Assembly: GCA_021846045.1 (NCBI GenBank)
Contig: JAJZCM010000005.1
Coordinates: forward strand, 1 to 62,436
DNA from: a bacterium
GTDB taxonomy: Bacteria > Elusimicrobiota > Elusimicrobia > UBA1565 > UBA9628
DNA: 62,436 nt
Direction of reading: 5' to 3'
The position numbers and the translations under genes were made by a program. The stretch's first letter is position 1, and every line of letters starts with the position of its first letter. Of this stretch, positions 1-62,436 are shown in pieces. The notes below the pieces were generated by a model, which was not told the DNA's origin, did not search any database, and saw nothing but the letters and a program-made list of their open reading frames with translations.

Positions 1-243
1 GATCAGGCGAGACGCTGGGCCAGTTGCTCAAAATCCGGCGGCATTCGCTGCAATTGGCGGCTTGCCATGATGCCGATGCCGGTTCTGGAATATGTCGTTG
101 TCCATGAGTTGTGCCACTTAAAAACCCACGATCATTCTCCCGGGTTTTGGCGCATCGTGAAATCGGCGCTCCCGGACTATGAGAAGCGGCGTGAGTGGCT
201 CCGCGCATGGGGACCGGGACTCTCCCGAAGTTCAATATGTTAG
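1..243 (+). CDS. SprT/YgjP-like zinc metallohydrolase, C-terminal fragment
   Basis: The open frame runs in from the window edge and stops at TAG 241-243, leaving the last 80 codons. The fragment contains WASCSKSGGIRCNWRL followed by VLEYVVVHELCHL. The HExxH zinc site (HELCH) and the preceding W-(A/G)-SC motif are the hallmark of the YgjP/DUF45 (SprT-like, M48-related) metallohydrolases. The C-terminal half (HSPGFWRIVKSALPDYEKRR) also fits that family. Its 5' part lies outside the window. It ends 9 bp before the response regulator and overlaps that gene's putative promoter. Substrate unknown; family call is solid. Confidence 0.88.
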   Translation, partial: DQARRWASCSKSGGIRCNWRLAMMPMPVLEYVVVHELCHLKTHDHSPGFWRIVKSALPDYEKRREWLRAWGPGLSRSSIC

Positions 244-246
244 AAT
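238..246 (+). promoter_or_regulatory. Extended -10 promoter of response regulator (leaderless)
   Basis: TG-T-TAGAAT (TG at 238-239, hexamer 241-246) lies 6 nt before ATG 253. No Shine-Dalgarno is present, so transcription would start at or next to the start codon. Inference from spacing only. Confidence 0.5.
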
Positions 247-252
247 CATCAT

Positions 253-996
253 ATGTCAACCTTAAAAACCGCGAAAAAGAAAAAGCCCGCAGCCGCGAAA
301 AAAGCCGGCATCCACTCTAAGAACAATGGGAAGGTGCGCGTCGTCATCGCCGATGATCAAACTCTCTTTCGCGAAGGAATTAAGGACATGCTGGCCGATG
401 AAAGAACAATCGAAGTCATCGGAGAGGCCGCGGACGGAAAAGAAGCCCTCAAACTGGTTAAAACGCTCAAACCCAATGTCATTTTACTCGATATCAAGCT
501 CCCTCACATGGACGGAATTCAGGCCGCGCGGCAAATTCATAAGGAATGCCCGCGCACCAACGTTCTTATCTTGTCGTCTTTCGAGGATGAGTCCCATGTC
601 ATGGAAGCCATTCAAGCCGGGGCCAACGGTTATCTGTCGAAAATGCTGCCCTCCTACGAACTCGTCAACGCGCTCAAAGCCTTCGCGAATAAAAACGTCC
701 TGATTCCTCAACCCGTGATGAGCCGCTTGATGGACAGCCTTCGAAAAGCCAACAACGCCATTCCGGATTCTTCGCTGGTCGCCTTGACCCGGATGGAAGT
801 AAAAATTTTGGCGTTCTTGGGAAGAGGGCAATCGAACAAAGAAATCGCCATCAAGCTGAGCCTCAGCGTCAAAACCATTAAAAATCATCTGAACAATATG
901 TTCCAAAAACTCAGCGTCGCCAATCGAACGGAAGCCGTGGTGAAGGGAATAGACTTGGGAATCATCTCCGCCGAGAAAGAGACCGACGGAGCGTAA
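253..996 (+). CDS. NarL/FixJ-family response regulator (REC-LuxR HTH)
   Basis: This is a two-component response regulator that binds DNA. After a Lys/Ala-rich tail (about residues 1-27), a receiver domain follows with acidic pair D34/D35, phospho-acceptor D80 (ILLDIKLP), switch S108 and K130. A LuxR-type helix-turn-helix (residues about 180-235, GQSNKEIAIKLSLSVKTIKNHLNNMFQKL) completes the NarL architecture. No histidine kinase is adjacent, so its partner is elsewhere. The basic tail resembles those on other proteins of this genome, such as the DksA-like protein. ATG 253 lacks a Shine-Dalgarno but follows a TAGAAT box by 6 nt. The next two genes follow in the same direction with 6 and 12 bp gaps. 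Confidence 0.93.
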   Translation: MSTLKTAKKKKPAAAKKAGIHSKNNGKVRVVIADDQTLFREGIKDMLADERTIEVIGEAADGKEALKLVKTLKPNVILLDIKLPHMDGIQAARQIHKECPRTNVLILSSFEDESHVMEAIQAGANGYLSKMLPSYELVNALKAFANKNVLIPQPVMSRLMDSLRKANNAIPDSSLVALTRMEVKILAFLGRGQSNKEIAIKLSLSVKTIKNHLNNMFQKLSVANRTEAVVKGIDLGIISAEKETDGA

Positions 997-1002
997 ATTA
1001 AA

Positions 1003-1803
1003 ATGGAAGGCCCTCAAGAGACAAAAAAAAGCAGCGGTTTCTGGGGATTATTGGCGCTGATCGTGTTCATCGGCGCTGGAGCCGCGATTTTTTACTTCTC
1101 AAAGAATGAAAATCGCCCGCTTAATATCCCCAGTTCGGAATTTAACGTCACATCCCTGCCTCAAGAATCAGGGTCAAACGTTCCCACAAACCCGCCTTCT
1201 CCAGCGGCTCAGGGCTCCCAGTCCGGTCTCAATATGATTAAGGGAGTAATCCCAGGGCTTTTCAGCGGCTCTAAAGCCAAGCCGTCCGCCGCGCAGACTT
1301 CAGCCGATCAATTTACCGCTCTCTGCCGCTCCAACGAGGGAAAGGTTCAGGCCTTAGCCATGGCCTACACCCGCCGCTATCCGGCCATCCGGCAATATGG
1401 GCGCGATTGGATGAGCTATCCCGATCTTAAGAATCTTAACGATACTTATATGAAGAACCACGACCCCATTGCGTTTCTCAAAGGTTTGTCCGCTTCCCAA
1501 AATTTTGGAAAACTCGTTAAAAAATACGCCAAGCGTCCTGAAATTCGGCAATTCGCGCAAGACGCCGTCCATCAAGCCCCGCCCCAGCTTATGTCGGTGG
1601 GAATGAGCGTTCTCAGCCAAAACAACACCGTCAAGGGAGTGGCCTCCAACATCTCGCAAGCGCTGGGTTTCCCCCCGGGCCTATTTAATTCTCTGGGCGG
1701 GCAATCGCCTCAAGCCGATCAAAAGGCGATCATGAATTCAGTCAACTCCCAGATGCGGCAGCTTCAGAATGTTCTTCCCCAGGCCCAAGGAAACGGCCAA
1801 TAA
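1003..1803 (+). CDS. Membrane-anchored protein of unknown function
   Basis: The 266-residue product has one N-terminal membrane segment (residues about 13-33, FWGLLALIVFIGAGAAIFYF) with a short charged cytoplasmic start. A Pro/Ser/Gln-rich linker follows, then a mostly helical domain from about residue 95 (SADQFTALCRSNEGKVQALAMAY). It is probably anchored in the inner membrane with the bulk outside. No recognised domain or catalytic motif was seen. It lies 6 bp after the response regulator with GGAG at 988-991, and 12 bp before rocD, so it is probably co-transcribed with both. Function not assigned. Confidence 0.7.
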   Translation: MEGPQETKKSSGFWGLLALIVFIGAGAAIFYFSKNENRPLNIPSSEFNVTSLPQESGSNVPTNPPSPAAQGSQSGLNMIKGVIPGLFSGSKAKPSAAQTSADQFTALCRSNEGKVQALAMAYTRRYPAIRQYGRDWMSYPDLKNLNDTYMKNHDPIAFLKGLSASQNFGKLVKKYAKRPEIRQFAQDAVHQAPPQLMSVGMSVLSQNNTVKGVASNISQALGFPPGLFNSLGGQSPQADQKAIMNSVNSQMRQLQNVLPQAQGNGQ

Positions 1804-1815
1804 ATCCGACCCGCC

Positions 1816-3015
1816 ATGAGTAAACTCAGCGAACGCTTCACCCTCCTTGATCATCGTTATGGAGCGCCCAACTATCACCCGCTTCCCATTGTTCTTGAAA
1901 AAGGCAAGGGGGTTTATGTTTGGGACGTTAATGGAAAACGCTATTTCGATATGTTGTCGGCCTATTCGGCGCTCAATCAAGGACATAATCACCCACAAAT
2001 CGTAGCGGCGGCCAAGGCCCAGCTTAACCGCCTGACTCTCACTTCCCGCGCCTTTCATAACACATTGATGGGTCCCTTGCTCAAGGAAATTTGCCGCCTG
2101 ACCGGACAAGACAAGGCGATTTTAATGAATTCCGGAGCCGAGGCGGTCGAAACCGCGATTAAAGCCATGCGTATTTGGGGATACCAGATTAAGAGAATTC
2201 CCAAGAACCGGGCAGAGATTATCGTCTGCCGCAACAATTTTCACGGAAGAACGACGACGATCGTCGGATTTTCCTCCGACCCCGATTCCTATGAAGGATT
2301 TGGCCCTAAAACCCCGGGGTTTGTTGAAATCGAATACGGTTCGGCGGAAGCTCTTGAACGCGCGATCACACCCAACACCTGCGGATTTCTTTTTGAACCC
2401 ATCCAGGGAGAAGCCGGAGTCCTTATCCCGCCGGAAGGATACCTAAGAAAAATCCGCACGATCTGCTCTCGAAAAAACGTCCTCCTCTGCGCCGATGAAA
2501 TACAGACGGGCCTAGGCCGAACGGGAAAGCTTTTTTGCTGCGATCATGAGAAGATTCGCCCCGACCTCATCATTTTAGGCAAAGCCCTCTCGGGAGGCCT
2601 CTACCCGATTTCAGCGGTTGCCGCCCGCGCCGAAATTATGAACTTATTTACCGCAGGAAAACATGGCAGCACCTTTGGCGGAAACCCCTTGGCCTCCGCC
2701 ATTGGACTTGCGGCCTTAAACGTCATCATCAAGGAAAAACTGCCTCAAAAAGCGGCAGCGACGGGAAATTACTTTAAAAGCCTCCTCCGAACGCTTAAAT
2801 CGGATCGAATTCGAGACATTCGAGGCAAAGGACTTCTAATCGGAGTCGAACTTAAAATACCGGCCCGCCCCTTCTGCGAAGCCCTTGCGAAAAATGGGAT
2901 TCTAGCCAAAGAAACCCACGAAAAAACCATCCGTTTGGCCCCCCCTCTTCTCATCACCAAAGCCCAAACCCTGGAAGCCTTTGGTCTCATCTCGAGCGCA
3001 CTGGCGCATCGTTAA
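1816..3015 (+). CDS. rocD: Ornithine--oxo-acid aminotransferase
   Basis: This is a class-III PLP aminotransferase converting ornithine plus 2-oxoglutarate to glutamate semialdehyde plus glutamate. The 399 residues match the family's usual length. The N-terminal block NYHPLPIVLEKGKGVYVWDV, the MLSAYSALNQGHNHP stretch and NSGAEAVETAIK are typical of RocD. The PLP-binding lysine is K256 in LGKALSGG; DEIQTGLGRTG precedes it. An arginase gene lies at 39236-40144, so arginine to ornithine to glutamate could be complete, although the two genes are 36 kb apart. Related acetylornithine aminotransferases differ in the substrate-pocket region, and RocD is the better fit. Confidence 0.9.
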   Translation: MSKLSERFTLLDHRYGAPNYHPLPIVLEKGKGVYVWDVNGKRYFDMLSAYSALNQGHNHPQIVAAAKAQLNRLTLTSRAFHNTLMGPLLKEICRLTGQDKAILMNSGAEAVETAIKAMRIWGYQIKRIPKNRAEIIVCRNNFHGRTTTIVGFSSDPDSYEGFGPKTPGFVEIEYGSAEALERAITPNTCGFLFEPIQGEAGVLIPPEGYLRKIRTICSRKNVLLCADEIQTGLGRTGKLFCCDHEKIRPDLIILGKALSGGLYPISAVAARAEIMNLFTAGKHGSTFGGNPLASAIGLAALNVIIKEKLPQKAAATGNYFKSLLRTLKSDRIRDIRGKGLLIGVELKIPARPFCEALAKNGILAKETHEKTIRLAPPLLITKAQTLEAFGLISSALAHR

Positions 3016-3023
3016 AAGTTTTG

Positions 3024-3029
3024 TAAAAT
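3024..3029 (+). promoter_or_regulatory. Putative -10 box of the phosphorylase gene
   Basis: TAAAAT at 3024-3029, preceded by TG at 3022-3023, lies 9 nt before ATG 3039. No Shine-Dalgarno is visible, so the mRNA leader would be absent or 1-3 nt. Confidence 0.35.
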
Positions 3030-3038
3030 AAACTCCTC

Positions 3039-5171
3039 ATGATTCCTCAAAAACATCAAGAACTTGCGCTTCCGGAAAGACTGTCCCGGCTGAAAGACCT
3101 AGCCTATAACCTTTGGTGGTCCTGGCGCCATGAAGCGCGCTTTCTATTTCGGGAAATTGATCCAATCTTGTGGGAATCTTCAAACCATAATCCTGTTTTG
3201 CTTCTGCACCGCTCAAAAGACAAGCTCATTCAATTATCTAATGACCAGCGATTTCTGGCGCATTATGATCAGGTAGTGGATGCTTTCGACCATGATACCA
3301 GTTGCTCGGACACCTGGTTTGAACGACGCTTTGGAAATGACGCCAGAAACAGAGCCATCGCTTATTTTTCCGCGGAATTCGGCCTTCATGCGTCTCTCCC
3401 GCTTTATTCCGGAGGTTTGGGAATCCTGGCGGGGGACCATTTAAAATCGGCCTCGGATCTCGATCTGCCTTTAGTCGGAGTTGGGTTCATGTATCCCAAG
3501 GGCTATGTCACGCAGAGGTTGGGAGCCGACGGCTGGCAGCAAAATATTTACCATGATCTCAATTGGGATTATGCCCCCATTTTGCCTTTGTGCCGTCCCG
3601 ATGGGGAACGCGTTATTTTTGATTTTTCCCTTGGTTCCTGGCAGCTTAAGGTCGCCGTTTGGCTGGTTCACATTGGGCGAGTATCCCTCTATTTAATGGA
3701 CACCAACATTGATGGCAATTCACCCATTGACCGTGAGATTACGACCCAACTTTACGGCGGAGATCATAGCATGCGGCTCAGGCAAGAAATTGTTCTTGGA
3801 ATCGGCGGCTTGAGGCTTTTAAGATTTTTAGGAATCCCCGCCTCATTTTTCCACGCCAACGAAGGGCACGCTTCCTTTTTATTCGTAGAACTTCTCCATG
3901 AAAAAATCGCCGCCGGTTTGTCCCTCGCGGAAGCCAAGAGCGAGACCGCTCAGGAAACCCTGTTCACGACTCATACCCCGGTTCCGGCCGGCCACGACGT
4001 CTTTGAATCGCAGCTTTTGATGCCCTTTTTTCAAGACTACATCAACGAACTAAACCTAACGCAGGAAGAGTTCCTGGAATTGGGCCAATCCCCCAATGAA
4101 GTCGGCTGGAACATGACAGCCCTAGCCTTAAAGCTGGCGGGGCATAAAAACGCGGTCAGCAAAAAGCATGGGGAAGTTTCTCGGGAAATGTGGCATAAAC
4201 TATGGCCGGAAAAAGCGCTTCACGAGGTCCCCATCGATTACATCACCAACGGGGTTCATCTCGGATTTTGGGTCCAATCGGACCTCCAGCAACTATTTAA
4301 CTGGCGCCTCGGCATCCACTGGGTTAGGGCTCAAGACAACCCCGGCTTCTGGGAAGGCATTGGAAATATTCCCGACCAAGAAATCTGGAATGCGCATCTC
4401 CGGGCCAAGGACAGACTCCTAAGCATCCTTGAACATCGGCTTAAAGCCCGCTGGCAGGAAGGCGCGGAACCCGGCCAGATATTGGCGCAGGGAGCGCTAT
4501 TGGACCGCGAAATTCTAACCATCGGGTTTGCCCGAAGGTTTGCCACTTATAAAAGAGCCAATCTCATTTTCCATGATATCGAACGCCTGAAGCGAATCAT
4601 CCTCAATCCCGCCCGTCCCGTGCAATTGATCTTCGCGGGTAAGGCCCACCCGGCCGACAATAACGGGAAAGCCCTAATCCAGCAGATATTCCATCTTGCA
4701 AAGGACCCTGCTTTTGCCGGACATATTTCCTTTGTCGAGGACTACGATATGCAGCTCGCCCGTTATCTAGTCCAGGGCTGCGACCTATGGCTCAATAACC
4801 CCATCCCCCCGCTTGAAGCCTGCGGGACCAGCGGGCAAAAAGCGGCCTCCAACGGAGTTCCAAACCTCAGCATCTTGGACGGCTGGTGGGAAGAAGGCTT
4901 CACCGGGACCAACGGGTGGGGTATTGAGGGTATCGGCAAAGAATCCTCCGATAGAAACGCCGAGGAAGCCGATAAAATCTACCGCGCGCTTGAATCGCAA
5001 ATCATTCCTCTTTTTTACGACCGCAGTTCAGACTCCATTCCGCACGGGTGGGTAAAAATCATGAAGGAAGCGATTCGCACCGCCGCCCCTCGATTTTCCG
5101 CCCAGAGAATGGTCAAGGAATACGTGGAAAAATTTTATTCCAAGGCCTTTGAACAGGTTCCCGTCGCCTAA
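3039..5171 (+). CDS. glgP: Alpha-glucan (glycogen/maltodextrin) phosphorylase, GT35
   Basis: The enzyme releases glucose-1-phosphate from alpha-1,4-glucans using PLP. The 710-residue protein is of the shorter bacterial/archaeal alpha-glucan phosphorylase type. It opens with LAYNLWWSW and has AYFSAEFGLHASLPLYSGGLGILAGDHLKSASDL, the usual N-terminal signature (positions about 100-150). The catalytic end contains LWLNNPIPPLEACGTSG with the PLP lysine at K601 (GTSGQKAA), then GWWEEG. It is followed with no gap by the RNase D gene (TAA 5169-5171, ATG 5172), so the two form one unit. With no other glycogen gene present, a storage or maltodextrin role is inferred. Confidence 0.92.
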   Translation: MIPQKHQELALPERLSRLKDLAYNLWWSWRHEARFLFREIDPILWESSNHNPVLLLHRSKDKLIQLSNDQRFLAHYDQVVDAFDHDTSCSDTWFERRFGNDARNRAIAYFSAEFGLHASLPLYSGGLGILAGDHLKSASDLDLPLVGVGFMYPKGYVTQRLGADGWQQNIYHDLNWDYAPILPLCRPDGERVIFDFSLGSWQLKVAVWLVHIGRVSLYLMDTNIDGNSPIDREITTQLYGGDHSMRLRQEIVLGIGGLRLLRFLGIPASFFHANEGHASFLFVELLHEKIAAGLSLAEAKSETAQETLFTTHTPVPAGHDVFESQLLMPFFQDYINELNLTQEEFLELGQSPNEVGWNMTALALKLAGHKNAVSKKHGEVSREMWHKLWPEKALHEVPIDYITNGVHLGFWVQSDLQQLFNWRLGIHWVRAQDNPGFWEGIGNIPDQEIWNAHLRAKDRLLSILEHRLKARWQEGAEPGQILAQGALLDREILTIGFARRFATYKRANLIFHDIERLKRIILNPARPVQLIFAGKAHPADNNGKALIQQIFHLAKDPAFAGHISFVEDYDMQLARYLVQGCDLWLNNPIPPLEACGTSGQKAASNGVPNLSILDGWWEEGFTGTNGWGIEGIGKESSDRNAEEADKIYRALESQIIPLFYDRSSDSIPHGWVKIMKEAIRTAAPRFSAQRMVKEYVEKFYSKAFEQVPVA

Positions 5172-6320
5172 ATGGGGAACCTTGAGATTTATCCCCCCTG
5201 GATCGTCACCTCCGCGACAGAACTTTCGGAAGTCGTCTCAGAAATAGAAAATTCTCCTCAGCTGGCGGTTGACATCGAATCCGACAGCTTTTACGCCTAC
5301 CGGGAACGGGTCTGCCTCATTCAAATTTCATCTCCCGCTAAAGACTACATCATCGATCCCCTGGCAATTCAAGATTTGTCTCCCTTGGGAAAAATCTTCT
5401 CAAACCCCGCCATGGAAAAAATCTTTCACGCCGGGGAATACGACGTCTTATGTCTTAAGCGCGACTACCAATTTGAATTTAGAAACCTCTTCGACACGAT
5501 GATCGCGGCGAGGTTTCTTGGAGAAAAAGAATTGGGGCTTAAAGCGGCGATTTCAAAACACTTTAAAATCGAACTTTGCAAAAAACATCAGCGAGCGGAT
5601 TGGGGAAAAAGGCCTTTGAGCGATGAGCAGCTGCGCTACGCTCAATTGGATACGCATTTCTTGATTTCTCTTTCGAACATCCAAAAAAAATCTCTATTTG
5701 AGCGTGAGCGCTTTGAAGACGCGAAGGAAGCCGCTGAAAGTTTATCCGCTCTTCAAGCGCAAATACGGCCCTTTGACGCCGAGGGATACCGCAAAATCAA
5801 GGGCCATCGAGATCTCTCGCCGGAAAGCCGCGGAATTCTCAAGGAGCTTTATCTCTGCCGGGAGGAAATTGCCCGGACCCGGAATAAGGCCCGGTTTCGA
5901 ATCATGAACGACGAGCTCCTCATTCAACTCGCAAAGGCATGTCCCAGAGACGTCTCCGAACTTGCCCCGATTAAAGGCATGACCCCTTATCTTCTCCAGG
6001 CTTTTGGCCGGCATATCGTCGACTGCGTCTTGCGTGGAGAAAAATCCCCAGAAACCCTCCTTCATTGTGCTGATGCAACCCGGGTCCGCCGCACGCCTCC
6101 CGAGGAAGTCAATCTCTTCGAAAAATTGCGCCTCTGGAGAAAAACCCGGGGTGAGACTGAAGGCCTCGACCCTGCGGCAATACTTTCAACAGAGCAACTA
6201 AAAGACATCGCCCATGCCCTTTGGAGCAAGAAAAAAGATGTTTTCCGCTCACTGAGTCCCTTGAAAAAAAACCGCTACGAGCAAAGCCTGCTCAAGTTCA
6301 TATCCTCCATTCAGGAATGA
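5172..6320 (+). CDS. rnd: Ribonuclease D (DEDDy 3'-5' exoribonuclease)
   Basis: RNase D trims the 3' ends of tRNA precursors and other structured RNAs. The DEDDy exonuclease domain has ExoI D34/E36 (AVDIES), ExoII within FHAGEYDVLCL, and ExoIII YAQLDTHFLI with the Tyr and Asp of the DEDDy type. An HRDC domain follows (about residues 205-290, SPESRGILKELYLCREEIARTRNK). At 382 residues it is normal length. The start abuts the glgP stop codon, so translational coupling is likely. No reason for the pairing with a glucan phosphorylase is apparent. Confidence 0.93.
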   Translation: MGNLEIYPPWIVTSATELSEVVSEIENSPQLAVDIESDSFYAYRERVCLIQISSPAKDYIIDPLAIQDLSPLGKIFSNPAMEKIFHAGEYDVLCLKRDYQFEFRNLFDTMIAARFLGEKELGLKAAISKHFKIELCKKHQRADWGKRPLSDEQLRYAQLDTHFLISLSNIQKKSLFERERFEDAKEAAESLSALQAQIRPFDAEGYRKIKGHRDLSPESRGILKELYLCREEIARTRNKARFRIMNDELLIQLAKACPRDVSELAPIKGMTPYLLQAFGRHIVDCVLRGEKSPETLLHCADATRVRRTPPEEVNLFEKLRLWRKTRGETEGLDPAAILSTEQLKDIAHALWSKKKDVFRSLSPLKKNRYEQSLLKFISSIQE

Positions 6321-6326
6321 TATAAT
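6321..6326 (+). promoter_or_regulatory. Consensus -10 (TATAAT) upstream of APC permease
   Basis: A perfect TATAAT overlaps the end of rnd. A start near 6333 would give a leader of about 60 nt holding the hairpin at 6340-6384. No convincing -35 was seen. Confidence 0.45.
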
Positions 6327-6339
6327 GAACTTGGAACTT

Positions 6340-6384
6340 TCTAAAAGCGAGCTAAGGCTCCGCCTAAAATAGCCCGCTTCTAGA
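6340..6384. promoter_or_regulatory. Long hairpin in the permease leader
   Basis: The arms TCTAAAAGCGAGCTA (6340-6354) and TAGCCCGCTTCTAGA (6370-6384) pair at 13 of 15 positions, and AGGC-TCC-GCCT stacks inside. The 3' arm ends 8 nt before ATG 6393 and overlaps the only weak Shine-Dalgarno-like AGAGAG, so folding could hide the ribosome site. The two mismatches would be G-U wobbles in minus-strand RNA, so sense is uncertain. No U-tract follows, so it is not a standard terminator. Confidence 0.5.
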
Positions 6385-6392
6385 GAGTTTCT

Positions 6393-8366
6393 ATGTTTCA
6401 AAAAATTAAACGCCTAGTCTTCGGGGAACCTCAAGACGTAAGAGACCCGCAAGTTTTTCATCGTATTTCCCTTGTTGCCTTTCTGGCCTGGATAGGGCTG
6501 GGAGCCGACGGCCTTTCATCCTCCTGCTACGGCCCCGATGAATCTTTTCGGGTTCTAGGCTCCAATCATTATCTGTTGATTCTCGTCGCCTTGGCGGTCG
6601 CTCTCAGCGTTTTCATCATCTCCTATGCCTATTCCCGTGTCATTGAGCATTTCCCATTTGGCGGCGGCGGCTATGTGGTCGCGACCAAACTTTTAGGACC
6701 CTCCTTTGGAATCGTCTCCGGATCAGCCCTTCTCATTGACTATATTCTGACCATCACCACCTCCATTGCGGCGGGAACCGACGCTTTTTTCAGTTTCCTG
6801 CCTTATTCCTATCAAGCGTGGAAATTCCCCCTTGAATTTTGCATCATCGGCTTTCTAGCCGGGCTTAACTTACGCGGCGTCAAGGAATCCGTCGAGGCGA
6901 TGATGCCGGTATTTTTATTTTTCATCCTAACTCATGTCGTTCTCATTTTCGGAACGATCGCGCTTAAACTCGGAGATTTCCCCACCGTTGCCCATCAAGT
7001 TCACGCCGGATTTACCAACGGAATAGCGACCATCGGATTCATGGGAATGGCGGCCATTTTTCTGCGTTCTTATTCCATGGGAGCCGGAACCTACACCGGT
7101 CTTGAAGCGGTCTCAAACGGACTGGCCATCATGCGGGAACCCAAGGTGGAAACGGGAAAAAGAACGATGACCTACATGGCGATTTCCCTGGCCGTTACGG
7201 CCGGCGGAATTCTCTTGGCGTATCTTCTCGTTCACGTGGAACCTATTCCCGGACAAACAATGAATGCCGCTCTATCAACCCGGTTCGTGGAATTATTAGG
7301 AATTTCCCCCGCTCTTGGGAAATGGTTCACCATTCCAACGCTTCTCTCGGAAGCGGCTCTTCTCTATGTCGCGGCTCAAACCGGTTTTATCGACGGCCCC
7401 CGGGTCATGGCTAATATGGCCCATGATTCCTGGCTTCCCCACCGGTTTTCGACCCTCTCCGACCGCTTAACGACCCAGGACGGAATTTTACTAATCTCCG
7501 GAGCCTCCGCCTTGATGCTTCTCTACGCGCGCGGCAACACGGAAACCTTGGTCTTGATGTACGCTATCAACGTGTTCATCACCTTCTGTTTAACGGAAGC
7601 GTCGATGATCCGCTTCTGGATTCATGGACGAAAGACCCATGCGGACTGGCAAAGAAAAATCAGCGTCCACATCATCGGCTTCTGTCTTTGTTTTTCGATC
7701 CTGACCATTAATACCGTTGAGAAATTCGCTCAAGGCGGATGGGTCACCCTCGTCACGACAGCCGCCTTGATCGGCCTTTGTTTTCTTATCAAAAACCATT
7801 ACGATTCTCTTCAAAAAGATTTTAAGCGCCTAGACGACATACTCACGAACCTCCCGCAATCGGAAAAGACCGATTTCCCCAAGACCGACCCTAAAGCCCC
7901 GACAGCGGTGATCCTAGTCGGCGGATACAGCGGACTCGGGGTTCACTGCATTCTTTCCATTCAGAAACTTTTTCCGAATTACTTCAAGAATTTTATTTTC
8001 ATCTCCATCGGGGTGGTCGACAGCGCTTCTTTTAAAGGCGTCCAAGCGGTCGAGGATGTGCAAAAAGAAACGGAGACGTCTCTCAAACGCTATGTGGCGC
8101 TCGCACACAGTTTCGGCTTCGCCGGCGATTTTCGCGTGGGCATCGGCACTGAAGTCGTCGCCGAAGCGGAAAAAATCTGCGTTGATCTCTCCAAAGAATA
8201 TCCGCGCGCCATTATTTTCGCCGGAAAGCTCATCTTCCAAAACGAACACTGGTTCCATCGCTTGCTTCACAATGAAACGGCCTATCAAATGCAAAAGCGC
8301 CTGCAGTTTTTAGGACTTAATTCGATGGTTCTCCCGGTGAGGGTCTTATCTTCGGTCGGAAACTAA
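6393..8366 (+). CDS. APC-superfamily amino-acid permease with C-terminal soluble domain
   Basis: A polytopic inner-membrane transporter of 657 residues. Residues about 20-470 show around 12 membrane segments and the APC N-terminal signature (AWIGLGADGLSSSCYGPDES). TYTGLEAVSNGLAIMREP is typical of the large APC transporters found in candidate phyla and planctomycetes. From about residue 500 a soluble domain follows (PTAVILVGGYSGLGVHCI, FIFISIGVVDS) resembling an alpha/beta nucleotide-binding or USP-like fold; that part is inference. The substrate is unassigned. It has its own TATAAT promoter and a hairpin leader. It converges with the symporter, whose stop lies 2 bp away on the other strand. 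Confidence 0.85.
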   Translation: MFQKIKRLVFGEPQDVRDPQVFHRISLVAFLAWIGLGADGLSSSCYGPDESFRVLGSNHYLLILVALAVALSVFIISYAYSRVIEHFPFGGGGYVVATKLLGPSFGIVSGSALLIDYILTITTSIAAGTDAFFSFLPYSYQAWKFPLEFCIIGFLAGLNLRGVKESVEAMMPVFLFFILTHVVLIFGTIALKLGDFPTVAHQVHAGFTNGIATIGFMGMAAIFLRSYSMGAGTYTGLEAVSNGLAIMREPKVETGKRTMTYMAISLAVTAGGILLAYLLVHVEPIPGQTMNAALSTRFVELLGISPALGKWFTIPTLLSEAALLYVAAQTGFIDGPRVMANMAHDSWLPHRFSTLSDRLTTQDGILLISGASALMLLYARGNTETLVLMYAINVFITFCLTEASMIRFWIHGRKTHADWQRKISVHIIGFCLCFSILTINTVEKFAQGGWVTLVTTAALIGLCFLIKNHYDSLQKDFKRLDDILTNLPQSEKTDFPKTDPKAPTAVILVGGYSGLGVHCILSIQKLFPNYFKNFIFISIGVVDSASFKGVQAVEDVQKETETSLKRYVALAHSFGFAGDFRVGIGTEVVAEAEKICVDLSKEYPRAIIFAGKLIFQNEHWFHRLLHNETAYQMQKRLQFLGLNSMVLPVRVLSSVGN

Positions 8367-8367
8367 A

Positions 8368-9891
8368 CTAAGTATTTTTTTCCCGCATCCAATAGGCGCC
8401 AACCACGACAAACAGGGCGCCGAACACGACATAAAGCGGCCAATAGGTCTGATGTAAATTCTTCCAGAAGCCTTCCGCCCCGTGCAAGGTCAAAATCCAG
8501 GCCGCGACGGCCATTACGGCGGTAAAAAAAGTCGTCGAAAGCGCCAAAATATTGAGTTTTCTTCCTTTAATTTCCCAACCGGTTAAAATCGCAACCAAAA
8601 AAATTCCGAGCAGCGGCCCATAGGTAAGCGCGGTGATGCGAAAAGCCATCCACAAGAGATTATCCAAACGCCTTAAAACCATCGCAAAAATAATAAAGAA
8701 AATCCCAAAGCCTAAAAATGAAATCTTAGAAGCTTTGAGGCTTTGTTCTTCAGATGACTCCGGATTAATAAAAGGACGATAAAAATCAACAACAAAGGAC
8801 GTAGCTAAGGATGCCATCGCGGAATCAGCGCTCCCCATCGCGGCGGAAAAAACCGCCGCGAGCAATAGTCCTCTCAAGCCGCTGGGGACGACCATCAAGA
8901 TAAAACGCGGGAAAACATGATCGGAATCTTTCATACCCGCGATAAACGCGGGGTGAAAATGGGCATAGGCATAGAGAGAAGCCCCGATACTTAGGAAGAG
9001 AAAAACAATGGGAACGTTAAGAATCCCCCAAAACATCAGGCTTAAGCGCGCCCCTTTTTCATCACGACAAGACAAGAGCCTTTGAACCATATCCTGATCA
9101 GTCCCGTATGCGGCCGAGGAATTAAAAAATCCCCAGATGACCATTAAGCCGAGAATTCCAAGGTTTGGCGGGCTCAACAAATCCAAAAAGTTAAATTTAT
9201 TGTAAACCGTTCCATCCGACCTAACCGCGTGCCGGCCTAAACTGACAATCGTTGAAACGCCTCCGGGAATATGAGTCACGAGATAAAACAAAGCCGCCAA
9301 GGCTCCGCCGATTAAAAGAAAAAATTGAATGGTATCGGTCCACGCGACCGCCCGGCCCCCTCCCAGCGTGGCATAGGCCAAAATAAGGCCGACAATAATT
9401 AAAACGCTACTTTGGTAGGAGAGTTCCCCGCCGCTGACGACTTCGAGGACCTTGGCCACGGCGACCACGCGGACTGTCGAGGCGAGAAGGCGAGTAATTA
9501 AAAAGTAAGCCGATGATAAAGTTCTGACTGAAGAGCCGAAACGCCTTCCAATCGCCTCGTAAATCGATGTCACTCTCAATCTTTGGAAATGCGGCAAAAA
9601 AGCGTAGGCGATAAAAAAAGTGGCGGCAATATCCCCGGGATTGCTCAATAAATACCTGAAATCGGAAGAATAGCCTTCGGCCGGGGCTCCGATAAATGTC
9701 ACCGCGCTCAAACACGTGGCCACAAAGCTTGCCCAGGTCACGAAAGAGGGAATGGAGCGTCCCGCTAAAAAATAATCGTCCGTATTTTTTTTAGCGCGCC
9801 GCGCGGCCCAAAAACCGATTCCGGAAAGGACCGCGACATAGGAGATTAAAATCGCCCAATCTAGGGCGCCTAAATGAATAAAATGACCCAC
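8368..9891 (-). CDS. Sodium:solute symporter (SSS family)
   Basis: The 507-residue protein has about 13 predicted membrane helices. It starts with LDWAILISYVAVLSGIGFWAARRAKKNTDDYFLAGRS, the usual SSS opening. GGGRAVAWTDTIQFFLLIGG (residues about 178-197) and SAAMGSADSAMASLAT (about 350) match the family's sodium-site regions. It imports a solute using the sodium gradient; the substrate cannot be told from the sequence. The start is GTG at 9891, with TGC-TAATTT ending 5 nt upstream and no Shine-Dalgarno. It stands alone between convergent apc and the GYF-like gene 16 bp upstream. Confidence 0.9.
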   Translation of the reverse strand: MGHFIHLGALDWAILISYVAVLSGIGFWAARRAKKNTDDYFLAGRSIPSFVTWASFVATCLSAVTFIGAPAEGYSSDFRYLLSNPGDIAATFFIAYAFLPHFQRLRVTSIYEAIGRRFGSSVRTLSSAYFLITRLLASTVRVVAVAKVLEVVSGGELSYQSSVLIIVGLILAYATLGGGRAVAWTDTIQFFLLIGGALAALFYLVTHIPGGVSTIVSLGRHAVRSDGTVYNKFNFLDLLSPPNLGILGLMVIWGFFNSSAAYGTDQDMVQRLLSCRDEKGARLSLMFWGILNVPIVFLFLSIGASLYAYAHFHPAFIAGMKDSDHVFPRFILMVVPSGLRGLLLAAVFSAAMGSADSAMASLATSFVVDFYRPFINPESSEEQSLKASKISFLGFGIFFIIFAMVLRRLDNLLWMAFRITALTYGPLLGIFLVAILTGWEIKGRKLNILALSTTFFTAVMAVAAWILTLHGAEGFWKNLHQTYWPLYVVFGALFVVVGAYWMREKNT

Positions 9892-9896
9892 ACGTC

Positions 9897-9902
9897 AAAT
9901 TA
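9897..9902 (-). promoter_or_regulatory. Putative extended -10 of symporter gene
   Basis: On the minus strand TGC-TAATTT (hexamer 9902-9897) ends 5 nt before the GTG start. It fits the TANNNT leaderless pattern seen elsewhere in the window. Confidence 0.35.
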
Positions 9903-9907
9903 GCATT

Positions 9908-12043
9908 TTACCGGCGCGTCTTAGGAGCCTCGCCCGAAAGAAGCCGCCGCGCCGCGCCATTGTCTCCCAAAACCATTCCGCCGGAGGTGTCGGCCTGAAA
10001 CAGATAGACAATCGACTTGCGTTTGGAGGAATTTCCGAATGTGACGCGATAGCGAACTAGGTAAACCCCCTGGGATACCTTGCCGGCGCTCCATTCTTCT
10101 TTAACATCCGCGCCCGCGCCAAATTCATAATCAAGCCACCTTCGGACATCGACTTTAGACCTGTCCAGAGCCCTTTCCAGCAAGGGATATTGTTTGACCA
10201 ATTCAATGGCCTTCTTGGATGGATTCGGCGTTGCTTCTGATTGCTGTTCCTCCGAACCCTGGGCCAGCGGGGAACTCGGAGAAGGAGAAGAAGCCTCGGT
10301 TGAGTTTGGAGTCGGATTTTTCTGTTCCGAAGAAATCGGAGCCGGGCTTTCGGTTTGCGCGGAAGGCGCGGGAGAAGCCGCCGTTTGTGCGGGCGGCATG
10401 GAAAGACTTTGTTCCGGTTGCGAGCCCGGAATAGGCGCGGGAGAAGACTGATCCAGCCCCAAGGGTTTTTGGGTTGATCCAGGGTTAAGCATATTGCTGA
10501 TATCCCTTGGGTTTCTAAAAAAGAGAAAAAATGAAACCGCCGCTAAGACCACCACCCCAAGACCCAAAACCGGAAGAAGCTTCGATCGCGATTTTTTCGC
10601 AGATTTTTTCGTCTGATTTTTATCCGGAACCGCAGATTCCGGTTTGGCAAAACGGTCCAACAATTCCTGCGAATCGGGAGGAGTTTGAAAAGGAGCCGGG
10701 GCTCCTTCCACTGGCGGTGAGAAAGCGCCAAAACCTTCCGGCGCGGCTCCTGGAAAAACGGAAGGAGAATTCGGCTCGTTAAAAATCGGAGTGATCAACG
10801 GCTCCGAGGCGCTGCCCTGCGCCGTTTGAATGGAATTTTCAATCGCGATTTGTGGTCCTGCCTCCGAAAAAATATTTTGTGGGGAAAACTGCCCTGGCGC
10901 AGAAGAGGCCGCATCAACAGGAGATGAAAACTGGATCAAGCTCTCCGGCGCTCCGGGCGCGAGAACATTTCCACCCGCAGGAACGCCTTCAGGATTTTGA
11001 TTGCTCGCGGGAAACACAAATGAGTTTGCTTCTCCAGCGGGAGAGGCTTGAACCGGATTTTCAAACTCGACAGGCGCGGAGGAAATCTGGATTTGAGCGG
11101 GCTCTGCATTCGAAGAAGGCGTCAATGGGGATTCAAGCTCCACGGGCTTGCTCTCAATAATTTCAACCGGAGACTCCGACGCAGATTGAATCGGAATTAT
11201 TTGAGCATCTTGAGATTCCTGATCGGGAGCGCGCAAGATGAGGTTTTGATTTTCTTGAACCGGCTCATCAACAGCTTCAAGAGAATCCCCCATTTGAATC
11301 TGCAATCCTCCCGCGCTTGACTCATCTAAGGAATCCCAAGATTCTCCCATTTGAAAGCGCAGTTCCTCAGGGTTTCCATCTTGACGAACCTCTTCATGCT
11401 CAACAAGAACCGGCGCAGCGAGAGTTTCCTCAGGCTTGATGCTGATTGGAGAAACGGGTTTTAAATCCAACTTAACGGGCGCCGGAGGGGAAACTGGCGG
11501 GAGCGGTATTTGAGGAGACGGCAGCGGCGGAGCGGACGGCGGAGGCGGAACTGAACTCAAAGGAGAGTTCTTAAAAGACTCAAACCTTTCTTCAAACGCA
11601 TTCAAATAACGCTTAAGAATCTGCTCAAAATCATGCGCGTTTACTTCCTCACGCAACTCTAAAGAAGCCGGAGGAGCCGGAAGGTCGGGACGCTGGGGCG
11701 CCATTTGAAAAAGCGAAGTCTCCGACCAATCAAACGAAACGTCTTCCAGCGTTTTCTCGAATTGTGGAAAAGCATTCTTGCTTTTTTCAATATCCTTATT
11801 AAAGAATGGAGCGGCCCATTTTAGTTCTTCAAACTCCTCGTCTAAAACCTGCCCTTCATTGACAAGGAAATCGCCAGAAAAAGATTCCTGCCCGAACAAA
11901 TCCATCACCGAATGCCATCGCCCATCGGGAACGCCCGCTTCCTCCTCGCAAATGAGAGTATCGGGGTCTCCACTCAAGGCCTGGACATCATCCAATTTAT
12001 AAGGCCCGGAAATTCTATTGTCTCTGTAGAGATAATAAGGCAT
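9908..12043 (-). CDS. GYF-like domain, Pro-rich, single-TM protein of unknown function
   Basis: The 711-residue product begins with a GYF_2-like module (residues 1-55: MPYYLYRDNRISGPYKLDDVQ, then GRWHSVMDLF), usually a peptide-binding fold. A very long low-complexity region rich in Pro, Ser, Glu and Ala follows (about 60-480) and includes a PPPPSAPPLPSPQIPLPP stretch. One membrane helix lies near residues 488-510 (LLPVLGLGVVVLAAVSFFLFF). After a second Pro/Ser linker, a folded C-terminal domain of about 100 residues follows (LVKQYPLLERALDRSKVDVRRWLDYEF). The GYF end is probably cytoplasmic and the C-terminal domain periplasmic. It looks like a scaffold crossing the envelope, but no function is established. 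Confidence 0.75.
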   Translation of the reverse strand: MPYYLYRDNRISGPYKLDDVQALSGDPDTLICEEEAGVPDGRWHSVMDLFGQESFSGDFLVNEGQVLDEEFEELKWAAPFFNKDIEKSKNAFPQFEKTLEDVSFDWSETSLFQMAPQRPDLPAPPASLELREEVNAHDFEQILKRYLNAFEERFESFKNSPLSSVPPPPSAPPLPSPQIPLPPVSPPAPVKLDLKPVSPISIKPEETLAAPVLVEHEEVRQDGNPEELRFQMGESWDSLDESSAGGLQIQMGDSLEAVDEPVQENQNLILRAPDQESQDAQIIPIQSASESPVEIIESKPVELESPLTPSSNAEPAQIQISSAPVEFENPVQASPAGEANSFVFPASNQNPEGVPAGGNVLAPGAPESLIQFSSPVDAASSAPGQFSPQNIFSEAGPQIAIENSIQTAQGSASEPLITPIFNEPNSPSVFPGAAPEGFGAFSPPVEGAPAPFQTPPDSQELLDRFAKPESAVPDKNQTKKSAKKSRSKLLPVLGLGVVVLAAVSFFLFFRNPRDISNMLNPGSTQKPLGLDQSSPAPIPGSQPEQSLSMPPAQTAASPAPSAQTESPAPISSEQKNPTPNSTEASSPSPSSPLAQGSEEQQSEATPNPSKKAIELVKQYPLLERALDRSKVDVRRWLDYEFGAGADVKEEWSAGKVSQGVYLVRYRVTFGNSSKRKSIVYLFQADTSGGMVLGDNGAARRLLSGEAPKTRR

Positions 12044-12110
12044 AGAAAATTAAGATCTCGTTGACCGTCGCAGAAAAGTGTAGATGAAACTTGTTAAGAA
12101 TTCAATACGT

Positions 12111-12152
12111 AATAAAGCCCCCCTTCTCCCGCAGGAGAAGGGGGGCTTTATT
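12111..12152. terminator. Bidirectional hairpin terminator downstream of the dksA-like gene
   Basis: A perfect 19-bp stem (12111-12129 with 12134-12152) closes on a CGCA loop. The C/G-rich core is flanked by A/T ends (AATAAAG...CTTTATT). It lies just after the DksA-like stop codon, separating it from the GYF-like gene. Confidence 0.85.
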
Positions 12153-12167
12153 TGGCGGAATTACGCG

Positions 12168-12635
12168 TTACGCGGCGCCGAAGTCTGAATCCTTATCATC
12201 GCCGCCTACAGCCACATCGGCCAATTCTTCTGCCGAATCCTCAAAGGAGGCGTTTTCAGAAGCGCTTTGACAAGAAATGCAATATCGGGCGAAGGGAAGC
12301 GCCTTGAGCCGAGGTTTGGGAATCGGATTGTGGCAAGATTCACAAAGCCCGTAAATCCCTTTCTCAATTTTTCTAATCGCGGCCTCGATTTGATCCAAAG
12401 TGACGCGTTCGTTATCCGACAACTCGAAAATGAGTTCTTTCTCAGTTGAAAGATTCGCCTGGTCCATTGAATCACCCATCTCCGAATCATCCGGCAATGA
12501 TTTTCTGGACACGGTTTTTAAAAGATCCTCTTTCATGGCCAGAAGCTCTTTATGAATCGCCGAAAAGTTCCCAGACACGGGGGATTTCATGGGCGCTTTT
12601 TTCGAAACTGTTTTTTTCTTGACTGCGGTTTTCAT
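12168..12635 (-). CDS. DksA/TraR-family C4 zinc-finger regulator
   Basis: This family binds RNA polymerase in its secondary channel and modulates initiation, often with ppGpp. The 155 residues comprise a Lys/Ala/Ser-rich tail (1-22), a coiled-coil with acidic residues (about 25-90), then the finger YGLCESCHNPIPKPRLKALP...YCISC with all four cysteines. The tip motif of classical DksA (DxxDxA) is not obvious; the nearest is DDSEMGDSMDQA. It may therefore be a YocK/TraR-like member. A good Shine-Dalgarno (AAGGAG) precedes the ATG and a strong terminator follows, so it is monocistronic. Confidence 0.9.
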   Translation of the reverse strand: MKTAVKKKTVSKKAPMKSPVSGNFSAIHKELLAMKEDLLKTVSRKSLPDDSEMGDSMDQANLSTEKELIFELSDNERVTLDQIEAAIRKIEKGIYGLCESCHNPIPKPRLKALPFARYCISCQSASENASFEDSAEELADVAVGGDDKDSDFGAA

Positions 12636-12765
12636 AATCTCACTCCTTAATTTTCCTCTTAGACTAATCTAATACGCTTAAAAACGCAAAAAGTTCATCC
12701 GAACAGACTAGCATATTTCATGCGCCTAAATTTTACCTGCGGCCAGAGACCGGCAAGATTCCTTA

Positions 12766-13035
12766 AGGCGTTGTCAAGAAATAATATGAGCGATTTGGAA
12801 GCGCAAGCCTGCGCCGAATTCGAGACGCGAGGAGCAAGCATAGCTTGAGCTATGTGCGCGACGAGCAACGAAGAAGTCGGCCAGGATCGCGCTTCCCCTT
12901 CGGGGCCAGGCGATTTTGGGCTGCGACTTCGTCTCTCCTCGCTTACATACCGCAGAGGGTATGCTCGCTCGTCGTTTCTCGTCTCGCTCCAATCTTGCCT
13001 AGCCAAATCGCTCATATTATTCCTTGACAACGCCT
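12766..13035. repeat. Large palindromic element, copy A
   Basis: The ends are 33-bp inverted repeats (12766-12798 and 13003-13035) matching at 32 of 33 positions. The interior is a weaker inverted repeat: each half carries a small hairpin, CATAGCTTGAGCTATG at 12839-12854 on the left and CATACC-GCAGAG-GGTATG at 12946-12963 on the right. A CCCC-TTC-GGGG hairpin sits at the centre (about 12896-12905). About 87 bp (12904-12990, reversed) is close to 90% identical to copy B at 37757-37844. The short frames inside are not credible genes. The element occupies the gene-free stretch between dksA and gltX and supplies the gltX stop codon. Confidence 0.85.
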
Positions 13036-14463
13036 AAGCCTTTTAACGGCCTCCTCTCGCCCCATGACCTCGATCATTAAAAACAAGGTCGGACCGTCGG
13101 TTCGGCCCGAAACGGCCGCGCGAAGCGGATGGAAAACTTGCCCCGCCTTAAAGCCCTTTTCCTGGGCGTATTGGCGAACGGCGGCCTCGATTTCTTTTTC
13201 CTTAAAGGCAGGCAGATCCTGAAGACGAACAGACAAATCCTCAAGAATACGCAAGACATCAGGGCCGGAAAGGGATTTTTCCCGCGCTTGAGGCGTCATT
13301 TCAAGCGGCTTATAGAAAAAATCAACCAAACTCGGAATCTCGGTCAATTTCTTGTATTTTTGATGTTCCAAGGAAATCGCAGACTCAAGGGAAGGAGAAC
13401 CGGGAGCCGGCTTGATTCCGGCCCGGTCCAGAAAAGGCTGGGCGGCTAGAACGAGATCGGAAACCGGCATTTTTCGGATATATTCCCCGTTCATCCAGGT
13501 CAATTTGACGTTATCAAAGGTCGCGGGATTTTTCTGGCAGCCTTCAATGTCAAAGCTTGAGATGAGTTCATCATAGGAGAACAAGTCCTGGGAATTTTTA
13601 GTCGCCCATCCCAAAAGTGCAAGATAGTTTCTCAAGGCTCCGGGAATAAAGCCCTCATTTTTGTATTCCAGAACCGAAGTCGCCCCGTGGCGCTTTGAAA
13701 GTTTAGCTCCATCCGGCCCCAAGATCATTGATAAGTGGGCAAAAACCGGAGGAGCCCATCCCAAGGCTTCATAAAGCCTCAACTGGGATGGAGTGTTGGA
13801 CAAATGCTCGTCTCCTCGAATCACGTGGCTGATCTCCATTAGATGGTCGTCAATCACGCAGGCAAAATTGTACGTTGGAACCCCGCTGGTCTTGATAATG
13901 ACGAAATCTTGAAGGAGATTGTTCTCAAAAGAAACCTTGCCTCGAATCAAATCATCCACCACCGTTGTTCCGGAATCCGGCATCTTAAAGCGTATTGAGT
14001 ATTTCTTTCCGGCTGAATCGTATCCTTTCTTCTCCTGGTCGGTCAGGTTTCGGCATCTCCTATCGTAGCGGGGCGGGCGTTTTTCCAAAGCGGCCAAGCG
14101 GCGCATCTCGTCTAAATCTTCCTTTGAACAATAGCAACGGTAAGCCTTTCCGTCCCGCATCAATTGATCTAGGAATTTCTTGTAGATATCCAAGCGCTGC
14201 ATCTGGAAATACGGCTTATACGGCCCTTCGCTCAGTAGACTGTCCTTGGGGCCCTCGTCCCAATTGAGCCCCAGCCAGTGAAGGGAATCTAAAATGGCTT
14301 GAACTGAGTCCTCGGTGGACCTCACCTCATCGGTGTCTTCGATTCTAAGGACAAAAGAACCTTTATGTTTTCTCGCAAAAAGCCAGTTAAAAAGAGCCGT
14401 ACGCGCGCCGCCAATATGAAGAAATCCCGTCGGAGACGGAGCAAAACGAGTTCTGATTTTCAT
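13012..14463 (-). CDS. gltX: Glutamyl-tRNA synthetase
   Basis: A class-I aminoacyl-tRNA synthetase charging tRNA-Glu. The 483 residues are the usual bacterial length. The HIGH-type motif is PTGFLHIGGARTAL (residues 11-24), and the KMSKS-type motif is KLSKRHG near residue 253. The C-terminal helical anticodon-binding domain is present. GGAG precedes ATG with a 7-nt spacer. The last codons (CQGII) and the TGA stop come from the right arm of palindromic element A, so the original C-terminus probably ended a few residues earlier or differently. It lies downstream of recN, separated by a 66-bp tandem repeat. Confidence 0.96.
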   Translation of the reverse strand: MKIRTRFAPSPTGFLHIGGARTALFNWLFARKHKGSFVLRIEDTDEVRSTEDSVQAILDSLHWLGLNWDEGPKDSLLSEGPYKPYFQMQRLDIYKKFLDQLMRDGKAYRCYCSKEDLDEMRRLAALEKRPPRYDRRCRNLTDQEKKGYDSAGKKYSIRFKMPDSGTTVVDDLIRGKVSFENNLLQDFVIIKTSGVPTYNFACVIDDHLMEISHVIRGDEHLSNTPSQLRLYEALGWAPPVFAHLSMILGPDGAKLSKRHGATSVLEYKNEGFIPGALRNYLALLGWATKNSQDLFSYDELISSFDIEGCQKNPATFDNVKLTWMNGEYIRKMPVSDLVLAAQPFLDRAGIKPAPGSPSLESAISLEHQKYKKLTEIPSLVDFFYKPLEMTPQAREKSLSGPDVLRILEDLSVRLQDLPAFKEKEIEAAVRQYAQEKGFKAGQVFHPLRAAVSGRTDGPTLFLMIEVMGREEAVKRLRRCQGII

Positions 14464-14474
14464 TATTTTCTCCC

Positions 14475-14606
14475 TGCGTTCTTTGTTCGCGAAGCGAAAG
14501 CGTGCCGGGGCATCTCTTGGAAAGACGTTATGCCTCGGTCTGCGTTCCTTGTTCGCGAAGCGAAAGCGTGCCGAAGCATCTTAAGGAAAGACGTTATGCT
14601 TTGGCC
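14475..14606. repeat. Two tandem copies of a 66-bp unit (plus a partial third)
   Basis: Units 14475-14540 and 14541-14606 share TGCGTTC, TTCGCGAAGCGAAAGCG and GGAAAGACGTTATGC; a third begins at 14607 and breaks off. TTCGC-GAA-GCGAA inside the unit can form a small hairpin. The repeat covers the recN-gltX gap and the last codons of recN. Sixty-six bp is a multiple of three, so copy-number change would not shift a frame. Confidence 0.8.
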
Positions 14607-16326
14607 TGCGTTCTTTTTCCACTTCTAAAAGCTCCCGTGCATGCTGGCGACTCGCATTCGTAGGGCTTCCCCCTAACATCACCGCGAGAACCTCAAGCCG
14701 GTCCCCCCCGGACAATCGCTTCACCTGAGTTTTTACTGTTTCCGAATCCATTTCCTTCAAAACGTGAAATTGAGTTTGAGCCAAACTCGCAATTTGAGGC
14801 AAATGAGTCACGCATAAAATTTGCCGGCCCTTGGCTAAGTTAAGCAGCTTGTCTCCAAGAAGGCGGGCCGCGGCCCCGCCCACGCCCGCATCCACTTCAT
14901 CGAAAATTAAAATTGGAGTCTTGTCCGCCTGGGCTAAAACCGTCTTAAGGCCCAGCATCACGCGGGACAATTCTCCGCCGGAGGCGGTTTCCCTTAAAGG
15001 CCTAAGCGGCGCGCCGGGGTTTGCGGAAAACATAAATTCTATTGCGTCTCCGCCGAAGGAATGGTACTGCCCATCTTCCATCTCAATTGAGATTTTGAGC
15101 TCCGCATGCAAAAGGCCCAAGCCTTTAAATTCAAGAGCCAAGGCTTTCTCGAGTTTTTTAGCCCCTTGGGTTCTCCGAATATGAAGCTTCTCGCACAAAC
15201 TTTTCAGCTGGGACTCCGCTTCATCTTCCTGCCGCTTAAGTTCTTCGAGTCCTTCAGCCCTGTTTTCAAGACGAAACACTTCCTCAGACAAAACATTTTT
15301 CTCGTTTAAAAGTCCCGTGAAATCCTTTCCATACTTTTTCTTCAACCGCGCGATTTGGTCTAATCGTTCAAGCATTGAATCGAGCTTCGCCGGATCGAGG
15401 CTCAAGCGGGATTGATAGTCCGACAAAGTTTCGGAGATATCCGAGAGGACTCCTCTCGCCTCCGACAAAGGAGTTTTCAGGCGTTCAAGGGAAGGGTCCA
15501 TCTTGGTTAATTCCGCGATTTGGCGATCCAGCTCTTGAATCTGAGCCAAGCAAGACGATTCCCTTGCATACAAAATTCCATAGGCCTCGGCAGCTGCGGA
15601 TTTAAGACGCTCCGCGTTTCTCAAAGGAGGGAGTTCCGCCTCTAATTTTTCTTCTTCGCCTTCTTTTAAGTTGGCCGCTTCGAGCTCGGCAAGGCGAAAA
15701 CGGAGGTAATCCAGTTTCTCACTTCTTTCCGTCTCCGATAAGTTTAAAGATTCGATTTTTTGCTTAAGCAAGGACCAACGCTCAAAAGCGGCTTTCACTT
15801 CACCAAGAAGTTCGTCTTGTTCTGAAAAAGAATCTAAGAATTCTCGTTGAAAAGCCGGCTTCATCAGCTTCTGATGCTGGTTTTGTCCGTGAAAGTCGAT
15901 GAGCGAATCCGCCAGTTGAGACAACATCGCGGCTGAAACGGGTTCATTGTCAATAAAGGCTCGACTTTTTCCGCCCTCATCAATCTCGCGGCGAATAGAA
16001 ATCGTCGCACCCGCGTCGCTGACCCCTTCCCCAAAGCGCGACGTGGACGCTCGGCCTTCGGCCTTGACCGCGTCCGGCTTGGCTGTTTTTCTGGGGAGGG
16101 AATTTGCCCAATCTCCGGAATCAAAAACAGCGTCGATTTGAAGGGTCTTTGCGCCCGAGCGAATCCAAGCGGAACTTCCCCGTCCGCCCATTAGAAATCC
16201 CAAGGCTTCCATCAAGATGGATTTCCCGGCTCCGGTTTCTCCCGTCAAGGCGTTAAAACCCGCAGAAAAATTAAGTTCGGCTTCCTCGATGACGGCGAAG
16301 TTTTTAACGCGAAGGGTTCTCAGCAT
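14581..16326 (-). CDS. recN: DNA repair ATPase RecN
   Basis: An SMC-like ATPase in double-strand-break repair. The 581-residue protein has Walker A GETGAGKS at 29-36, two long coiled-coil arms (about 170-400), the ABC signature SGGELSRVMLGLK and Walker B LIFDEVDAGVGG. It starts at the last base of nadK (overlap of one base at 16326), so the two are coupled. The extreme C-terminus (KHNVFP) is encoded by the 66-bp tandem repeat and is unlikely to be ancestral. A Ser/Lys/Gly-rich insertion occurs at about residues 80-105. Confidence 0.95.
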   Translation of the reverse strand: MLRTLRVKNFAVIEEAELNFSAGFNALTGETGAGKSILMEALGFLMGGRGSSAWIRSGAKTLQIDAVFDSGDWANSLPRKTAKPDAVKAEGRASTSRFGEGVSDAGATISIRREIDEGGKSRAFIDNEPVSAAMLSQLADSLIDFHGQNQHQKLMKPAFQREFLDSFSEQDELLGEVKAAFERWSLLKQKIESLNLSETERSEKLDYLRFRLAELEAANLKEGEEEKLEAELPPLRNAERLKSAAAEAYGILYARESSCLAQIQELDRQIAELTKMDPSLERLKTPLSEARGVLSDISETLSDYQSRLSLDPAKLDSMLERLDQIARLKKKYGKDFTGLLNEKNVLSEEVFRLENRAEGLEELKRQEDEAESQLKSLCEKLHIRRTQGAKKLEKALALEFKGLGLLHAELKISIEMEDGQYHSFGGDAIEFMFSANPGAPLRPLRETASGGELSRVMLGLKTVLAQADKTPILIFDEVDAGVGGAAARLLGDKLLNLAKGRQILCVTHLPQIASLAQTQFHVLKEMDSETVKTQVKRLSGGDRLEVLAVMLGGSPTNASRQHARELLEVEKERRPKHNVFP

Positions 16327-17174
16327 TACCTTTCACCCCAATGGATTTTTCGTCTGAGGGTCTCATAATACGAAGATTCAGGGCTCAAGAGAATTTTAAG
16401 CGGCTTTTTAAAACGCCGAATATGAACTTCATCGCCGGCGTCCATCGGACGGGAAATCTGTCCATCCACGGAGAGAAAGACCTGGGGAATATCATTGGAG
16501 CGGCGTTTGCGCAAAATGACGGAAACTCGTTCCGAGGCCGGAACAATCAGGGGTCGATGCGTCATCGCGTGGGAACAGATGGGCAAAGACAATAAGACCT
16601 GCAAAGACGGCTCAATTAGGGGGCCCGAAGCCGCCAGAGCATAGGCGCTTGACCCCGTTGGAGTCGAAACGATGAGGCCGTCTCCCAAATAATCTGCGAT
16701 TTTTAGGCCTTCTGATTTCATCTCCAAAAGAACCGCGCGCGCCTGGTCCCCGCAGCGAATCACGCAGTCGTTAAGCGCCAAGGTCGGGCCGAAAATTCTC
16801 CGATTTCCTCTCCACAATTCAGCCTCAATCATCAAGCGCTGTTCTTGCCGGAAACCTCCTGAAAGAATCTTCGCCGCGTAGCGAGGAAATTCGGCAGCTT
16901 CAAGGCCGGCTAAAAAGCCAAGCCCGCCAGAATTGACGCCAATGATCGGAATTCCATAAGGAGCGATGTTACGGGCCGCTTTTAGCATCGTTCCATCTCC
17001 GCCGACCGCAATCGCCAAATCCGAACGGCCAAGCCGGGTTGAGAAATCCGCGTCCCCTTCCGCATTGATGGAGACGCGATGCGCGCGCAAAACGCCGGCG
17101 ACTTTCTTAAAATTCCGAGCCGCCTCGGGTTTGTCGGCGTTAAAAAAAAGGGAGACAGATTTAAAATGTCGCAT
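16326..17174 (-). CDS. nadK: NAD kinase
   Basis: Phosphorylates NAD+ to NADP+ using ATP or polyphosphate. The 282-residue sequence has the GGDGT motif at 58-62 (D60 catalytic), NSGGLGFLA, and the NE/D-type segment LNDCVIRCG. YLGDGLIVSTPTGSSAYALAASGP is the conserved NAD-binding block. The start overlaps the end of comEC by 14 nt and the end touches recN, giving a comF-comEC-nadK-recN run; nadK-recN adjacency is common in bacteria. Confidence 0.95.
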   Translation of the reverse strand: MRHFKSVSLFFNADKPEAARNFKKVAGVLRAHRVSINAEGDADFSTRLGRSDLAIAVGGDGTMLKAARNIAPYGIPIIGVNSGGLGFLAGLEAAEFPRYAAKILSGGFRQEQRLMIEAELWRGNRRIFGPTLALNDCVIRCGDQARAVLLEMKSEGLKIADYLGDGLIVSTPTGSSAYALAASGPLIEPSLQVLLSLPICSHAMTHRPLIVPASERVSVILRKRRSNDIPQVFLSVDGQISRPMDAGDEVHIRRFKKPLKILLSPESSYYETLRRKIHWGER

Positions 17175-18972
17175 CGATTTTAATCCCGTGGTTATTAATG
17201 ACCGCCCTAACGGCTCGGCGGCGCAGCGAATTGATTATATCAAACTTTCTCATCCCATCTTGAACCGCCGGAGGCTCGAAATAAAAGCGATAAGCGCCCT
17301 GGAAAATTTTAAAATTCGCGCTCTCACGTTTAATAGAAAGAATTTTCAGATGAGAAGCGAGCTTTTGGGCGGCAAGAAAAGACGAACCCGGCAATAAAAA
17401 CAAAGTCCCAATTCTCGCGATCCCTTCCGAGCGAAGAATTCTAAGGATCGATTCGGCGGATGGGGACGCCAGAACCAGGGACGTTCCCTCTTCTTTTCCG
17501 CAAATTAAGGCCGCTTGACCGCGCTCAAGGCTGAAGTATGTGATCTCCATCTGCGGCTGAAAAACCATATCCCATGCGAAATGAGATACCAAGACCAACA
17601 AGGCCCCGGCCGCGAAATAAGCCGCGATTTTCCACCTTGGACAAAAGAAAAGGGAAAACAGCGCCAGATAATATGCGATCAATGAAGACGCGCCCCAATG
17701 GGATAAAAAAATAGAAGCCATCGGCAGCCCCGAGAAAAAACGGCAGACGACGCAAAAAAACGACAATCCACCATTTAATGCCCAAGTGAGTCCCCAGGAT
17801 AAAGAATTCGTATGAACTAAGACGCTCAGCCATAAAGCAAGTCCGCTAAACATGAAAATTCCCGCCAAGGGAAACAGAATCAAATTGGCCAAAGCGCCCA
17901 AAAAAGGCGCCCGTCCGAACCCGATGGCAAAGATCGGCCAAAGAACCCCTTCGACAATCAAAGTCGCGCCCAATATCTGAAGAATTCTTTTCAGCCAAGA
18001 TTTTCCCAACATGGCCGTCCAGCGCTCAAATTGGGGAAATCCAAAGATAAGCCCGAAGGCAGCCGCGTAACTCATCTGAAATCCCATTGAAAACAAGGAC
18101 ATTGGATCCCATAAAAGTTCAACCCAAGCCGAAAGCGTCAAAGCCTGAAAGGGAACCGCGTCTCGTCCGCTCCTTAGCCCCCACTCAAGGAACAAAGCGG
18201 CAAGAAGAGCCCTCAAGTAAGGCGGTTCTCCGCCAACGGCGGCAGCATAGAAGCCCCCAACCAAGGCGGCAATTAATAGGCGCACGAGAGGCCTCAAAGC
18301 CGCGAAACGCCCCAGAAGCCAAATTGCCGCTAAAACCAAGGCGACCTTGGTTCCGGAGGGAACTAAAAGATGCATGACCCCCGCGTCTTGAATTTGCCGG
18401 TTGAGATTCTTGGGCAAGCGTCCCTTAAGGCCCAGGACCATCCCGCTCAAAAGACGCGCATAAACCGAATCAAGACGCGAATAGAAAACTTTCTGGACGG
18501 ATTTTCTAAACGAGGCCGCCAAGGAAAAAAACTCCCAGCGCAAACTCAGCCCTCGCGCCGCGAGGCGGAGCGAATAAGCGTCAAGCTCATAGGAAATTCC
18601 GCGCGTGGAAAAAAAAGAGCGGACATCAAAATCCCCGGGATTTCGCGCGGACATAGGAACCTTTAATTTTCCGGCAACCCAAACGATATCTCCCGGGCTC
18701 ACGTCTAATAGGGGAAAATTTCTGGGAAAACGCGCCAAAACGCGTCCGCGCAAGCGCGAGTTAAGAATTCTCCCTTCGAAAGTCCATCCGCCCCATCCCT
18801 CCTGGCTCGGCGTTTGGACCAAGACCGCAAACCCGGCTCCAAAAGAAAATGGGAAGTTTGCGTTTTGCGCGAAATGAACGCCCAGATACCCAAAACGATA
18901 CGCCGCTGATAAAGCCGCCATGTAAAGGCAAAGTCCGACAAAAGAAGCCCGCCGGAAATAAGAAAGCGGCAT
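17161..18972 (-). CDS. comEC: ComEC/Rec2-family DNA-uptake channel, degenerate C-terminus
   Basis: ComEC is the inner-membrane channel for single-stranded DNA during natural transformation. The 603-residue protein has an N-terminal DUF4131/OB-type region (about 55-120) and the polytopic Competence domain with many membrane helices. This includes QIQDAGVMHLLVPSGTKVALVLAA (about 190-213, the family's LxxxSGxH region). The C-terminal part (about 475-603) aligns with the usual metallo-beta-lactamase position. There the expected FLDVGQGDA reads YFSLERGQAAL, and no HxHxDH metal motif is present. It is shorter than typical full-length ComEC (700-800). SD GGGGGGAT precedes the ATG. Confidence 0.87.
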   Translation of the reverse strand: MPLSYFRRASFVGLCLYMAALSAAYRFGYLGVHFAQNANFPFSFGAGFAVLVQTPSQEGWGGWTFEGRILNSRLRGRVLARFPRNFPLLDVSPGDIVWVAGKLKVPMSARNPGDFDVRSFFSTRGISYELDAYSLRLAARGLSLRWEFFSLAASFRKSVQKVFYSRLDSVYARLLSGMVLGLKGRLPKNLNRQIQDAGVMHLLVPSGTKVALVLAAIWLLGRFAALRPLVRLLIAALVGGFYAAAVGGEPPYLRALLAALFLEWGLRSGRDAVPFQALTLSAWVELLWDPMSLFSMGFQMSYAAAFGLIFGFPQFERWTAMLGKSWLKRILQILGATLIVEGVLWPIFAIGFGRAPFLGALANLILFPLAGIFMFSGLALWLSVLVHTNSLSWGLTWALNGGLSFFCVVCRFFSGLPMASIFLSHWGASSLIAYYLALFSLFFCPRWKIAAYFAAGALLVLVSHFAWDMVFQPQMEITYFSLERGQAALICGKEEGTSLVLASPSAESILRILRSEGIARIGTLFLLPGSSFLAAQKLASHLKILSIKRESANFKIFQGAYRFYFEPPAVQDGMRKFDIINSLRRRAVRAVINNHGIKIDATF

Positions 18973-18999
18973 ATCCCCCCTACGACATTAAGGCCTTGG

Positions 19000-19716
19000 C
19001 TAAATCTCTCGCGCGAAAGCATAAGCGCAAACATCCGCCGCGCCAGAACGCCTAAGCTCCCTAGCGCAAGCCTCAAGAGAAAAACCCGTCGTACAAACAT
19101 CATCAATTACGACTATCCGCCTTCCCCAAACATCGCCCGGCCGCGCGACCTTAAAAGCCCCGGCTATATTTTGCTCACGGCTTTTTTTGTCCAATTCCCA
19201 CTGCGGACGGGTTTTGCGCGTGCGAATGATCGGATTCAAGACGGGAATGCCGGTTTCTTTCGAGATTGCCCGCGCCAAAATTTCCGCCTGATTATACCCC
19301 CTCTCGTTTTCTCGTCGAAAATGAAGGGGCACGGGAACCAGTATTTCCGGAGCTAAAAGTTCCCTAAAACGCGCCCAATGCCGAACCATCAGGCGCCCCG
19401 CCTCACGCGCCGCGGGAAACCGGCCCCGATATTTAAAGGAGTAGACCCAGGAATGAACCGGGCCGCGGTAAAGAAAGGCGGCACGAATCAACCGGCAGGC
19501 GAATTTTTTATTTCGACAGGACACGCAAAAGCCGCGGCTGAGCTGAGACACGTCCGCGCATCTTAAACAAAACGGCGGCTCCAAAGGAATCAATTCCGCG
19601 CGGCAGGAAAGGCAAAGGGCTCCGCTTTCACCCCCGGGCAAATCTCTCCGACAATGGGCGCAAACCGGCGGCCAGAAAAAATCCAGGAATTTCCGCTTCC
19701 AAAGCCGAGTGTCCAC
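19000..19716 (-). CDS. comF: ComF-family amidophosphoribosyltransferase-like protein
   Basis: ComF proteins support DNA uptake. The N-terminus carries cysteine pairs typical of the double zinc-finger region (CAHC at about 18-21, CLSC, CLRC, CVSC). The phosphoribosyltransferase domain ends with the PRPP motif IVVIDDVCTTGFS. Length (238) is normal. The start appears to be GTG at 19716 with a weak AAGAG upstream. It lies 27 bp before comEC, so both competence genes share a transcript. Confidence 0.93.
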   Translation of the reverse strand: MDTRLWKRKFLDFFWPPVCAHCRRDLPGGESGALCLSCRAELIPLEPPFCLRCADVSQLSRGFCVSCRNKKFACRLIRAAFLYRGPVHSWVYSFKYRGRFPAAREAGRLMVRHWARFRELLAPEILVPVPLHFRRENERGYNQAEILARAISKETGIPVLNPIIRTRKTRPQWELDKKSREQNIAGAFKVARPGDVWGRRIVVIDDVCTTGFSLEACARELRRSGAADVCAYAFAREI

Positions 19717-19761
19717 TTAGCTCTTACGGCACCGGAGTGAAAAAGTTCCCAACCCCGCCGG

Positions 19762-20235
19762 TTACAAGTAGCGGTTGATGACGATTCCAACCCGGCTTTG
19801 CCGCGGGCTGACGGAATTAGGGTAGATGCCGACAAAATCTCCGGGAACCGGAGGTCCTATTTTTCCCTTAGAGCTCAGATGGGCTTCCACCGTTAGTGGA
19901 TATTTCAAATGGGCGTCTGGAAGCAAAAGATCATCGGAAGAGACCTTGTAAAAAACGGGAAAGCGCGGGTTGACCACGCGCTTAACCGCGATCGGCGTTC
20001 CGCCGGCGTCCTTAACAACGATAAACAAGGATTCTTCACGGTGTTGGACTTCATTCATCAGATTTCCCGAAACGGTAATCGAACCTGAAATGGCGAGATT
20101 GCCCCGGAATTTTTGGCATCCAAAAAGACCCAAGCAGAAAAGAGCCGCGGCGATAAAGGCGCTTTTATTGGGCTTTGATTTAAGGCGCGCCACCAAATCC
20201 CTCGGCAAAGTGATGTTAAGCCTTGATGTATTCAT
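19762..20235 (-). CDS. Lipoprotein with CcmH/CcmI-like C-terminal domain and RHH-like N-terminus
   Basis: From ATG 20235 (GGTGAG 5 nt upstream) the product is 157 residues. Residues 1-32 (TSRLNITLPRDLVARLKSKP, then NKSAFIAAAL) read like the start of a ribbon-helix-helix DNA-binding protein. They run straight into LFCLGLFGC, a lipoprotein-type signal with Cys at about residue 41. The remainder (ISGSITVSGNL...SLFIVVKDAGGTPIAVKRV...PVFYKV...PGDFVGIYP) matches the small C-terminal domain of cytochrome c biogenesis protein CcmI/CcmH. An upstream in-frame ATG at 20292 is possible but unsupported. No cytochrome gene is adjacent. Role unknown. Confidence 0.65.
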   Translation of the reverse strand: MNTSRLNITLPRDLVARLKSKPNKSAFIAAALFCLGLFGCQKFRGNLAISGSITVSGNLMNEVQHREESLFIVVKDAGGTPIAVKRVVNPRFPVFYKVSSDDLLLPDAHLKYPLTVEAHLSSKGKIGPPVPGDFVGIYPNSVSPRQSRVGIVINRYL

Positions 20236-20249
20236 GCGCTCACCATGAG

Positions 20250-20263
20250 TGTATGGTAATACA
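20250..20263. promoter_or_regulatory. Small palindrome upstream of the RHH-lipoprotein gene
   Basis: TGTAT-GGTA-ATACA, a perfect 5+5 palindrome 15 bp upstream of the start. Because the gene opens with an RHH-like segment this might be a relic operator, but the site is short and could be chance. Confidence 0.25.
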
Positions 20264-20350
20264 TAAAAACAGCAAAGCCAAAAGCCGCGCAAAAAAGTGA
20301 GACGCTCCCAGTTCTTCGGACCAGGGGCTGAGGTGGTAAAATGACCTTAA

Positions 20351-20744
20351 ATGGGGAGCAAAAAGATGCGAAAACTGCAGAAACAGTATAGTGCGGACTT
20401 CAAAGCCCGCGTGGTGGTGTCCGCGTTGAGGGAAGACCGGACGCTCAACGAGATGGCAAGCCGCTACGAGGTTCATCCGACGGCGATTACGCGGTGGAAA
20501 AAGCAGGCTCTGGAAGGATTGCCTGGCGTGTTTTCGGCCCCGATGACAGGCCGGAGTCCCGACGATGCGCTTGAGGCGGATCTTTACGAGCGAGGACTAC
20601 CTCGGGCGGCTGGAGAATGCCGGGGTCCGAATCAGCATGGACGGTCGGGGCCGGTTTCTCGACAATATCTTCGTCGGGCGGTTGCATCAATCGCTGGACT
20701 ATCAAACGCCGGCTTGTGCATACTGGCAGGGAAGAAGGTCGTGA
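20351..20744 (+). pseudogene. IS3-type transposase remnant (OrfA start joined to OrfB end)
   Basis: The first frame gives an OrfA-like helix-turn-helix (QYSADFKARVVVSALRE, then MASRYEVHPTAITRWKKQAL) to about 20580. From 20580 another frame continues with FTSEDYLGRLENAGVRISMD, then GRGRFLDNIFVGRLHQSLDY, up to TGA 20742-20744. That is the C-terminal part of the DDE integrase OrfB. The catalytic core is missing, so most of the element (roughly 0.7-0.9 kb, judging from the family) has been deleted and it cannot transpose. Terminal inverted repeats were not identified with confidence. Confidence 0.85.
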
Positions 20745-21107
20745 GAGTTGAGGCATGGCTGGGGACGCCGTTGAGAAGTTGTCCACATCGTCCACAGTTA
20801 TCCACAGCAACTCACAGAAAGAAAAAGAAGCAAAAAAGAAAGAGGAACGTCCTACGATGACTTTCTTCTTATCTTCGAACGACAGCCTTAAATCAGGTCC
20901 ACAGTAGTCGGACAAATGGGGAGCACCATACGCTTTCGGAATCCATGAGCGCGCCTTCGTCGATTGTCTTGTTCGTGAAATCGCCGGAGCCGTTGACGCT
21001 TTGTCCAAAAGTCAATCGGGCCATCGGAGAATGGCTAACTGCTAATACGATGGAGCATTTTCCAATCCTAAAATCTGTTAAACAATGGCCACTAATCACC
21101 GAAACCT
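20745..21107. other. Gene-free flank of IS remnant
   Basis: No credible gene. It holds three DnaA-box-like 9-mers (20779-20806), a purine-rich A/G tract (about 20815-20850) and GACAAATGGGGAGCA at about 20912. The last resembles AAATGGGGAGCA at about 20348, in the same direction, beside the OrfA start, and may be an old IS end. The rest (20930-21107) has no recognised content. Confidence 0.5.
20779..20806 (+). promoter_or_regulatory. Three tandem DnaA-box-like 9-mers
   Basis: TTGTCCACA (20779-20787), TCGTCCACA (20788-20796) and TTATCCACA (20798-20806; a perfect box) lie at near-helical spacing. No dnaA, dnaN or AT-rich unwinding region is close, and the cluster abuts an IS remnant. It may be IS-derived rather than an origin. 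Confidence 0.4.
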
Positions 21108-21116
21108 TGCTACAAT
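21108..21116 (+). promoter_or_regulatory. Extended -10 promoter (leaderless)
   Basis: TG-C-TACAAT (hexamer 21111-21116) ends 7 nt before ATG 21124 of the phospholipase-like gene; no Shine-Dalgarno. Confidence 0.5.
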
Positions 21117-21123
21117 AGACTCA

Positions 21124-22107
21124 ATGCGGCGCTTAAACAAAAGCGTGTTTTTAATCTCCGCCTGTTTGTTTTCGGCTTCGGCTTGGGGACAAACGGGATT
21201 AGCTTCTAAATATTTTGAGTCTGGCTGGGCCAAAGCTCCTCAAGATGCGACCACCCCCGCGGCAAAGCCCCTCCCGGTTATGCTTGAACGTCCCGATGAA
21301 ACCTTCCAGGCGACTTATGCGCGCCCCACCCACATTTTTATCACTCAAGTGGCTTATCAGATGTACGCCTCTCAATTTGGCGGCGGAGAAATGGACCGCT
21401 ATATGCCGCTCATCGTCAAAGCTTCCTCTGAAGAAGATATGCCCTTTCACAATCCTTTCGGACAGATGATTCCGGAACTCCGGCATTTTTGGGACCCAAG
21501 ACGCGGCCTAGAAAAAGGTTTGGCCGGCTACGATAGCGCGGTCGACCGCGCCTACAAATACTTTACCGGCGGCTACGGCATCAATGGCCGCTACGATCGC
21601 CGCTGGTCGATAGCGGGAATTAAAGGACAGGGAATTATTTTTCTTTATCGCTCCGGCGACAAGGCCAAGGCCTATGAATACTTGGGACACGTCGCCCATC
21701 TGGTCGAAGACTTGACGGTTCCCGCTCATACCCTCTTATGGCCGCATCTTCATGTCGTTCCCAGAAGCGATGTTTATGAAACCTACATGGAAGCGCATTT
21801 CAAAGAAAATTTCCAGATGCCAAGTGGAGATGTCGAATCTTTCCCGTCTCTCTATGATCTTTTTAACCAGACCGCCCGAACCACCCAACAATTTGACGCG
21901 GGCTTCGGCCCCGGGCCCCTAGCCGGAAAAGACGGTTCCGTTGATAAAGGCCGCAGGCGAGCGGACGGATTTAGCGACAAAGAATTAAAAGAAGAAGCCC
22001 ATGTTCTTTTTCCCTTGGCAATTAAACGAGTCGCGGCTCTTTTTCTCTATTTTCAACGCCAGGCTGCGAATAATTTCTCCCAGCTATTGATTCCATCCCT
22101 AAAATGA
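21124..22107 (+). CDS. Secreted zinc-dependent phospholipase C/S1-P1-nuclease-like protein
   Basis: ATG 21124 gives 327 residues starting with a clear signal peptide (MRRLNKSVFLISACLFSASAWGQ). An upstream in-frame ATG at 21085 would spoil it. The metal-binding pattern of the PLC/P1 nuclease fold is visible: HIFITQVAY, HFWDP, then GHVAHLVEDLTVPAHT with the HxxxD-type zinc ligands and the following His. It probably acts in the periplasm or outside, hydrolysing phosphate esters of lipids or nucleic acids; which one cannot be told. Its stop overlaps the start of the next lipoprotein gene (ATGA at 22104). Confidence 0.75.
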   Translation: MRRLNKSVFLISACLFSASAWGQTGLASKYFESGWAKAPQDATTPAAKPLPVMLERPDETFQATYARPTHIFITQVAYQMYASQFGGGEMDRYMPLIVKASSEEDMPFHNPFGQMIPELRHFWDPRRGLEKGLAGYDSAVDRAYKYFTGGYGINGRYDRRWSIAGIKGQGIIFLYRSGDKAKAYEYLGHVAHLVEDLTVPAHTLLWPHLHVVPRSDVYETYMEAHFKENFQMPSGDVESFPSLYDLFNQTARTTQQFDAGFGPGPLAGKDGSVDKGRRRADGFSDKELKEEAHVLFPLAIKRVAALFLYFQRQAANNFSQLLIPSLK

Positions 22108-22652
22108 AGCGAAAATTTCCGGGGTTTCTAATCGCCGGTTTTCTGATCGCGTTTTGCGCCTGTGGAAAAAAGAAATCCGAAAATCCAGGCGCCCCCCAGA
22201 AACTCGCCAAGGACATTTTTGCCGATCTCCCCATTCCTGGAGAGAGAATGGATTTCTCGCAGCTGCCGCGCCAAGAGCCGGGAGATCCCGAAGAGGCCAC
22301 CGTCGTTCAATATCAATATGGCCCCGTCCTCGCCACTGAATATAGAACCTATGGCGGCCCAGTCAATGAAGACGTCGTCGTCCGCAATGAAAAAGACAAG
22401 GAACTTGTTAAGGGCCTTTTTGAAGCCGCGTTTCCCGGCGCGATGGGAATTACCCGAGTCAATCCCGATGGAAAAACGTTGAGATACCACATTAACGTCT
22501 TCGCTCCCGGAATTTACACGGTGGATGAGTACGCGGGAAGCCGTGATGATAAAAAAATAATGCGAGCCGAACTTAAAGATAATTTCGCATTGATCTACCG
22601 CTACATCAACACCGATTCAGACAGCCCTAATAATTTTCCAGACCCGCGGTAA
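22104..22652 (+). CDS. Small lipoprotein of unknown function
   Basis: 182 residues with a lipoprotein signal (FLIAGFLIAFCACGKKK; lipid-accepting Cys near residue 20). No domain was recognised; the mature part is mixed alpha/beta (VVQYQYGPVLATEYRTYGG). It overlaps the stop of the phospholipase-like gene by 4 nt, so the two are translated together and may work together at the envelope. Its last codons (NNFPDPR) and stop are duplicated at 23295-23317 on the other side of the BrnTA pair. Confidence 0.7.
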   Translation: MKRKFPGFLIAGFLIAFCACGKKKSENPGAPQKLAKDIFADLPIPGERMDFSQLPRQEPGDPEEATVVQYQYGPVLATEYRTYGGPVNEDVVVRNEKDKELVKGLFEAAFPGAMGITRVNPDGKTLRYHINVFAPGIYTVDEYAGSRDDKKIMRAELKDNFALIYRYINTDSDSPNNFPDPR

Positions 22653-22654
22653 GG
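22632..22654 (+). repeat. Direct repeat, left copy flanking BrnTA
   Basis: AATTTTCCAGACCCGCGG and onwards, 21 of 23 positions identical to 23295-23317. It includes the last codons of the preceding lipoprotein gene. The two copies bracket the toxin-antitoxin pair (663-bp period). Confidence 0.7.
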
Positions 22655-22659
22655 CTCAT

Positions 22660-22920
22660 TTATAGATGAGAAAAATGCTGAGTTCTTGGCGGGGCTTTGC
22701 GCAGGCCGTCTATAATGAACATGCGCATGAGAACTTGGTAGGGAACGCCGCGCCACTCGGCCATGTCTTTTAGTTTCCGGATAGTTCCCTCTTCCAGAGC
22801 CACGCTCGTCGGAAATTTCCGCTTTTTCTTCAGTCTGCGGGCGGCATCGAGAATTTTGCCTTTTTCAAAACGGGAGGCGGCGCTATACTCCTTTTGTGAT
22901 TTCACGTATGTATGTTTCAT
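22660..22920 (-). CDS. brnA: BrnA-type antitoxin (RHH/CopG-like)
   Basis: The 86-residue antitoxin has a basic N-terminal half and a C-terminal ribbon-helix-helix segment (PTSVALEEGTIRKLKDMAEW, then RGVPYQVLMRMFIIDGLRK). The N-terminal part would wrap the toxin and the RHH end bind DNA. Its start overlaps the end of the BrnT gene by 38 nt, the usual toxin-first order of BrnTA loci. It would repress the operon, alone or with BrnT, at the palindrome 23248-23267. Confidence 0.82.
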   Translation of the reverse strand: MKHTYVKSQKEYSAASRFEKGKILDAARRLKKKRKFPTSVALEEGTIRKLKDMAEWRGVPYQVLMRMFIIDGLRKAPPRTQHFSHL

Positions 22921-23239
22921 AGAGTTCCTTTTCCTTTTTCTTGGCTGGGCGCGCGCTGATGGGCCTCACTTTGCCTTTCCGTAGGGTAAAAACCACGTGC
23001 AAGAGGCGTCCCGCGGCGGTAGCCCCCACGATGCCCAGCCTTTCTTCGGGAAGTTCTGGGCTTACCTGGACTCCCAATGGCGCCGCTTGACCCAATAAAA
23101 AGACCTCTTCCACCTCCGTTGTTGTCACCGCGTGTTTGGCTGAATTCTTCGTTTTGTTGCCCGCGTCCCAATCAAATTCAAAATGCGAGGTTTCCGAAAG
23201 CCAAAGAAACAACCACTCGACGAACTTGAACTTCGCCAT
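22883..23239 (-). CDS. brnT: BrnT-family toxin (DUF497)
   Basis: BrnT is a RelE-fold ribonuclease that blocks translation. The 118-residue product contains the family pattern FEFDWDAGNKTKNSAKHAVT, then EVEEVF (about 20-47), and ends with LLHVVFTLRKGKVRPISARPA, including the conserved basic RPISARxA region. The N-terminal extension of about 20 residues (KFKFVEWLFLWLSE) is longer than usual; a later start cannot be excluded. The family's standard E-F-D-P-xK reads FEFDWDAGNK. Confidence 0.85.
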   Translation of the reverse strand: MAKFKFVEWLFLWLSETSHFEFDWDAGNKTKNSAKHAVTTTEVEEVFLLGQAAPLGVQVSPELPEERLGIVGATAAGRLLHVVFTLRKGKVRPISARPAKKKEKELYETYIREITKGV

Positions 23240-23247
23240 CTATTGTA

Positions 23248-23267
23248 TAGTGTAGCGCACTGCACTA
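23248..23267. promoter_or_regulatory. Palindromic operator of brnTA
   Basis: TAGTGTAGCGCACTGCACTA matches its own reverse complement at 16 of 20 positions. It ends 9 bp before the brnT start, overlapping the -10/-35 zone, as expected for autoregulation by BrnA. Confidence 0.55.
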
Positions 23268-23294
23268 GTTTCCGCAAGGGATAAATTCTTGCGC

Positions 23295-23317
23295 AATTTT
23301 CCAGACTCGCGGTAAAG
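23295..23317 (+). repeat. Direct repeat, right copy flanking BrnTA
   Basis: AATTTTCCAGACTCGCGG and onwards; 21 of 23 positions identical to 22632-22654. Here it is non-coding and lies 31 bp before the isomerase gene. Confidence 0.7.
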
Positions 23318-23333
23318 TCTCAACGTTTTAATT

Positions 23334-23342
23334 TGCTACTTT
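23334..23342 (+). promoter_or_regulatory. Extended -10 promoter (leaderless)
   Basis: TG-C-TACTTT (hexamer 23337-23342) ends 6 nt before ATG 23349; no Shine-Dalgarno. Confidence 0.45.
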
Positions 23343-23348
23343 TTAGTT

Positions 23349-24149
23349 ATGGAAAACGCGTCGCCGCCAAATGCTGCGGCCCTCATTTCCGTTCAAAAGC
23401 GCGAGAAGGTTCGCGTCCTGATTTTTAATCATCCCCCATCCAACAATCTCTCGCTTTCTTTTTTCGATGCGCTCGAAGGAGAACTTGAGGCCGCGACCCT
23501 AGACTCAAACACCCGCGCCGTTCTCTTAACCTCCGCCATTCCCAAATATTTTTCAGCGGGGCTGGAACTGTCGGAACTCTTTTCCGCGGAAGCAAAAAAT
23601 CGCTCACAGCTTTTTTTGAGGCTGGTTTCTCTCCACAAGAAACTCGCCCATTTCCCCAAGCCGACGGTCGCGGCCATCGAAGGTTCGGCGTTTTTAGGAG
23701 GTTTTGTTTTGGCTCTTGGATGCGACTTTCGCCTAATCGCGGAGGAAACGGGCCGGGTTTCGCTCAGCGAAATTCGCCTCGGCCTCTCGCCAACCATTCC
23801 CCTAATCTCCATCGTATCCGCTATGAGCGGACGCCCGGGCCTCATCAAGGATTTAATCCTCAAAGGAAAAACCTTGCGCTCCGGAGAAGCTCTTGAGGCA
23901 GGCCTAGTCGACCACATTCTCCCCAACTCGAATTTTTTTGAAACGGCTCTTAAAGAAGCCGACAAACTCGCCAAACTCCCGCCACGAGCTTTTTCAGCGA
24001 TAAAAAATTCTCTCCGCGCCGCCGTTTTGGGGGAGGAAGAAAATCTTTGGCAAAAAGGCCTTGAAGAATTCAACGCCCTCTTTGCCGGCGAAGAAGCTCA
24101 AGAAGGCGTCCGCGCGATGTTTGAAAAGAGAAAGCCTAAATGGGAATGA
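23349..24149 (+). CDS. Delta3,Delta2-enoyl-CoA isomerase (crotonase family)
   Basis: A crotonase-fold enzyme of 266 residues. VLLTSAIPKYFSAGLELSEL resembles the FSAGLDL region of mitochondrial ECI1 isomerases. In the oxyanion/active-site segment AIEGSAFLGGFVLALGCDFR, the first catalytic Glu of hydratases (GGGCE) is replaced by Val, while the second is kept in SEIRLGLSP. One-glutamate members are usually isomerases that move a 3-enoyl double bond to position 2. It overlaps the next gene, a 2,4-dienoyl-CoA reductase homologue, by 10 nt; both serve beta-oxidation of unsaturated acids. Assignment as isomerase is inference from residues plus context. Confidence 0.78.
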   Translation: MENASPPNAAALISVQKREKVRVLIFNHPPSNNLSLSFFDALEGELEAATLDSNTRAVLLTSAIPKYFSAGLELSELFSAEAKNRSQLFLRLVSLHKKLAHFPKPTVAAIEGSAFLGGFVLALGCDFRLIAEETGRVSLSEIRLGLSPTIPLISIVSAMSGRPGLIKDLILKGKTLRSGEALEAGLVDHILPNSNFFETALKEADKLAKLPPRAFSAIKNSLRAAVLGEEENLWQKGLEEFNALFAGEEAQEGVRAMFEKRKPKWE

Positions 24150-24952
24150 ACGCTCTCTTTTCTCCGGAACTCCTGCTTGGGAAAGTCGCGGTTATTACCG
24201 GCGGCGGAACGGGAATTGGCAAAGTCATCGCCGAGGACTTTGCCCAGCACGGAGCCAAAGTCGCTCTTTTATCGCGAAACCTCGATCGACTTAAAGAAGT
24301 CGCCGTGGAAATTCAGAAATCGGGAAGAGAAGCTGGGGCTTTTGCCTGCGACGTTTCCGAACCCGAAGCGGTGCGCGCCGCCGCTAAAGCGGTCTTGGAA
24401 AGATTCGGGCGCGTTGATATCTTAATCAACAACGCCGCCGCCAATTTCATTCGCCCATCGGAAAAGCTGACCTCGGTGCGATGGAAAAAAGTCATCGACA
24501 TTGTCTTAAACGGCGCCTTTTACTCAAGCCTTGAATTTGGGAAAACGATGCTCGCTCAAAAAAACGGGCGCATTATTAATCTGGTCGCCGCTTACGCTTG
24601 GACAGGAGCCCCGGGGCTCGCTCCATCCGCTTCGGCCAAGGCCGGAGTTGTCGCTTTAACTAAAACCTTGGGAGCGGAGTGGGCAAGCCGCGGAGTTCTT
24701 GTCAATGCCGTCGCCCCCGGCCCCATCGACACGCCTCAAACCCGCGAACGACTGTGGCCGACTTCTGAAATGGAAAAACAAATCCTCTCAAGCATCCCTC
24801 TTGGGAGATTTGGGAAGGAAGAAGACGTTTCGGCCATTACTCTTTTTCTGGCCTCCGAACTTGGACGGAACATCTCCGGCGAAGTGATCACGACCGATGG
24901 AGCTCAAAGCCTCGGACGTGGAGCGATGGATTTATTTAAAGCCGCGAGGTAA
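24140..24952 (+). CDS. 2,4-dienoyl-CoA reductase (SDR family)
   Basis: A 270-residue short-chain dehydrogenase with nucleotide motif TGGGTGIG (about 19-26) and NNAAANFIRPSEKL in place of the usual NNAG. The active-site region lacks the common YxxxK and instead reads GLAPSASAKAGVVALTKTLGAEW. This PSASAKAGV block, together with VNAVAPGPID, is characteristic of mitochondrial/bacterial DECR enzymes. It would reduce 2,4-dienoyl-CoA with NADPH. Translationally coupled to the isomerase upstream. A double-hairpin repeat follows. Confidence 0.83.
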   Translation: MGMNALFSPELLLGKVAVITGGGTGIGKVIAEDFAQHGAKVALLSRNLDRLKEVAVEIQKSGREAGAFACDVSEPEAVRAAAKAVLERFGRVDILINNAAANFIRPSEKLTSVRWKKVIDIVLNGAFYSSLEFGKTMLAQKNGRIINLVAAYAWTGAPGLAPSASAKAGVVALTKTLGAEWASRGVLVNAVAPGPIDTPQTRERLWPTSEMEKQILSSIPLGRFGKEEDVSAITLFLASELGRNISGEVITTDGAQSLGRGAMDLFKAAR

Positions 24953-24962
24953 CGCTCCGGTT

Positions 24963-25081
24963 CGTCATTCCGGCACAAGCCGGAATCCGACCGAGCGTAG
25001 GCGCGGAAGTGCCGCTTCCAAGTTTGTTGAAGAGCGGCCAGAAGATCTCTACCATGGACCCCGACTTTCGTCGGGGTGACG
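24963..25081. repeat. Dispersed double-hairpin repeat (copy 1)
   Basis: ATTCCGGC-acaa-GCCGGAAT at the left and CCCCGACTTTCGTCGGGG at the right end, bounded by CGTCA...TGACG. The arms are separated by a unique spacer. Four related copies occur in the window. Confidence 0.8.
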
Positions 25082-25093
25082 CGGGTATTTGGG

Positions 25094-26836
25094 TCAATAT
25101 TTATATCGAATCAGGACCGGCGTTGGATGCTCGGCGTTCGGCCCGGCCAAAACGAGAACTTGGCGCCTCCCAGATGCAACAATCCCTAAAATCGTTTGAT
25201 GCGCAGGATAATGAGCCTGCAAAATCAGATGCCCCCCTTGACGTTTGAAAACTAAAAGCTCGCGTCCCTTTGAATCGAAAGCCCAAAGACGATCTTCTAT
25301 CCAGGCCATCGCCGTAACGGCCAGGCCGGAACCTAATGAAAAACCCCGGGTCTGGGTTGGATCTGAACCGTGCCGATAAAGGAGCCCATTGGCCGCGTCA
25401 TAGGACCAGAGGGATTTACCGTTGAAAGCCAAGGCCGTGGGCGCCGGACCCGGAGTCGGATAACTCGCGGAGACAACGCCGGGGTCTGAAGGCGAATGCT
25501 CAATGAGCCGGGCTTGCGCCGCGTCCAAAGACCATAAATTTCCTTTCGCGAAAGTCAGGGAAGAAGGATGATAAGGTTTCGTCGCCAGAACCTGGGCCGT
25601 GCGCGTAATCACATCCGCTTTTTGAGGAGAGAAGGATTTTAAATTCCCGTCCCAATCGGAAGCCCACAACAAGGTTCCGTCGAAAGCCAGTCCCGTGGGA
25701 TTAGAAAGAGAAACCGGCTGAACCGCAAGGGCGCGGAAATGAAAGCGGTTGAAATAGTTCCAAGCCCGATACCCAAGGGCGCCAAGAAGACCCACCATAA
25801 ATAGGGAAAACCAAAACCCCTTGCGCTTAAGCGTCTTCAGAGTCGGATTAGGGCGCTCGATTTTCTCCGAAACCCGCCTCATAAAAGAAGAAAGCTTCGC
25901 CGTCGCCTCGGCCGACTCTCTGACGCTTTGATTCATCGCATCGGTAAAACGCAAATGTTCCGCTTCTTTTTTTTCAAGGTCTGCGTGCCAATTTTCCCGC
26001 TCCTTTCTTAAATTTTCCTCCCAAGAAGACAGTTCCGCCCGCTGGTTTTGCCAGGCCGAACGCTCACGGTCCCACAACTCCCGCCATTCGGCTCTTTCTT
26101 GCTCCCAAATCTTCGAAAGCTCTTCCAAATGCTTTTCCAAATCCGAAACTTTTTTAAGAGCATTTCCTTTTTCTCTTTCGGACTCATTGAGGCGATGGCG
26201 TTCTTCCAAAAGCTCGGCCAAGGTCTTTTCAAGAGCGGTTTTTGCCTCTTTAAGGCCCCGAGATGATTTTTCGAGCTCGCCGGAAACCGTTTTTGACTCC
26301 TGCTGCGCCCGCCCGCTCAAGGCCTGTAATTCGCGCAAGCTTTGAAGATACTCCTCTTCTTTTTTTTGCCACATCTCCTCTTGCCGTTCGAGTATCTTCT
26401 GTTGATCAGACAAGCGCTCCCGGGTTTGAGCCAAGAGAGATTTGAGCTTTTCTTTCTCAATGGCGTGATTTTTTCTCTCTTCCTCCAAACTCTTTAAAGC
26501 CGCTTCGATTCTCCCCTCGGCTTCAAGACCGCCATTTAAAATAGAGGCCTCTTGCCCGGCCAATTCACCTTTAAGGTTTTGAATTTCGCCTTTTAGAATC
26601 GCTTCGCGCTGTCTTGACTCTTCTAGGGCCTTATATCTCGAACTCAGGATCTCGGAAAGCTCCTCTGCCTCGCGACGGCTTTTACGGCGAACCAAGGACA
26701 AGGCGTCCCAAGCGACTTGAGAAGGAAATGCTCGCGGCTCAAAGGACAAGGGAATTAAAAAATCGGAAGAAGAAGATTCGGCTTTCCGCCACAAATCCTC
26801 GGTATTTTCCTCAAATCCGAAAGGCTCATCCGCCAT
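25094..26836 (-). CDS. Coiled-coil membrane protein with beta-propeller-like C-terminal repeats
   Basis: Starting at ATG 26836 (TACAAT box 6 nt upstream) the 580-residue protein has a long coiled coil at about 50-330. One membrane helix follows at about 338-358 (WFSLFMVGLLGALGYRAW). A C-terminal domain of about four repeats comes next, each with a LAF...LW..D pattern (GLAFDGTLLWASDWDG, SSLTFAKGNLWSLDAA, TALAFNGKSLWSYDAA, MAWIEDRLWAFDSKG), resembling NHL/PQQ-like propeller blades. The coiled coil is probably cytoplasmic and the repeats outside. No enzymatic motif. It follows the TPR gene by 51 bp in the same direction. Function unknown. Confidence 0.72.
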   Translation of the reverse strand: MADEPFGFEENTEDLWRKAESSSSDFLIPLSFEPRAFPSQVAWDALSLVRRKSRREAEELSEILSSRYKALEESRQREAILKGEIQNLKGELAGQEASILNGGLEAEGRIEAALKSLEEERKNHAIEKEKLKSLLAQTRERLSDQQKILERQEEMWQKKEEEYLQSLRELQALSGRAQQESKTVSGELEKSSRGLKEAKTALEKTLAELLEERHRLNESEREKGNALKKVSDLEKHLEELSKIWEQERAEWRELWDRERSAWQNQRAELSSWEENLRKERENWHADLEKKEAEHLRFTDAMNQSVRESAEATAKLSSFMRRVSEKIERPNPTLKTLKRKGFWFSLFMVGLLGALGYRAWNYFNRFHFRALAVQPVSLSNPTGLAFDGTLLWASDWDGNLKSFSPQKADVITRTAQVLATKPYHPSSLTFAKGNLWSLDAAQARLIEHSPSDPGVVSASYPTPGPAPTALAFNGKSLWSYDAANGLLYRHGSDPTQTRGFSLGSGLAVTAMAWIEDRLWAFDSKGRELLVFKRQGGHLILQAHYPAHQTILGIVASGRRQVLVLAGPNAEHPTPVLIRYKY

Positions 26837-26842
26837 GCCCTT

Positions 26843-26848
26843 ATTGTA
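26843..26848 (-). promoter_or_regulatory. -10 box (leaderless) of coiled-coil gene
   Basis: TACAAT on the minus strand, 6 nt before ATG 26836; no Shine-Dalgarno. Confidence 0.45.
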
Positions 26849-26887
26849 AAGCCTGGGCGCCAAAAAATCAATATCGGAATTGTTACG

Positions 26888-27865
26888 TTAAGTAAACAGC
26901 TCAAGGTGAGCGGTGAGACCCGATTTGCGGGAAAGATTGACGGCTTTTTGAAACAAAGCCTCCGCTCGGGATGTTTCTCCTCCGGCGTGCAAAACCTGGG
27001 CCAAGGACGTTTGAGCAAGGACCAGCCCGCGGTTTTCTCTGGCGCGTCCAAATAAAACCAAAGCCCGGTCTAAAAAGCCGCGAGCCGCTTTTAGATCCCC
27101 TTTCTGCATATTGACGCGCGCCAGCCCCCACTCCACATAACCCAAATCGGCGGCATCTCCCAATTTCCGGTAAAGAAAACGGGATTTCAAATACAGTTCT
27201 CCCGCCTCAAGGTAAAGCCCCTTTTGCCTCAATGCGTTTCCAAGGCCGCAATAGGCATAGGCTTTTGCGAACAAATCCTCGCTTTGAGACAGTAAATTTT
27301 TGGCCTTCCGGTAATACTCCTCGGAATCCGAAAGCCTTCCTTGAATGCGGCAAACTCCGCCCAAGCCCAAGAAAGCGTAAATTTGCCCGTCTTTATCTTT
27401 CGCCTTTTTTGCGAACGCTAAAGACCTGTGATAGGCTTTTTCCGATTCCACCAGCCGCCCGGAAAACCTCAAGGCTCCTCCAATGGCCCACTCGATAAAC
27501 CCACAGGCCTGAAAATCTCTCTCTCGCGTCTTCCGCTTTAAAAAAGAACCAAGGCGCGCAATGCTTTCCTCATATTTCCCATCCGCGCGGTCGATCAGGA
27601 TTTCTTCCAAATCGACGAATTCTTTTTCGCCATATCGGCCGGCACGCTTCATTTCAAGGCGCGCGCTTTGGATGTATTTGCGGGCTTGAGGAATATCCCC
27701 CAAACTCCGGGCAATGGAGGCCAAGGACAAAAAGGCGTCAAAGCGCAAAGAGGAGTCTCGGCTTAATTTAATGGCCCTTAAATAGGCGGGCAAGGCCTTT
27801 GAAAAAAACCCTCGGGCGCGGAACTTCTCCGCCTGATCGAAAACTTTCCTGGAATAATCGGACAC
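26888..27865 (-). CDS. TPR-repeat protein
   Basis: About eight tetratricopeptide-like helical hairpins cover the protein (for example AYLRAIKLSRDSSLRFDAFL, AYHRSLAFAKKAKDKDGQIY, YLKSRFLYRKLGDAADLGYV). This suggests a scaffold for protein contacts. The longest frame reaches back to 27982 and would overlap the divergent gene at 27915. GTG 27865, preceded by a perfect TATAAT ending 6 nt upstream, removes the overlap and is preferred (325 residues). No signal peptide, so likely cytoplasmic. Partner unknown; it may act with the coiled-coil protein downstream. Confidence 0.72.
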   Translation of the reverse strand: MSDYSRKVFDQAEKFRARGFFSKALPAYLRAIKLSRDSSLRFDAFLSLASIARSLGDIPQARKYIQSARLEMKRAGRYGEKEFVDLEEILIDRADGKYEESIARLGSFLKRKTRERDFQACGFIEWAIGGALRFSGRLVESEKAYHRSLAFAKKAKDKDGQIYAFLGLGGVCRIQGRLSDSEEYYRKAKNLLSQSEDLFAKAYAYCGLGNALRQKGLYLEAGELYLKSRFLYRKLGDAADLGYVEWGLARVNMQKGDLKAARGFLDRALVLFGRARENRGLVLAQTSLAQVLHAGGETSRAEALFQKAVNLSRKSGLTAHLELFT

Positions 27866-27871
27866 CCTTAA

Positions 27872-27877
27872 ATTATA
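27872..27877 (-). promoter_or_regulatory. Consensus -10 (TATAAT), leaderless GTG start
   Basis: TATAAT on the minus strand, then TTAAGG, then GTG 27865. It decides the start of the TPR gene. Confidence 0.5.
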
Positions 27878-27914
27878 TCTTTCCAGAAGCCTCAGAAATT
27901 GTTGTGATATAGGA

Positions 27915-28772
27915 ATGGAGAGAAAATCCGCCTTATTTTCGGCTCTTCTCCTTTTTCCCTTCTTCGGCTTTGAGCCCCTCAATACTCCACCGCAATGGCA
28001 TGAGGATCTGACCTTCCATTACAAAATTTTACACCAAGACACCTGGCTGCCGATGGGCTTTACCCTGAAACTGGAAAATATTCACAGCCGGATGAGAATG
28101 GATCTCGCTTGGTGCTGGCCGCCGGTCTCTTCCGGGAGCAGAATCCCGCTTTATCTCTACCGAAATCAAACCCTTTACACCAACGGACGCTTTCATCCGC
28201 CGGCTTGGAGCGTGGGCCTAGCGGAACCCGAGATGCGGACCATTCTCTCTTTTACCCAAAAACCGATGGCTAATCTCTATCAAATCATCGCCCATGAGAC
28301 GACTCACGTAATTTTCGTCTCCTATTGGCTAAGGAAAAACCAAAGTTATCCGCCCTATTGGCTCAATGAAGGACTTGCGATGGTCGAACAGACCTCCGAA
28401 GAACACTCAAAGAATTGTTATTGGTATCAACAAATCGCCTACCTGCCCGGACAAAATCTCTTCCCGCTTAAAACCCTGATGCGGCTTGAGCCCATGAAAA
28501 TGAACAATGTTCAATCCATCCAATTGTGGTATATGGAATCCTATTCCCTGATTTACTTCTTACTGAGGAAACATCCGAATTTTTACTTTAAGACTTTCGT
28601 CTCCTATCTCAGGGACGGGCGATCTTTCAAAACGGCTCTTTGGGCGGGATACCGCTACACGCCCCAACAGCTTGAGCGCGAATGGTATAAATTTCTAAAC
28701 GTCAGAAGCCGCCACAAGACCTTCGGCCCGCCATCAAAACTCGGATTTTTTCACGATTTAGGCCCTTCTTAA
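27915..28772 (+). CDS. Secreted gluzincin-type metalloprotease (peptidase MA-like)
   Basis: 285 residues with an N-terminal hydrophobic export signal (SALFSALLLFPFFGF). The zinc site is IIAHETTHVIF (HETTH), followed 20-25 residues later by PPYWLNEGLAMVEQ, whose Glu is the third zinc ligand of gluzincins. This layout matches Peptidase_MA-like/DUF2268-type proteins. It is probably periplasmic. AGGA abuts the ATG, too close for an ideal Shine-Dalgarno. It is divergent from the TPR gene and its end overlaps the convergent peroxidase gene by 4 nt. The substrate is unknown. Confidence 0.75.
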   Translation: MERKSALFSALLLFPFFGFEPLNTPPQWHEDLTFHYKILHQDTWLPMGFTLKLENIHSRMRMDLAWCWPPVSSGSRIPLYLYRNQTLYTNGRFHPPAWSVGLAEPEMRTILSFTQKPMANLYQIIAHETTHVIFVSYWLRKNQSYPPYWLNEGLAMVEQTSEEHSKNCYWYQQIAYLPGQNLFPLKTLMRLEPMKMNNVQSIQLWYMESYSLIYFLLRKHPNFYFKTFVSYLRDGRSFKTALWAGYRYTPQQLEREWYKFLNVRSRHKTFGPPSKLGFFHDLGPS

Positions 28773-29815
28773 TTCGGGAAAGTTTTTGGAATCTCAACAA
28801 GCGCCGGCTTTCCGTTCAGGGCTTTCAAAAATGCGACCAAGTCCTTCTTTTGCCGGGCGCCCAAACCTAGAGGATGAATTTCCTTATCCAGGTAGGGATT
28901 GCGGATCCCGCCCTTGTTATAGAAGTCCACGACCGCTTCCAAGGTTTTTTCGGAACCGTCATGCATGTAAGGATGGGTGTATAAAAGTCCTCTGAGTCCC
29001 GGGGTTTTAAAACGCCCTTGGTCGCCTTCTTTTTTGGTGACTAAATAGCGCCCAAGATCAGGATTTTTTGAGTTCATTCCCACTCCCAAATTGTGAAATT
29101 TAGAATCCGAGAAGTTGACCCCCGAATGGCAAACATCGCAACGCGCCCGCCCGAAAAAGAGATTCATCCCCCTTTGGGCCGAAGGCGACAAGGCCTGTTT
29201 ATTACCCGCGACAAAACGGTCATAGTCCGAGTCTCCGGATAAAATCGTCCGCTCAAAACTCGCGATCGCTTGGACAATCTGCTCAGCCGTAATCGAGCCG
29301 GGGCCAAACGCCTTCTTAAACATCTTTTGATAGCCTTTGATTTTTCCGATTTTTTCCTCGACTCCTTTTAAAGAAAACCCCATTTCCACGGGGTTTTGAA
29401 TCGGGCCCTTGGCCTGCTCTTCCAAACTCGGCGCACGCCCATCCCAAAACTGTAGTTCATTATAGGTCGCGTTAAAAACCGGCGGCGCGCTGCGCGTTCC
29501 TTTTAAGCCGTGGATGCCGGTTGACACCGGACTCTGATCGGTCCACCCCTTGTCCGGGTCGTGGCAAGTCTCGCAGCTGATCGTATTGTTTTTCGACAGT
29601 CTCTTGTCGAAATAGAGAAACCTTCCCAGTTCGACTTTTTCCTTGGTGAGCGGATTGTTTTGAGGAATCTTCGGCTTGTTGAGCCCCAGAGGCACAGAAT
29701 AAGGATAAACCGGTCCGGCGCTTGAATCCTCGCCCCAATCGTCAGCCCGAATCGCGCGCGAAACCGAAACTAAAGTTAAAAGCGCAAGAAAACTCGCCAA
29801 GATATTCTTTTTCAT
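28769..29815 (-). CDS. Di-haem cytochrome c peroxidase (CcpA/MauG family)
   Basis: A periplasmic enzyme reducing H2O2 with electrons from small cytochromes. A signal peptide (ILASFLALLTLVSVSRAIRA) precedes two CxxCH haem sites: SCETCHDPDKGW (near residue 80) and RCDVCHSGVNFSD (near 225). GLRGLLYTHPYMHDGSEKTL near the end is typical and contains the distal/axial Met-His region. Length 348 is standard. It depends on the system-II maturation genes found at 35.4-37.7 kb. GGGGGAG lies close upstream of ATG. Dps lies 34 bp upstream on the same strand, making a peroxide-defence pair. Confidence 0.93.
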   Translation of the reverse strand: MKKNILASFLALLTLVSVSRAIRADDWGEDSSAGPVYPYSVPLGLNKPKIPQNNPLTKEKVELGRFLYFDKRLSKNNTISCETCHDPDKGWTDQSPVSTGIHGLKGTRSAPPVFNATYNELQFWDGRAPSLEEQAKGPIQNPVEMGFSLKGVEEKIGKIKGYQKMFKKAFGPGSITAEQIVQAIASFERTILSGDSDYDRFVAGNKQALSPSAQRGMNLFFGRARCDVCHSGVNFSDSKFHNLGVGMNSKNPDLGRYLVTKKEGDQGRFKTPGLRGLLYTHPYMHDGSEKTLEAVVDFYNKGGIRNPYLDKEIHPLGLGARQKKDLVAFLKALNGKPALVEIPKTFPN

Positions 29816-29849
29816 TACTCCCCCATCAGATTTTAAGGCCTCATGGCCC

Positions 29850-30320
29850 TTACGCCAAGAAAGAACGAAGCATCCATGCCATTTTTTCGTGTTGTTCCAT
29901 CACGCCGGTTAAAAAATCGTTGGTCCCCATATCGCCCTCCGATTCGCAAACCTTGAGATGTTTTCTTAAATCGCCGATCATGGCCTCATGATCGGACAAA
30001 AGCTCCTTGAGCATTTCCTCGGCCTTTAAGTTGTTTTTGGCCGCGTCCTTAATTTGGGAAGCCGCCGCGAACTCGGACAAACCTCCGAAAGCCCGCTCAC
30101 CCAGCGCGCGAACTCTTTCCGCAACCTCATCGATAATGCCGTCCAACTCGTCGTACTGGGCCTCAAAAAATTTATGCAGATCATTAAATTGCGGGCCGAC
30201 CACGTTCCAGTGGAAATTGCGCGTTTTTGTATGAAGAACATATTCTCCGGACAGAACTTGATTTAAAAGCTCCGACACGACTTTCCGGCTTTTTTCTTCT
30301 ATCGCGATATTGATATTCAT
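29850..30320 (-). CDS. dps: Dps/ferritin-like DNA-protection protein
   Basis: A 12-mer mini-ferritin that oxidises Fe(II) with H2O2 and shields DNA. The 156 residues contain the intersubunit ferroxidase signature TRNFHWNVVGPQFNDLHKFF, then EAQYDELDGIIDEVAERVRALG, with the His and Asp/Glu ligands. GGAGG lies 5 nt before the ATG. It precedes the cytochrome c peroxidase gene by 34 bp, so both peroxide-consuming proteins are probably co-transcribed. Confidence 0.95.
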   Translation of the reverse strand: MNINIAIEEKSRKVVSELLNQVLSGEYVLHTKTRNFHWNVVGPQFNDLHKFFEAQYDELDGIIDEVAERVRALGERAFGGLSEFAAASQIKDAAKNNLKAEEMLKELLSDHEAMIGDLRKHLKVCESEGDMGTNDFLTGVMEQHEKMAWMLRSFLA

Positions 30321-30402
30321 AGTTTCCTCCCATCAATGATTGATTATAAATTTTTCGGCTTGGGACCTTCAACGATCTGACTCAATCCGCCGGGCCCACG
30401 GG

Positions 30403-30721
30403 TCATATGCGACAAAATTTTACGGGGCTGTCGCATAAAACAGTTATTGTCGCGTTTATTATCACATTCATTGCCCCATTATCACGTTTTCTGCCACATC
30501 GCTCTTCTTCGGAACGATCCTGAGGCTTGATCTTGCAGGCCACGAGAGGCTCCAAGCGCTCGGGGGCCATGGTGCTCTTCTTCAAAGTCTCCAGCATCTT
30601 GGGGCGACTGCTTCTGATAGAGGTCTTGCCTGCCCTTATATTCGCCCAGTGTCCGCACCAAGGCAAGGAGACCATGGGAGATTGGCTGGTCAAGGAAATA
30701 TTTGTGTTCGAAGGATCTCAT
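30403..30721 (-). pseudogene. Fic-family N-terminal remnant, frameshifted
   Basis: Frame 1 from ATG 30721 reads MRSFEHKYFLDQPISHGLLA, then LVRTLGEYKGRQDLYQKQSPQ. After a shift near 30600, frame 2 continues MLETLKKSTM and then diverges. GEYKGRQDLY..QSPQ.LETL is the start of Fic (AMP-transferring) proteins; the expected ESSNRIEG inhibitory motif and the HPFxxGNGR core are absent. It is therefore a truncated, broken copy. It begins 1 nt after the nuclease-like gene's stop. The distal part has repeated TGTCGC/GTGATAAT motifs of unknown origin. Confidence 0.6.
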
Positions 30722-30722
30722 T

Positions 30723-31274
30723 CTAAGCGCCCTCGCTCGTTGGATCAGTGGGGCGATTAACTTCCGCCAAGATGCTGAGCAAGACGTCCAGTTTGTCCGT
30801 TGCATTTGAAAAGGATTGCGATCCCGAATTCGGAGCGTGAGGACGCGGCATCGCGCTTCCTTTCAACTTGTCGGAACTCCAATCCACCCGAGATGCGAGC
30901 AAAGTCCAAAAGCCCTCCGGCTGGAAGTCCTTATCGAGTCGAAGAAGATACAGTTCGTGCCAGCCTGGATGTATGATGGAGACGCGATTCGTTTTTGAAT
31001 ACGCAGACACTGTCTTGATTTGAATCTTGTGGCCCCCTTGGCCGGATCTGCGAATCGTGATATCCCAAGCAGGTTGGCTGGGGGAGCCGTAACGATGTTC
31101 CGAGTCACTATACTGTCGCTTGGCAAATAGGCGACCATAAAATTCACCGATGACTCCGGTCTTCTGGTCGCCAACTGGAAGGAGATCATCTCGTTTCCCT
31201 TGTAGTCCTTCTAATAGATCGTATGCTTCCGCATACTTCTTGATTGCCTCGAATATCTCATCATAACAACCCAT
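30723..31274 (-). CDS. PD-(D/E)XK-like nuclease domain protein
   Basis: 183 residues with GVIGEFYGRLFAKRQY, then PAWDITIRRSGQGGHKIQIKTVS. The order E...D-x(n)-QIK is the catalytic pattern of PD-(D/E)XK nucleases (Asp in WDI, QxK in QIKT). It resembles small restriction-like or DUF6998-type proteins; the exact family is uncertain. GGGAGGG precedes the ATG. The gene is followed with 1 nt by a broken Fic start, and a dispersed repeat lies upstream. Together they look like a leftover of a defence or mobile island. Confidence 0.6.
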   Translation of the reverse strand: MGCYDEIFEAIKKYAEAYDLLEGLQGKRDDLLPVGDQKTGVIGEFYGRLFAKRQYSDSEHRYGSPSQPAWDITIRRSGQGGHKIQIKTVSAYSKTNRVSIIHPGWHELYLLRLDKDFQPEGFWTLLASRVDWSSDKLKGSAMPRPHAPNSGSQSFSNATDKLDVLLSILAEVNRPTDPTSEGA

Positions 31275-31372
31275 CGTCCGCTACCCTCCCGCCTTACTGA
31301 ATCGGCATATCCTGCCGTAGTCGCACCCGACTCCCGCGTTCGGTCGTCACTCCGGCGCTTCCTCCGTCGTCG

Positions 31373-31475
31373 CCCCGACGAAAGTCGGGGTCTAGGCCGG
31401 ACGCTTCCGTCTTATTTGCAGTCGGCCCAAATAAATCCTACGCGCGAGTCTGGATTCCGGCTTTCGCCGGAATGA
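31373..31475. repeat. Dispersed double-hairpin repeat (copy 2)
   Basis: CCCCGACGAAAGTCGGGG (31373-31390) and ATTCCGGC-tttc-GCCGGAAT with TGACG (to 31475). Orientation is reversed relative to copy 1. It fills the gap between the M16 protease stop and the nuclease-like gene (31275-31540), where no gene is seen. Confidence 0.8.
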
Positions 31476-31540
31476 CGATTACCAGAAAAACATCTTTCAA
31501 GGGCCTCTCGTCGATAATGGCACCGATTTTTTGGCCTCTG

Positions 31541-34336
31541 TTAATTTTTCGGGGCCGGGCCCTCGACAATCTCGGCCATATCCGACGGGTGAAGCCATTC
31601 GGAAAAAGCCCGGCGAACATCCTCGGCTTTTAAGTCCACATAAATTTTGGCCGCGCGCTCGGGCTCATCGAGCGCAAGCCCGAACCTCGACAAATAAAGC
31701 CACTTAGAAGCCACTCCGTCGAAGCTGGCTTCCCCCAAGGGAATCCCGCGCAGCAGCAGAATTTTTCCCTGTCTCAACTCTTCCGGGCTGACATACTTTT
31801 TTTGCATAGCCGCGATGTCATTTAAAGCCAGGGTCTTGGCCTTTAAAGCCTTATCTGGATCGGAACCGTAAACGATCCGGTACGTTGACCGAACCCTCCC
31901 CGCATCCCAATAGGAATTGGCCGCGTAAGCCAACCCCGTCTTTTTCCGAAGATCTAAACTCAACCTTGAGGCGTAAAAAGCTCCCCCGAGAATTTCATTT
32001 CCCAAATTGAGGGCGTAATAATTCGGAGAAAGGCGGTTCATTCCCACCGTTTGAATCAAAACAACCTTGTCTTGAAGACGGCTTGAGTCGGGAATATTAA
32101 TCTTGGAGAAACGATTGTCCGGGACGCGCGGATACTCGATGTTCGGTTTAGCCCCTGCGGCTTTCCAGGAACCGAAATAGCGCTCAATCACGGTTTTTGC
32201 CTTTTGGGGATCGACTTGGCCGATCACCACAATCGTCGTCATGTCCGGACGAAAAACCTTGTGATAATATTGTTTGACGTCGTTGAGACTCAAATCCGCC
32301 GCCGTCTTCGGCGTCGCCTCGCGCAAAATTGGATCGGTTTTAGGATAAAGCGCCTTATCAATCGCCCGTCCCGTCAAATAATCCGGACTTTGGAGTTCTC
32401 CTACGAGTTCGGCAGACACTTCGTGGCGAATAATTTTAAAATCGCCCTTGGGAAGAGCCGGAGACAATTCATTTTGAGCCAATAACTTGACTCCATCCTC
32501 AAAATGCTTTGAAAGGACATTGAGAGAGAAATCCGTTCCGGCGCTCTCATCCGCGGCAATGTCATCCAAGGCCTTTTGAAACGCGATCCGGTCGAGACTC
32601 CTGCTTCCATAGGGGAAAAGCTCTCCCAAGACCCGGTCCACCCCTTCTTTCCCTAAGGCAGTTTCGGTGTCAGGATTGGACATGATATGTCCCATAATTG
32701 AAACAGTGGGGCTGATTGTCTCAGGTTGCACAATCAGCTCAATGCCGTTGGACAAGCGGCTGACGATCGGGTGAAGCGTTAGGGGAGGAATCGCGAGGCT
32801 TTCGACCTCCTTTTTGGCCCACGGCGGAAGCGGCACGGCTTTAACGGAGGAGGAGGCAAAAGATTCCTGCCCGCCAAAACCTTTTCCCGACACCGGCTTT
32901 CCCGAAGGCTGCGGAGTCAAAATAGCGGAAACGGCATGATCAAAATCGATATATTTTTTCGCCACGCGGGCAACATCTTCGGCAGTCACCTTCTTGATCG
33001 CCTCGATATCCTCATCGGGAGACCGCCGCCCTTCTCCAGCCACAGCCTCGGACCACTCCATCGCGAGGCCCTCAATCGAATTTTTCTGGAATTCGGCCGC
33101 GGCCTCCTCACGGCGTTTTGCGGCGGCGACAAAATCAGGGTTAATTCCCTTTGATAATTGTTCTTTCAAAACCGCCTTGACTTTTTTCAACAGATTTTTG
33201 GAATTAGCGCCTTTGGGAAACCCCGCAATCGCAAAACCAATTCCGGCCTTGGGAAGGCCTTCATAGGAAAATCCCGCGAAAAGCGCATCTCCCTTCACTT
33301 GAAGCTCATAAAGGGGACCCCGAGGATTGGACAAGGCATCTGAAAGAATCTGCACTGCGGCATAGTCCGGGCTGTCTGAGCCTGGAAAGCGGAAGGCAAA
33401 AGCGGCCATCCCGTAGGGGCTGTCCGTATTTATTGCTTCAAAAGAGGCTTTGACGGGATTGAAATTAAAATCGGGGCGTTTCGGCATCTCAATCCTGGGA
33501 ATTTTTCCAAATAATCGGCTTACGGTTTTGAAAGTCTCATTTGGATTGAGGTCTCCCGCAATGACCAAAATCGCGTTGTTGGGGCCGTACCAATCCTTAT
33601 GAAACCGTCCAAGCGCCTGGGCGGTCGTCTTATCAAAAGAGGGGCGAGTCCCCAATGCGTCATGCTCGTATGGAGTCCCTTTAAAAAGGAATTTAAGGAG
33701 CTTGACGTAAAAAACGTATTCCGGGCTTGAGAGATCGCGGGACACTTCCTGCTCAATGGCGCCGCGCTCTTTATCCCAGGATGATTTTTTAGCTGAGATC
33801 GCGCGCATTCTGAGCGACTCGATATGTAAAACCGTATCCAAATACTGGGACGGAACCGTGTAGAAATACTGCGTCAGATTTTGCTGGGTGTCGGCGTTAA
33901 GCCGCCCGCCCACATCCGCGCCGATTTCGGCCAATTGGTCGGCGGAAATTCCAGGGCTTCCGCGAAACATCATGTGTTCCATCGCATGCGCCGTTCCGGG
34001 GAAATCCGCCGGAACCTCATCGGAACCGACCTTGTAGTTCACAACGCTGGTCACCACCGGAGACAACGGATTATAGACGATAATCACTTGCAGGCCGTTT
34101 TCGAGCGTCTTTCTGAAAACCTGTCCGGCGGATATATTCGCCCCTTGGGCCAAACAGGGAATCAACAAAGAAACAATCGCCATCCACATACGGCCCCAAT
34201 GATTTCGCAACTGCTCAGGTTCGTCATTCCGGCGAAAGCCGAAATCCAAAAGTTCAATGCTCTGGACCCCGACTTTCGTCGGGGTGACGTGAGTAGTTAC
34301 CTTATTTATTCTCAAACTCTTATTTTGATTTTTCAT
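31541..34336 (-). CDS. M16-family zinc protease (two-domain), exported
   Basis: A pitrilysin-type metallopeptidase containing two M16 units. The N-terminal one has the inverted zinc motif GTAHAMEHMMFRGSPG (HxxEH); the C-terminal half (from VSRLSNGIELIVQPETISPT) lacks it and is the usual inactive partner. ATG 34336 has a good AAGGAG six nt upstream and follows the hemA stop by 13 bp, giving 931 residues. However, a dispersed repeat (34222-34289) encodes about residues 16-38, ahead of the signal-like MWMAIVSLLIPCLAQGA. ATG 34189 (882 residues) would start right at that signal peptide and may be the functional start. Probably periplasmic. Confidence 0.9.
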   Translation of the reverse strand: MKNQNKSLRINKVTTHVTPTKVGVQSIELLDFGFRRNDEPEQLRNHWGRMWMAIVSLLIPCLAQGANISAGQVFRKTLENGLQVIIVYNPLSPVVTSVVNYKVGSDEVPADFPGTAHAMEHMMFRGSPGISADQLAEIGADVGGRLNADTQQNLTQYFYTVPSQYLDTVLHIESLRMRAISAKKSSWDKERGAIEQEVSRDLSSPEYVFYVKLLKFLFKGTPYEHDALGTRPSFDKTTAQALGRFHKDWYGPNNAILVIAGDLNPNETFKTVSRLFGKIPRIEMPKRPDFNFNPVKASFEAINTDSPYGMAAFAFRFPGSDSPDYAAVQILSDALSNPRGPLYELQVKGDALFAGFSYEGLPKAGIGFAIAGFPKGANSKNLLKKVKAVLKEQLSKGINPDFVAAAKRREEAAAEFQKNSIEGLAMEWSEAVAGEGRRSPDEDIEAIKKVTAEDVARVAKKYIDFDHAVSAILTPQPSGKPVSGKGFGGQESFASSSVKAVPLPPWAKKEVESLAIPPLTLHPIVSRLSNGIELIVQPETISPTVSIMGHIMSNPDTETALGKEGVDRVLGELFPYGSRSLDRIAFQKALDDIAADESAGTDFSLNVLSKHFEDGVKLLAQNELSPALPKGDFKIIRHEVSAELVGELQSPDYLTGRAIDKALYPKTDPILREATPKTAADLSLNDVKQYYHKVFRPDMTTIVVIGQVDPQKAKTVIERYFGSWKAAGAKPNIEYPRVPDNRFSKINIPDSSRLQDKVVLIQTVGMNRLSPNYYALNLGNEILGGAFYASRLSLDLRKKTGLAYAANSYWDAGRVRSTYRIVYGSDPDKALKAKTLALNDIAAMQKKYVSPEELRQGKILLLRGIPLGEASFDGVASKWLYLSRFGLALDEPERAAKIYVDLKAEDVRRAFSEWLHPSDMAEIVEGPAPKN
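34222..34289. repeat. Dispersed double-hairpin repeat (copy 3), within M16 gene start
   Basis: ATTCCGGC-gaaa-GCCGAAAT and CCCCGACTTTCGTCGGGG bounded by CGTCA...TGACG. It is read in frame in the protease N-terminus. The flank GTGAGTAGTT is shared with the copy at the window's right edge. Confidence 0.85.
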
Positions 34337-34349
34337 CCGCGTCTCCTTG

Positions 34350-35429
34350 TTATTTGCGCGCTGATTCGGTCCTAGGCATTTTCGGACGGCTGGAATGCTT
34401 AAAGCTGACTTCGCGTCCTTCTTTAAGCGCCTTAAGCCATTCGGAAATCTCCCCAGTCTTGGATTCGATAATTTCCTTCGCCTTGGAAATTTCCGCCGCG
34501 CGGCCTTCCAGATTTTTCGCCACGATATGCTCCAAATCCTCAAGCCGGTAGAGATAGACGTGTTCAAGGCTGTGTATTTCTTCTTCGATGTCCCGCGGCA
34601 TGGCGATATCCACCATGAAAAGAGAGCGCCCACGCCTGTTTTTGAGCGATTTTTCAACCATCTCTTTGGTGACCACCGGCTCGGGGGACCCGGTCGAGGA
34701 AAGAACGATATCAACTTCCTGAAGGGCCTCCCCCCGGTTTTCCCAAGGCAAAACTGCGGCTTTAAAATTCCGAGCAAGGGCTTCCGCCCGTTCGCGGGTG
34801 CGGTTTGAAATCAGAATTTTGGGAGCTTTTTGCGTCGCCAGATGACGAATCATGATCTCCGCCATCTGCCCGGCGCCCAAGACCAAAACCGAACTCTCGG
34901 AAAGATTTCCAAAAATACTTTGCGCTAGTTCCACCGCAACGGAAGCAACCGAGGTCTGTCCGACCGAAATCCCCGTCTCGCTTCGGACTTTTTTACCGAC
35001 ATAAAGCGCGCGTTGAAACAAAATATTTCCAATTTTTCCGGTCAAGCCCTCATTTTTCGCCCATTCATAAGATTCTTTGACTTGCCCTAAGATCTCCGTT
35101 TCGCCGACGACCAGAGAATCAAGCCCCGAGGCGACTTTTAGAAGATGAGCCACCGCTTCGGAACCGCTGTAGAGATAAAGATCCTCTTTGCTGGAATTTT
35201 TTCCGATTAAATCCTCGAAAAAGCGCAGAAGAACATCGGGCCCGTCCGCGCCGTTAGAAAACCCGCAGGCATAAATCTCGAAGCGGTTGCAGGTCGATAG
35301 AAAAACCGCGTCGGAAACCTGCGCCGCCTTGATTTTCCGGGCGACCTCCGAGCGGGCAAGGAGCGCGAACTTTTCCCGCAAGGCGAGTTCCGCTGTCTTA
35401 TGGCTGAGTCCGGCGACGACAATCTGCAT
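34350..35429 (-). CDS. hemA: Glutamyl-tRNA reductase
   Basis: First step of C5 tetrapyrrole synthesis: glutamyl-tRNA to glutamate-1-semialdehyde, using NADPH. The catalytic Cys is C47 in FLSTCNRFEIYA; VGETEILGQVKESYEWA and SVLVLGAGQMAEIM (NADPH site) are typical. At 359 residues it is shorter than many (about 420), with a reduced C-terminal dimerisation helix. It sits between ccsA (12 bp upstream) and the M16 protease. Haem supply and cytochrome c assembly genes thus share an operon. No other hem gene is visible. Confidence 0.95.
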   Translation of the reverse strand: MQIVVAGLSHKTAELALREKFALLARSEVARKIKAAQVSDAVFLSTCNRFEIYACGFSNGADGPDVLLRFFEDLIGKNSSKEDLYLYSGSEAVAHLLKVASGLDSLVVGETEILGQVKESYEWAKNEGLTGKIGNILFQRALYVGKKVRSETGISVGQTSVASVAVELAQSIFGNLSESSVLVLGAGQMAEIMIRHLATQKAPKILISNRTRERAEALARNFKAAVLPWENRGEALQEVDIVLSSTGSPEPVVTKEMVEKSLKNRRGRSLFMVDIAMPRDIEEEIHSLEHVYLYRLEDLEHIVAKNLEGRAAEISKAKEIIESKTGEISEWLKALKEGREVSFKHSSRPKMPRTESARK

Positions 35430-35440
35430 CGGCGTTTCAA

Positions 35441-36292
35441 TTATCCTTTGGAAAGATATCCATGAAGTTCGCTTAAGAAATTAACCCCTGCGAAAGTAAA
35501 CACCACGCAGGCAAACCCCAACATCGAAACATAAACCGCTTTTTTCCCGCGCAGGCCCATCATGTAGCGCATATGCAAATAACCGGCATAAACCAAGGCC
35601 GTAATCAAGGCCCAGGTTTCTTTTGGATCCCATCCCCAAAATCTACCCCAAGCGTTCTCCGCCCACACGCCCCCCATGATGATACCGATCGTTAAAATTG
35701 GAAAGGCCATCACAATGATGCGGTAATTGAGATTATCCAATTCCTCAATGGAAGGCAAGCGATAGCACAGGGCTATGGGCTTTCGCGATTTAATTTGATG
35801 TTCCTGCACTAAAAGGGCCACCCCAACGCCGAAAGCGTTGCCGAAAGCGGCATAGGAAGTCATCAAAACCATGGGATGGATATTGATCCAATAGCTTTGC
35901 AAAGCCGGCGCCAAGCCGGAAATCTCAGGAGAAGCCGCGCAAACGGCGATCCCAAGACTGAGAGAAGCCCACGGCAGGACAAACGCCCCCAAGATTCCCA
36001 GACGATGCCGGCTTTCAATCACAAAGAAAGCGCCGCAGACGGCTAAAGCCAGATAGGACAGAGCGCCGAAAAAAGTGTTGATGGGGAGAAAATACCGGTT
36101 TTCAGGGATTTGCCAAAAAGAATGGATGCGAAACCCGAAAGCGGCCAAATGCAAAGCAATCCCGACCCCCAACAGATTCAACATCCAGCGATTCCATTTC
36201 TCGTCTTTGTAGGCCAAATAAACAAAGGATAAGGTGACAGCTCCCAGATAGGCGGCCAGAGTCGCCTTGGTCAACATCAGTTCAGGACTCAT
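35441..36292 (-). CDS. ccsA: Cytochrome c assembly protein CcsA/ResC (HemX-like)
   Basis: A polytopic protein (about 8 helices, 283 residues) that exports haem and presents it for attachment to apocytochromes in system II. The tryptophan-rich WWD-type motif is WAENAWGRFWGWDPKETWA (about residues 215-233), and conserved His residues lie in flanking helices. It resembles HemX proteins encoded beside hemA, but a ResB partner directly upstream supports true CcsA. GGAGG lies 7 nt before ATG. Confidence 0.93.
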   Translation of the reverse strand: MSPELMLTKATLAAYLGAVTLSFVYLAYKDEKWNRWMLNLLGVGIALHLAAFGFRIHSFWQIPENRYFLPINTFFGALSYLALAVCGAFFVIESRHRLGILGAFVLPWASLSLGIAVCAASPEISGLAPALQSYWINIHPMVLMTSYAAFGNAFGVGVALLVQEHQIKSRKPIALCYRLPSIEELDNLNYRIIVMAFPILTIGIIMGGVWAENAWGRFWGWDPKETWALITALVYAGYLHMRYMMGLRGKKAVYVSMLGFACVVFTFAGVNFLSELHGYLSKG

Positions 36293-36307
36293 CGTTGAGC
36301 CTCCATT

Positions 36308-37702
36308 TTATTTAAAATCCAGATGGGATTTCATTTCCCCCGTTAAGCGGTTAAATTCTTTTTCAAAATCCCGCCCCCCTCTCGAACTCCAAGCGCCGAT
36401 TGAAATTTTAGTTTTTCCGTTTTGACCGGGTTCAAGAAGCGCCCAAAAACGGCGGCGATGAAAATAAAAAAGCAAGACAAGCCCCAAAACCCATAAGAGA
36501 ACGCCCGTCACCACCCAAGGGTATCCCGGATCATAAGCCACTTGGATTCCGGAAAATAAAACCGGATCAACCGAAACCAAGGAAAAAGGCGGCGCTTCCG
36601 CGTGTAACAGGGTCCCGTCCGGGTTCTCCTTGAGGCAAACCTTCGGATACAAGGCAAAAAGCCACAAAGGCGGGGTAGGCTTTCCCTCAATGCTGAACAA
36701 GAACCTCACCGCCGGATTTTTAAGATCCAAGGAAGCGGTATCGGCGTGACCATTGGCAACGGTAAAATCCGGCATCAAAACGTCGGCCTCAACCGAGAAC
36801 GGGCTTCCCGGAACTTTTTTGGGAACGCGCTGTCGAAGGGTCAAAAAACTCCCGGCGAGGTTTAAAGTCACGCTTCTAAACATTCCCGCGGCGCCCCAAG
36901 AAGCCTGATAGAAGCGAACCCCGTGAATATCCAAAGGGTGGTTGACGCGAATGGTTTTGGCTCCGATTAATTTATCCCCGGCTTTGACGCGCAAGACCGA
37001 CGAAAATAAACTCGGTTGAAAAGTTCCATGGTAGAAATGAACGGTAAACTTGTCCACAGAAAGCGTCCACGGACGGCGCTTCATCGCCACCGTGGTTCCT
37101 TCCATCACCGGCGCCATCTCGACAAAACCATATAAAGCATTGATGAACGCGCCGATTAAAATGACGACCAGGGCGATATGCGCAATATAGGAACCCCAAC
37201 GTTGAAGCCGATGTTTTGTCGCCAAAAAAGCCGCGCCGGCGGGACTATGAAATTCATCGTGCACCGCATAACCTGCCCTCTCAAAAAAGGCGCGCGCTTT
37301 TGTGAAAGCCTCATCGAAAGCAAGAGAAGAATCCATGGAAGACTGAAAGGGTTTTAAGCGCAACGCTTCTTCTCTTTGAGACCAATGCTTTTCGATCTCT
37401 TCTTCATTGGTATTTTCCGGCGGCAAGGCCGTCGCGCTGATATCAGGAGGTTTATTCCAAAGCTTACAGATGATGATGTCAAAGGCCATGAGTCCCAAAA
37501 GCCCCATGAACCACCAGGTTTGATAGAGATTAAAAGCGCCAAAAAAATTTAGAATCTTGAACCCGAGAGGATGAAGCAAGCGGTAAAACTCGACTTTGTC
37601 CGGAGACGTCGAGGTTTGGGGAAGAAAAGTCCCCACCGCGCTCAAAAGCGCGATCAAGGCTCCTAAAATGATATTAAACCGAATCGAACGAAATAGTTTC
37701 AT
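36308..37702 (-). CDS. resB: Cytochrome c biogenesis protein ResB/Ccs1
   Basis: System-II partner of CcsA holding the apocytochrome in the periplasm. The 464 residues show N-terminal helices (FNIILGALIALLSAVGTFLPQ, YQTWWFMGLLGLMAFDIIICKLW) and a third (YIAHIALVVILIGAFINAL). A large periplasmic domain follows (about 195-400, including VNHPLDIHGVRFYQASWG), then a last helix. Its AAGG Shine-Dalgarno (TTAAGGCGGC) comes from the left edge of palindromic element B. It is first of the resB-ccsA-hemA-M16 operon. Confidence 0.93.
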   Translation of the reverse strand: MKLFRSIRFNIILGALIALLSAVGTFLPQTSTSPDKVEFYRLLHPLGFKILNFFGAFNLYQTWWFMGLLGLMAFDIIICKLWNKPPDISATALPPENTNEEEIEKHWSQREEALRLKPFQSSMDSSLAFDEAFTKARAFFERAGYAVHDEFHSPAGAAFLATKHRLQRWGSYIAHIALVVILIGAFINALYGFVEMAPVMEGTTVAMKRRPWTLSVDKFTVHFYHGTFQPSLFSSVLRVKAGDKLIGAKTIRVNHPLDIHGVRFYQASWGAAGMFRSVTLNLAGSFLTLRQRVPKKVPGSPFSVEADVLMPDFTVANGHADTASLDLKNPAVRFLFSIEGKPTPPLWLFALYPKVCLKENPDGTLLHAEAPPFSLVSVDPVLFSGIQVAYDPGYPWVVTGVLLWVLGLVLLFYFHRRRFWALLEPGQNGKTKISIGAWSSRGGRDFEKEFNRLTGEMKSHLDFK

Positions 37703-37711
37703 GCCGCCTTA

Positions 37712-37999
37712 AGGGCTCGCAACGAAATAATAGGACCAACTGGCCAAGGCGATTTTGGAGCGAGACGAGGAACGAAGAGCGAGCATACCCTCTGCGGTAT
37801 GTAAGCGATGAGTGACGAAGTCGCAGCCCAAAAGCGCCCTGGCCCTCTCGTCGAAAAAACGCGTGAGTGGAGGCCCATCTTCGGCCAATTTCTTTGTTGC
37901 TCCTCATTCACATAGCTTAAGCTATGCTCATTCGTCGCGCCTCGAAATTGTCTCAAATCTGGGTCTCCCAGTTGCTCCTATTATTTCGTTGCGAGCCCT
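37712..37999. repeat. Large palindromic element, copy B
   Basis: Terminal inverted repeats 37712-37743 and 37968-37999 match at 31 of 32 positions. Inside are CATACC-CTCTGC-GGTATG (37785-37802) and CATAGCTTAAGCTATG (about 37911-37926). It is homologous to copy A in the opposite orientation along its whole length, but its terminal arms have a different sequence. Only the AATAATA core and a few bases (GAGC, TGG ends) are shared. It fills the gene-free gap between pgk and resB; small frames inside are not credible. Confidence 0.85.
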
Positions 38000-38009
38000 A
38001 AGCTTTTAC

Positions 38010-39221
38010 TCATGAGGAAATCGCTGACAGGCCGGGAAGAATCTTGCCTTCCAAAAGTTCCAAGCTTGCTCCGCCGCCGGTCGAACAATGGCTCATCTCT
38101 TCGGAGAGTCCGGTCTGGCTTAAAACGGCCAGGCTGTCTCCGCCGCCAACGATGGTCACCGCTCCGTTTTTTCCGGCCTTGGCCATCGCTTCGGCTATAG
38201 CCCGGCTTCCGGCCGCGAATTCGGGTATTTCAAAAACCCCCATCGGTCCATTCCAAAAAATAGTCTTGGCCTTTTCAATTTCTTCCAGAAAAATTTCAAT
38301 CGTATGCGGACCAATATCAGCGCCGATAAGCCCGTTAGGAATGGCCATTCCCTGGGTCACGGAAACCTTAACGCCCGGCTTAATTTCCGAAACGGCCAAA
38401 TGATCCGCCGGAAGAAGACACGTCACTTTCTTAACATAAGATTTGTCGATGACAGCTTGAGCGTCAGGCACACGGTCTTTTTCCAGAAGAGATTTTCCGA
38501 TTGAGACCTCTTGCGCCAATAAAAACGTATAGGCCATGCCGCCTCCAATCAAAAGAGTGTCTACGCGGTCTAAGAGCTTGTTTAAAACTCCCAGTTTGTC
38601 GGAAACCTTGGCCCCCCCAATGATCGCGACGAAGGGCCTTGCCGGATTTCCGATAACACGGTCCAGGAACTCAAGTTCTTTTTGAACCAAAAAACCGACG
38701 CAGGAAGGAAGTATTTTTGGAATGCCGACGGTCGACGCATGCGCGCGGTGAATGGCGCCGAAAGCGTCTTCGACAAAAATCTCTCCAAGGTTTGCCAAGC
38801 CCTTGGCGAAATCGGGGTCGTTTTTTTCCTCGCCCGCGTGAAACCGGAGATTTTCCATCAAAATGACTTCGCCAGCTTTGACGCTCAAGGCCGCTTTTTC
38901 AGCCTGAGTTCCAACACATTCCGGAGAAAAAGAAACCGGCGCTCCAATAATTTTTTCCAAGGCTCGAGCGACGGGCTTAAGACTATATTTTTCCTCCGGT
39001 TTTCCTTTGGGCCTGCCTAGATGAGAAATCAGAACTATTTTTGCCTTGGCTTCCATCAGATATCTCAAGGTTGGCAGAGCCGCGCGCAAACGGCTGTCAT
39101 CTGAAACCTCCCCCTCATGAAGGGGAACGTTAAAATCAACCCGGACCAAAACCCTTTTTCCCAAAACAGGCATCTCCTGTAACCTTTTCAGCTTCAAGGC
39201 CGGCTTTTGAGTTTTTTCCAT
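38010..39221 (-). CDS. pgk: Phosphoglycerate kinase
   Basis: Glycolytic/gluconeogenic enzyme transferring phosphate between 1,3-bisphosphoglycerate and ADP. ATG 39221, next to GGGGGG, gives 403 residues; the longer frame begins with an unlikely TTG. Signature blocks are GKRVLVRVDFNVPL (about 22-35), SHLGRPKGKPEEKYSL and ENLRFHAGEEKNDP. The nucleotide end has WNGPMGVFEIPEFAAGS and VTIVGGGDSLAVL. It follows arginase by 14 bp in the gap-rocF-pgk operon. Confidence 0.96.
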   Translation of the reverse strand: MEKTQKPALKLKRLQEMPVLGKRVLVRVDFNVPLHEGEVSDDSRLRAALPTLRYLMEAKAKIVLISHLGRPKGKPEEKYSLKPVARALEKIIGAPVSFSPECVGTQAEKAALSVKAGEVILMENLRFHAGEEKNDPDFAKGLANLGEIFVEDAFGAIHRAHASTVGIPKILPSCVGFLVQKELEFLDRVIGNPARPFVAIIGGAKVSDKLGVLNKLLDRVDTLLIGGGMAYTFLLAQEVSIGKSLLEKDRVPDAQAVIDKSYVKKVTCLLPADHLAVSEIKPGVKVSVTQGMAIPNGLIGADIGPHTIEIFLEEIEKAKTIFWNGPMGVFEIPEFAAGSRAIAEAMAKAGKNGAVTIVGGGDSLAVLSQTGLSEEMSHCSTGGGASLELLEGKILPGLSAISS

Positions 39222-39235
39222 TTTCCCCCCAGGGA

Positions 39236-40144
39236 TCAATATATTCTTTTACCCATGGCGGAACTGACGAGTTCAACAGCCAGAACCGCCGTCGAGTTTT
39301 GAATGTCTTCCAAAGGATTGACTTCCACCATATCCAAACCGAGAAGCTTATTGGACTCAGAGGACATCTCCATAATCAAATGGGACTCTCGATAAGTGAG
39401 CCCCCCCCTCTGGGTCGTGCCGGTTCCCGGAGCTTGAACTGGATCGACGGCGTCGATATCGAAACTGAGATGAAACCCGGCGGTGTCGTTGAGCACGATA
39501 GAAAGAGCCTGCTCCATCACCCTCGCCATACCCATGCGATCGATATCCTGCATTGAAAAAACCTTGACGCCCGATTCGCGCAAATTGTCCGCTTCGCTGG
39601 CGTCCACAGTTCGCGTTCCCACCAAACACACATTTTTCGGATCAACCTTGGGCGAAAAGCCGCCCAGCCGAACAAAGGGCGCATGCCCCATACCGATGAG
39701 ATGTGCGACCGGCATCCCGTGAATATTGCCGGAGGGAGACGTTTTAGGCGTGTTGATATCGGCATGGGCATCCACCCACAAAAGGCCGATGCGATGCCCT
39801 TTCTTCCGATAGGCCCCGGCAACTCCGGAAACGGTCCCCATCGCCAAGCTATGGTCCCCGCCCAAGGTCAGCGGGAAATGGCCCCCCCCAACGACTTTGC
39901 GGATATTTTTCTCCAGATCACGGCAAACCTTAAGTATCGCCGGAGCATTCTTCAGCTTTCTGTTTTTATGAGGAGAAGGTTCGGGAACTAAAACATCTCC
40001 CCTATCCTCGACTGAAAGCCCGATTTTCTCAAGAGATGGAATCAATCCCGCGCGGCGAATAGCTGAGGGCCCTCCGGAAGCGCCTTGTTTACTGGCCCCC
40101 AAATCAATAGGCGCTCCCACAACAACGACCCGCCGTTTAGTCAT
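39236..40144 (-). CDS. rocF: Arginase
   Basis: Hydrolyses arginine to ornithine and urea using two Mn ions. The 302-residue protein has the ureohydrolase motifs LGGDHSLAMGT (His ligand), VDAHADINTP (DAHxD) and SFDIDAVDP (DxD), in order. VVGAPIDLGASKQGASGGPSA at the N-terminus matches arginase rather than agmatinase. Start ATG lies 6 bp after gap. Its position between gap and pgk is unusual. Together with rocD at 1.8 kb it provides arginine catabolism to glutamate. Confidence 0.93.
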   Translation of the reverse strand: MTKRRVVVVGAPIDLGASKQGASGGPSAIRRAGLIPSLEKIGLSVEDRGDVLVPEPSPHKNRKLKNAPAILKVCRDLEKNIRKVVGGGHFPLTLGGDHSLAMGTVSGVAGAYRKKGHRIGLLWVDAHADINTPKTSPSGNIHGMPVAHLIGMGHAPFVRLGGFSPKVDPKNVCLVGTRTVDASEADNLRESGVKVFSMQDIDRMGMARVMEQALSIVLNDTAGFHLSFDIDAVDPVQAPGTGTTQRGGLTYRESHLIMEMSSESNKLLGLDMVEVNPLEDIQNSTAVLAVELVSSAMGKRIY

Positions 40145-40149
40145 AAAAA

Positions 40150-41172
40150 TTACACCTTCGCGAGGATACCCTTCTTTGCGACAAACGCCGCCAAATCAAT
40201 AACGCGGTTGGAATAGCCCCACTCGTTGTCATACCAGCCGAAAATCTTGACGAGATTTTTATCCACCACATCCGTCAGGGGAGAATCAAAAATGCAACTG
40301 GAAGAGTTGCCGGTAAAATCCTTGGAAACCAACGGCGCCTCGGCATAGGATAAATACCCTTTCAAATCTCCAGCCTCGGAAGCCTTTTTAAACGCGGCAT
40401 TGACCTCTTCTTTCGTCACGGGTTTATCCGTCACAACCGTTAAATCAACAATGGATACGTCCGGGGTCGGAACCCGAATAGCGAGGCCGGTCAATTTCCC
40501 CTTGAGCTTGGGTAGAACCAGGCCGATGGCCTTTGCCGCGCCGGTCGTAGACGGAATCATGCTCTGGGCCGCCGCGCGCGCGCGGCGAAGATCCTTATGC
40601 GGAAAATCGAGAATTACTTGGTCGTTGGTGTAGGAGTGGATGGTTGTCATCATTCCGGATTTAATGCCAAAGGCCTCATCCATGACCTTGGCTAGGGGGG
40701 CCAAAGCATTGGTCGTGCAGGAGGCGTTGGAAATAATATGATGTTTGGCCGGATCATAGAGTTTTTCGTTAATCCCCATGCACAAAGTCATGTCTTCTCC
40801 TTTGGCGGGAGCGGAAATGATAACCTTCAAGGCGCCGGCGGCAATATGAGCTTTCGCTTTCTCCGCTTCGGTAAAGCGCCCGGTCGACTCAATGACCAAA
40901 TCGACGCCCAGCGTTTTCCACGGAAGATTAGCGGGATCTTTTTCCGCGATGACCTTGATAGTCCGTCCGTCGATTTTCAGATCATTTCCCACCGCCTCGA
41001 CGCTCCCGGGATAAATTCCGAAAGTTGAGTCGTATTTAAAAAGATGCGCCAAGGTCCTAGCATCGGTCAGGTCGTTGACCGCGACAAAATTTAATTCAGA
41101 GCTTAGAATTCCGGCCCTAAGCACCAAACGTCCAATTCTTCCAAACCCATTAATCGCGACATTGATCGCCAT
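40150..41172 (-). CDS. gap: Glyceraldehyde-3-phosphate dehydrogenase, type I
   Basis: NAD-dependent oxidation and phosphorylation of glyceraldehyde-3-phosphate. [13 protein letters not shown] (about 8-20) is the nucleotide-binding start, and the catalytic Cys lies in [17 protein letters not shown] (about 148-164). [17 protein letters not shown] is near the C-terminus. It has a strong AAGGAGG Shine-Dalgarno with a 7-nt spacer and leads the gap-rocF-pgk operon. It diverges from the lipoprotein gene at 41270. Confidence 0.97.
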
Positions 41173-41253
41173 AAAACACCTCCTTTGAGACCGCGCCCCC
41201 TTGCGGAGGCTTCTCGCCTTATCCTACCGCTTTAAAAGCCGATTTTCCAGTTT

Positions 41254-41262
41254 TGCTATGAT
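41254..41262 (+). promoter_or_regulatory. Extended -10 promoter (leaderless)
   Basis: TG-C-TATGAT (hexamer 41257-41262) ends 7 nt before ATG 41270; no Shine-Dalgarno. Confidence 0.5.
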
Positions 41263-41269
41263 AATTTAT

Positions 41270-42025
41270 ATGAAATATCCGCGAATTCGCTGGGGGGCTT
41301 TGAGCCTCTTGGCCGTATGGCTCAGCGGTTGCGCGTCTTATTACACGCCCAAATCCCTTTACCTGGAAGACCCCGCTCTTTTGCCCATTCATGTCAAAGT
41401 CCCCGACACCCAGGTTTCAGTCGGCATTATTTTCCTCGATTCGTCAAAACTAGTTCATTTCTTTTTCATCAGGGAAGGCCTGATCCGACAGGATATTCTG
41501 CCGGTCATCATCTCGATTCACTCAAAAGACAAAAAGATCTACTCGGCCACTCCGCGCTCTTTTTATTTTGAAGCGGACGGACGAGTTTACAAACCCGTCT
41601 CTCCGGAAGAGGTTTTTGACGTCGCCTGGCAAGGCAAACACCCCTATATCCTCGTCAAGAAAACTCTCTACTATACAGCTCTGACAATTTTCACTATAGC
41701 GACCTTGGGATTAGGCTCCATAGTCTGGGTTTTATCCACGCCTTTTAAACAACCCACGCCCGCAGACGATCCCTTTGGTCGCGATCTGGTCTATAAATCA
41801 TTTCCGAAAAAGGCTCTTATCCAACCCGGCACCATGACAGGCGGCATGATCTTTTTTCATATGACCGACAAAATGAAAGATCCGTCTCATGCCGCCTTCG
41901 TCATTCATCTGGCTCAAGAAACCTCGTCTTTCGCGGTTCATTCGGCCTCAGTCACCATCAGAACCATGGATCAGGAAGATTCTCAAAACGCCATGGACGT
42001 TCTGAAAAACTTCTTTAACTATTGA
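41270..42025 (+). CDS. Lipoprotein of unknown function
   Basis: ATG 41270 gives 251 residues beginning with a short lipoprotein signal ([20 protein letters not shown]; lipid Cys at about residue 19). The upstream frame to 41201 would bury it. The mature part has a hydrophobic stretch at about 135-160 ([26 protein letters not shown]) and otherwise beta-rich sequence. No family recognised. The stop TGA overlaps the TTG start of the next gene, the MsrB-MsrA fusion, so the two are translated together at the cell envelope. Confidence 0.72.
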
Positions 42026-43119
42026 TAAAATTTTCAGTCGCCACGGTCATGGGCTTGTTGATAATTGGCGCGGCGATTCCCACCGTCTCTTCCCAGGAGA
42101 ACCAAAATATGGATTCCTACCATAAACCATCGGATGCAGAACTTAAGAAAAAGCTGACTCCGCTTGAATATGCCGTGACGCAACAATGCGAAACAGAACC
42201 CCCGTTTCACAACAAATACTGGGACAACCACGCGCCTGGAATCTATGTCGATGTCGTGAGTGGAAATCCTCTTTTTTCTTCTCTCGACAAATATGATTCC
42301 GGAACAGGCTGGCCAAGTTTCACCCAGCCGCTGGAATCAAAAAACATCATTGAAAAGAAAGATTTGACTCATGGAATACTCCGAACCGAAGTTCTCTCTA
42401 AAGACGCGAACTCGCATTTAGGGCACGTATTTCCGGACGGTCCCGGCCCTTTGGGCCTTCGTTATTGCATGAATTCGGCTTCCTTACGATTTATTCCGCT
42501 TGCTGACATGACGAAAGAGGGATATTCTCGCTATCTCCCGGCTTTTGAAAAGGCCGGGCTTTGGCCGATTGCCGCGAAAACAAGCTCAAAAAAAGGTTCC
42601 TTTGAAACCGTCGATTTGGCCGGGGGATGTTTCTGGGGCATGCAAGAAATTCTCCGGAAAATTCCCGGCGTCGTCAAAACCGAGGTCGGCTACGAGGGCG
42701 GGCATACGCCGAACGCGACCTACGAAGAAGTTCATGCCGGAAAAACGGGGTACGCGGAAACCGTCCGCGTCGTTTTCGATCCCCACAAGATCAGTTTTTC
42801 CGAGCTATTGGGATATTTTTTTCGTATGCATGATCCAACGACGCCCAATCAGCAGGGCAACGACGTCGGCACGCAATACCGATCCGCCATCTTTTATCAC
42901 AGCCAACAACAGCGCGCAATCGCCGAAAAAGTAAAGAAGGAAGTGGAAGAGTCCCCTCAATGGCCGCGAAAGCTCACAACTGAAATCGCCCCCGCAGGGC
43001 CTTTCTGGCGCGCGGAAGAGTCTCACCAAGACTATCTGGTTAAGAGCCCGCATGGATACACCTGCCATTTTCTCCGGGCGCCGGTCCAAGATTATCCGAA
43101 ATTTCAGGACCCTCAGTAA
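42022..43119 (+). CDS. msrAB: Methionine sulfoxide reductase MsrB-MsrA fusion, exported
   Basis: Repairs both R- and S-methionine sulfoxide. The N-terminus ([23 protein letters not shown]) is a signal peptide, so it acts in the periplasm. The MsrB domain comes first (about 35-165): DSGTGWPSF and the catalytic Cys in [11 protein letters not shown]; the CxxC zinc pairs are absent. The MsrA domain follows (about 195-350): the catalytic Cys in [10 protein letters not shown], and [15 protein letters not shown]. The start is TTG overlapping the previous stop; no ATG fits before the signal. The order B-then-A is the reverse of PilB-type fusions. Confidence 0.93.
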
Positions 43120-43147
43120 AACGGCCCGCCTAAATAGGCGGGCCGTT
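43120..43147. terminator. Bidirectional terminator between msrBA and peroxiredoxin
   Basis: A perfect 13-bp stem AACGGCCCGCCTA / TAGGCGGGCCGTT with an AA loop lies between convergent genes. Read leftward it ends in TTTTA, the better terminator direction. Confidence 0.85.
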
Positions 43148-43161
43148 GGTTGTCCTCGGGT

Positions 43162-43749
43162 TTAAGCCGCGACTTTGAAATACTCTTTTGATTTAGCCGG
43201 ATCGGCCTTCATCGTTTTTTTGCCTTCATTCCAATTCGCAGGGCAAACCTCGCCGGTTTTCTCAACTTGTTGGAACGCTTTAAGGACCCGAAGGGTCTCA
43301 TCCACGCTGCGGCCCACCGCCAGATCATGGACCACGCTATAGGCCACTGCCCCTTTCGGGTTGATCAAAAATAAACCGCGCAAAGCAACGCCGCCTTCGC
43401 TAAGAACTCCGTAATCCTGAGCGATTTTCTTGGTTAAATCAGCCAAGAGAGGGTATTGAATTTCTCCCAGTCCGCCGTCTTTTCGCTCCGTATTGACCCA
43501 AGCCAGATGCGTAAACTGGCTGTCGATGGAACAACCCAAAACTTCGCAGCCGAGTTTTTTGAAGTCTTCCATTCGATCGCTAAAGGCCGTAATCTCTGTT
43601 GGACAGACAAAAGTAAAATCGAGCGGATAAAAGAAAAGAACCAACCATTTTCCCTTATAATCCGACAATTTTACTTCCTTAAACAATTTCCCCGATAAGG
43701 CTGTGGCCTTAAAATCAGGGGCCGGCTTTTGAACTAAAGAATCTCCCAT
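43162..43749 (-). CDS. 2-Cys peroxiredoxin (AhpC/Prx1 type)
   Basis: Thiol peroxidase reducing H2O2 and organic peroxides. The peroxidatic Cys lies in [14 protein letters not shown], the resolving Cys in GEVCPANW near the C-terminus. ATG 43749 is chosen: AGGAGG lies 9 nt upstream, and the longer frame (to 43773) starts before that site. The 195 residues match the typical 2-Cys class. It is cytoplasmic and monocistronic. Confidence 0.95.
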
Positions 43750-43858
43750 ATTTTTAATCCTCCTTTTTCTCATAATACAAAATTAGACTGTTTTAAGGGG
43801 CGGGCAAAATTTAGTTTAATTGACGGATGGAAAACAGGCCGGAAAGGAGCGGCCTTTC

Positions 43859-46183
43859 TTGGTTGATGGATTCCGTTTTCAGTCTCCCCTCCTTGTGATT
43901 TCCTTTATCTTCTCTATTTTTCTGGCCGGAAATCCCAGTGTTTTCGCCGCCGTATCTGCCTCCTCAGCCACTCTTCCTGTAAGCATTTCTAGCGCAAGCG
44001 TCAAAACCGCTTTAAAAGCTTCTTCCGCCACGGTCCGCCCCGATTCCATTCTCGCCGCGCCCGACACGGGTTACGCTCTTCCGCCGCCGCCTCAAATATC
44101 TACCGACGAAAGTTTAACCATCTTTACGGCTGATGAAGTCGATTATTCAAGTCCGGTCATCCACATGAAAGGAAACGTCATCATCCATCAGTCGACTCGA
44201 ACCATTAAAGCCGATCAACTTTGGATTAACCAAAGAACCAATATTGGGACCTCAAAGGGCTTTTTAATTATCAAAGATTCCGGATCGGCCATTAGCGGAA
44301 ATCCCGGGCATTATGATTTCGGGACGGAAACCGGAACCCTCATCCATGCCTCGGCTGGATACGGAGATTGGCAGGTTCACGGGGCGACGGCAACCTTAAA
44401 GTCAGGTCAGAAAGCCGTTTATGAAAACGCGGATTTTACCAGCTGCAATGAGTATCCTAATCCGGACTATCATTTTCATTCCACCCATCTCTTGGTGGTC
44501 CCGAATAAATATTTATTGGGATACAATACCACGTTCTGCCTGGGCAAAACCCCGCTTTTTTATATGCCGTTTTTTTACAAATCGCTGGTCCCCAAAAACA
44601 AGAAGAACGGAACTTTCCACATTACCCCCGACCCGGGGTATGACTATCGAAATGGGTATTTCTTAAAAAATATGGCGGAAGAAGATTGGAGCAAAACTCT
44701 CCAGACCAAGGAATACCTGGACTATTACTCAAATGAAGGAGTCGGCATAGGAGGAGAAGTTGATCACCATGAGAGCAAAAATCAAAGAGGCTCTCTTTAT
44801 TTTTACACGATTCATGAGAATCCACCCAAAACCGTAGGAGGAAATCTCATTTCCAGCGGACTCCAGCGCTGGGGCGTTTATGGAGGCGAGTATGATCAGC
44901 TGACCAGTTCTCTTTCTTTCCAGGCTCGTATTCAGGCGCAGTCCGATCAAAATTTCAACAACGATTATGCCCGTTCCAATCTCTATCCCGTCGCCAACCA
45001 ACTGATCAATAACGCCGCTCTCGTCTATCGACAAAGCAAATATTTCGCGCGCGTCAGCTATTCCCGCGTCGACAACGCCAACAATCCCAATGGAATCAAC
45101 GGCGGCGGTTTCACCACCTATTCGGAAAGCGCTCCCCGGTTTGATTTTCAGACTGTCCCGCTAAAGTTTAAAGACGTTCCTCTCATCAATACCTTCAGCG
45201 CATTTGAAGACAACACCCAAACCCAAGGCGTCCCGTTTTTGCAGCATTCAGCCGGAATCAATTGGCAGGGTTCGAACGTCTACCGAATGGGATGCGGAGT
45301 TAATTTCACCCCTTCACTCCAATACTCAAGCGTCTACTACAGCAAAACGAATCCATTAAGCCCTTACGCGACCAACCCCACCGCCATCTCAACGAACGTT
45401 TTCATCAATAACTATTCCGCCTCGGGAGATCTCCGCCTCCCAACTATCGTCGGCGACGTGGACGTCATTCAAAGCATGACCGGGCGCAGCAAGATGAACG
45501 GCTTCGGCCTCGACTCCAATGCTCCGGATCACGGAATTCAAAGCGAAATGGCCACCGTTGAAGACGTCTACACATTCTCTCCGACTTCCATGTTTCGAAT
45601 TACCTCCGGCTATAACGAACAACAAATCACCGGACAGCCTATTCCCACCAATCAAAGAATACAACCGATCGCCGAAAACCTCTCCTATGTCACCAATTCG
45701 GGAATCAACATCACTCAATCCAACACCTATCAATTTGACGGCGGCGAACAGTCTTTCCAGCTCAACGTCATGAAGGGCCAAGAACAAGGCACCCATTTCG
45801 GCTTATCGGCCGGATACGCCCCGGTCGTTCCCGGCATCAGCCCTCAAACCTACACGGTCAACACGGATTTCGGCTGGGCTCCAGCATCAGGAACCTGGCA
45901 TGTTTTTCTCATCACGCGCTCTCAAGTCATCTCTAACGCCGGAATCGGGCAAATGCAAAGCTTTGCGCTTTACGATAAGGAATTGACCGTCGTCAAGCTT
46001 TGGCACGATTTTATCGGGACAGGGCAGTTTCTCTTCCGTCCAGGAAACGTCAAACAGGTCTCGTTTAACGTCACTTTCCGAATCCCCGCCGGAGGCCCCC
46101 CAACTAGCAAGTCCCAGCAGCAACAAACTGATTGGGAATCGGAATGGTACCCGCAAAGGCAGCGCCCGATGACCCGGCTTTAG
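43859..46183 (+). CDS. lptD: LptD/OstA-like outer-membrane LPS-assembly protein
   Basis: Inserts lipopolysaccharide into the outer leaflet of the outer membrane. A signal peptide (LLVISFIFSIFLAGNPSVFA) leads. An OstA/LptA-like beta-jellyroll region follows (about 80-190: LTIFTADEVDYSSPVIHMKG, then NVIIHQSTRTIKADQLWIN), and then a long beta-barrel rich in alternating aromatic residues. TTG 43859 has AAGGAG upstream; an earlier TTG at 43820 is possible, and no ATG fits. At 774 residues it is within LptD size. Its presence supports a diderm cell. It converges with the ROK gene, 3 bp between stops. Confidence 0.87.
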   Translation: MVDGFRFQSPLLVISFIFSIFLAGNPSVFAAVSASSATLPVSISSASVKTALKASSATVRPDSILAAPDTGYALPPPPQISTDESLTIFTADEVDYSSPVIHMKGNVIIHQSTRTIKADQLWINQRTNIGTSKGFLIIKDSGSAISGNPGHYDFGTETGTLIHASAGYGDWQVHGATATLKSGQKAVYENADFTSCNEYPNPDYHFHSTHLLVVPNKYLLGYNTTFCLGKTPLFYMPFFYKSLVPKNKKNGTFHITPDPGYDYRNGYFLKNMAEEDWSKTLQTKEYLDYYSNEGVGIGGEVDHHESKNQRGSLYFYTIHENPPKTVGGNLISSGLQRWGVYGGEYDQLTSSLSFQARIQAQSDQNFNNDYARSNLYPVANQLINNAALVYRQSKYFARVSYSRVDNANNPNGINGGGFTTYSESAPRFDFQTVPLKFKDVPLINTFSAFEDNTQTQGVPFLQHSAGINWQGSNVYRMGCGVNFTPSLQYSSVYYSKTNPLSPYATNPTAISTNVFINNYSASGDLRLPTIVGDVDVIQSMTGRSKMNGFGLDSNAPDHGIQSEMATVEDVYTFSPTSMFRITSGYNEQQITGQPIPTNQRIQPIAENLSYVTNSGINITQSNTYQFDGGEQSFQLNVMKGQEQGTHFGLSAGYAPVVPGISPQTYTVNTDFGWAPASGTWHVFLITRSQVISNAGIGQMQSFALYDKELTVVKLWHDFIGTGQFLFRPGNVKQVSFNVTFRIPAGGPPTSKSQQQQTDWESEWYPQRQRPMTRL

Positions 46184-46186
46184 GGC

Positions 46187-47146
46187 TCAGCCTTCCAAGG
46201 CAAGCAGAGCCGCTCCGATGCAGCCAAAATCGGCGTTCTCGGTCATGCGAAGTTTGGCGCGCAAAAAAGGCGGCTTAAAGGGCTCTTGGGAGAGTTCCTT
46301 CTTGAGCGGGTCCATCAAATGCCGCCCGGCAGCGGAAACGCCGCCCAAAAGAGAAATCCCGTCCGGATTAAAAATCATGACCAAACTCGCGATTCCGGCG
46401 GCTAAATAGCGCGCGGTCACCGCCCAAACCTCTTGGGATAAAACATCTCCCATTTGGGCCGCCTCGCTTAAATGTCTGGGCTCAAGAGCGTTAGGTTCAG
46501 GGCAAATCGATGAAAGAATTCGCCCCTTATCCGGGCTCTCTGAGAGCATACGCCGGGCGGTGTTGATAATGCCATATCCGCCCGCGTAGGCTTCAAGGCA
46601 TCCCCGACTGCCGCAATGGCAGAGTTCTCCTCCGACCGCCACCCGCATATGCCCGATTTCCCCAGCGCTTCCCGCAGACCCCCGATAGAGTTTCCCACGG
46701 CAAACAATTCCGCCGCCAACTCCTGTCCCCAAGGTCAGCCCTAAAAAATTCTCGCCCTTTCTCTTAAAGTCCAGCATGTAACAACCCCAAACCGCGGCAT
46801 TGGCGTCGTTTTCGACAATAAAATTTCGAGAACCAAATTTTTTTGAAAAAGATTTTTTAAAATCAAAATTCGGCCAACCCTTTAAATTGGGGGCAAATAA
46901 AATTTTCCCGGACACCGGGTCGACTGCGCCGGCCAAGGCGAGACCAAACCCCTCCGCACGCACCTTCAGAAGTCTTTCCATATCTAAGACGGTCATTGCA
47001 ATCCGAGAGACGAAATCCTTGGGGCCCAAGGACGACTGAGTGGGAACCTGTTTTTTAACAAGAATTTTCCCGTTTTTCCCTAAAACGGCAATCTTCGTAT
47101 AGGTTCCGCCCACATCCACGCCGATGGATACGCTATTTTTACCCAT
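46187..47146 (-). CDS. ROK-family sugar kinase (glucokinase-like)
   Basis: ATP-dependent hexose kinase. From ATG 47146 (GAGAGG upstream, overlapping the folC end by 8 nt) it has 319 residues. The phosphate-binding start is SIGVDVGGTYTKIAVLG, the active region ENDANAAVWGCYM with the catalytic Asp, and the ROK zinc motif CHCGSRGCLEAYAGG. Glucose is the usual substrate of this type, but N-acyl sugars are possible. It ends the prfA-prmC-murA-folC operon and would handle glucose arising from glycogen turnover. Confidence 0.9.
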   Translation of the reverse strand: MGKNSVSIGVDVGGTYTKIAVLGKNGKILVKKQVPTQSSLGPKDFVSRIAMTVLDMERLLKVRAEGFGLALAGAVDPVSGKILFAPNLKGWPNFDFKKSFSKKFGSRNFIVENDANAAVWGCYMLDFKRKGENFLGLTLGTGVGGGIVCRGKLYRGSAGSAGEIGHMRVAVGGELCHCGSRGCLEAYAGGYGIINTARRMLSESPDKGRILSSICPEPNALEPRHLSEAAQMGDVLSQEVWAVTARYLAAGIASLVMIFNPDGISLLGGVSAAGRHLMDPLKKELSQEPFKPPFLRAKLRMTENADFGCIGAALLALEG

Positions 47147-48431
47147 TTTTAAATCCTCTCTTTTGCAAAGATTGTCTGGCCCTCTCAATAAGATAAAGCG
47201 ACCCGCAAACAACCGCAGCGGGCACATCTTGATTCTGCCAAATGTTAAAAGCCTCCTCAAGGCTTGGCGCCTCTTTTACTTGGGCATTCGAAAAAACTCG
47301 AGAAGCGATTTCCGCGAGTTCACTAGTGGAAGCCGCGCGCGGATTTAAAGGAGAAACGGCGACTATTGAGTGGACATCTTTGGGCAAAGCCTGAAGAGAT
47401 GCCGCGATATCCTTATCCTTCATCATGCCGATAATCCATAAAGCGGCATCCCCCGCCCACGGCGATTTTTCCCAGGTCTTAGATAAATTTCCCAGCGCTC
47501 CCGGATTATGGCCTCCGTCTAAAATTGCCGTCCTGCGCCCTGGCCCCATCAGAACCTCGAAACGCCCGGGCCAGGAGACCTGGGCAAGCCCTTTTTCCAT
47601 ATCAGAATGAGAAACCTTCAAATCCCGAGTCTGATTTAAATAAGACAATACCGCAGCGGCAAGGGAAACATTTCTCCCTTGAGAAAAACCGAGCATGGTC
47701 AAGGCCGCCTCAGCGCCCCAAGGAGCCTGAAGAATCTGCTTGTTTTTCTCCCAATCGATTCTTTTAACCAGCCAAGGATTCTCAACGACGCTTAGCGGCG
47801 CCAAAAGAGCGCGGGTTCTTTCTTTAATGATTTCCATCGGCTCCGGAGAAAGCGCGGAACAAAAAACAGGACATTTTTTTTTGATAATTCCCGCTTTTTC
47901 ATGGGCAATTTCTTTCAGAGTCTTTCCCAACCAATTCATGTGGTCGAAATCAATCGCGGTGATGATGGAGGAGAGCGGATTCTTCACCACATTGGTCGCA
48001 TCCAAACGTCCGCCAAGCCCGGTTTCGACAACGGCTACGTCAATTTCATTTTCGGCGAAATACTGAAATGCCATTGAAGTCAAAATCTCAAAATAGGTCA
48101 ACTCTTCTTTGGGGTCGAGGCAAAGGGTTCTTTCCAAGAGTCGATCAAAGTCCTCACGGGAAATCCAACTCCCATTAATACGAAGGCGCTCTCGGGGACT
48201 TTGAAGATGCGGGGAAAGATAAAACCCGGTTTTGTATCCCGAAGCGCGCAATATCGATTCCAAAATGGCACAGGTCGATCCCTTCCCATTGGTGCCGGCG
48301 ACATGAAGAACACGCAAATGATCCTGAGGATTTCCCAATAAAGCGAGGTGTGTTAAAATGCGGTCAAGGCCCGGAACAATTTTATGTTCTTGACGCGCTT
48401 TAAGAATTTGAAGGGAGTTTTCGCGAGTCAT
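47139..48431 (-). CDS. folC: Folylpolyglutamate/dihydrofolate synthase
   Basis: Mur-ligase-like enzyme adding glutamate to folates. HVAGTNGKGSTCAILESIL is the ATP site (about 48-66). SPHLQSPRERLRING and VVETGLGGRLDATNVV are conserved, and ILDGGHNPGALGNL begins the C-terminal domain. ATG 48431 gives 430 residues, the expected length, and overlaps the 3' end of murA by 32 nt. Longer upstream frames are out of family. It overlaps the ROK start by 8 nt downstream. Confidence 0.94.
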   Translation of the reverse strand: MTRENSLQILKARQEHKIVPGLDRILTHLALLGNPQDHLRVLHVAGTNGKGSTCAILESILRASGYKTGFYLSPHLQSPRERLRINGSWISREDFDRLLERTLCLDPKEELTYFEILTSMAFQYFAENEIDVAVVETGLGGRLDATNVVKNPLSSIITAIDFDHMNWLGKTLKEIAHEKAGIIKKKCPVFCSALSPEPMEIIKERTRALLAPLSVVENPWLVKRIDWEKNKQILQAPWGAEAALTMLGFSQGRNVSLAAAVLSYLNQTRDLKVSHSDMEKGLAQVSWPGRFEVLMGPGRRTAILDGGHNPGALGNLSKTWEKSPWAGDAALWIIGMMKDKDIAASLQALPKDVHSIVAVSPLNPRAASTSELAEIASRVFSNAQVKEAPSLEEAFNIWQNQDVPAAVVCGSLYLIERARQSLQKRGFKNG

Positions 48432-49683
48432 TGACTCTCTGGATGGAAGCCCCGAGGCCGGCCAACTTATCTTCGATCTTTTCGTAGCCTCTATCGATAT
48501 GATAGACGCGCTGCAAAACGCTCTTTCCTTGGGCGGAAAGCGCCGCAACCAAGAGCGCCGCTCCGCCGCGAATATCGGAGGCCATAATCGGAGCGCCGAT
48601 CAAATTCTTAACGCCTAGAACCCGCGCATGACTGCCGTGAACGGAGATTGAGGCCCCCATGCGCAAAAGCTCCGCGGCATGGAGAAACCGGTTTTCAAAA
48701 ATGGTTTCTTCAATCTCGCTTTCACCATCGGCCAAACACATCAAACTCATCCACAGGGCCTGCAAATCCGTCGAAAATCCAGGGTACGGCCCGGTTTTAA
48801 TGGAGACGGGTTTGATCGTATGCCCATCGGAAACAACCGATATTTCCCGAATGCCGGTTTTAACCTTGACCCCGCAAGCTCGCAATTTGGCAATAGTATC
48901 TTTAAGATGCTCAGGCTTGGCGCCAATGAGATCAACGCGGCCCTGCGTCGCGGCAGCGGCGATCATGAAGGTGCCGGCTTCCAAACGGTCGGCAATCACC
49001 GAATATCGCGCTCCGTGCAAGACGGATTTCCCGCGAATATAAACCGTCGAACGCCCCACGCCTTTCACTTTTGCGCCAAGAGCCGTTAAAAATCTCCCAA
49101 GGTCTTCAATTTCAGGTTCTCTTGCCGCATTTTCGATAATTGTTTCTCCTTCCAACGCGGCAGCAGCCATCATCAAATTCTCGGTGGCCCCAACGCTGGG
49201 AAATTTTAGATGAACCCGTCCCGGCGCCAATTCCCGTGATGAAAGAATGATATCCCCTTGATCGACGAGTTCCCGAGCGCCCAAGGCTTTAAAGCCGTCC
49301 AAATGAATGTCAATAGGGCGAAGCCCGATGGAACATCCCCCAGGAATAGGAACTCTGACCACACCAAAACGCGCCAAAAGCGGTCCCGCGACCAAAACCG
49401 AAGCGCGCATTTGTTTCACCAAATCATACGGCGCATGAGTCTTAAGCGATGCTTTTGGTTTCACGGTTACGCGGGAACCCCTCACCTCGATCCCCTTCCC
49501 AAGGCTTTCAAGCAGTTGAAAAGTGGTGCGAATATCCCGAAGAAGAACGGGCACGTTCTCGATTACGCAGGCCTCATCAGTCAACAAGGTCGCAATCAGA
49601 ATAGGGAGAGCGGCATTCTTAGAACCGCTGATTTTTACAGTTCCTTTAATGGGTTTCCCCCCTTCAATGATAAACTGATCCAT
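48400..49683 (-). CDS. murA: UDP-N-acetylglucosamine 1-carboxyvinyltransferase
   Basis: First committed step of peptidoglycan synthesis, adding enolpyruvate from PEP. GGKPIKGTVKISGSKNAALPIL opens the protein, and the PEP/fosfomycin-reactive Cys lies in IPGGCSIGLRPIDIHL. GFSTDLQALWMSL and the final RVYHIDRGYEKIEDKL are typical. 427 residues. AAAGGAATAAAC precedes the ATG, spanning the prmC stop. The last 12 residues overlap the folC start. Confidence 0.96.
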   Translation of the reverse strand: MDQFIIEGGKPIKGTVKISGSKNAALPILIATLLTDEACVIENVPVLLRDIRTTFQLLESLGKGIEVRGSRVTVKPKASLKTHAPYDLVKQMRASVLVAGPLLARFGVVRVPIPGGCSIGLRPIDIHLDGFKALGARELVDQGDIILSSRELAPGRVHLKFPSVGATENLMMAAAALEGETIIENAAREPEIEDLGRFLTALGAKVKGVGRSTVYIRGKSVLHGARYSVIADRLEAGTFMIAAAATQGRVDLIGAKPEHLKDTIAKLRACGVKVKTGIREISVVSDGHTIKPVSIKTGPYPGFSTDLQALWMSLMCLADGESEIEETIFENRFLHAAELLRMGASISVHGSHARVLGVKNLIGAPIMASDIRGGAALLVAALSAQGKSVLQRVYHIDRGYEKIEDKLAGLGASIQRVNDSRKLPSNS

Positions 49684-49685
49684 GT

Positions 49686-50537
49686 TTATTCCTTTTGCGC
49701 GATTGCAAAACGCGGGATTCCAGCAGAATCACATTGAACTTCCGCGCGTTCAAAACCGGCCTTCTTCATTATTTTTCTCATCTCCGCGCCTTGGCCAAAG
49801 CCAATCTCGGCAATCGCGATTCCCTTTGGTTTTAAATATTCCATGGCCTGAGAAAAGATTCTCCTCAAATACCTGAGCCCGTCCGGGCCGCCATCTAAAG
49901 CCATGCGAGGCTCTCTTAAAACCTCAAGCTCAAGCCGCTTTATTTCAGAACTCGGGATATAAGGCGGATTTGAAACGATCATATCGAACTTAAGCCGCCC
50001 CAAACCCCAGCTCTGAAGCATGTTTTTATGGATGAGAGATATTCGCCGCGCTTCTTCCGGGTAAAGACTCAAATTTTTTCTCATCCAATTTTTCGCTCGG
50101 ACGCTTTTTTCCATCGCAAAAACGCGGGCTTTCTTAAAATAATGGGCCAAGGAAATAGAAATCGCCCCCGTTCCCGCGCCGACATCCAAAAACAAAAGGT
50201 TCTCTCTTTCCCGTCCCTCAAAACTCTTGAACACTTTAAAAACCAACTCCTCCGTCTCCGGCCTTGGAATAAGAACTCCCGGACCGCAAAGTAATTTCAA
50301 GTCAAGAAAAGGTTGACTACCCGTCACATAAGCCAAGGGCTGCCGACGAGCACGGCGGCGGATAAGAGCTAAGAATTTTTTCTTTTCCGCCGGAGAAATG
50401 GGAGCAATCAATCCGCCCTGAATTTGAGCGCGCCCAACTTTGACCACATGCGACAATAAAAACTCAGACGAAGCTTCCGCTTCAGGAACACTGCGGCTCT
50501 TTAAATAATCAAAACCTTCTTGCAAGACGGAAATCAT
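49686..50537 (-). CDS. prmC: Release-factor glutamine methyltransferase
   Basis: Methylates the GGQ glutamine of RF1/RF2 with S-adenosylmethionine. [16 protein letters not shown] is the SAM motif (about 118-133), and the catalytic NPPY lies in [12 protein letters not shown]. An N-terminal helical domain (about 1-75) has the [14 protein letters not shown] substrate loop. Its start overlaps the prfA stop (ATGA), and its substrate RF1 is encoded just upstream, the classical pairing. Confidence 0.95.
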
Positions 50538-51604
50538 TGGGAATTTTCATCTCCGCGCGCGGCTTCTTCCCGCAGGGCTTCAAGCACCGGCCCGATTGCG
50601 CCTTCCATCAGAACCGGCAAATTGTGCCAGGAACGCTCCAACCGATGATCCGTCAAGCGATTTTGAGGAAAATTATAAGTTCGGATTTTCTCCGAGCGAT
50701 CTCCGGTTCCCACTTGGACCTTTCTGGTATGGGAAACTTTTTCTTCATGCTTTTGGCGCTCTGCGTCATAAAGCTTAGACCTCAGCATCGCCATCGCCTT
50801 CATCTTATTTTTAAGCTGGGAGCGTTCATCTTGACACTGAACGACCACCCCCGTGGGAATATGAGTAATGCGAATCGCGGTTTCCACCTTATTGACGTTT
50901 TGTCCCCCAGCGCCGCCGGCACGATAAGTGTCAACTTTAAGATCTTCCGGACGGATATCAACGTCCACCTCTTCCACTTCCGGCATGACGGCGACCGTCA
51001 CCGTTGATGTGTGAATGCGGCCCGAGGCTTCCGTCTGAGGAACCCGCTGAACACGGTGAACCCCCCCCTCATATTTCAGCCAACCATAGACCGGCCCTCC
51101 AGAAATATAGAGGACCGCCGACTTGATTCCCTTAAGGCCCGTGGCGTTAGCCTCCATCATCTCAACTCTAAAGCCCTGGTCTTGGGCGAAACGCCCATAC
51201 ATTCGCAACAACTCCGAGGCGAACAAGGCGGCTTCATCTCCGCCGGCGCCCGCTCGGACTTCAAGAAAAACGTTTTTAGAATCATTCGGATCCTTGGGTT
51301 TCAAAGCCTCCAAAAGTTCCGCCTGAATTTTTTCAACTTTACAGGACCAAGCGTCCTTTTCACGAACGGCTAATTCCACCAACTCCTTATCCACCCCTGC
51401 GCCCTGGGCGATTTCTTCCAAATCACGAATCTCACGATAGGCCGCTTTGATTTCCTTGATTTTTAAAACCAAGGGACGCAATTCGTTGTAGCGTGCGGAA
51501 AGGCTTTTCAAAAGATCGGAAGAAAGACTCGGCTGGGAAAGGCGAGATTCAAGAGATGAAAACTCCTCTTCCAACTTCAAAACAGAGACAGGCAACATCT
51601 CCAT
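50534..51604 (-). CDS. prfA: Peptide chain release factor 1
   Basis: Terminates translation at UAA/UAG. The GGQ motif is in [20 protein letters not shown] (about 220-240), methylated by the adjacent PrmC. Upstream [19 protein letters not shown] and [21 protein letters not shown] are class-I factor signatures; length 356 is that of RF1. Start ATG 51604 lacks a Shine-Dalgarno but has TATTCT ending 6 nt upstream, so the five-gene operon may begin with a leaderless mRNA. Confidence 0.96.
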
Positions 51605-51610
51605 CAGGGA

Positions 51611-51616
51611 AGAATA
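51611..51616 (-). promoter_or_regulatory. -10 box (leaderless) of the prfA operon
   Basis: TATTCT on the minus strand, then TCCCTG, then ATG 51604; no Shine-Dalgarno. Confidence 0.45.
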
Positions 51617-51651
51617 TCCCTAGTATAGTGCGTCATAAATTCCTTTACATT

Positions 51652-51721
51652 CGTCACCCCGACGAAAGTCGGGGTCAGGGCCCGCGTAAAAGATTGGATT
51701 CCGGCTTTCGCCGGAATGACG
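51652..51721. repeat. Dispersed double-hairpin repeat (copy 4)
   Basis: CCCCGACGAAAGTCGGGG then ATTCCGGC-tttc-GCCGGAAT, bounded by CGTCA...TGACG. It sits between rpmE and prfA, so it could also act as a transcript end for rpmE. Confidence 0.85.
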
Positions 51722-51788
51722 GCAAGGAGGATGCCGGAATGGCGGCCTTCCCAAATGTAATGAAGCGTTGGAATCACTACCCTAAGAG

Positions 51789-52127
51789 TTATTTCTTGGC
51801 GGGGGTTTTAGACGCCGCTTTTTTCTCTGTTTTCTTGGGAGCGGAGCTTAAGGTCTTTTTTGCTCGTGGAACCGAGGCAAGTTTTTTAACCGGGGCTTTC
51901 TCGGATTTGCGAACAATCGTTTTTCCCTCCGTGGACTCAAAGCGCTTCTTGAAGCGTTCAACGCGGCCGGCGGCGTCCACGAATTTTTGCTGCCCGGTGA
52001 AGAAAGGATGACAGGCGGAGCAAATTTCCAGCTTCACGTCCTTCCTAGTAGAACGAGTCTCAAAGGAAGAGCCGCAAGCGCAAGTAACCTTCGTCGTCAT
52101 ATATTGTGGATGAATTCCTGATTTCAT
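51789..52127 (-). CDS. rpmE: Ribosomal protein L31 (type A) with basic C-terminal tail
   Basis: The core (residues 1-65) is L31: [29 protein letters not shown] and [28 protein letters not shown]. The zinc Cys residues (CAC and CSAC) make it the C+ type, which stores zinc. The tail (about 75-112) is rich in Lys/Ala/Pro and typical L31 is about 70 residues, so this is a 40-residue extension, like the basic tails of other proteins here. AGAGG precedes the ATG. Confidence 0.95.
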
Positions 52128-52181
52128 GATTTCCTCTGCCGAGTATATAAAAATTTTCTTTTAGGTCTAACCTATTTTTAG

Positions 52182-52187
52182 TATTTT
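52182..52187 (+). promoter_or_regulatory. -10 box (leaderless)
   Basis: TATTTT ends 6 nt before ATG 52194; no Shine-Dalgarno. Confidence 0.4.
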
Positions 52188-52193
52188 ACTAAA

Positions 52194-53294
52194 ATGAGGG
52201 CAAAAAAAGAAGCGAAAAAAAATTGCATTCTTCTTTCCCAACTTATCCTATCCTGCGTTCTTTTCGTGAAACCTGCCTTGGCCAAATCTCTTAATCCCCA
52301 TTGGAAGCCTCAATCTCGGTTTAAAAAGATATCAAAAACCCGTAAGGAATCGCCCGCGTCTTTTTCCGGGGATGGATGGTCGCCTGAAATTACGAAGGCG
52401 ATAAACAAGCTCATCGCCGATAAGGGAAACGCTTCTCCCCATTACAATCCTCGCAAGCCCCCGATTGCGACCATCCCCTGGGAAGGAGTCGTTACCGATG
52501 GAGATATCGATGAGCTTGTTTTTTGGCGCCTCATCCGCAGAGCGGATTTCAAATTTTCCGACCCGTTCTGGAATATCGTTCCCATCGCCTACGGGAGGCA
52601 GAAACTCAGAGCCGCTTATGAGCAATTTTCGCCGCTTCCCAAAACTATTTGGAACACGCAGCCGACTTATCATCAATATCTGAAATATTTTGTCAAGAGT
52701 TACCAAGACCAGCGCCTAGAGACGGGAATAAAATCCTGCCGCATCTACCTTTCCCGCCTGTGGTTTGGATTTACGCCTCAAGAAGCTGAGTCCTACGTCC
52801 AGATTACGCTCAACCAGGAAAAATTCCAAGCGTTGAAAAAAGAAATAATCGCCGACCCCCCCGAAGATCGGGCTCCGGTTTATATCCGGAGAGGAATCCG
52901 CGTCCGCCCTCAAGCCCTTGGACTCATCCAAAGCCTCAACAATGCAGGGTTTGACATCTGGATCATCTCAGCCGATGCCGAGCCGACCTTGAAAGCGGCT
53001 CTCAGTTGGGCCGGAATTTCCTACGCGCATCCCGCAGGCATCAAGATAAAACTCGACAAAAAAGGGATTTTTAACGGAAAAATTTCACAGCCTCTTCCCT
53101 TTTGGGGCGGGGAAACCGCAACCGTCATCTTTCACACTGGGAGAATCCCCGCGCTGTCTGTGGGGTTTTGGCCGCAGGACCAAGCCATTCTAAGCTATGG
53201 AAACGGACTTAAAATATTGATTTCCGGAAAAGACAAAACTCTCGTAAAAACCGCGCGAAAGAAGGGTTGGCTGATTCAGCCCGCGTTTCAATAA
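52194..53294 (+). CDS. Exported HAD-like protein with degenerate catalytic motifs
   Basis: 366 residues with an export signal (LLSQLILSCVLFVKPALA). The layout follows periplasmic phosphoserine-phosphatase-like HAD proteins. The motif-I position reads PWEGVVTDGDIDELVFW where DxDxT is expected, so both catalytic Asp residues and the Thr are replaced. Motif II survives as FDIWIISADAEPTL after a RGIRVRPQALGLI stretch. The motif III/IV end (ALSVGFWPQDQAIL) lacks the GDSxxD acidic pair. It may be a non-enzymatic binding protein. It stands alone, divergent from rpmE. Confidence 0.6.
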   Translation: MRAKKEAKKNCILLSQLILSCVLFVKPALAKSLNPHWKPQSRFKKISKTRKESPASFSGDGWSPEITKAINKLIADKGNASPHYNPRKPPIATIPWEGVVTDGDIDELVFWRLIRRADFKFSDPFWNIVPIAYGRQKLRAAYEQFSPLPKTIWNTQPTYHQYLKYFVKSYQDQRLETGIKSCRIYLSRLWFGFTPQEAESYVQITLNQEKFQALKKEIIADPPEDRAPVYIRRGIRVRPQALGLIQSLNNAGFDIWIISADAEPTLKAALSWAGISYAHPAGIKIKLDKKGIFNGKISQPLPFWGGETATVIFHTGRIPALSVGFWPQDQAILSYGNGLKILISGKDKTLVKTARKKGWLIQPAFQ

Positions 53295-53304
53295 CGGCTA
53301 AATG

Positions 53305-54417
53305 TCATCGGGATTTTTTAATTAAAATAAAAAGCTTGCCGGGATTCCATTGATTAGAAGATTCCGTCCGCGCCTGGGCGCCATGCCCCACATACATATC
53401 CACTCGCCCGGGGCCCTTGATGGCGCCGCCCGTGTCCAAGCAGAACGCAAAACTCCGCCGCTTAAATCGCCCTAAAAAACGCCCTTTGCGATCAGCCTTT
53501 GGCGAAGTCGTCTCAATATAGGCCAAGGCTCCGAGGGGAATATAGGCGGGATCGATGGCGATGGAAGCCCCCGGAACCAAGGGCTCATGCGCGGTACCTT
53601 GGGGTTCTTCTCCTAGCTCGAAGGGGTCCAACTTAAAAAAAACATACCGCGGGTCCTGCGCCAATATCTCCCCCTCTTTTTTAGGATGATCTTCCAGATA
53701 AGCGCGTAGTGCGTCTTTCGATATTTTCCCCTTCTTGAAAATTCCTTGACGAATCAACAGGGAACCAATTGGACGATAGGGAAGTCCGTTGGTCGCCGCA
53801 TATTGCGCCAAAATCTCGCTTCCATCGGGGAACTCAAGTATGCCAGAGCCTTGAACTTGAAGATCAAAAACGTCAAACGGACTCTTCAACCACGCCAAAG
53901 CAAGGCCTCTCCCAGCCAAGGCGTGATCAAGATCAATGGCCTTGCGGCTTAAGGAAGACAAGGCTTTGTCCGCTGGCAACCGATAAATGGGATAGCGATA
54001 AACCGAATCCTTATGAAAGCGGGCGGACAGAACCGGTTCATAGTAATCGGAAAAAATCACCCGTCCCTTGCCGTCGATTCCCAAGGACTGAAACAACTCA
54101 AAATTATTTTTTAGCGCCTTAAAAAACTCCACCCGTGTTCGGCTTTCATGGTTGATCTTTAAAAGTTCTTGAGCAGAGTCCGCTAAAATTTTGGGCTTCC
54201 AAGAGCGCCCTCCCGCATCAATTGCCGACCCAGGTGGAAGTTGAGCCACATAATCTAAAACGCGTTTTGCGGCCAGGTCCAAGGCTTTTTTGTTCCACTG
54301 CGCCTTTTTAAAGGAAGGGATTCCTTCGCTTGTTAAAGGCTTTAAAGCCGCCGCCGGCCCACCTTGCGCTCGCACGGAAAAACACATAAGAAAAATGAGC
54401 GTATTAAAAATACTCAT
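53305..54417 (-). CDS. mltA: Membrane-bound lytic transglycosylase A
   Basis: Cleaves peptidoglycan between MurNAc and GlcNAc, forming 1,6-anhydroMurNAc. A signal sequence (NTLIFLMCFSVRA) starts it. The MltA domain spans the middle (VSGSGI-like block reads LQVQGSGILEFPDGS). The 3D domain at the end contains FCLDTGGAIKGPGRVDMYVG with the catalytic Asp region. No lipobox Cys is evident. 370 residues is normal. It starts within the stop of the HAMP sensor gene (4-nt overlap), as the last gene of the Tad operon, and may open the wall for the pilus. Confidence 0.9.
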   Translation of the reverse strand: MSIFNTLIFLMCFSVRAQGGPAAALKPLTSEGIPSFKKAQWNKKALDLAAKRVLDYVAQLPPGSAIDAGGRSWKPKILADSAQELLKINHESRTRVEFFKALKNNFELFQSLGIDGKGRVIFSDYYEPVLSARFHKDSVYRYPIYRLPADKALSSLSRKAIDLDHALAGRGLALAWLKSPFDVFDLQVQGSGILEFPDGSEILAQYAATNGLPYRPIGSLLIRQGIFKKGKISKDALRAYLEDHPKKEGEILAQDPRYVFFKLDPFELGEEPQGTAHEPLVPGASIAIDPAYIPLGALAYIETTSPKADRKGRFLGRFKRRSFAFCLDTGGAIKGPGRVDMYVGHGAQARTESSNQWNPGKLFILIKKSR

Positions 54418-55577
54418 CGGCTAGGGCTCGCAACGAGCCGGGGGTTTTTAGGTTCAAAAAGAACAAGCGTGCGGCGCAATTCCCCTTCTTCCTCCAAATG
54501 AATTGCCTTGACATGACAAGGTTCTGATTTAAAAATGGTGTCGGCTTCCACTACTTGGTTCGGACGGTCGAGAGCGATTCCAATAAGTCTTAACACTTCC
54601 TGCTGTTGCGTGTCTATAACATCCAATAAATGGGGCTTCGCGACGGACTTATTTCCCTTATCTTCAATCCCCGGAATTCCGGAGACGACGGGCATCTGAA
54701 AATTGGTATAGAGAACGCTATTGTCCTCATCAACGACAATCGCGTGATAGTTTTTAGGGACCACGGCGAAAAGAATCGAGCGCCACCATCGCGCCTCGGA
54801 TACGCCGCGTTGGGATTCGCGAACTTTGACTGTCGACATCTCGCCTTTAACCTTAAAAAGAAAAAGCTTTAAGGCTTCAGCGACATCGCCGATCTCATCG
54901 GCGCGAGCGGGGAATTTAAGCTCAAAAGTTTTAAATGAAACGCTTTCGACCGCTTCCCGTAAATTAAAAAGAGGAATTAATATCCAGCGATGAAGGAAGA
55001 AATAAAGCGGAACCCCCAACAGTAAAAGAACCCCAACGGCGCCGACGGCATATTTGGTCATCGCGTTATTAATAACGGTGACCGCAGTCTCACGGCTGAC
55101 TTGAAGATCCAAAATCCCAAGAGCTCGGCCCTCATAGGAGAGCGGAATCGCGATATCATACAAAGGGAGGTTGGGAACTGGAAGAATGACTGGGGATTTC
55201 GTCTGCCAAGCTTTGGCTATCGCGTCGGTGGGAAGAGTTACCTCTTTGGCGAACTCATCAAAGCTTTCGGTTATCTTCGAAGGATCCTTAAACCAGCGGA
55301 TCTCGCCGTATTTATTGAGATAGACCAAGGCCGCCACGCGGCGGTCGCTGGCTATACGCGTAATCGTATCCAACTCATCGATTGAAATAACGCTCTGGTC
55401 ATGGCTAAGCCCCCTGACCAAGGTTGGCGCATAGAGGTGCACCATGTCCAGGGTTTCCTGCTTGAGTTTCTGGTCAAAAGTCCATTTAAAAAGGTTGTAA
55501 TAGAAAATTCCGCCAAGAAACATCACGTAAATTCCTATCGCGGTAAACCAAAGAAACCACTTCGAGGAAATGCTCAT
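54414..55577 (-). CDS. HAMP-domain membrane sensor without kinase domain
   Basis: Two membrane helices (about 7-27 WFLWFTAIGIYVMFLGGIFYY, and about 175-198 YAVGAVGVLLLLGVPLYFFL) enclose a periplasmic PDC/Cache-like domain. A HAMP-type linker follows (about 198-250: RWILIPLFNLREAVESV, ADEIGDVAEALKLF). The C-terminal part (about 275-365: YHAIVVDEDNSVLYTNFQMP) looks like a PAS fold. No His-kinase, GGDEF, chemoreceptor or phosphatase motif follows. It therefore senses something but has no visible output; it may work through protein contacts. It is 28 bp after the TPR gene in the Tad operon. Confidence 0.72.
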   Translation of the reverse strand: MSISSKWFLWFTAIGIYVMFLGGIFYYNLFKWTFDQKLKQETLDMVHLYAPTLVRGLSHDQSVISIDELDTITRIASDRRVAALVYLNKYGEIRWFKDPSKITESFDEFAKEVTLPTDAIAKAWQTKSPVILPVPNLPLYDIAIPLSYEGRALGILDLQVSRETAVTVINNAMTKYAVGAVGVLLLLGVPLYFFLHRWILIPLFNLREAVESVSFKTFELKFPARADEIGDVAEALKLFLFKVKGEMSTVKVRESQRGVSEARWWRSILFAVVPKNYHAIVVDEDNSVLYTNFQMPVVSGIPGIEDKGNKSVAKPHLLDVIDTQQQEVLRLIGIALDRPNQVVEADTIFKSEPCHVKAIHLEEEGELRRTLVLFEPKNPRLVASPSR

Positions 55578-55605
55578 TTAAGGGTTATCGTCTATGGGAC
55601 AATTT

Positions 55606-56925
55606 TTATAGTCCGCCTTTGTTATAAATCTGGTCTATTTTCTCAAGACCGGCCGCAGCATCCGAATTCTCCGGATTGTATTTCTTGGCCAGAATCCACT
55701 CATTTTTCGCCTGTTCGTAATTATGCTCCATGTAATATTGAACGCCCAATAAATAATGCTGCTTTGAGGATTTTTTGTCCTCTTGAGATACTTGCGTTGT
55801 TTGAAGAGGCGGGGCGCCGGTCTGCGAACCCACCGCAGTGGAACTACTCTGCGCGACTTCTTTTTGTTTCTTTTCTTCTTGGGCTCTTTTTTGAGCCGCG
55901 GCTATCGCTTCTTTTTTTCTCTTGCGCACGGCGTCTTCCTCGGCCTTCAGTTCCTCTTTGCGATGAACGATGGCATCCTTGGCTTGGGAAATCAACTGAT
56001 CGGCTGATTCCGTGTCGTATCCATAATCTGTTGCGCGCTTCCATTGGGCGATGGCTTGATTGAAATGCCCTTGCCGGTAAAGGTCCCGCCCGGCGACGAC
56101 GTGCTGATTGGCCATTTCAGATCGGATTTGTCCCATTAAACTCCGAACCTTGTTATTGGACGGCTCATAAGACAAGATTTGGTCTAGGATCTTAAGCGCC
56201 TCATCCGTTTGGCCCTCGCCGTAAAGACTCAACGCCGCCTCCAGTTTTCTGTTCATATCCCTGTTTTTCTGCTGCATCTCCACTCTTTGAATCGCCTCTT
56301 GAAGATGTGGATACCTGGGATTTAAAACAAGAGCGGAATACCATTGATCTAAGGCTTCTTTATACTCGCGCTTCTGATAAAAAATCCGACCGCGGACAAA
56401 ATGTTCATGAGCCAATTTAAACCGGCATTTCTTTAACCAAAACTTAGCCTTGATATTATAGGGCGATAGCTGAACGACTTCTTTAAACCGATTTTCAGCC
56501 TCGACTAAGCGACCTTCTCGATAAAACGCCATTCCCTCATCGAACTTATCAACGGCTAGCTGATGCTCGGCGAAAAGAGGCTTGGGGGAGCCCTTTAAAT
56601 CAATGGCCGCATCCTGGAGAATCTGCGCGTCTTGGTAATTGGGGTCGATCGCCAATATTTGAGAAGTCAACCTTTTAGCCCCGACAAAATCCCCCTTTCT
56701 ATACAAATCATAGGCGCTACCGTAAACCTCTTTGAGCATGGCGCGCGTAATTTGAGATTGTTCCAAATCTACGGTATCAATCGCTTTTTTCTCTTCTCCG
56801 GAACTAACGGGGCCCAAGGTCACCTGCGAGAGATTGAGAAACAAGGCGTCCATTTTCTTGTCGCCGCTCTGCCCGTAAAGCGCGGAAGATAACAAAAGCA
56901 AAAGAGCCGTGACGCGAGTTCTCAT
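55606..56925 (-). CDS. TPR-repeat protein of the Tad operon, exported
   Basis: A 439-residue protein beginning with a short signal peptide (VTALLLLLSSALYGQ). Several TPR-like units follow (YDLYRKGDFVGAKRLTSQILA, GMAFYREGRLVEAENRFKEV, GRIFYQKREYKEALDQWYSAL, LSLYGEGQTDEALKILDQIL, YYMEHNYEQAKNEWILAKKY). A charged Lys/Glu/Gln coiled segment lies at about 310-365. It probably sits in the periplasm as a TadD-like assembly factor. Its start overlaps the tadC stop by one base. Confidence 0.8.
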   Translation of the reverse strand: MRTRVTALLLLLSSALYGQSGDKKMDALFLNLSQVTLGPVSSGEEKKAIDTVDLEQSQITRAMLKEVYGSAYDLYRKGDFVGAKRLTSQILAIDPNYQDAQILQDAAIDLKGSPKPLFAEHQLAVDKFDEGMAFYREGRLVEAENRFKEVVQLSPYNIKAKFWLKKCRFKLAHEHFVRGRIFYQKREYKEALDQWYSALVLNPRYPHLQEAIQRVEMQQKNRDMNRKLEAALSLYGEGQTDEALKILDQILSYEPSNNKVRSLMGQIRSEMANQHVVAGRDLYRQGHFNQAIAQWKRATDYGYDTESADQLISQAKDAIVHRKEELKAEEDAVRKRKKEAIAAAQKRAQEEKKQKEVAQSSSTAVGSQTGAPPLQTTQVSQEDKKSSKQHYLLGVQYYMEHNYEQAKNEWILAKKYNPENSDAAAGLEKIDQIYNKGGL

Positions 56926-57821
56926 TAAAAACCCAAGCCTCCCTTAAGCAGTGATTTAATCATCGGCGAGAGCATCATAATAAACACAGTCGGGAAAATA
57001 AAGATAAAAAGCGGAATCAGCATCTTGGTAGAAGCCTGGGCGGCCAACTTTTCGGCCTTGTTGAGGCGCCGAAAACGCATATCGGCGGCATAATTGCGTA
57101 AAAGTTCGACCAGCGATGTTCCCAATTCATCCGATTGGATGATGAGCCCCACAAAAGAGCGAATCTCTTGAAGCCCAGTTCTCAAAGCCATGCGTTCCAA
57201 AGCGTTGCGGCGCGAATATCCCAATTGAACCTCGTTCAAGGTTCTATCGATTTCAATTTCAAGTTCGGTTTTTTCCTTGGCGTTTTTAACGATGCGCTCA
57301 AAAGCCGACAAATAATCAAGCCCCGATTCAATCGTCAAAGCCGCCAGATCAACGAAGGTTGGAAAGTTTCTGAGAATGGCCATTTGCCGAGCCTCGACCT
57401 GCTTTTTAAAAAGGCTGTCCGGCAAAATAAAGCCGACGACCAGGCCAAAAACGCCGAAAAAAATATTCCCGGTTAAAAACCCAAATAACGTCCCAAAAGC
57501 CGCCGCCAACAGCTCTTTCTGGTGGAGAATATCAAGAGGCGTCGGCTTATCGGGCTTACCCATCATCATGTGCAAATTCTCGATCGGCTTACCAATTTTT
57601 AAGGTCTTAATCAGCCACAGATCCAAGCGATCGACAAGAGAGCCCTTGGGGTTGAGCGTGGAAAAAGCGGTTTCAAGAGATTTTTCCGACTTGGCGATTT
57701 TTGCGACGTCGGCCTCGTCTTGACTCGCCGGGCTGAAAGCCCGATGAACCAAGGTATAGGTCGCCATTGACCCCAAAAATCCCAGAATCAAGAGGACATA
57801 ATGCGTCATCGTCAAGCTCAT
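56925..57821 (-). CDS. tadC: TadC-like inner-membrane pilus assembly protein
   Basis: A type II secretion F-domain protein forming, with TadB, the membrane platform that the ATPase turns. ATG 57821 overlaps the tadB stop (ATGA) and gives 298 residues. Helices occur at about 4-24, 105-150 and 270-295, with the T2SF domain between (FPTFVDLAALTIESGLDYLSA, IIQSDELGTSLVELLRNYAADM). The longer frame to 57872 would lie inside tadB. Confidence 0.9.
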   Translation of the reverse strand: MSLTMTHYVLLILGFLGSMATYTLVHRAFSPASQDEADVAKIAKSEKSLETAFSTLNPKGSLVDRLDLWLIKTLKIGKPIENLHMMMGKPDKPTPLDILHQKELLAAAFGTLFGFLTGNIFFGVFGLVVGFILPDSLFKKQVEARQMAILRNFPTFVDLAALTIESGLDYLSAFERIVKNAKEKTELEIEIDRTLNEVQLGYSRRNALERMALRTGLQEIRSFVGLIIQSDELGTSLVELLRNYAADMRFRRLNKAEKLAAQASTKMLIPLFIFIFPTVFIMMLSPMIKSLLKGGLGF

Positions 57822-59335
57822 ACTTGGACATCCCCCAATTTGTTGACGACCTTCATGCCGATAGCGATCCAAATCGTGCAGAAAAGAAGGGTAACAACGC
57901 CCAGAGGGCTAAAATAAAAAGCCGACATTTGCTGAGGCTGAAAAAGAAACATCACCAAAAGCATAATCCATGGCATGATGCCGACCACGATCGCTTGGAT
58001 TCTTTGCTGCGCCGTCATCGCGGCGGTCTTCTCTATTAATTTCGTTTCTTCGCGAATATTTTCAACAATTCGGTCAAAAAGTTTGGTCAGGTTTCCGCCG
58101 GCGGTCCTTTGAATGACGATGGCCTTGATAAAATAAGATAGAAGACGGCTTTGAACCCGTTCTTCCATTCCTTCCAAGGCTTTTTCAATACTCATTCCCA
58201 GCTGGTAATTTTTAAGACAAAGCCCAAATTCCTCGGAAATAGGCGGCGGCAAATCCTTCTGGACCATGCCAAAACACTGAACCAAATCAACTCCTGCTTT
58301 AAGGCCGTTGGACATCAAAATAAGCGCGTCCATCAGCTGTTTTTCGCATTTCATCCCTCGGCGAAAACGAATGTTGCGCAAAAGCCAGCCCGGCAAAATA
58401 AGCCCGGCATAAGTGCCCAGCCCGAAAAAAATAATAAAACCGAAGATGTTAAAAGTCAGAAGTCCGACTAGAAAACCCAACACGATCGGAGCGCCCACCA
58501 GATAATTAATTTTAATGTTTAAAAATTGACGCTGGTATTGATAAGCCCACTCTTTCGCCTTGGTTTTATAGATTTCGGTCGCTTCTTGGATTTTCGTTTT
58601 GTTTAGGCTACCTAAAAGCCAACCTCCAAAAAGCATGACGGCAACCCCCATCAGGGTTAGGAATGTCGATAAAGCCGGAGAGGCAGGACCCGGGACATCG
58701 GGAGGGGCGTAACCCGCCGGCGGTTGATTCAGCCTTTTAAAGGCTTGCTTGGACAACATCGAGACCGCCATGACTCCTTGCCGGTATTCCTTGAGATTGC
58801 CGTTGGTCAAACCGGTAATTAGACTTTCCATCTCCTTATCAATCAAAGAGAAAATGGACATCTCTTCCCGTCCGCGTCCGGCCAAGGAATTTTCAAGCCG
58901 CGCGCGATAGAGGCGATCCAAAGCCATCTCAAAACGAATGCGTTCGGTCTCATAATCTCCGGAAAGAGTCTTCGGATTCTGCAATTGCCCGCCGTCTTTC
59001 GAAGACAATGTTTTTCGCGTCAATTCAAAAACTTCGTAGAGAACCGCAGGGGGCCCCTGCCAAATTTGGGCCTCGTTGAGCATTCCCTGCTCCGGGTCCT
59101 GCCAGACCGGATGGGCCATCATCGCCGGCATGATTTGATCCACCCAAGCCGGCACGATCAGAGCGGGATCGCGATCCTTTTTAAAGTAGTGATAAAAACG
59201 CTGGACATCCGATTCTGCTCCGTTCTGAGGGTTGAAAATATAATTAATTTGCGCCGGGTTGAAATAATCGGCGGAAGCGGGAAGAGATAAAAAAAGCAGG
59301 AACAAAAAATACGGTTTCATCTCTTTTATTTTCAT
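57818..59335 (-). CDS. tadB: TadB-like inner-membrane protein with extra N-terminal exported domain
   Basis: The C-terminal 270 residues are a T2SF/TadB platform protein (helices near 215-235, 275-320 and 450-500; LMDALILMSNGLKAGVDLVQCF, AIVIQRTAGGNLTKLFDRIVENI). Unusually, it begins with a cleavable-looking signal (YFLFLLFLSLPASA) followed by about 190 residues of non-membrane sequence. TadB proteins are usually about 300 residues; this one is 505. The start overlaps the ATPase gene end by 4 nt. The added domain would be periplasmic. Confidence 0.87.
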   Translation of the reverse strand: MKIKEMKPYFLFLLFLSLPASADYFNPAQINYIFNPQNGAESDVQRFYHYFKKDRDPALIVPAWVDQIMPAMMAHPVWQDPEQGMLNEAQIWQGPPAVLYEVFELTRKTLSSKDGGQLQNPKTLSGDYETERIRFEMALDRLYRARLENSLAGRGREEMSIFSLIDKEMESLITGLTNGNLKEYRQGVMAVSMLSKQAFKRLNQPPAGYAPPDVPGPASPALSTFLTLMGVAVMLFGGWLLGSLNKTKIQEATEIYKTKAKEWAYQYQRQFLNIKINYLVGAPIVLGFLVGLLTFNIFGFIIFFGLGTYAGLILPGWLLRNIRFRRGMKCEKQLMDALILMSNGLKAGVDLVQCFGMVQKDLPPPISEEFGLCLKNYQLGMSIEKALEGMEERVQSRLLSYFIKAIVIQRTAGGNLTKLFDRIVENIREETKLIEKTAAMTAQQRIQAIVVGIMPWIMLLVMFLFQPQQMSAFYFSPLGVVTLLFCTIWIAIGMKVVNKLGDVQV

Positions 59336-61632
59336 TTTGGTTTTACCGGTTGCGTCGGATTTGGAACTCCAACGCCCAAGGAAAGGGCTTGTTTGTCCGG
59401 CGCGGGAAGGCCTTGTCTTTTCGCCTTATTTTCCTCGCTTTCAAAAATAGACTTCGGAACATTGAGCCCTTTAAAATGGAACTCCTCATGAAATGTCGGC
59501 ACGTAATCGCAGGCCGAAAAGTAGCCGACGCTTTGCCCCTTTTCATTAACGGCGACTTGGTGATACTTGTAAATATCCTGCATCGAAATTTTAAGCCCTT
59601 CTTTTCCTGTCACTTCCGTCACATAGGTCACGCGCCTTTTTCCATCCGAGAATCTGGTTAATTGAATGATGACATGAACCGCGCTTGAAATCATGTCGAC
59701 CAAAACCGACATCGGAAGCTCCGTTCCCGCCATCAAACACATCGCGGCCAAACGCGAAATCGCGTCGTTAGGAGAATTGGCGTGAAGAGTCGCAAGCGAA
59801 CCCTCATGGCCCGTGTTCATCGCTTGAAGCATATCCAAGGCTTCCCCGCCGCGGCACTCGCCGACCACGATGCGGTCCGGCCTCATGCGCAAACAGTTTT
59901 TGATGAGATCGCGAATTGCAATTTCTCCTTTCCCTTCGATATTGGGGGGACGCGATTCCAAGCGAACCCAATGTTCCTGCATCAAATTGAGTTCGGCGGT
60001 GTCTTCAACGGTAATGATGCGCTCATCTTCTGGAATAAAATTCGACAACATATTCAAAAAGGTTGTTTTTCCGGTTCCGGTTCCGCCCGAGATAATAATG
60101 TTCTTGCGTAAAATAACGCAATTTTTGACGAACTCAATGAGCTCGGGAGTGCAAGCGCCGAAGCCAATCAGTTGTTTATAAGTAAAGGGCTTCGCCGAAA
60201 AGCGCCGAATCGTCAAAGTCGGGCCGGACACCGCCAAGGGCGCAATGATGGCATTGACGCGGGAACCGTCTTTGAGACGGGCATCAACCAATGGCACGGA
60301 CTCGTCAATTCTGCGTCCAACCGGCGCGACAATGCGTTTAATAACCTGAACCACTTGGTCGTCGTCTCTAAACCTCACTGGAAGGAGCACCAATTTTCCC
60401 TGGCGCTCAATGTAGATGCGGTTAAACGAGTTGACCATGATTTCGTTGACGCTGGGGTCTCTCAGCAAGGACTGAAGAGGCCCAAGCCCTAATATTTCAT
60501 CAATGAGTTCGGCGCTGAAAACCTCGCGCTGTTGGCGGGAGAGTTTCAGCTCGGGTTCACGCTGCAAAAGACTTTCAATGATGGCCGAAACCCGGGTTCT
60601 ATTCTCTTCGTTTTGCTCGGTCTCATCTGAAATTCGGATTCGCTCGGTTTCCATCGCGGTCACAACCAGTTTGTGCATTTTCCCTTTCAATTCATCCCAA
60701 AAAGGCGGAATATCCCCCTCGGCGAGTCGCGCGGGTTCTGGCTTTTTCTTGGCCGTGGCGCCATCGGAAGAATCCGCGCCGAGGGCGGATTTCCATAAAA
60801 GCTCCGAGCCTTGCTGGAATTCATTGGTCTCAAGGCTCGATTCCCATGATTTAGCCGCAGGGATCGCGCTTCCCAAGCGAGCGAGCAAAACCTTGAGGGT
60901 CTTTGCCCAATCGTTTTGCATGTTTTCCGCGACCAGGACTTTCTGGGTATTGGCGCATTCGGGAATTAACTCCTCCCATGGCATATAAGCGAGCACTTTC
61001 TTTTGGAGCGTTTGGAAGAATTTGTCAATTTCCTGCGGAGCCAAGGAACCGGGAAGATTAGCCTGGTTGATCACCACTTCAAAACGCTCCAACGGAAAGT
61101 GAAGGGCTTTAAGCTCCGAAAAAATGCTGTAGGTCGCCTCGCAATGGCTTCTCTGGGGTAGACAAACCCAATAGACAAGATCGGCGAAATCCAAAGAGAA
61201 AATCTGCATTGGAAAGTACGGATCGACGTCGATGAAAATGTCGTAGGTCTCGGACAAGGCCCCCAAAACCTTGGCCACCACACGAGGCTCAAGCATCGTG
61301 ATTTCTTTTCTACTATTACCCAAGGGCAAGACTCCGACCCCCCACTGACTCATTGGAATCCGCCCGCGCAGAAGTTTTCCCAATCCCGAGGGATTGGGAG
61401 CGACCAAGGAGGAAAGTTGCGCCAAGGTCGGCGAATTCAAGCGCAATTGAAAAGAAATATCGTTTCGCCCCAGAGGGTCCATGGAGACGATTAAAACGTT
61501 GCGGTTCTGGGTTCCGGCCCACACCAAAGCCAAGTTAAGGCAAATCGCGCTTTTGCCGACGCCTTCCTTGGGCCCGGTGAAAACGGCCACCCGCCCCGGC
61601 AAGCTGACCGTCTTTGTTTCTGGAGTCGCCAT
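59332..61632 (-). CDS. CpaE-CpaF (TadZ-TadA) fusion ATPase
   Basis: A 766-residue fusion. The N-terminal 260 residues are a ParA/MinD-type domain (deviant Walker A GPKEGVGKS, K22 and K27; VLIVSMDPLGRND), matching CpaE/TadZ, which places the pilus machine. The C-terminal part (about 300-700) is the CpaF/TadA secretion ATPase: N-terminal helical region, RRFSAKPFTYKQLI, Walker A SGGTGTGKTT (K522), the Asp box ITVEDTAEL, and Walker B RPDRIVVGECRGGEA. In most Tad loci these are two genes. It is 1 bp downstream of the secretin gene and overlaps tadB. Confidence 0.92.
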   Translation of the reverse strand: MATPETKTVSLPGRVAVFTGPKEGVGKSAICLNLALVWAGTQNRNVLIVSMDPLGRNDISFQLRLNSPTLAQLSSLVAPNPSGLGKLLRGRIPMSQWGVGVLPLGNSRKEITMLEPRVVAKVLGALSETYDIFIDVDPYFPMQIFSLDFADLVYWVCLPQRSHCEATYSIFSELKALHFPLERFEVVINQANLPGSLAPQEIDKFFQTLQKKVLAYMPWEELIPECANTQKVLVAENMQNDWAKTLKVLLARLGSAIPAAKSWESSLETNEFQQGSELLWKSALGADSSDGATAKKKPEPARLAEGDIPPFWDELKGKMHKLVVTAMETERIRISDETEQNEENRTRVSAIIESLLQREPELKLSRQQREVFSAELIDEILGLGPLQSLLRDPSVNEIMVNSFNRIYIERQGKLVLLPVRFRDDDQVVQVIKRIVAPVGRRIDESVPLVDARLKDGSRVNAIIAPLAVSGPTLTIRRFSAKPFTYKQLIGFGACTPELIEFVKNCVILRKNIIISGGTGTGKTTFLNMLSNFIPEDERIITVEDTAELNLMQEHWVRLESRPPNIEGKGEIAIRDLIKNCLRMRPDRIVVGECRGGEALDMLQAMNTGHEGSLATLHANSPNDAISRLAAMCLMAGTELPMSVLVDMISSAVHVIIQLTRFSDGKRRVTYVTEVTGKEGLKISMQDIYKYHQVAVNEKGQSVGYFSACDYVPTFHEEFHFKGLNVPKSIFESEENKAKRQGLPAPDKQALSLGVGVPNPTQPVKPK

Positions 61633-61633
61633 T

Positions 61634-62377
61634 TTATTTCACGATCTCAAGGGTGATGAACAAAAACAACGTTGACTGCTGCTCTTGAATGCTGGTCTGC
61701 GTAAAGAGAAGTCCCAATAGCGGAATGCGGCCCAAATACGGTACGCGCGTTTTAGTGATATTTTTAGAACTGGTCTTAAGCCCCCCGATGACCAGGGTTT
61801 CTCCGCTTCTGACCTCAACCGCAGTTTGAATTTGACGAGTCGTAATAGAAGGCACGACGCTTCCGCCGACCTGAACGGTCTGTGAATAATTGGGGTTAGA
61901 CACCTCTAATTGAAACTGCGCCATGATATGATCTTTTCTATTGGGGTCGACCGAGACCGCCGCATTTAAAATCGTCGCTATTTTCTTAAAACTCACTCCC
62001 ACGCCTTGAACATTGACGACCGGGTAGGGCTGTTCCCCTCCAACGACAAAATTAGCCTGCTGCCCCGATTGAACGATGACCTTGGGGTTCGACAAGGTCT
62101 GCGCTTTTCCATCGGTCTCCATCATTTGAAGAGAAGTTTGCAAAGCCGTTTTCCTCGCGAAGTCCCCAATATGAATAAGCCCGGGAATCGCGGTCTCGGC
62201 GAAGCTAATTCCCGTCTGAAACGGACCCCAGTTAAAACCTTCTGCTTTGTTCACGGAACCTGAAATCTCCACGATATCGGCCGATATTGAAATAAGGGGC
62301 GTCTTATCCGCCGCCCGCGCACGCATAGGCGCGGCCAACAGAACAAGAAATATTCCCCACCACTGTCGCATTATCAT
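61634..62377 (-). CDS. Short secretin-domain protein (CpaC/RcpA-like)
   Basis: 247 residues from ATG 62377: a signal peptide (MRQWWGIFLVLLAAPMRARA) then almost only the secretin pore domain. Blocks include GKAQTLSNPKVIVQSGQQANFVVG, then VEVRSGETLVIGGL and VPYLGRIPLLGLLFTQTS, the standard end of secretins. The N0/N1/BON domains that normally contact the inner-membrane complex are missing. It would form the outer-membrane channel. It is first of the Tad operon and begins shortly after a dispersed repeat at the window edge. Alternative starts at 62371 and 62425. Confidence 0.85.
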   Translation of the reverse strand: MIMRQWWGIFLVLLAAPMRARAADKTPLISISADIVEISGSVNKAEGFNWGPFQTGISFAETAIPGLIHIGDFARKTALQTSLQMMETDGKAQTLSNPKVIVQSGQQANFVVGGEQPYPVVNVQGVGVSFKKIATILNAAVSVDPNRKDHIMAQFQLEVSNPNYSQTVQVGGSVVPSITTRQIQTAVEVRSGETLVIGGLKTSSKNITKTRVPYLGRIPLLGLLFTQTSIQEQQSTLFLFITLEIVK

Positions 62378-62413
62378 GTTGTCGTACTGAAAAAACGGGA
62401 ACGCCGCAAATCC

Positions 62414-62436
62414 GCAACTACTCACGTCACCCCGAC
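62414..62436. repeat. Dispersed double-hairpin repeat (copy 5, cut by window edge)
   Basis: CAACTACTCACGTCACCCCGAC, the reverse complement of 34270-34296 including its GTGAGTAGTT flank. Only one arm half lies inside the window. Confidence 0.75.

Follow-up and report, generated by a model that had tools for sequence, protein, structure and literature searches.

The window, meaning the whole stretch of 62,436 nucleotides analyzed here, carries two copies of a palindromic element (Table 1). Copy A lies between pgk and resB. The same pgk-resB junction has no insert in three congeners (G001, G002, and G004), where the spacer has diverged, so that an empty site cannot be defined base by base. The fold of the window element is strong (z −8.9).

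Within each copy, the two terminal arms are nearly perfect complements of each other. The counts of 32/33 and 31/32 given in the initial annotation were borne out, albeit with the labels exchanged, since copy A, at 37712-37999, is the one with 31/32 and copy B the one with 32/33. The same annotation held that the arms of the two copies have nothing in common beyond AGG, AATAATA, and a few more bases. This proved too low an estimate: the arms align with identities at 22 of 32 positions, sharing GAAATAATA, GA, C, and TGG, and judging from this alignment, they are homologous but divergent rather than unrelated. The interiors of copies A and B are identical at 169 of 207 positions (82%).

Other repeats also occur in the window. 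Those at 24954-25090, 31367-31478, 34213-34298, and 51651-51721 belong to another family, of short CGTC-flanked palindromic repeats (CGTCATTCCGGCGAAAGCCGGAATCCA, CGTCACCCCGACGAAAGTCGGGGTC), possibly akin to the CGTC-tagged repeats of PMC3733652. A 66-bp unit is tandemly duplicated at 14474-14605, with 86% identity.

Table 1. Features of the two element copies in the window
Feature	Position	Strand	Remarks
Element body, copy A	37713..37998	.	286 bp, palindromic, without coding content
Surroundings, copy A	pgk stop 38010, resB start 37702	both genes minus	copy A in between
Left terminal arm, copy A	37712..37743	+	32 nt, AGGGCTCGCAACGAAATAATAGGACCAACTGG
Right terminal arm, copy A	37968..37999	-	31/32 complementary to left arm
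Left target-site duplication, copy A	37710..37712	.	TAA
Right target-site duplication, copy A	37999..38001	.	TAA
Core hairpin 1, copy A	37760..37826	+	tandem G·A stem; model R1, 38.2 bits, E 9.9e-9; weaker core type
Core hairpin 2, copy A	37884..37950	-	folds on minus strand; model R1, 68.7 bits, E 1.2e-17
Element body, copy B	12767..13034	.	268 bp
Arms, copy B	12766-12798 / 13003-13035		33 nt, 32 matches
Left target-site duplication, copy B	12764..12766	.	TAA
Right target-site duplication, copy B	13035..13037	.	TAA
Core hairpin, copy B	12815..12881	+	model R1, 64.6 bits, E 1.9e-16
Second core hairpin, copy B	12921..12987	- (opposite strand)	29.6 bits, E 3.2e-6

Anatomy and distribution of the element

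In this Elusimicrobia genome and its relatives, the element is multi-copy, 160-390 bp long, and non-coding, with terminal arms of about 32 bp. Individual copies measure 158-383 bp, and only short open reading frames, overlapping one another in several frames, cross them. The window's genome (2.0 Mb in 93 contigs) holds about 18 long copies. Across the class, matches to the element were found in 36 of the 97 genomes searched, and copy number varies between congeners. The element body begins with GG and finishes with CC. Of 55 scorable copies, 44 have the same TWA triplet on either side of the body (TAA/TAA in 25, TTA/TTA in 19) and about two have a mixed pair; because one subfamily in one orientation shows both TAA and TTA, the triplet derives from the target. 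Terminal inverted repeats are present in 83 Elusimicrobia copies and in at least 88 distinct arm pairs of a multi-phylum set. These features fit the description of prokaryotic MITEs (PMC10969869), except that the element is not AT-rich throughout. The arms are the terminal inverted repeats of a MITE-like, non-autonomous transposable element.

Partial and composite forms were seen as well. In the window's genome, at least 16 arms stand alone, with no partner (L076-L091), and are perhaps relics of palindrome deletion; two arm ends (in L091 and L092) lead directly to sequence starting with ATG. Elements of the relative G051 (L308-L322) have discrete lengths of 168, 229, 274, 331, and 388 bp, target triplets included, the steps between them reflecting extra inserts of ~57 bp (two small hairpins each) and internal deletions. 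Other two-hairpin inserts, of the GTCCCGAAC...GTTCGGGAC type, are nested in elements of G054 and G019 (L323, L324, and L325) and are perhaps REP-like. At about positions 140-196 of L330, an element of ~57 bp consists of two arms alone, with the interior absent.

Matched arms and their exchange

The 83 Elusimicrobia copies fall into 38 arm families. Mismatch between the arms of one copy is 4.9%, compared with a left-against-right difference of 36% between families, so that the pattern first noted in the window, of arms complementary within copies and different between them, holds over the whole set. Arm agreement was 0.951, against a maximum of 0.736 in 100,000 re-pairings, none of which reached the observed value, and the matching is not due to chance. 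Because these 83 copies were partly or mostly selected through their matched arms, unmatched copies are under-counted; two further copies, L229 and L334, have clearly unmatched arms.

A covariation check of the kind proposed in the initial annotation was positive. In an alignment of 34 sequences, double changes are found at 28 of 30 arm pairs, with 263 such cells compared to 66 ± 7 in shuffles, the nulls throughout being shuffles and slid controls that ignore kinship rather than a phylogeny-aware null. Pairing holds in 94.9% of arm cells (66.7% in shuffles), and the arm covariation score is 0.708 (0.180 when shuffled, 0.075-0.120 when slid).

Two comparisons of close copies expose how such differences arise. 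L318 and L319, from one genome, have 10 differences over 265 interior positions (96% identical) and arms that are 63% alike; in both arms, about positions 6 to 24 have been replaced by another self-matching pair. In the window's genome, L008 and L010 have 8 differences over 207 interior positions (again 96% identical) and arms that are 62-69% alike. Arm pairs therefore swap as blocks, and this block exchange is not stepwise compensation. Other copies combine or duplicate arm sequence. The two with clearly unmatched arms are hybrids whose arms come from two families, L229 being matched at 25 of 33 positions with unequal flanking triplets and L334 at 25 of 32 with TAA on both sides, and L322 is a perfect 162-bp palindrome, that is, one half followed by its own complement. 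Recombination and copying of the kinds that these three elements represent are plausible routes of arm change.

Matched change on both sides had been taken to imply selection for pairing or repeated gene conversion between arms. The matched two-sided change is upheld by our data, as stepwise compensation and continuous gene conversion are not. The matching ends are real and reflect the movement and the folding of the element. A shared transposase would by itself call for matching ends.

The folded core and its strand

In the consensus fold of the Elusimicrobia elements, two long hairpins are enclosed by a helix of the arms. To call the interior conserved in primary sequence, as was done at the outset, is correct as far as sequence goes but incomplete, because 43 of 55 interior pairs also show double changes (245 such cells versus 59 in shuffles), and the interior is thus conserved in structure as well as in sequence. 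It contains one or two hairpins with tandem G·A mismatches. Across phyla, there is a one-hairpin class of elements of ~160-170 bp and a two-hairpin class of ~265-290 bp.

A scan for the core motif found at least 118 stretches. The core-bearing records listed are named as Elusimicrobia, Myxococcales, Acidobacteria, Verrucomicrobia, Planctomycetota, Omnitrophota, Gemmatimonadales, Chitinophagales, Burkholderiales, Pseudomonadales, and others. The number of phyla with the core is about ten or more, and the arms around it differ: at least 88 distinct matched arm pairs, many of them quite dissimilar, flank the core stretches. Termini of the AGG kind go with TWA duplications, and those of the TAGTG kind go with TA or CTAG. 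Among the 111 distinct cores listed, the base pair between the two tandem G·A motifs is C-G in 56, G-C in 51, and G-G in 4, hence complementary in 107 of 111, under a search pattern that permitted C or G independently on each side of this central pair. The pair adjoining the G·A stem is G·T in 44 and A·C in 1 of the cores listed. A covariance model of the cores recovered the two hairpins of copy A and those of copy B, one per strand, the strongest E values not being independent, as the model was trained in part on Elusimicrobia sequences. It gave 35 hits in the window's genome, and of 150 genomes from the phylum, 25 had hits.

When the arms of the one-hairpin elements are read on the purine-rich strand, 35 mismatches are G·T and 8 are A·C (p 4e-5), or 29 and 7 when one element is taken per arm start, and the inner stems on the same strand have 77 G·T and 35 A·C. 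The excess of G·T over A·C indicates that one strand folds, as RNA or as single-stranded DNA; one particular strand of the one-hairpin elements is folded, arms included. In 34 of 34 cases, it is also the purine-rich strand that folds more stably, to which its built-in G·A and G·T contribute. The wobble bias is unlikely to stem from transcription-coupled mutation, since neighboring genes have no fixed direction (5 to 8, with approximate ORF calling). Because G·T is a preferred pair, RNA would seem favored over single-stranded DNA.

The two-hairpin elements have no clear bias, with 27 G·T to 25 A·C in the Elusimicrobia arms and 19 to 12 in a further count, as would be expected of elements that carry one core per strand and are strand-symmetric. 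The equal counts in the Elusimicrobia arms were considered as evidence against folding and dropped for this reason. Selection for pairing, one of the two causes named initially, draws independent support from the one-hairpin relatives but none from Elusimicrobia copies of the window's type.

Many one-hairpin elements (e.g., L109, L115, L118, L193, and L213) lie no more than a few bases from where a reading frame ends, and a TA, TAG, or TAA target at such ends may restore the stop codon.

Mobilization, alternatives, and known systems

A candidate transposase partner occurs in Cupriavidus sp. IDO, which has an intact IS630-family element of 1.16 kb encoding a 363-aa DDE_3 protein. Its 15-bp end, TAGTGTCCTGTTCCG, is the outer arm start of 164-bp core elements in the same genome. 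Neither the window's genome nor the matches listed from 57 genomes contained an autonomous element with the present arms, and no arm-bounded element of >400 bp was among the matches listed for relatives. IS630 duplicates a 2-bp TA and IS5-type elements duplicate TNA; the Elusimicrobia copies have a 3-bp TWA rather than the 2-bp TA, and copies with TA or CTAG are found in other phyla. Other candidate partners were rejected: the IS630 remnants of the window's own genome have other ends (TACTAATCAGTCC), an IS5-type transposase (PF13586) is absent from the element-rich genomes G000, G001, G005, G006, G051, and G054, and DDE_Tnp_1 (PF01609) is absent from the window's own genome.

The explanation we consider probable is that of a MITE-like element with matched terminal inverted repeats, arm pairs swapped as blocks, and a folded core that matters in its life cycle. 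One DDE-type transposase would act on both ends, so that the arms match each other. Ectopic recombination between copies would give rise to hybrid arms, and template switching within a hairpin could turn the second arm into a complementary copy of the first, a step based on one perfect palindrome (L322). The transposase would then amplify mainly those copies that have a matched pair. The core would be retained for a role of the folded strand in the life cycle, the likelier form being RNA rather than single-stranded DNA. A broader proposal, to which we give slightly less than an even chance, is that a single folded passenger core, as RNA or single-stranded DNA, has spread across many phyla between exchangeable pairs of transposon ends, parasitizing a different transposase from lineage to lineage, with one-strand folding, including that of the arms, as part of its propagation.

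Several other explanations can be weighed against these. If a transposase simply needed two equal ends and single-strand folding had no role, the target-site duplications and the IS630-like ends would be accounted for, as would the lack of G·T preference in the arm mismatches of the Elusimicrobia two-hairpin elements; end recognition would not be expected, however, to produce the G·T excess of the one-hairpin arms and inner stems or the covariation of the core pair between the two G·A tandems, and we regard this account as unlikely. Movement as a folded single DNA strand, in which an enzyme would see the arm duplex and arm sequence would matter little, seems improbable. It agrees with arms that are the most variable part yet complementary, with the folding of one strand, and with the absence of gene-orientation bias. 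Even so, direct TWA or CTAG/TA duplications suit double-strand DDE integration, recognition of arm sequence is suggested by the grouping of copies into families whose arms are nearly identical, and the outer 15 bp of the Cupriavidus arms are those of an IS630 end.

It is quite unlikely that continuous gene conversion or quasi-palindrome correction equalizes the arms, with no role for transposase or folding. The perfect palindrome L322 and the arms-only palindrome L330 are what such correction might leave behind, but the same two arm mismatches recur in, and so persist through, several subfamily-D insertions (L010, L012, and L013), and both the target-site duplications and the strand bias would go unexplained. 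Very unlikely, finally, is a regulatory or stable structured RNA selected by the host, whose dispersed copies have ends that merely resemble transposon ends. A strong fold, covariation in arms and interior, and a strand-specific wobble bias are all to be expected of such an RNA. Precise TWA duplications are not, nor are copy numbers that differ between congeners, an orthologous locus that is empty in three of them, two opposite-strand cores within one element, or the lack of orientation preference with respect to neighboring genes.

No Rfam family was matched by the window or by 18 other loci, with either gathering or permissive thresholds; the non-tRNA hits consisted of Acido-Lenti-1 in L205 alone, at 6037-7709, away from the core match. 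Plasmids and phages gave no whole-element match, and none of 2.9 million viral contigs matched the core pattern. A literature search by motif and keywords, whose scope did not extend to subscription literature or ISfinder, found no paper describing the element. If confirmed, this is a widespread and apparently unnamed structured element: its ends swap as matched pairs, and its middle, a structured hairpin, has been preserved across phyla, with covariation that extends to a base pair held between G·A tandems. It would then be possible to test whether selection acts on transposon-borne hairpins as RNA or as single-stranded DNA, and how mini-transposons switch transposase.

Among known systems, REPs and REPINs, which have RAYT transposases, are GTAG- or CGTC-tagged repeats with units of 20-40 bp (PMC3733652). 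They resemble the present elements in being palindromic multi-copy hairpins outside genes; the latter differ in having long matched arms and target duplications, of which REPs and REPINs have none. ERIC/IRU, Correia, and RUP sequences are small intergenic palindromic non-autonomous elements whose ends are conserved between copies; smallness and palindromy are thus shared with our elements, and conserved ends are not. Integron attC sites act as a folded strand whose structure is conserved while its sequence varies. This is a common feature, but the elements described here have direct target duplications at both ends.

A further likeness is to MITEs of the IS630/Tc1-mariner type, given a length of <500 bp, no ORF, terminal inverted repeats, a TA-containing duplication, multiple copies, and a strong stem-loop, together with Cupriavidus arms that carry the outer 15 bp of a resident IS630. 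Unlike those MITEs, the Elusimicrobia copies have a 3-bp TWA and no autonomous partner found there. To our knowledge, MITE families vary least at their ends, and the usual mini-transposon retains its ends as its middle is lost; in the present elements, variation is greatest in the arms, which are swapped in pairs, and the core hairpin is conserved across phyla behind different arms. In sum, the element is a MITE by anatomy and is unusual in its variable paired ends and in a folded core common to many phyla.
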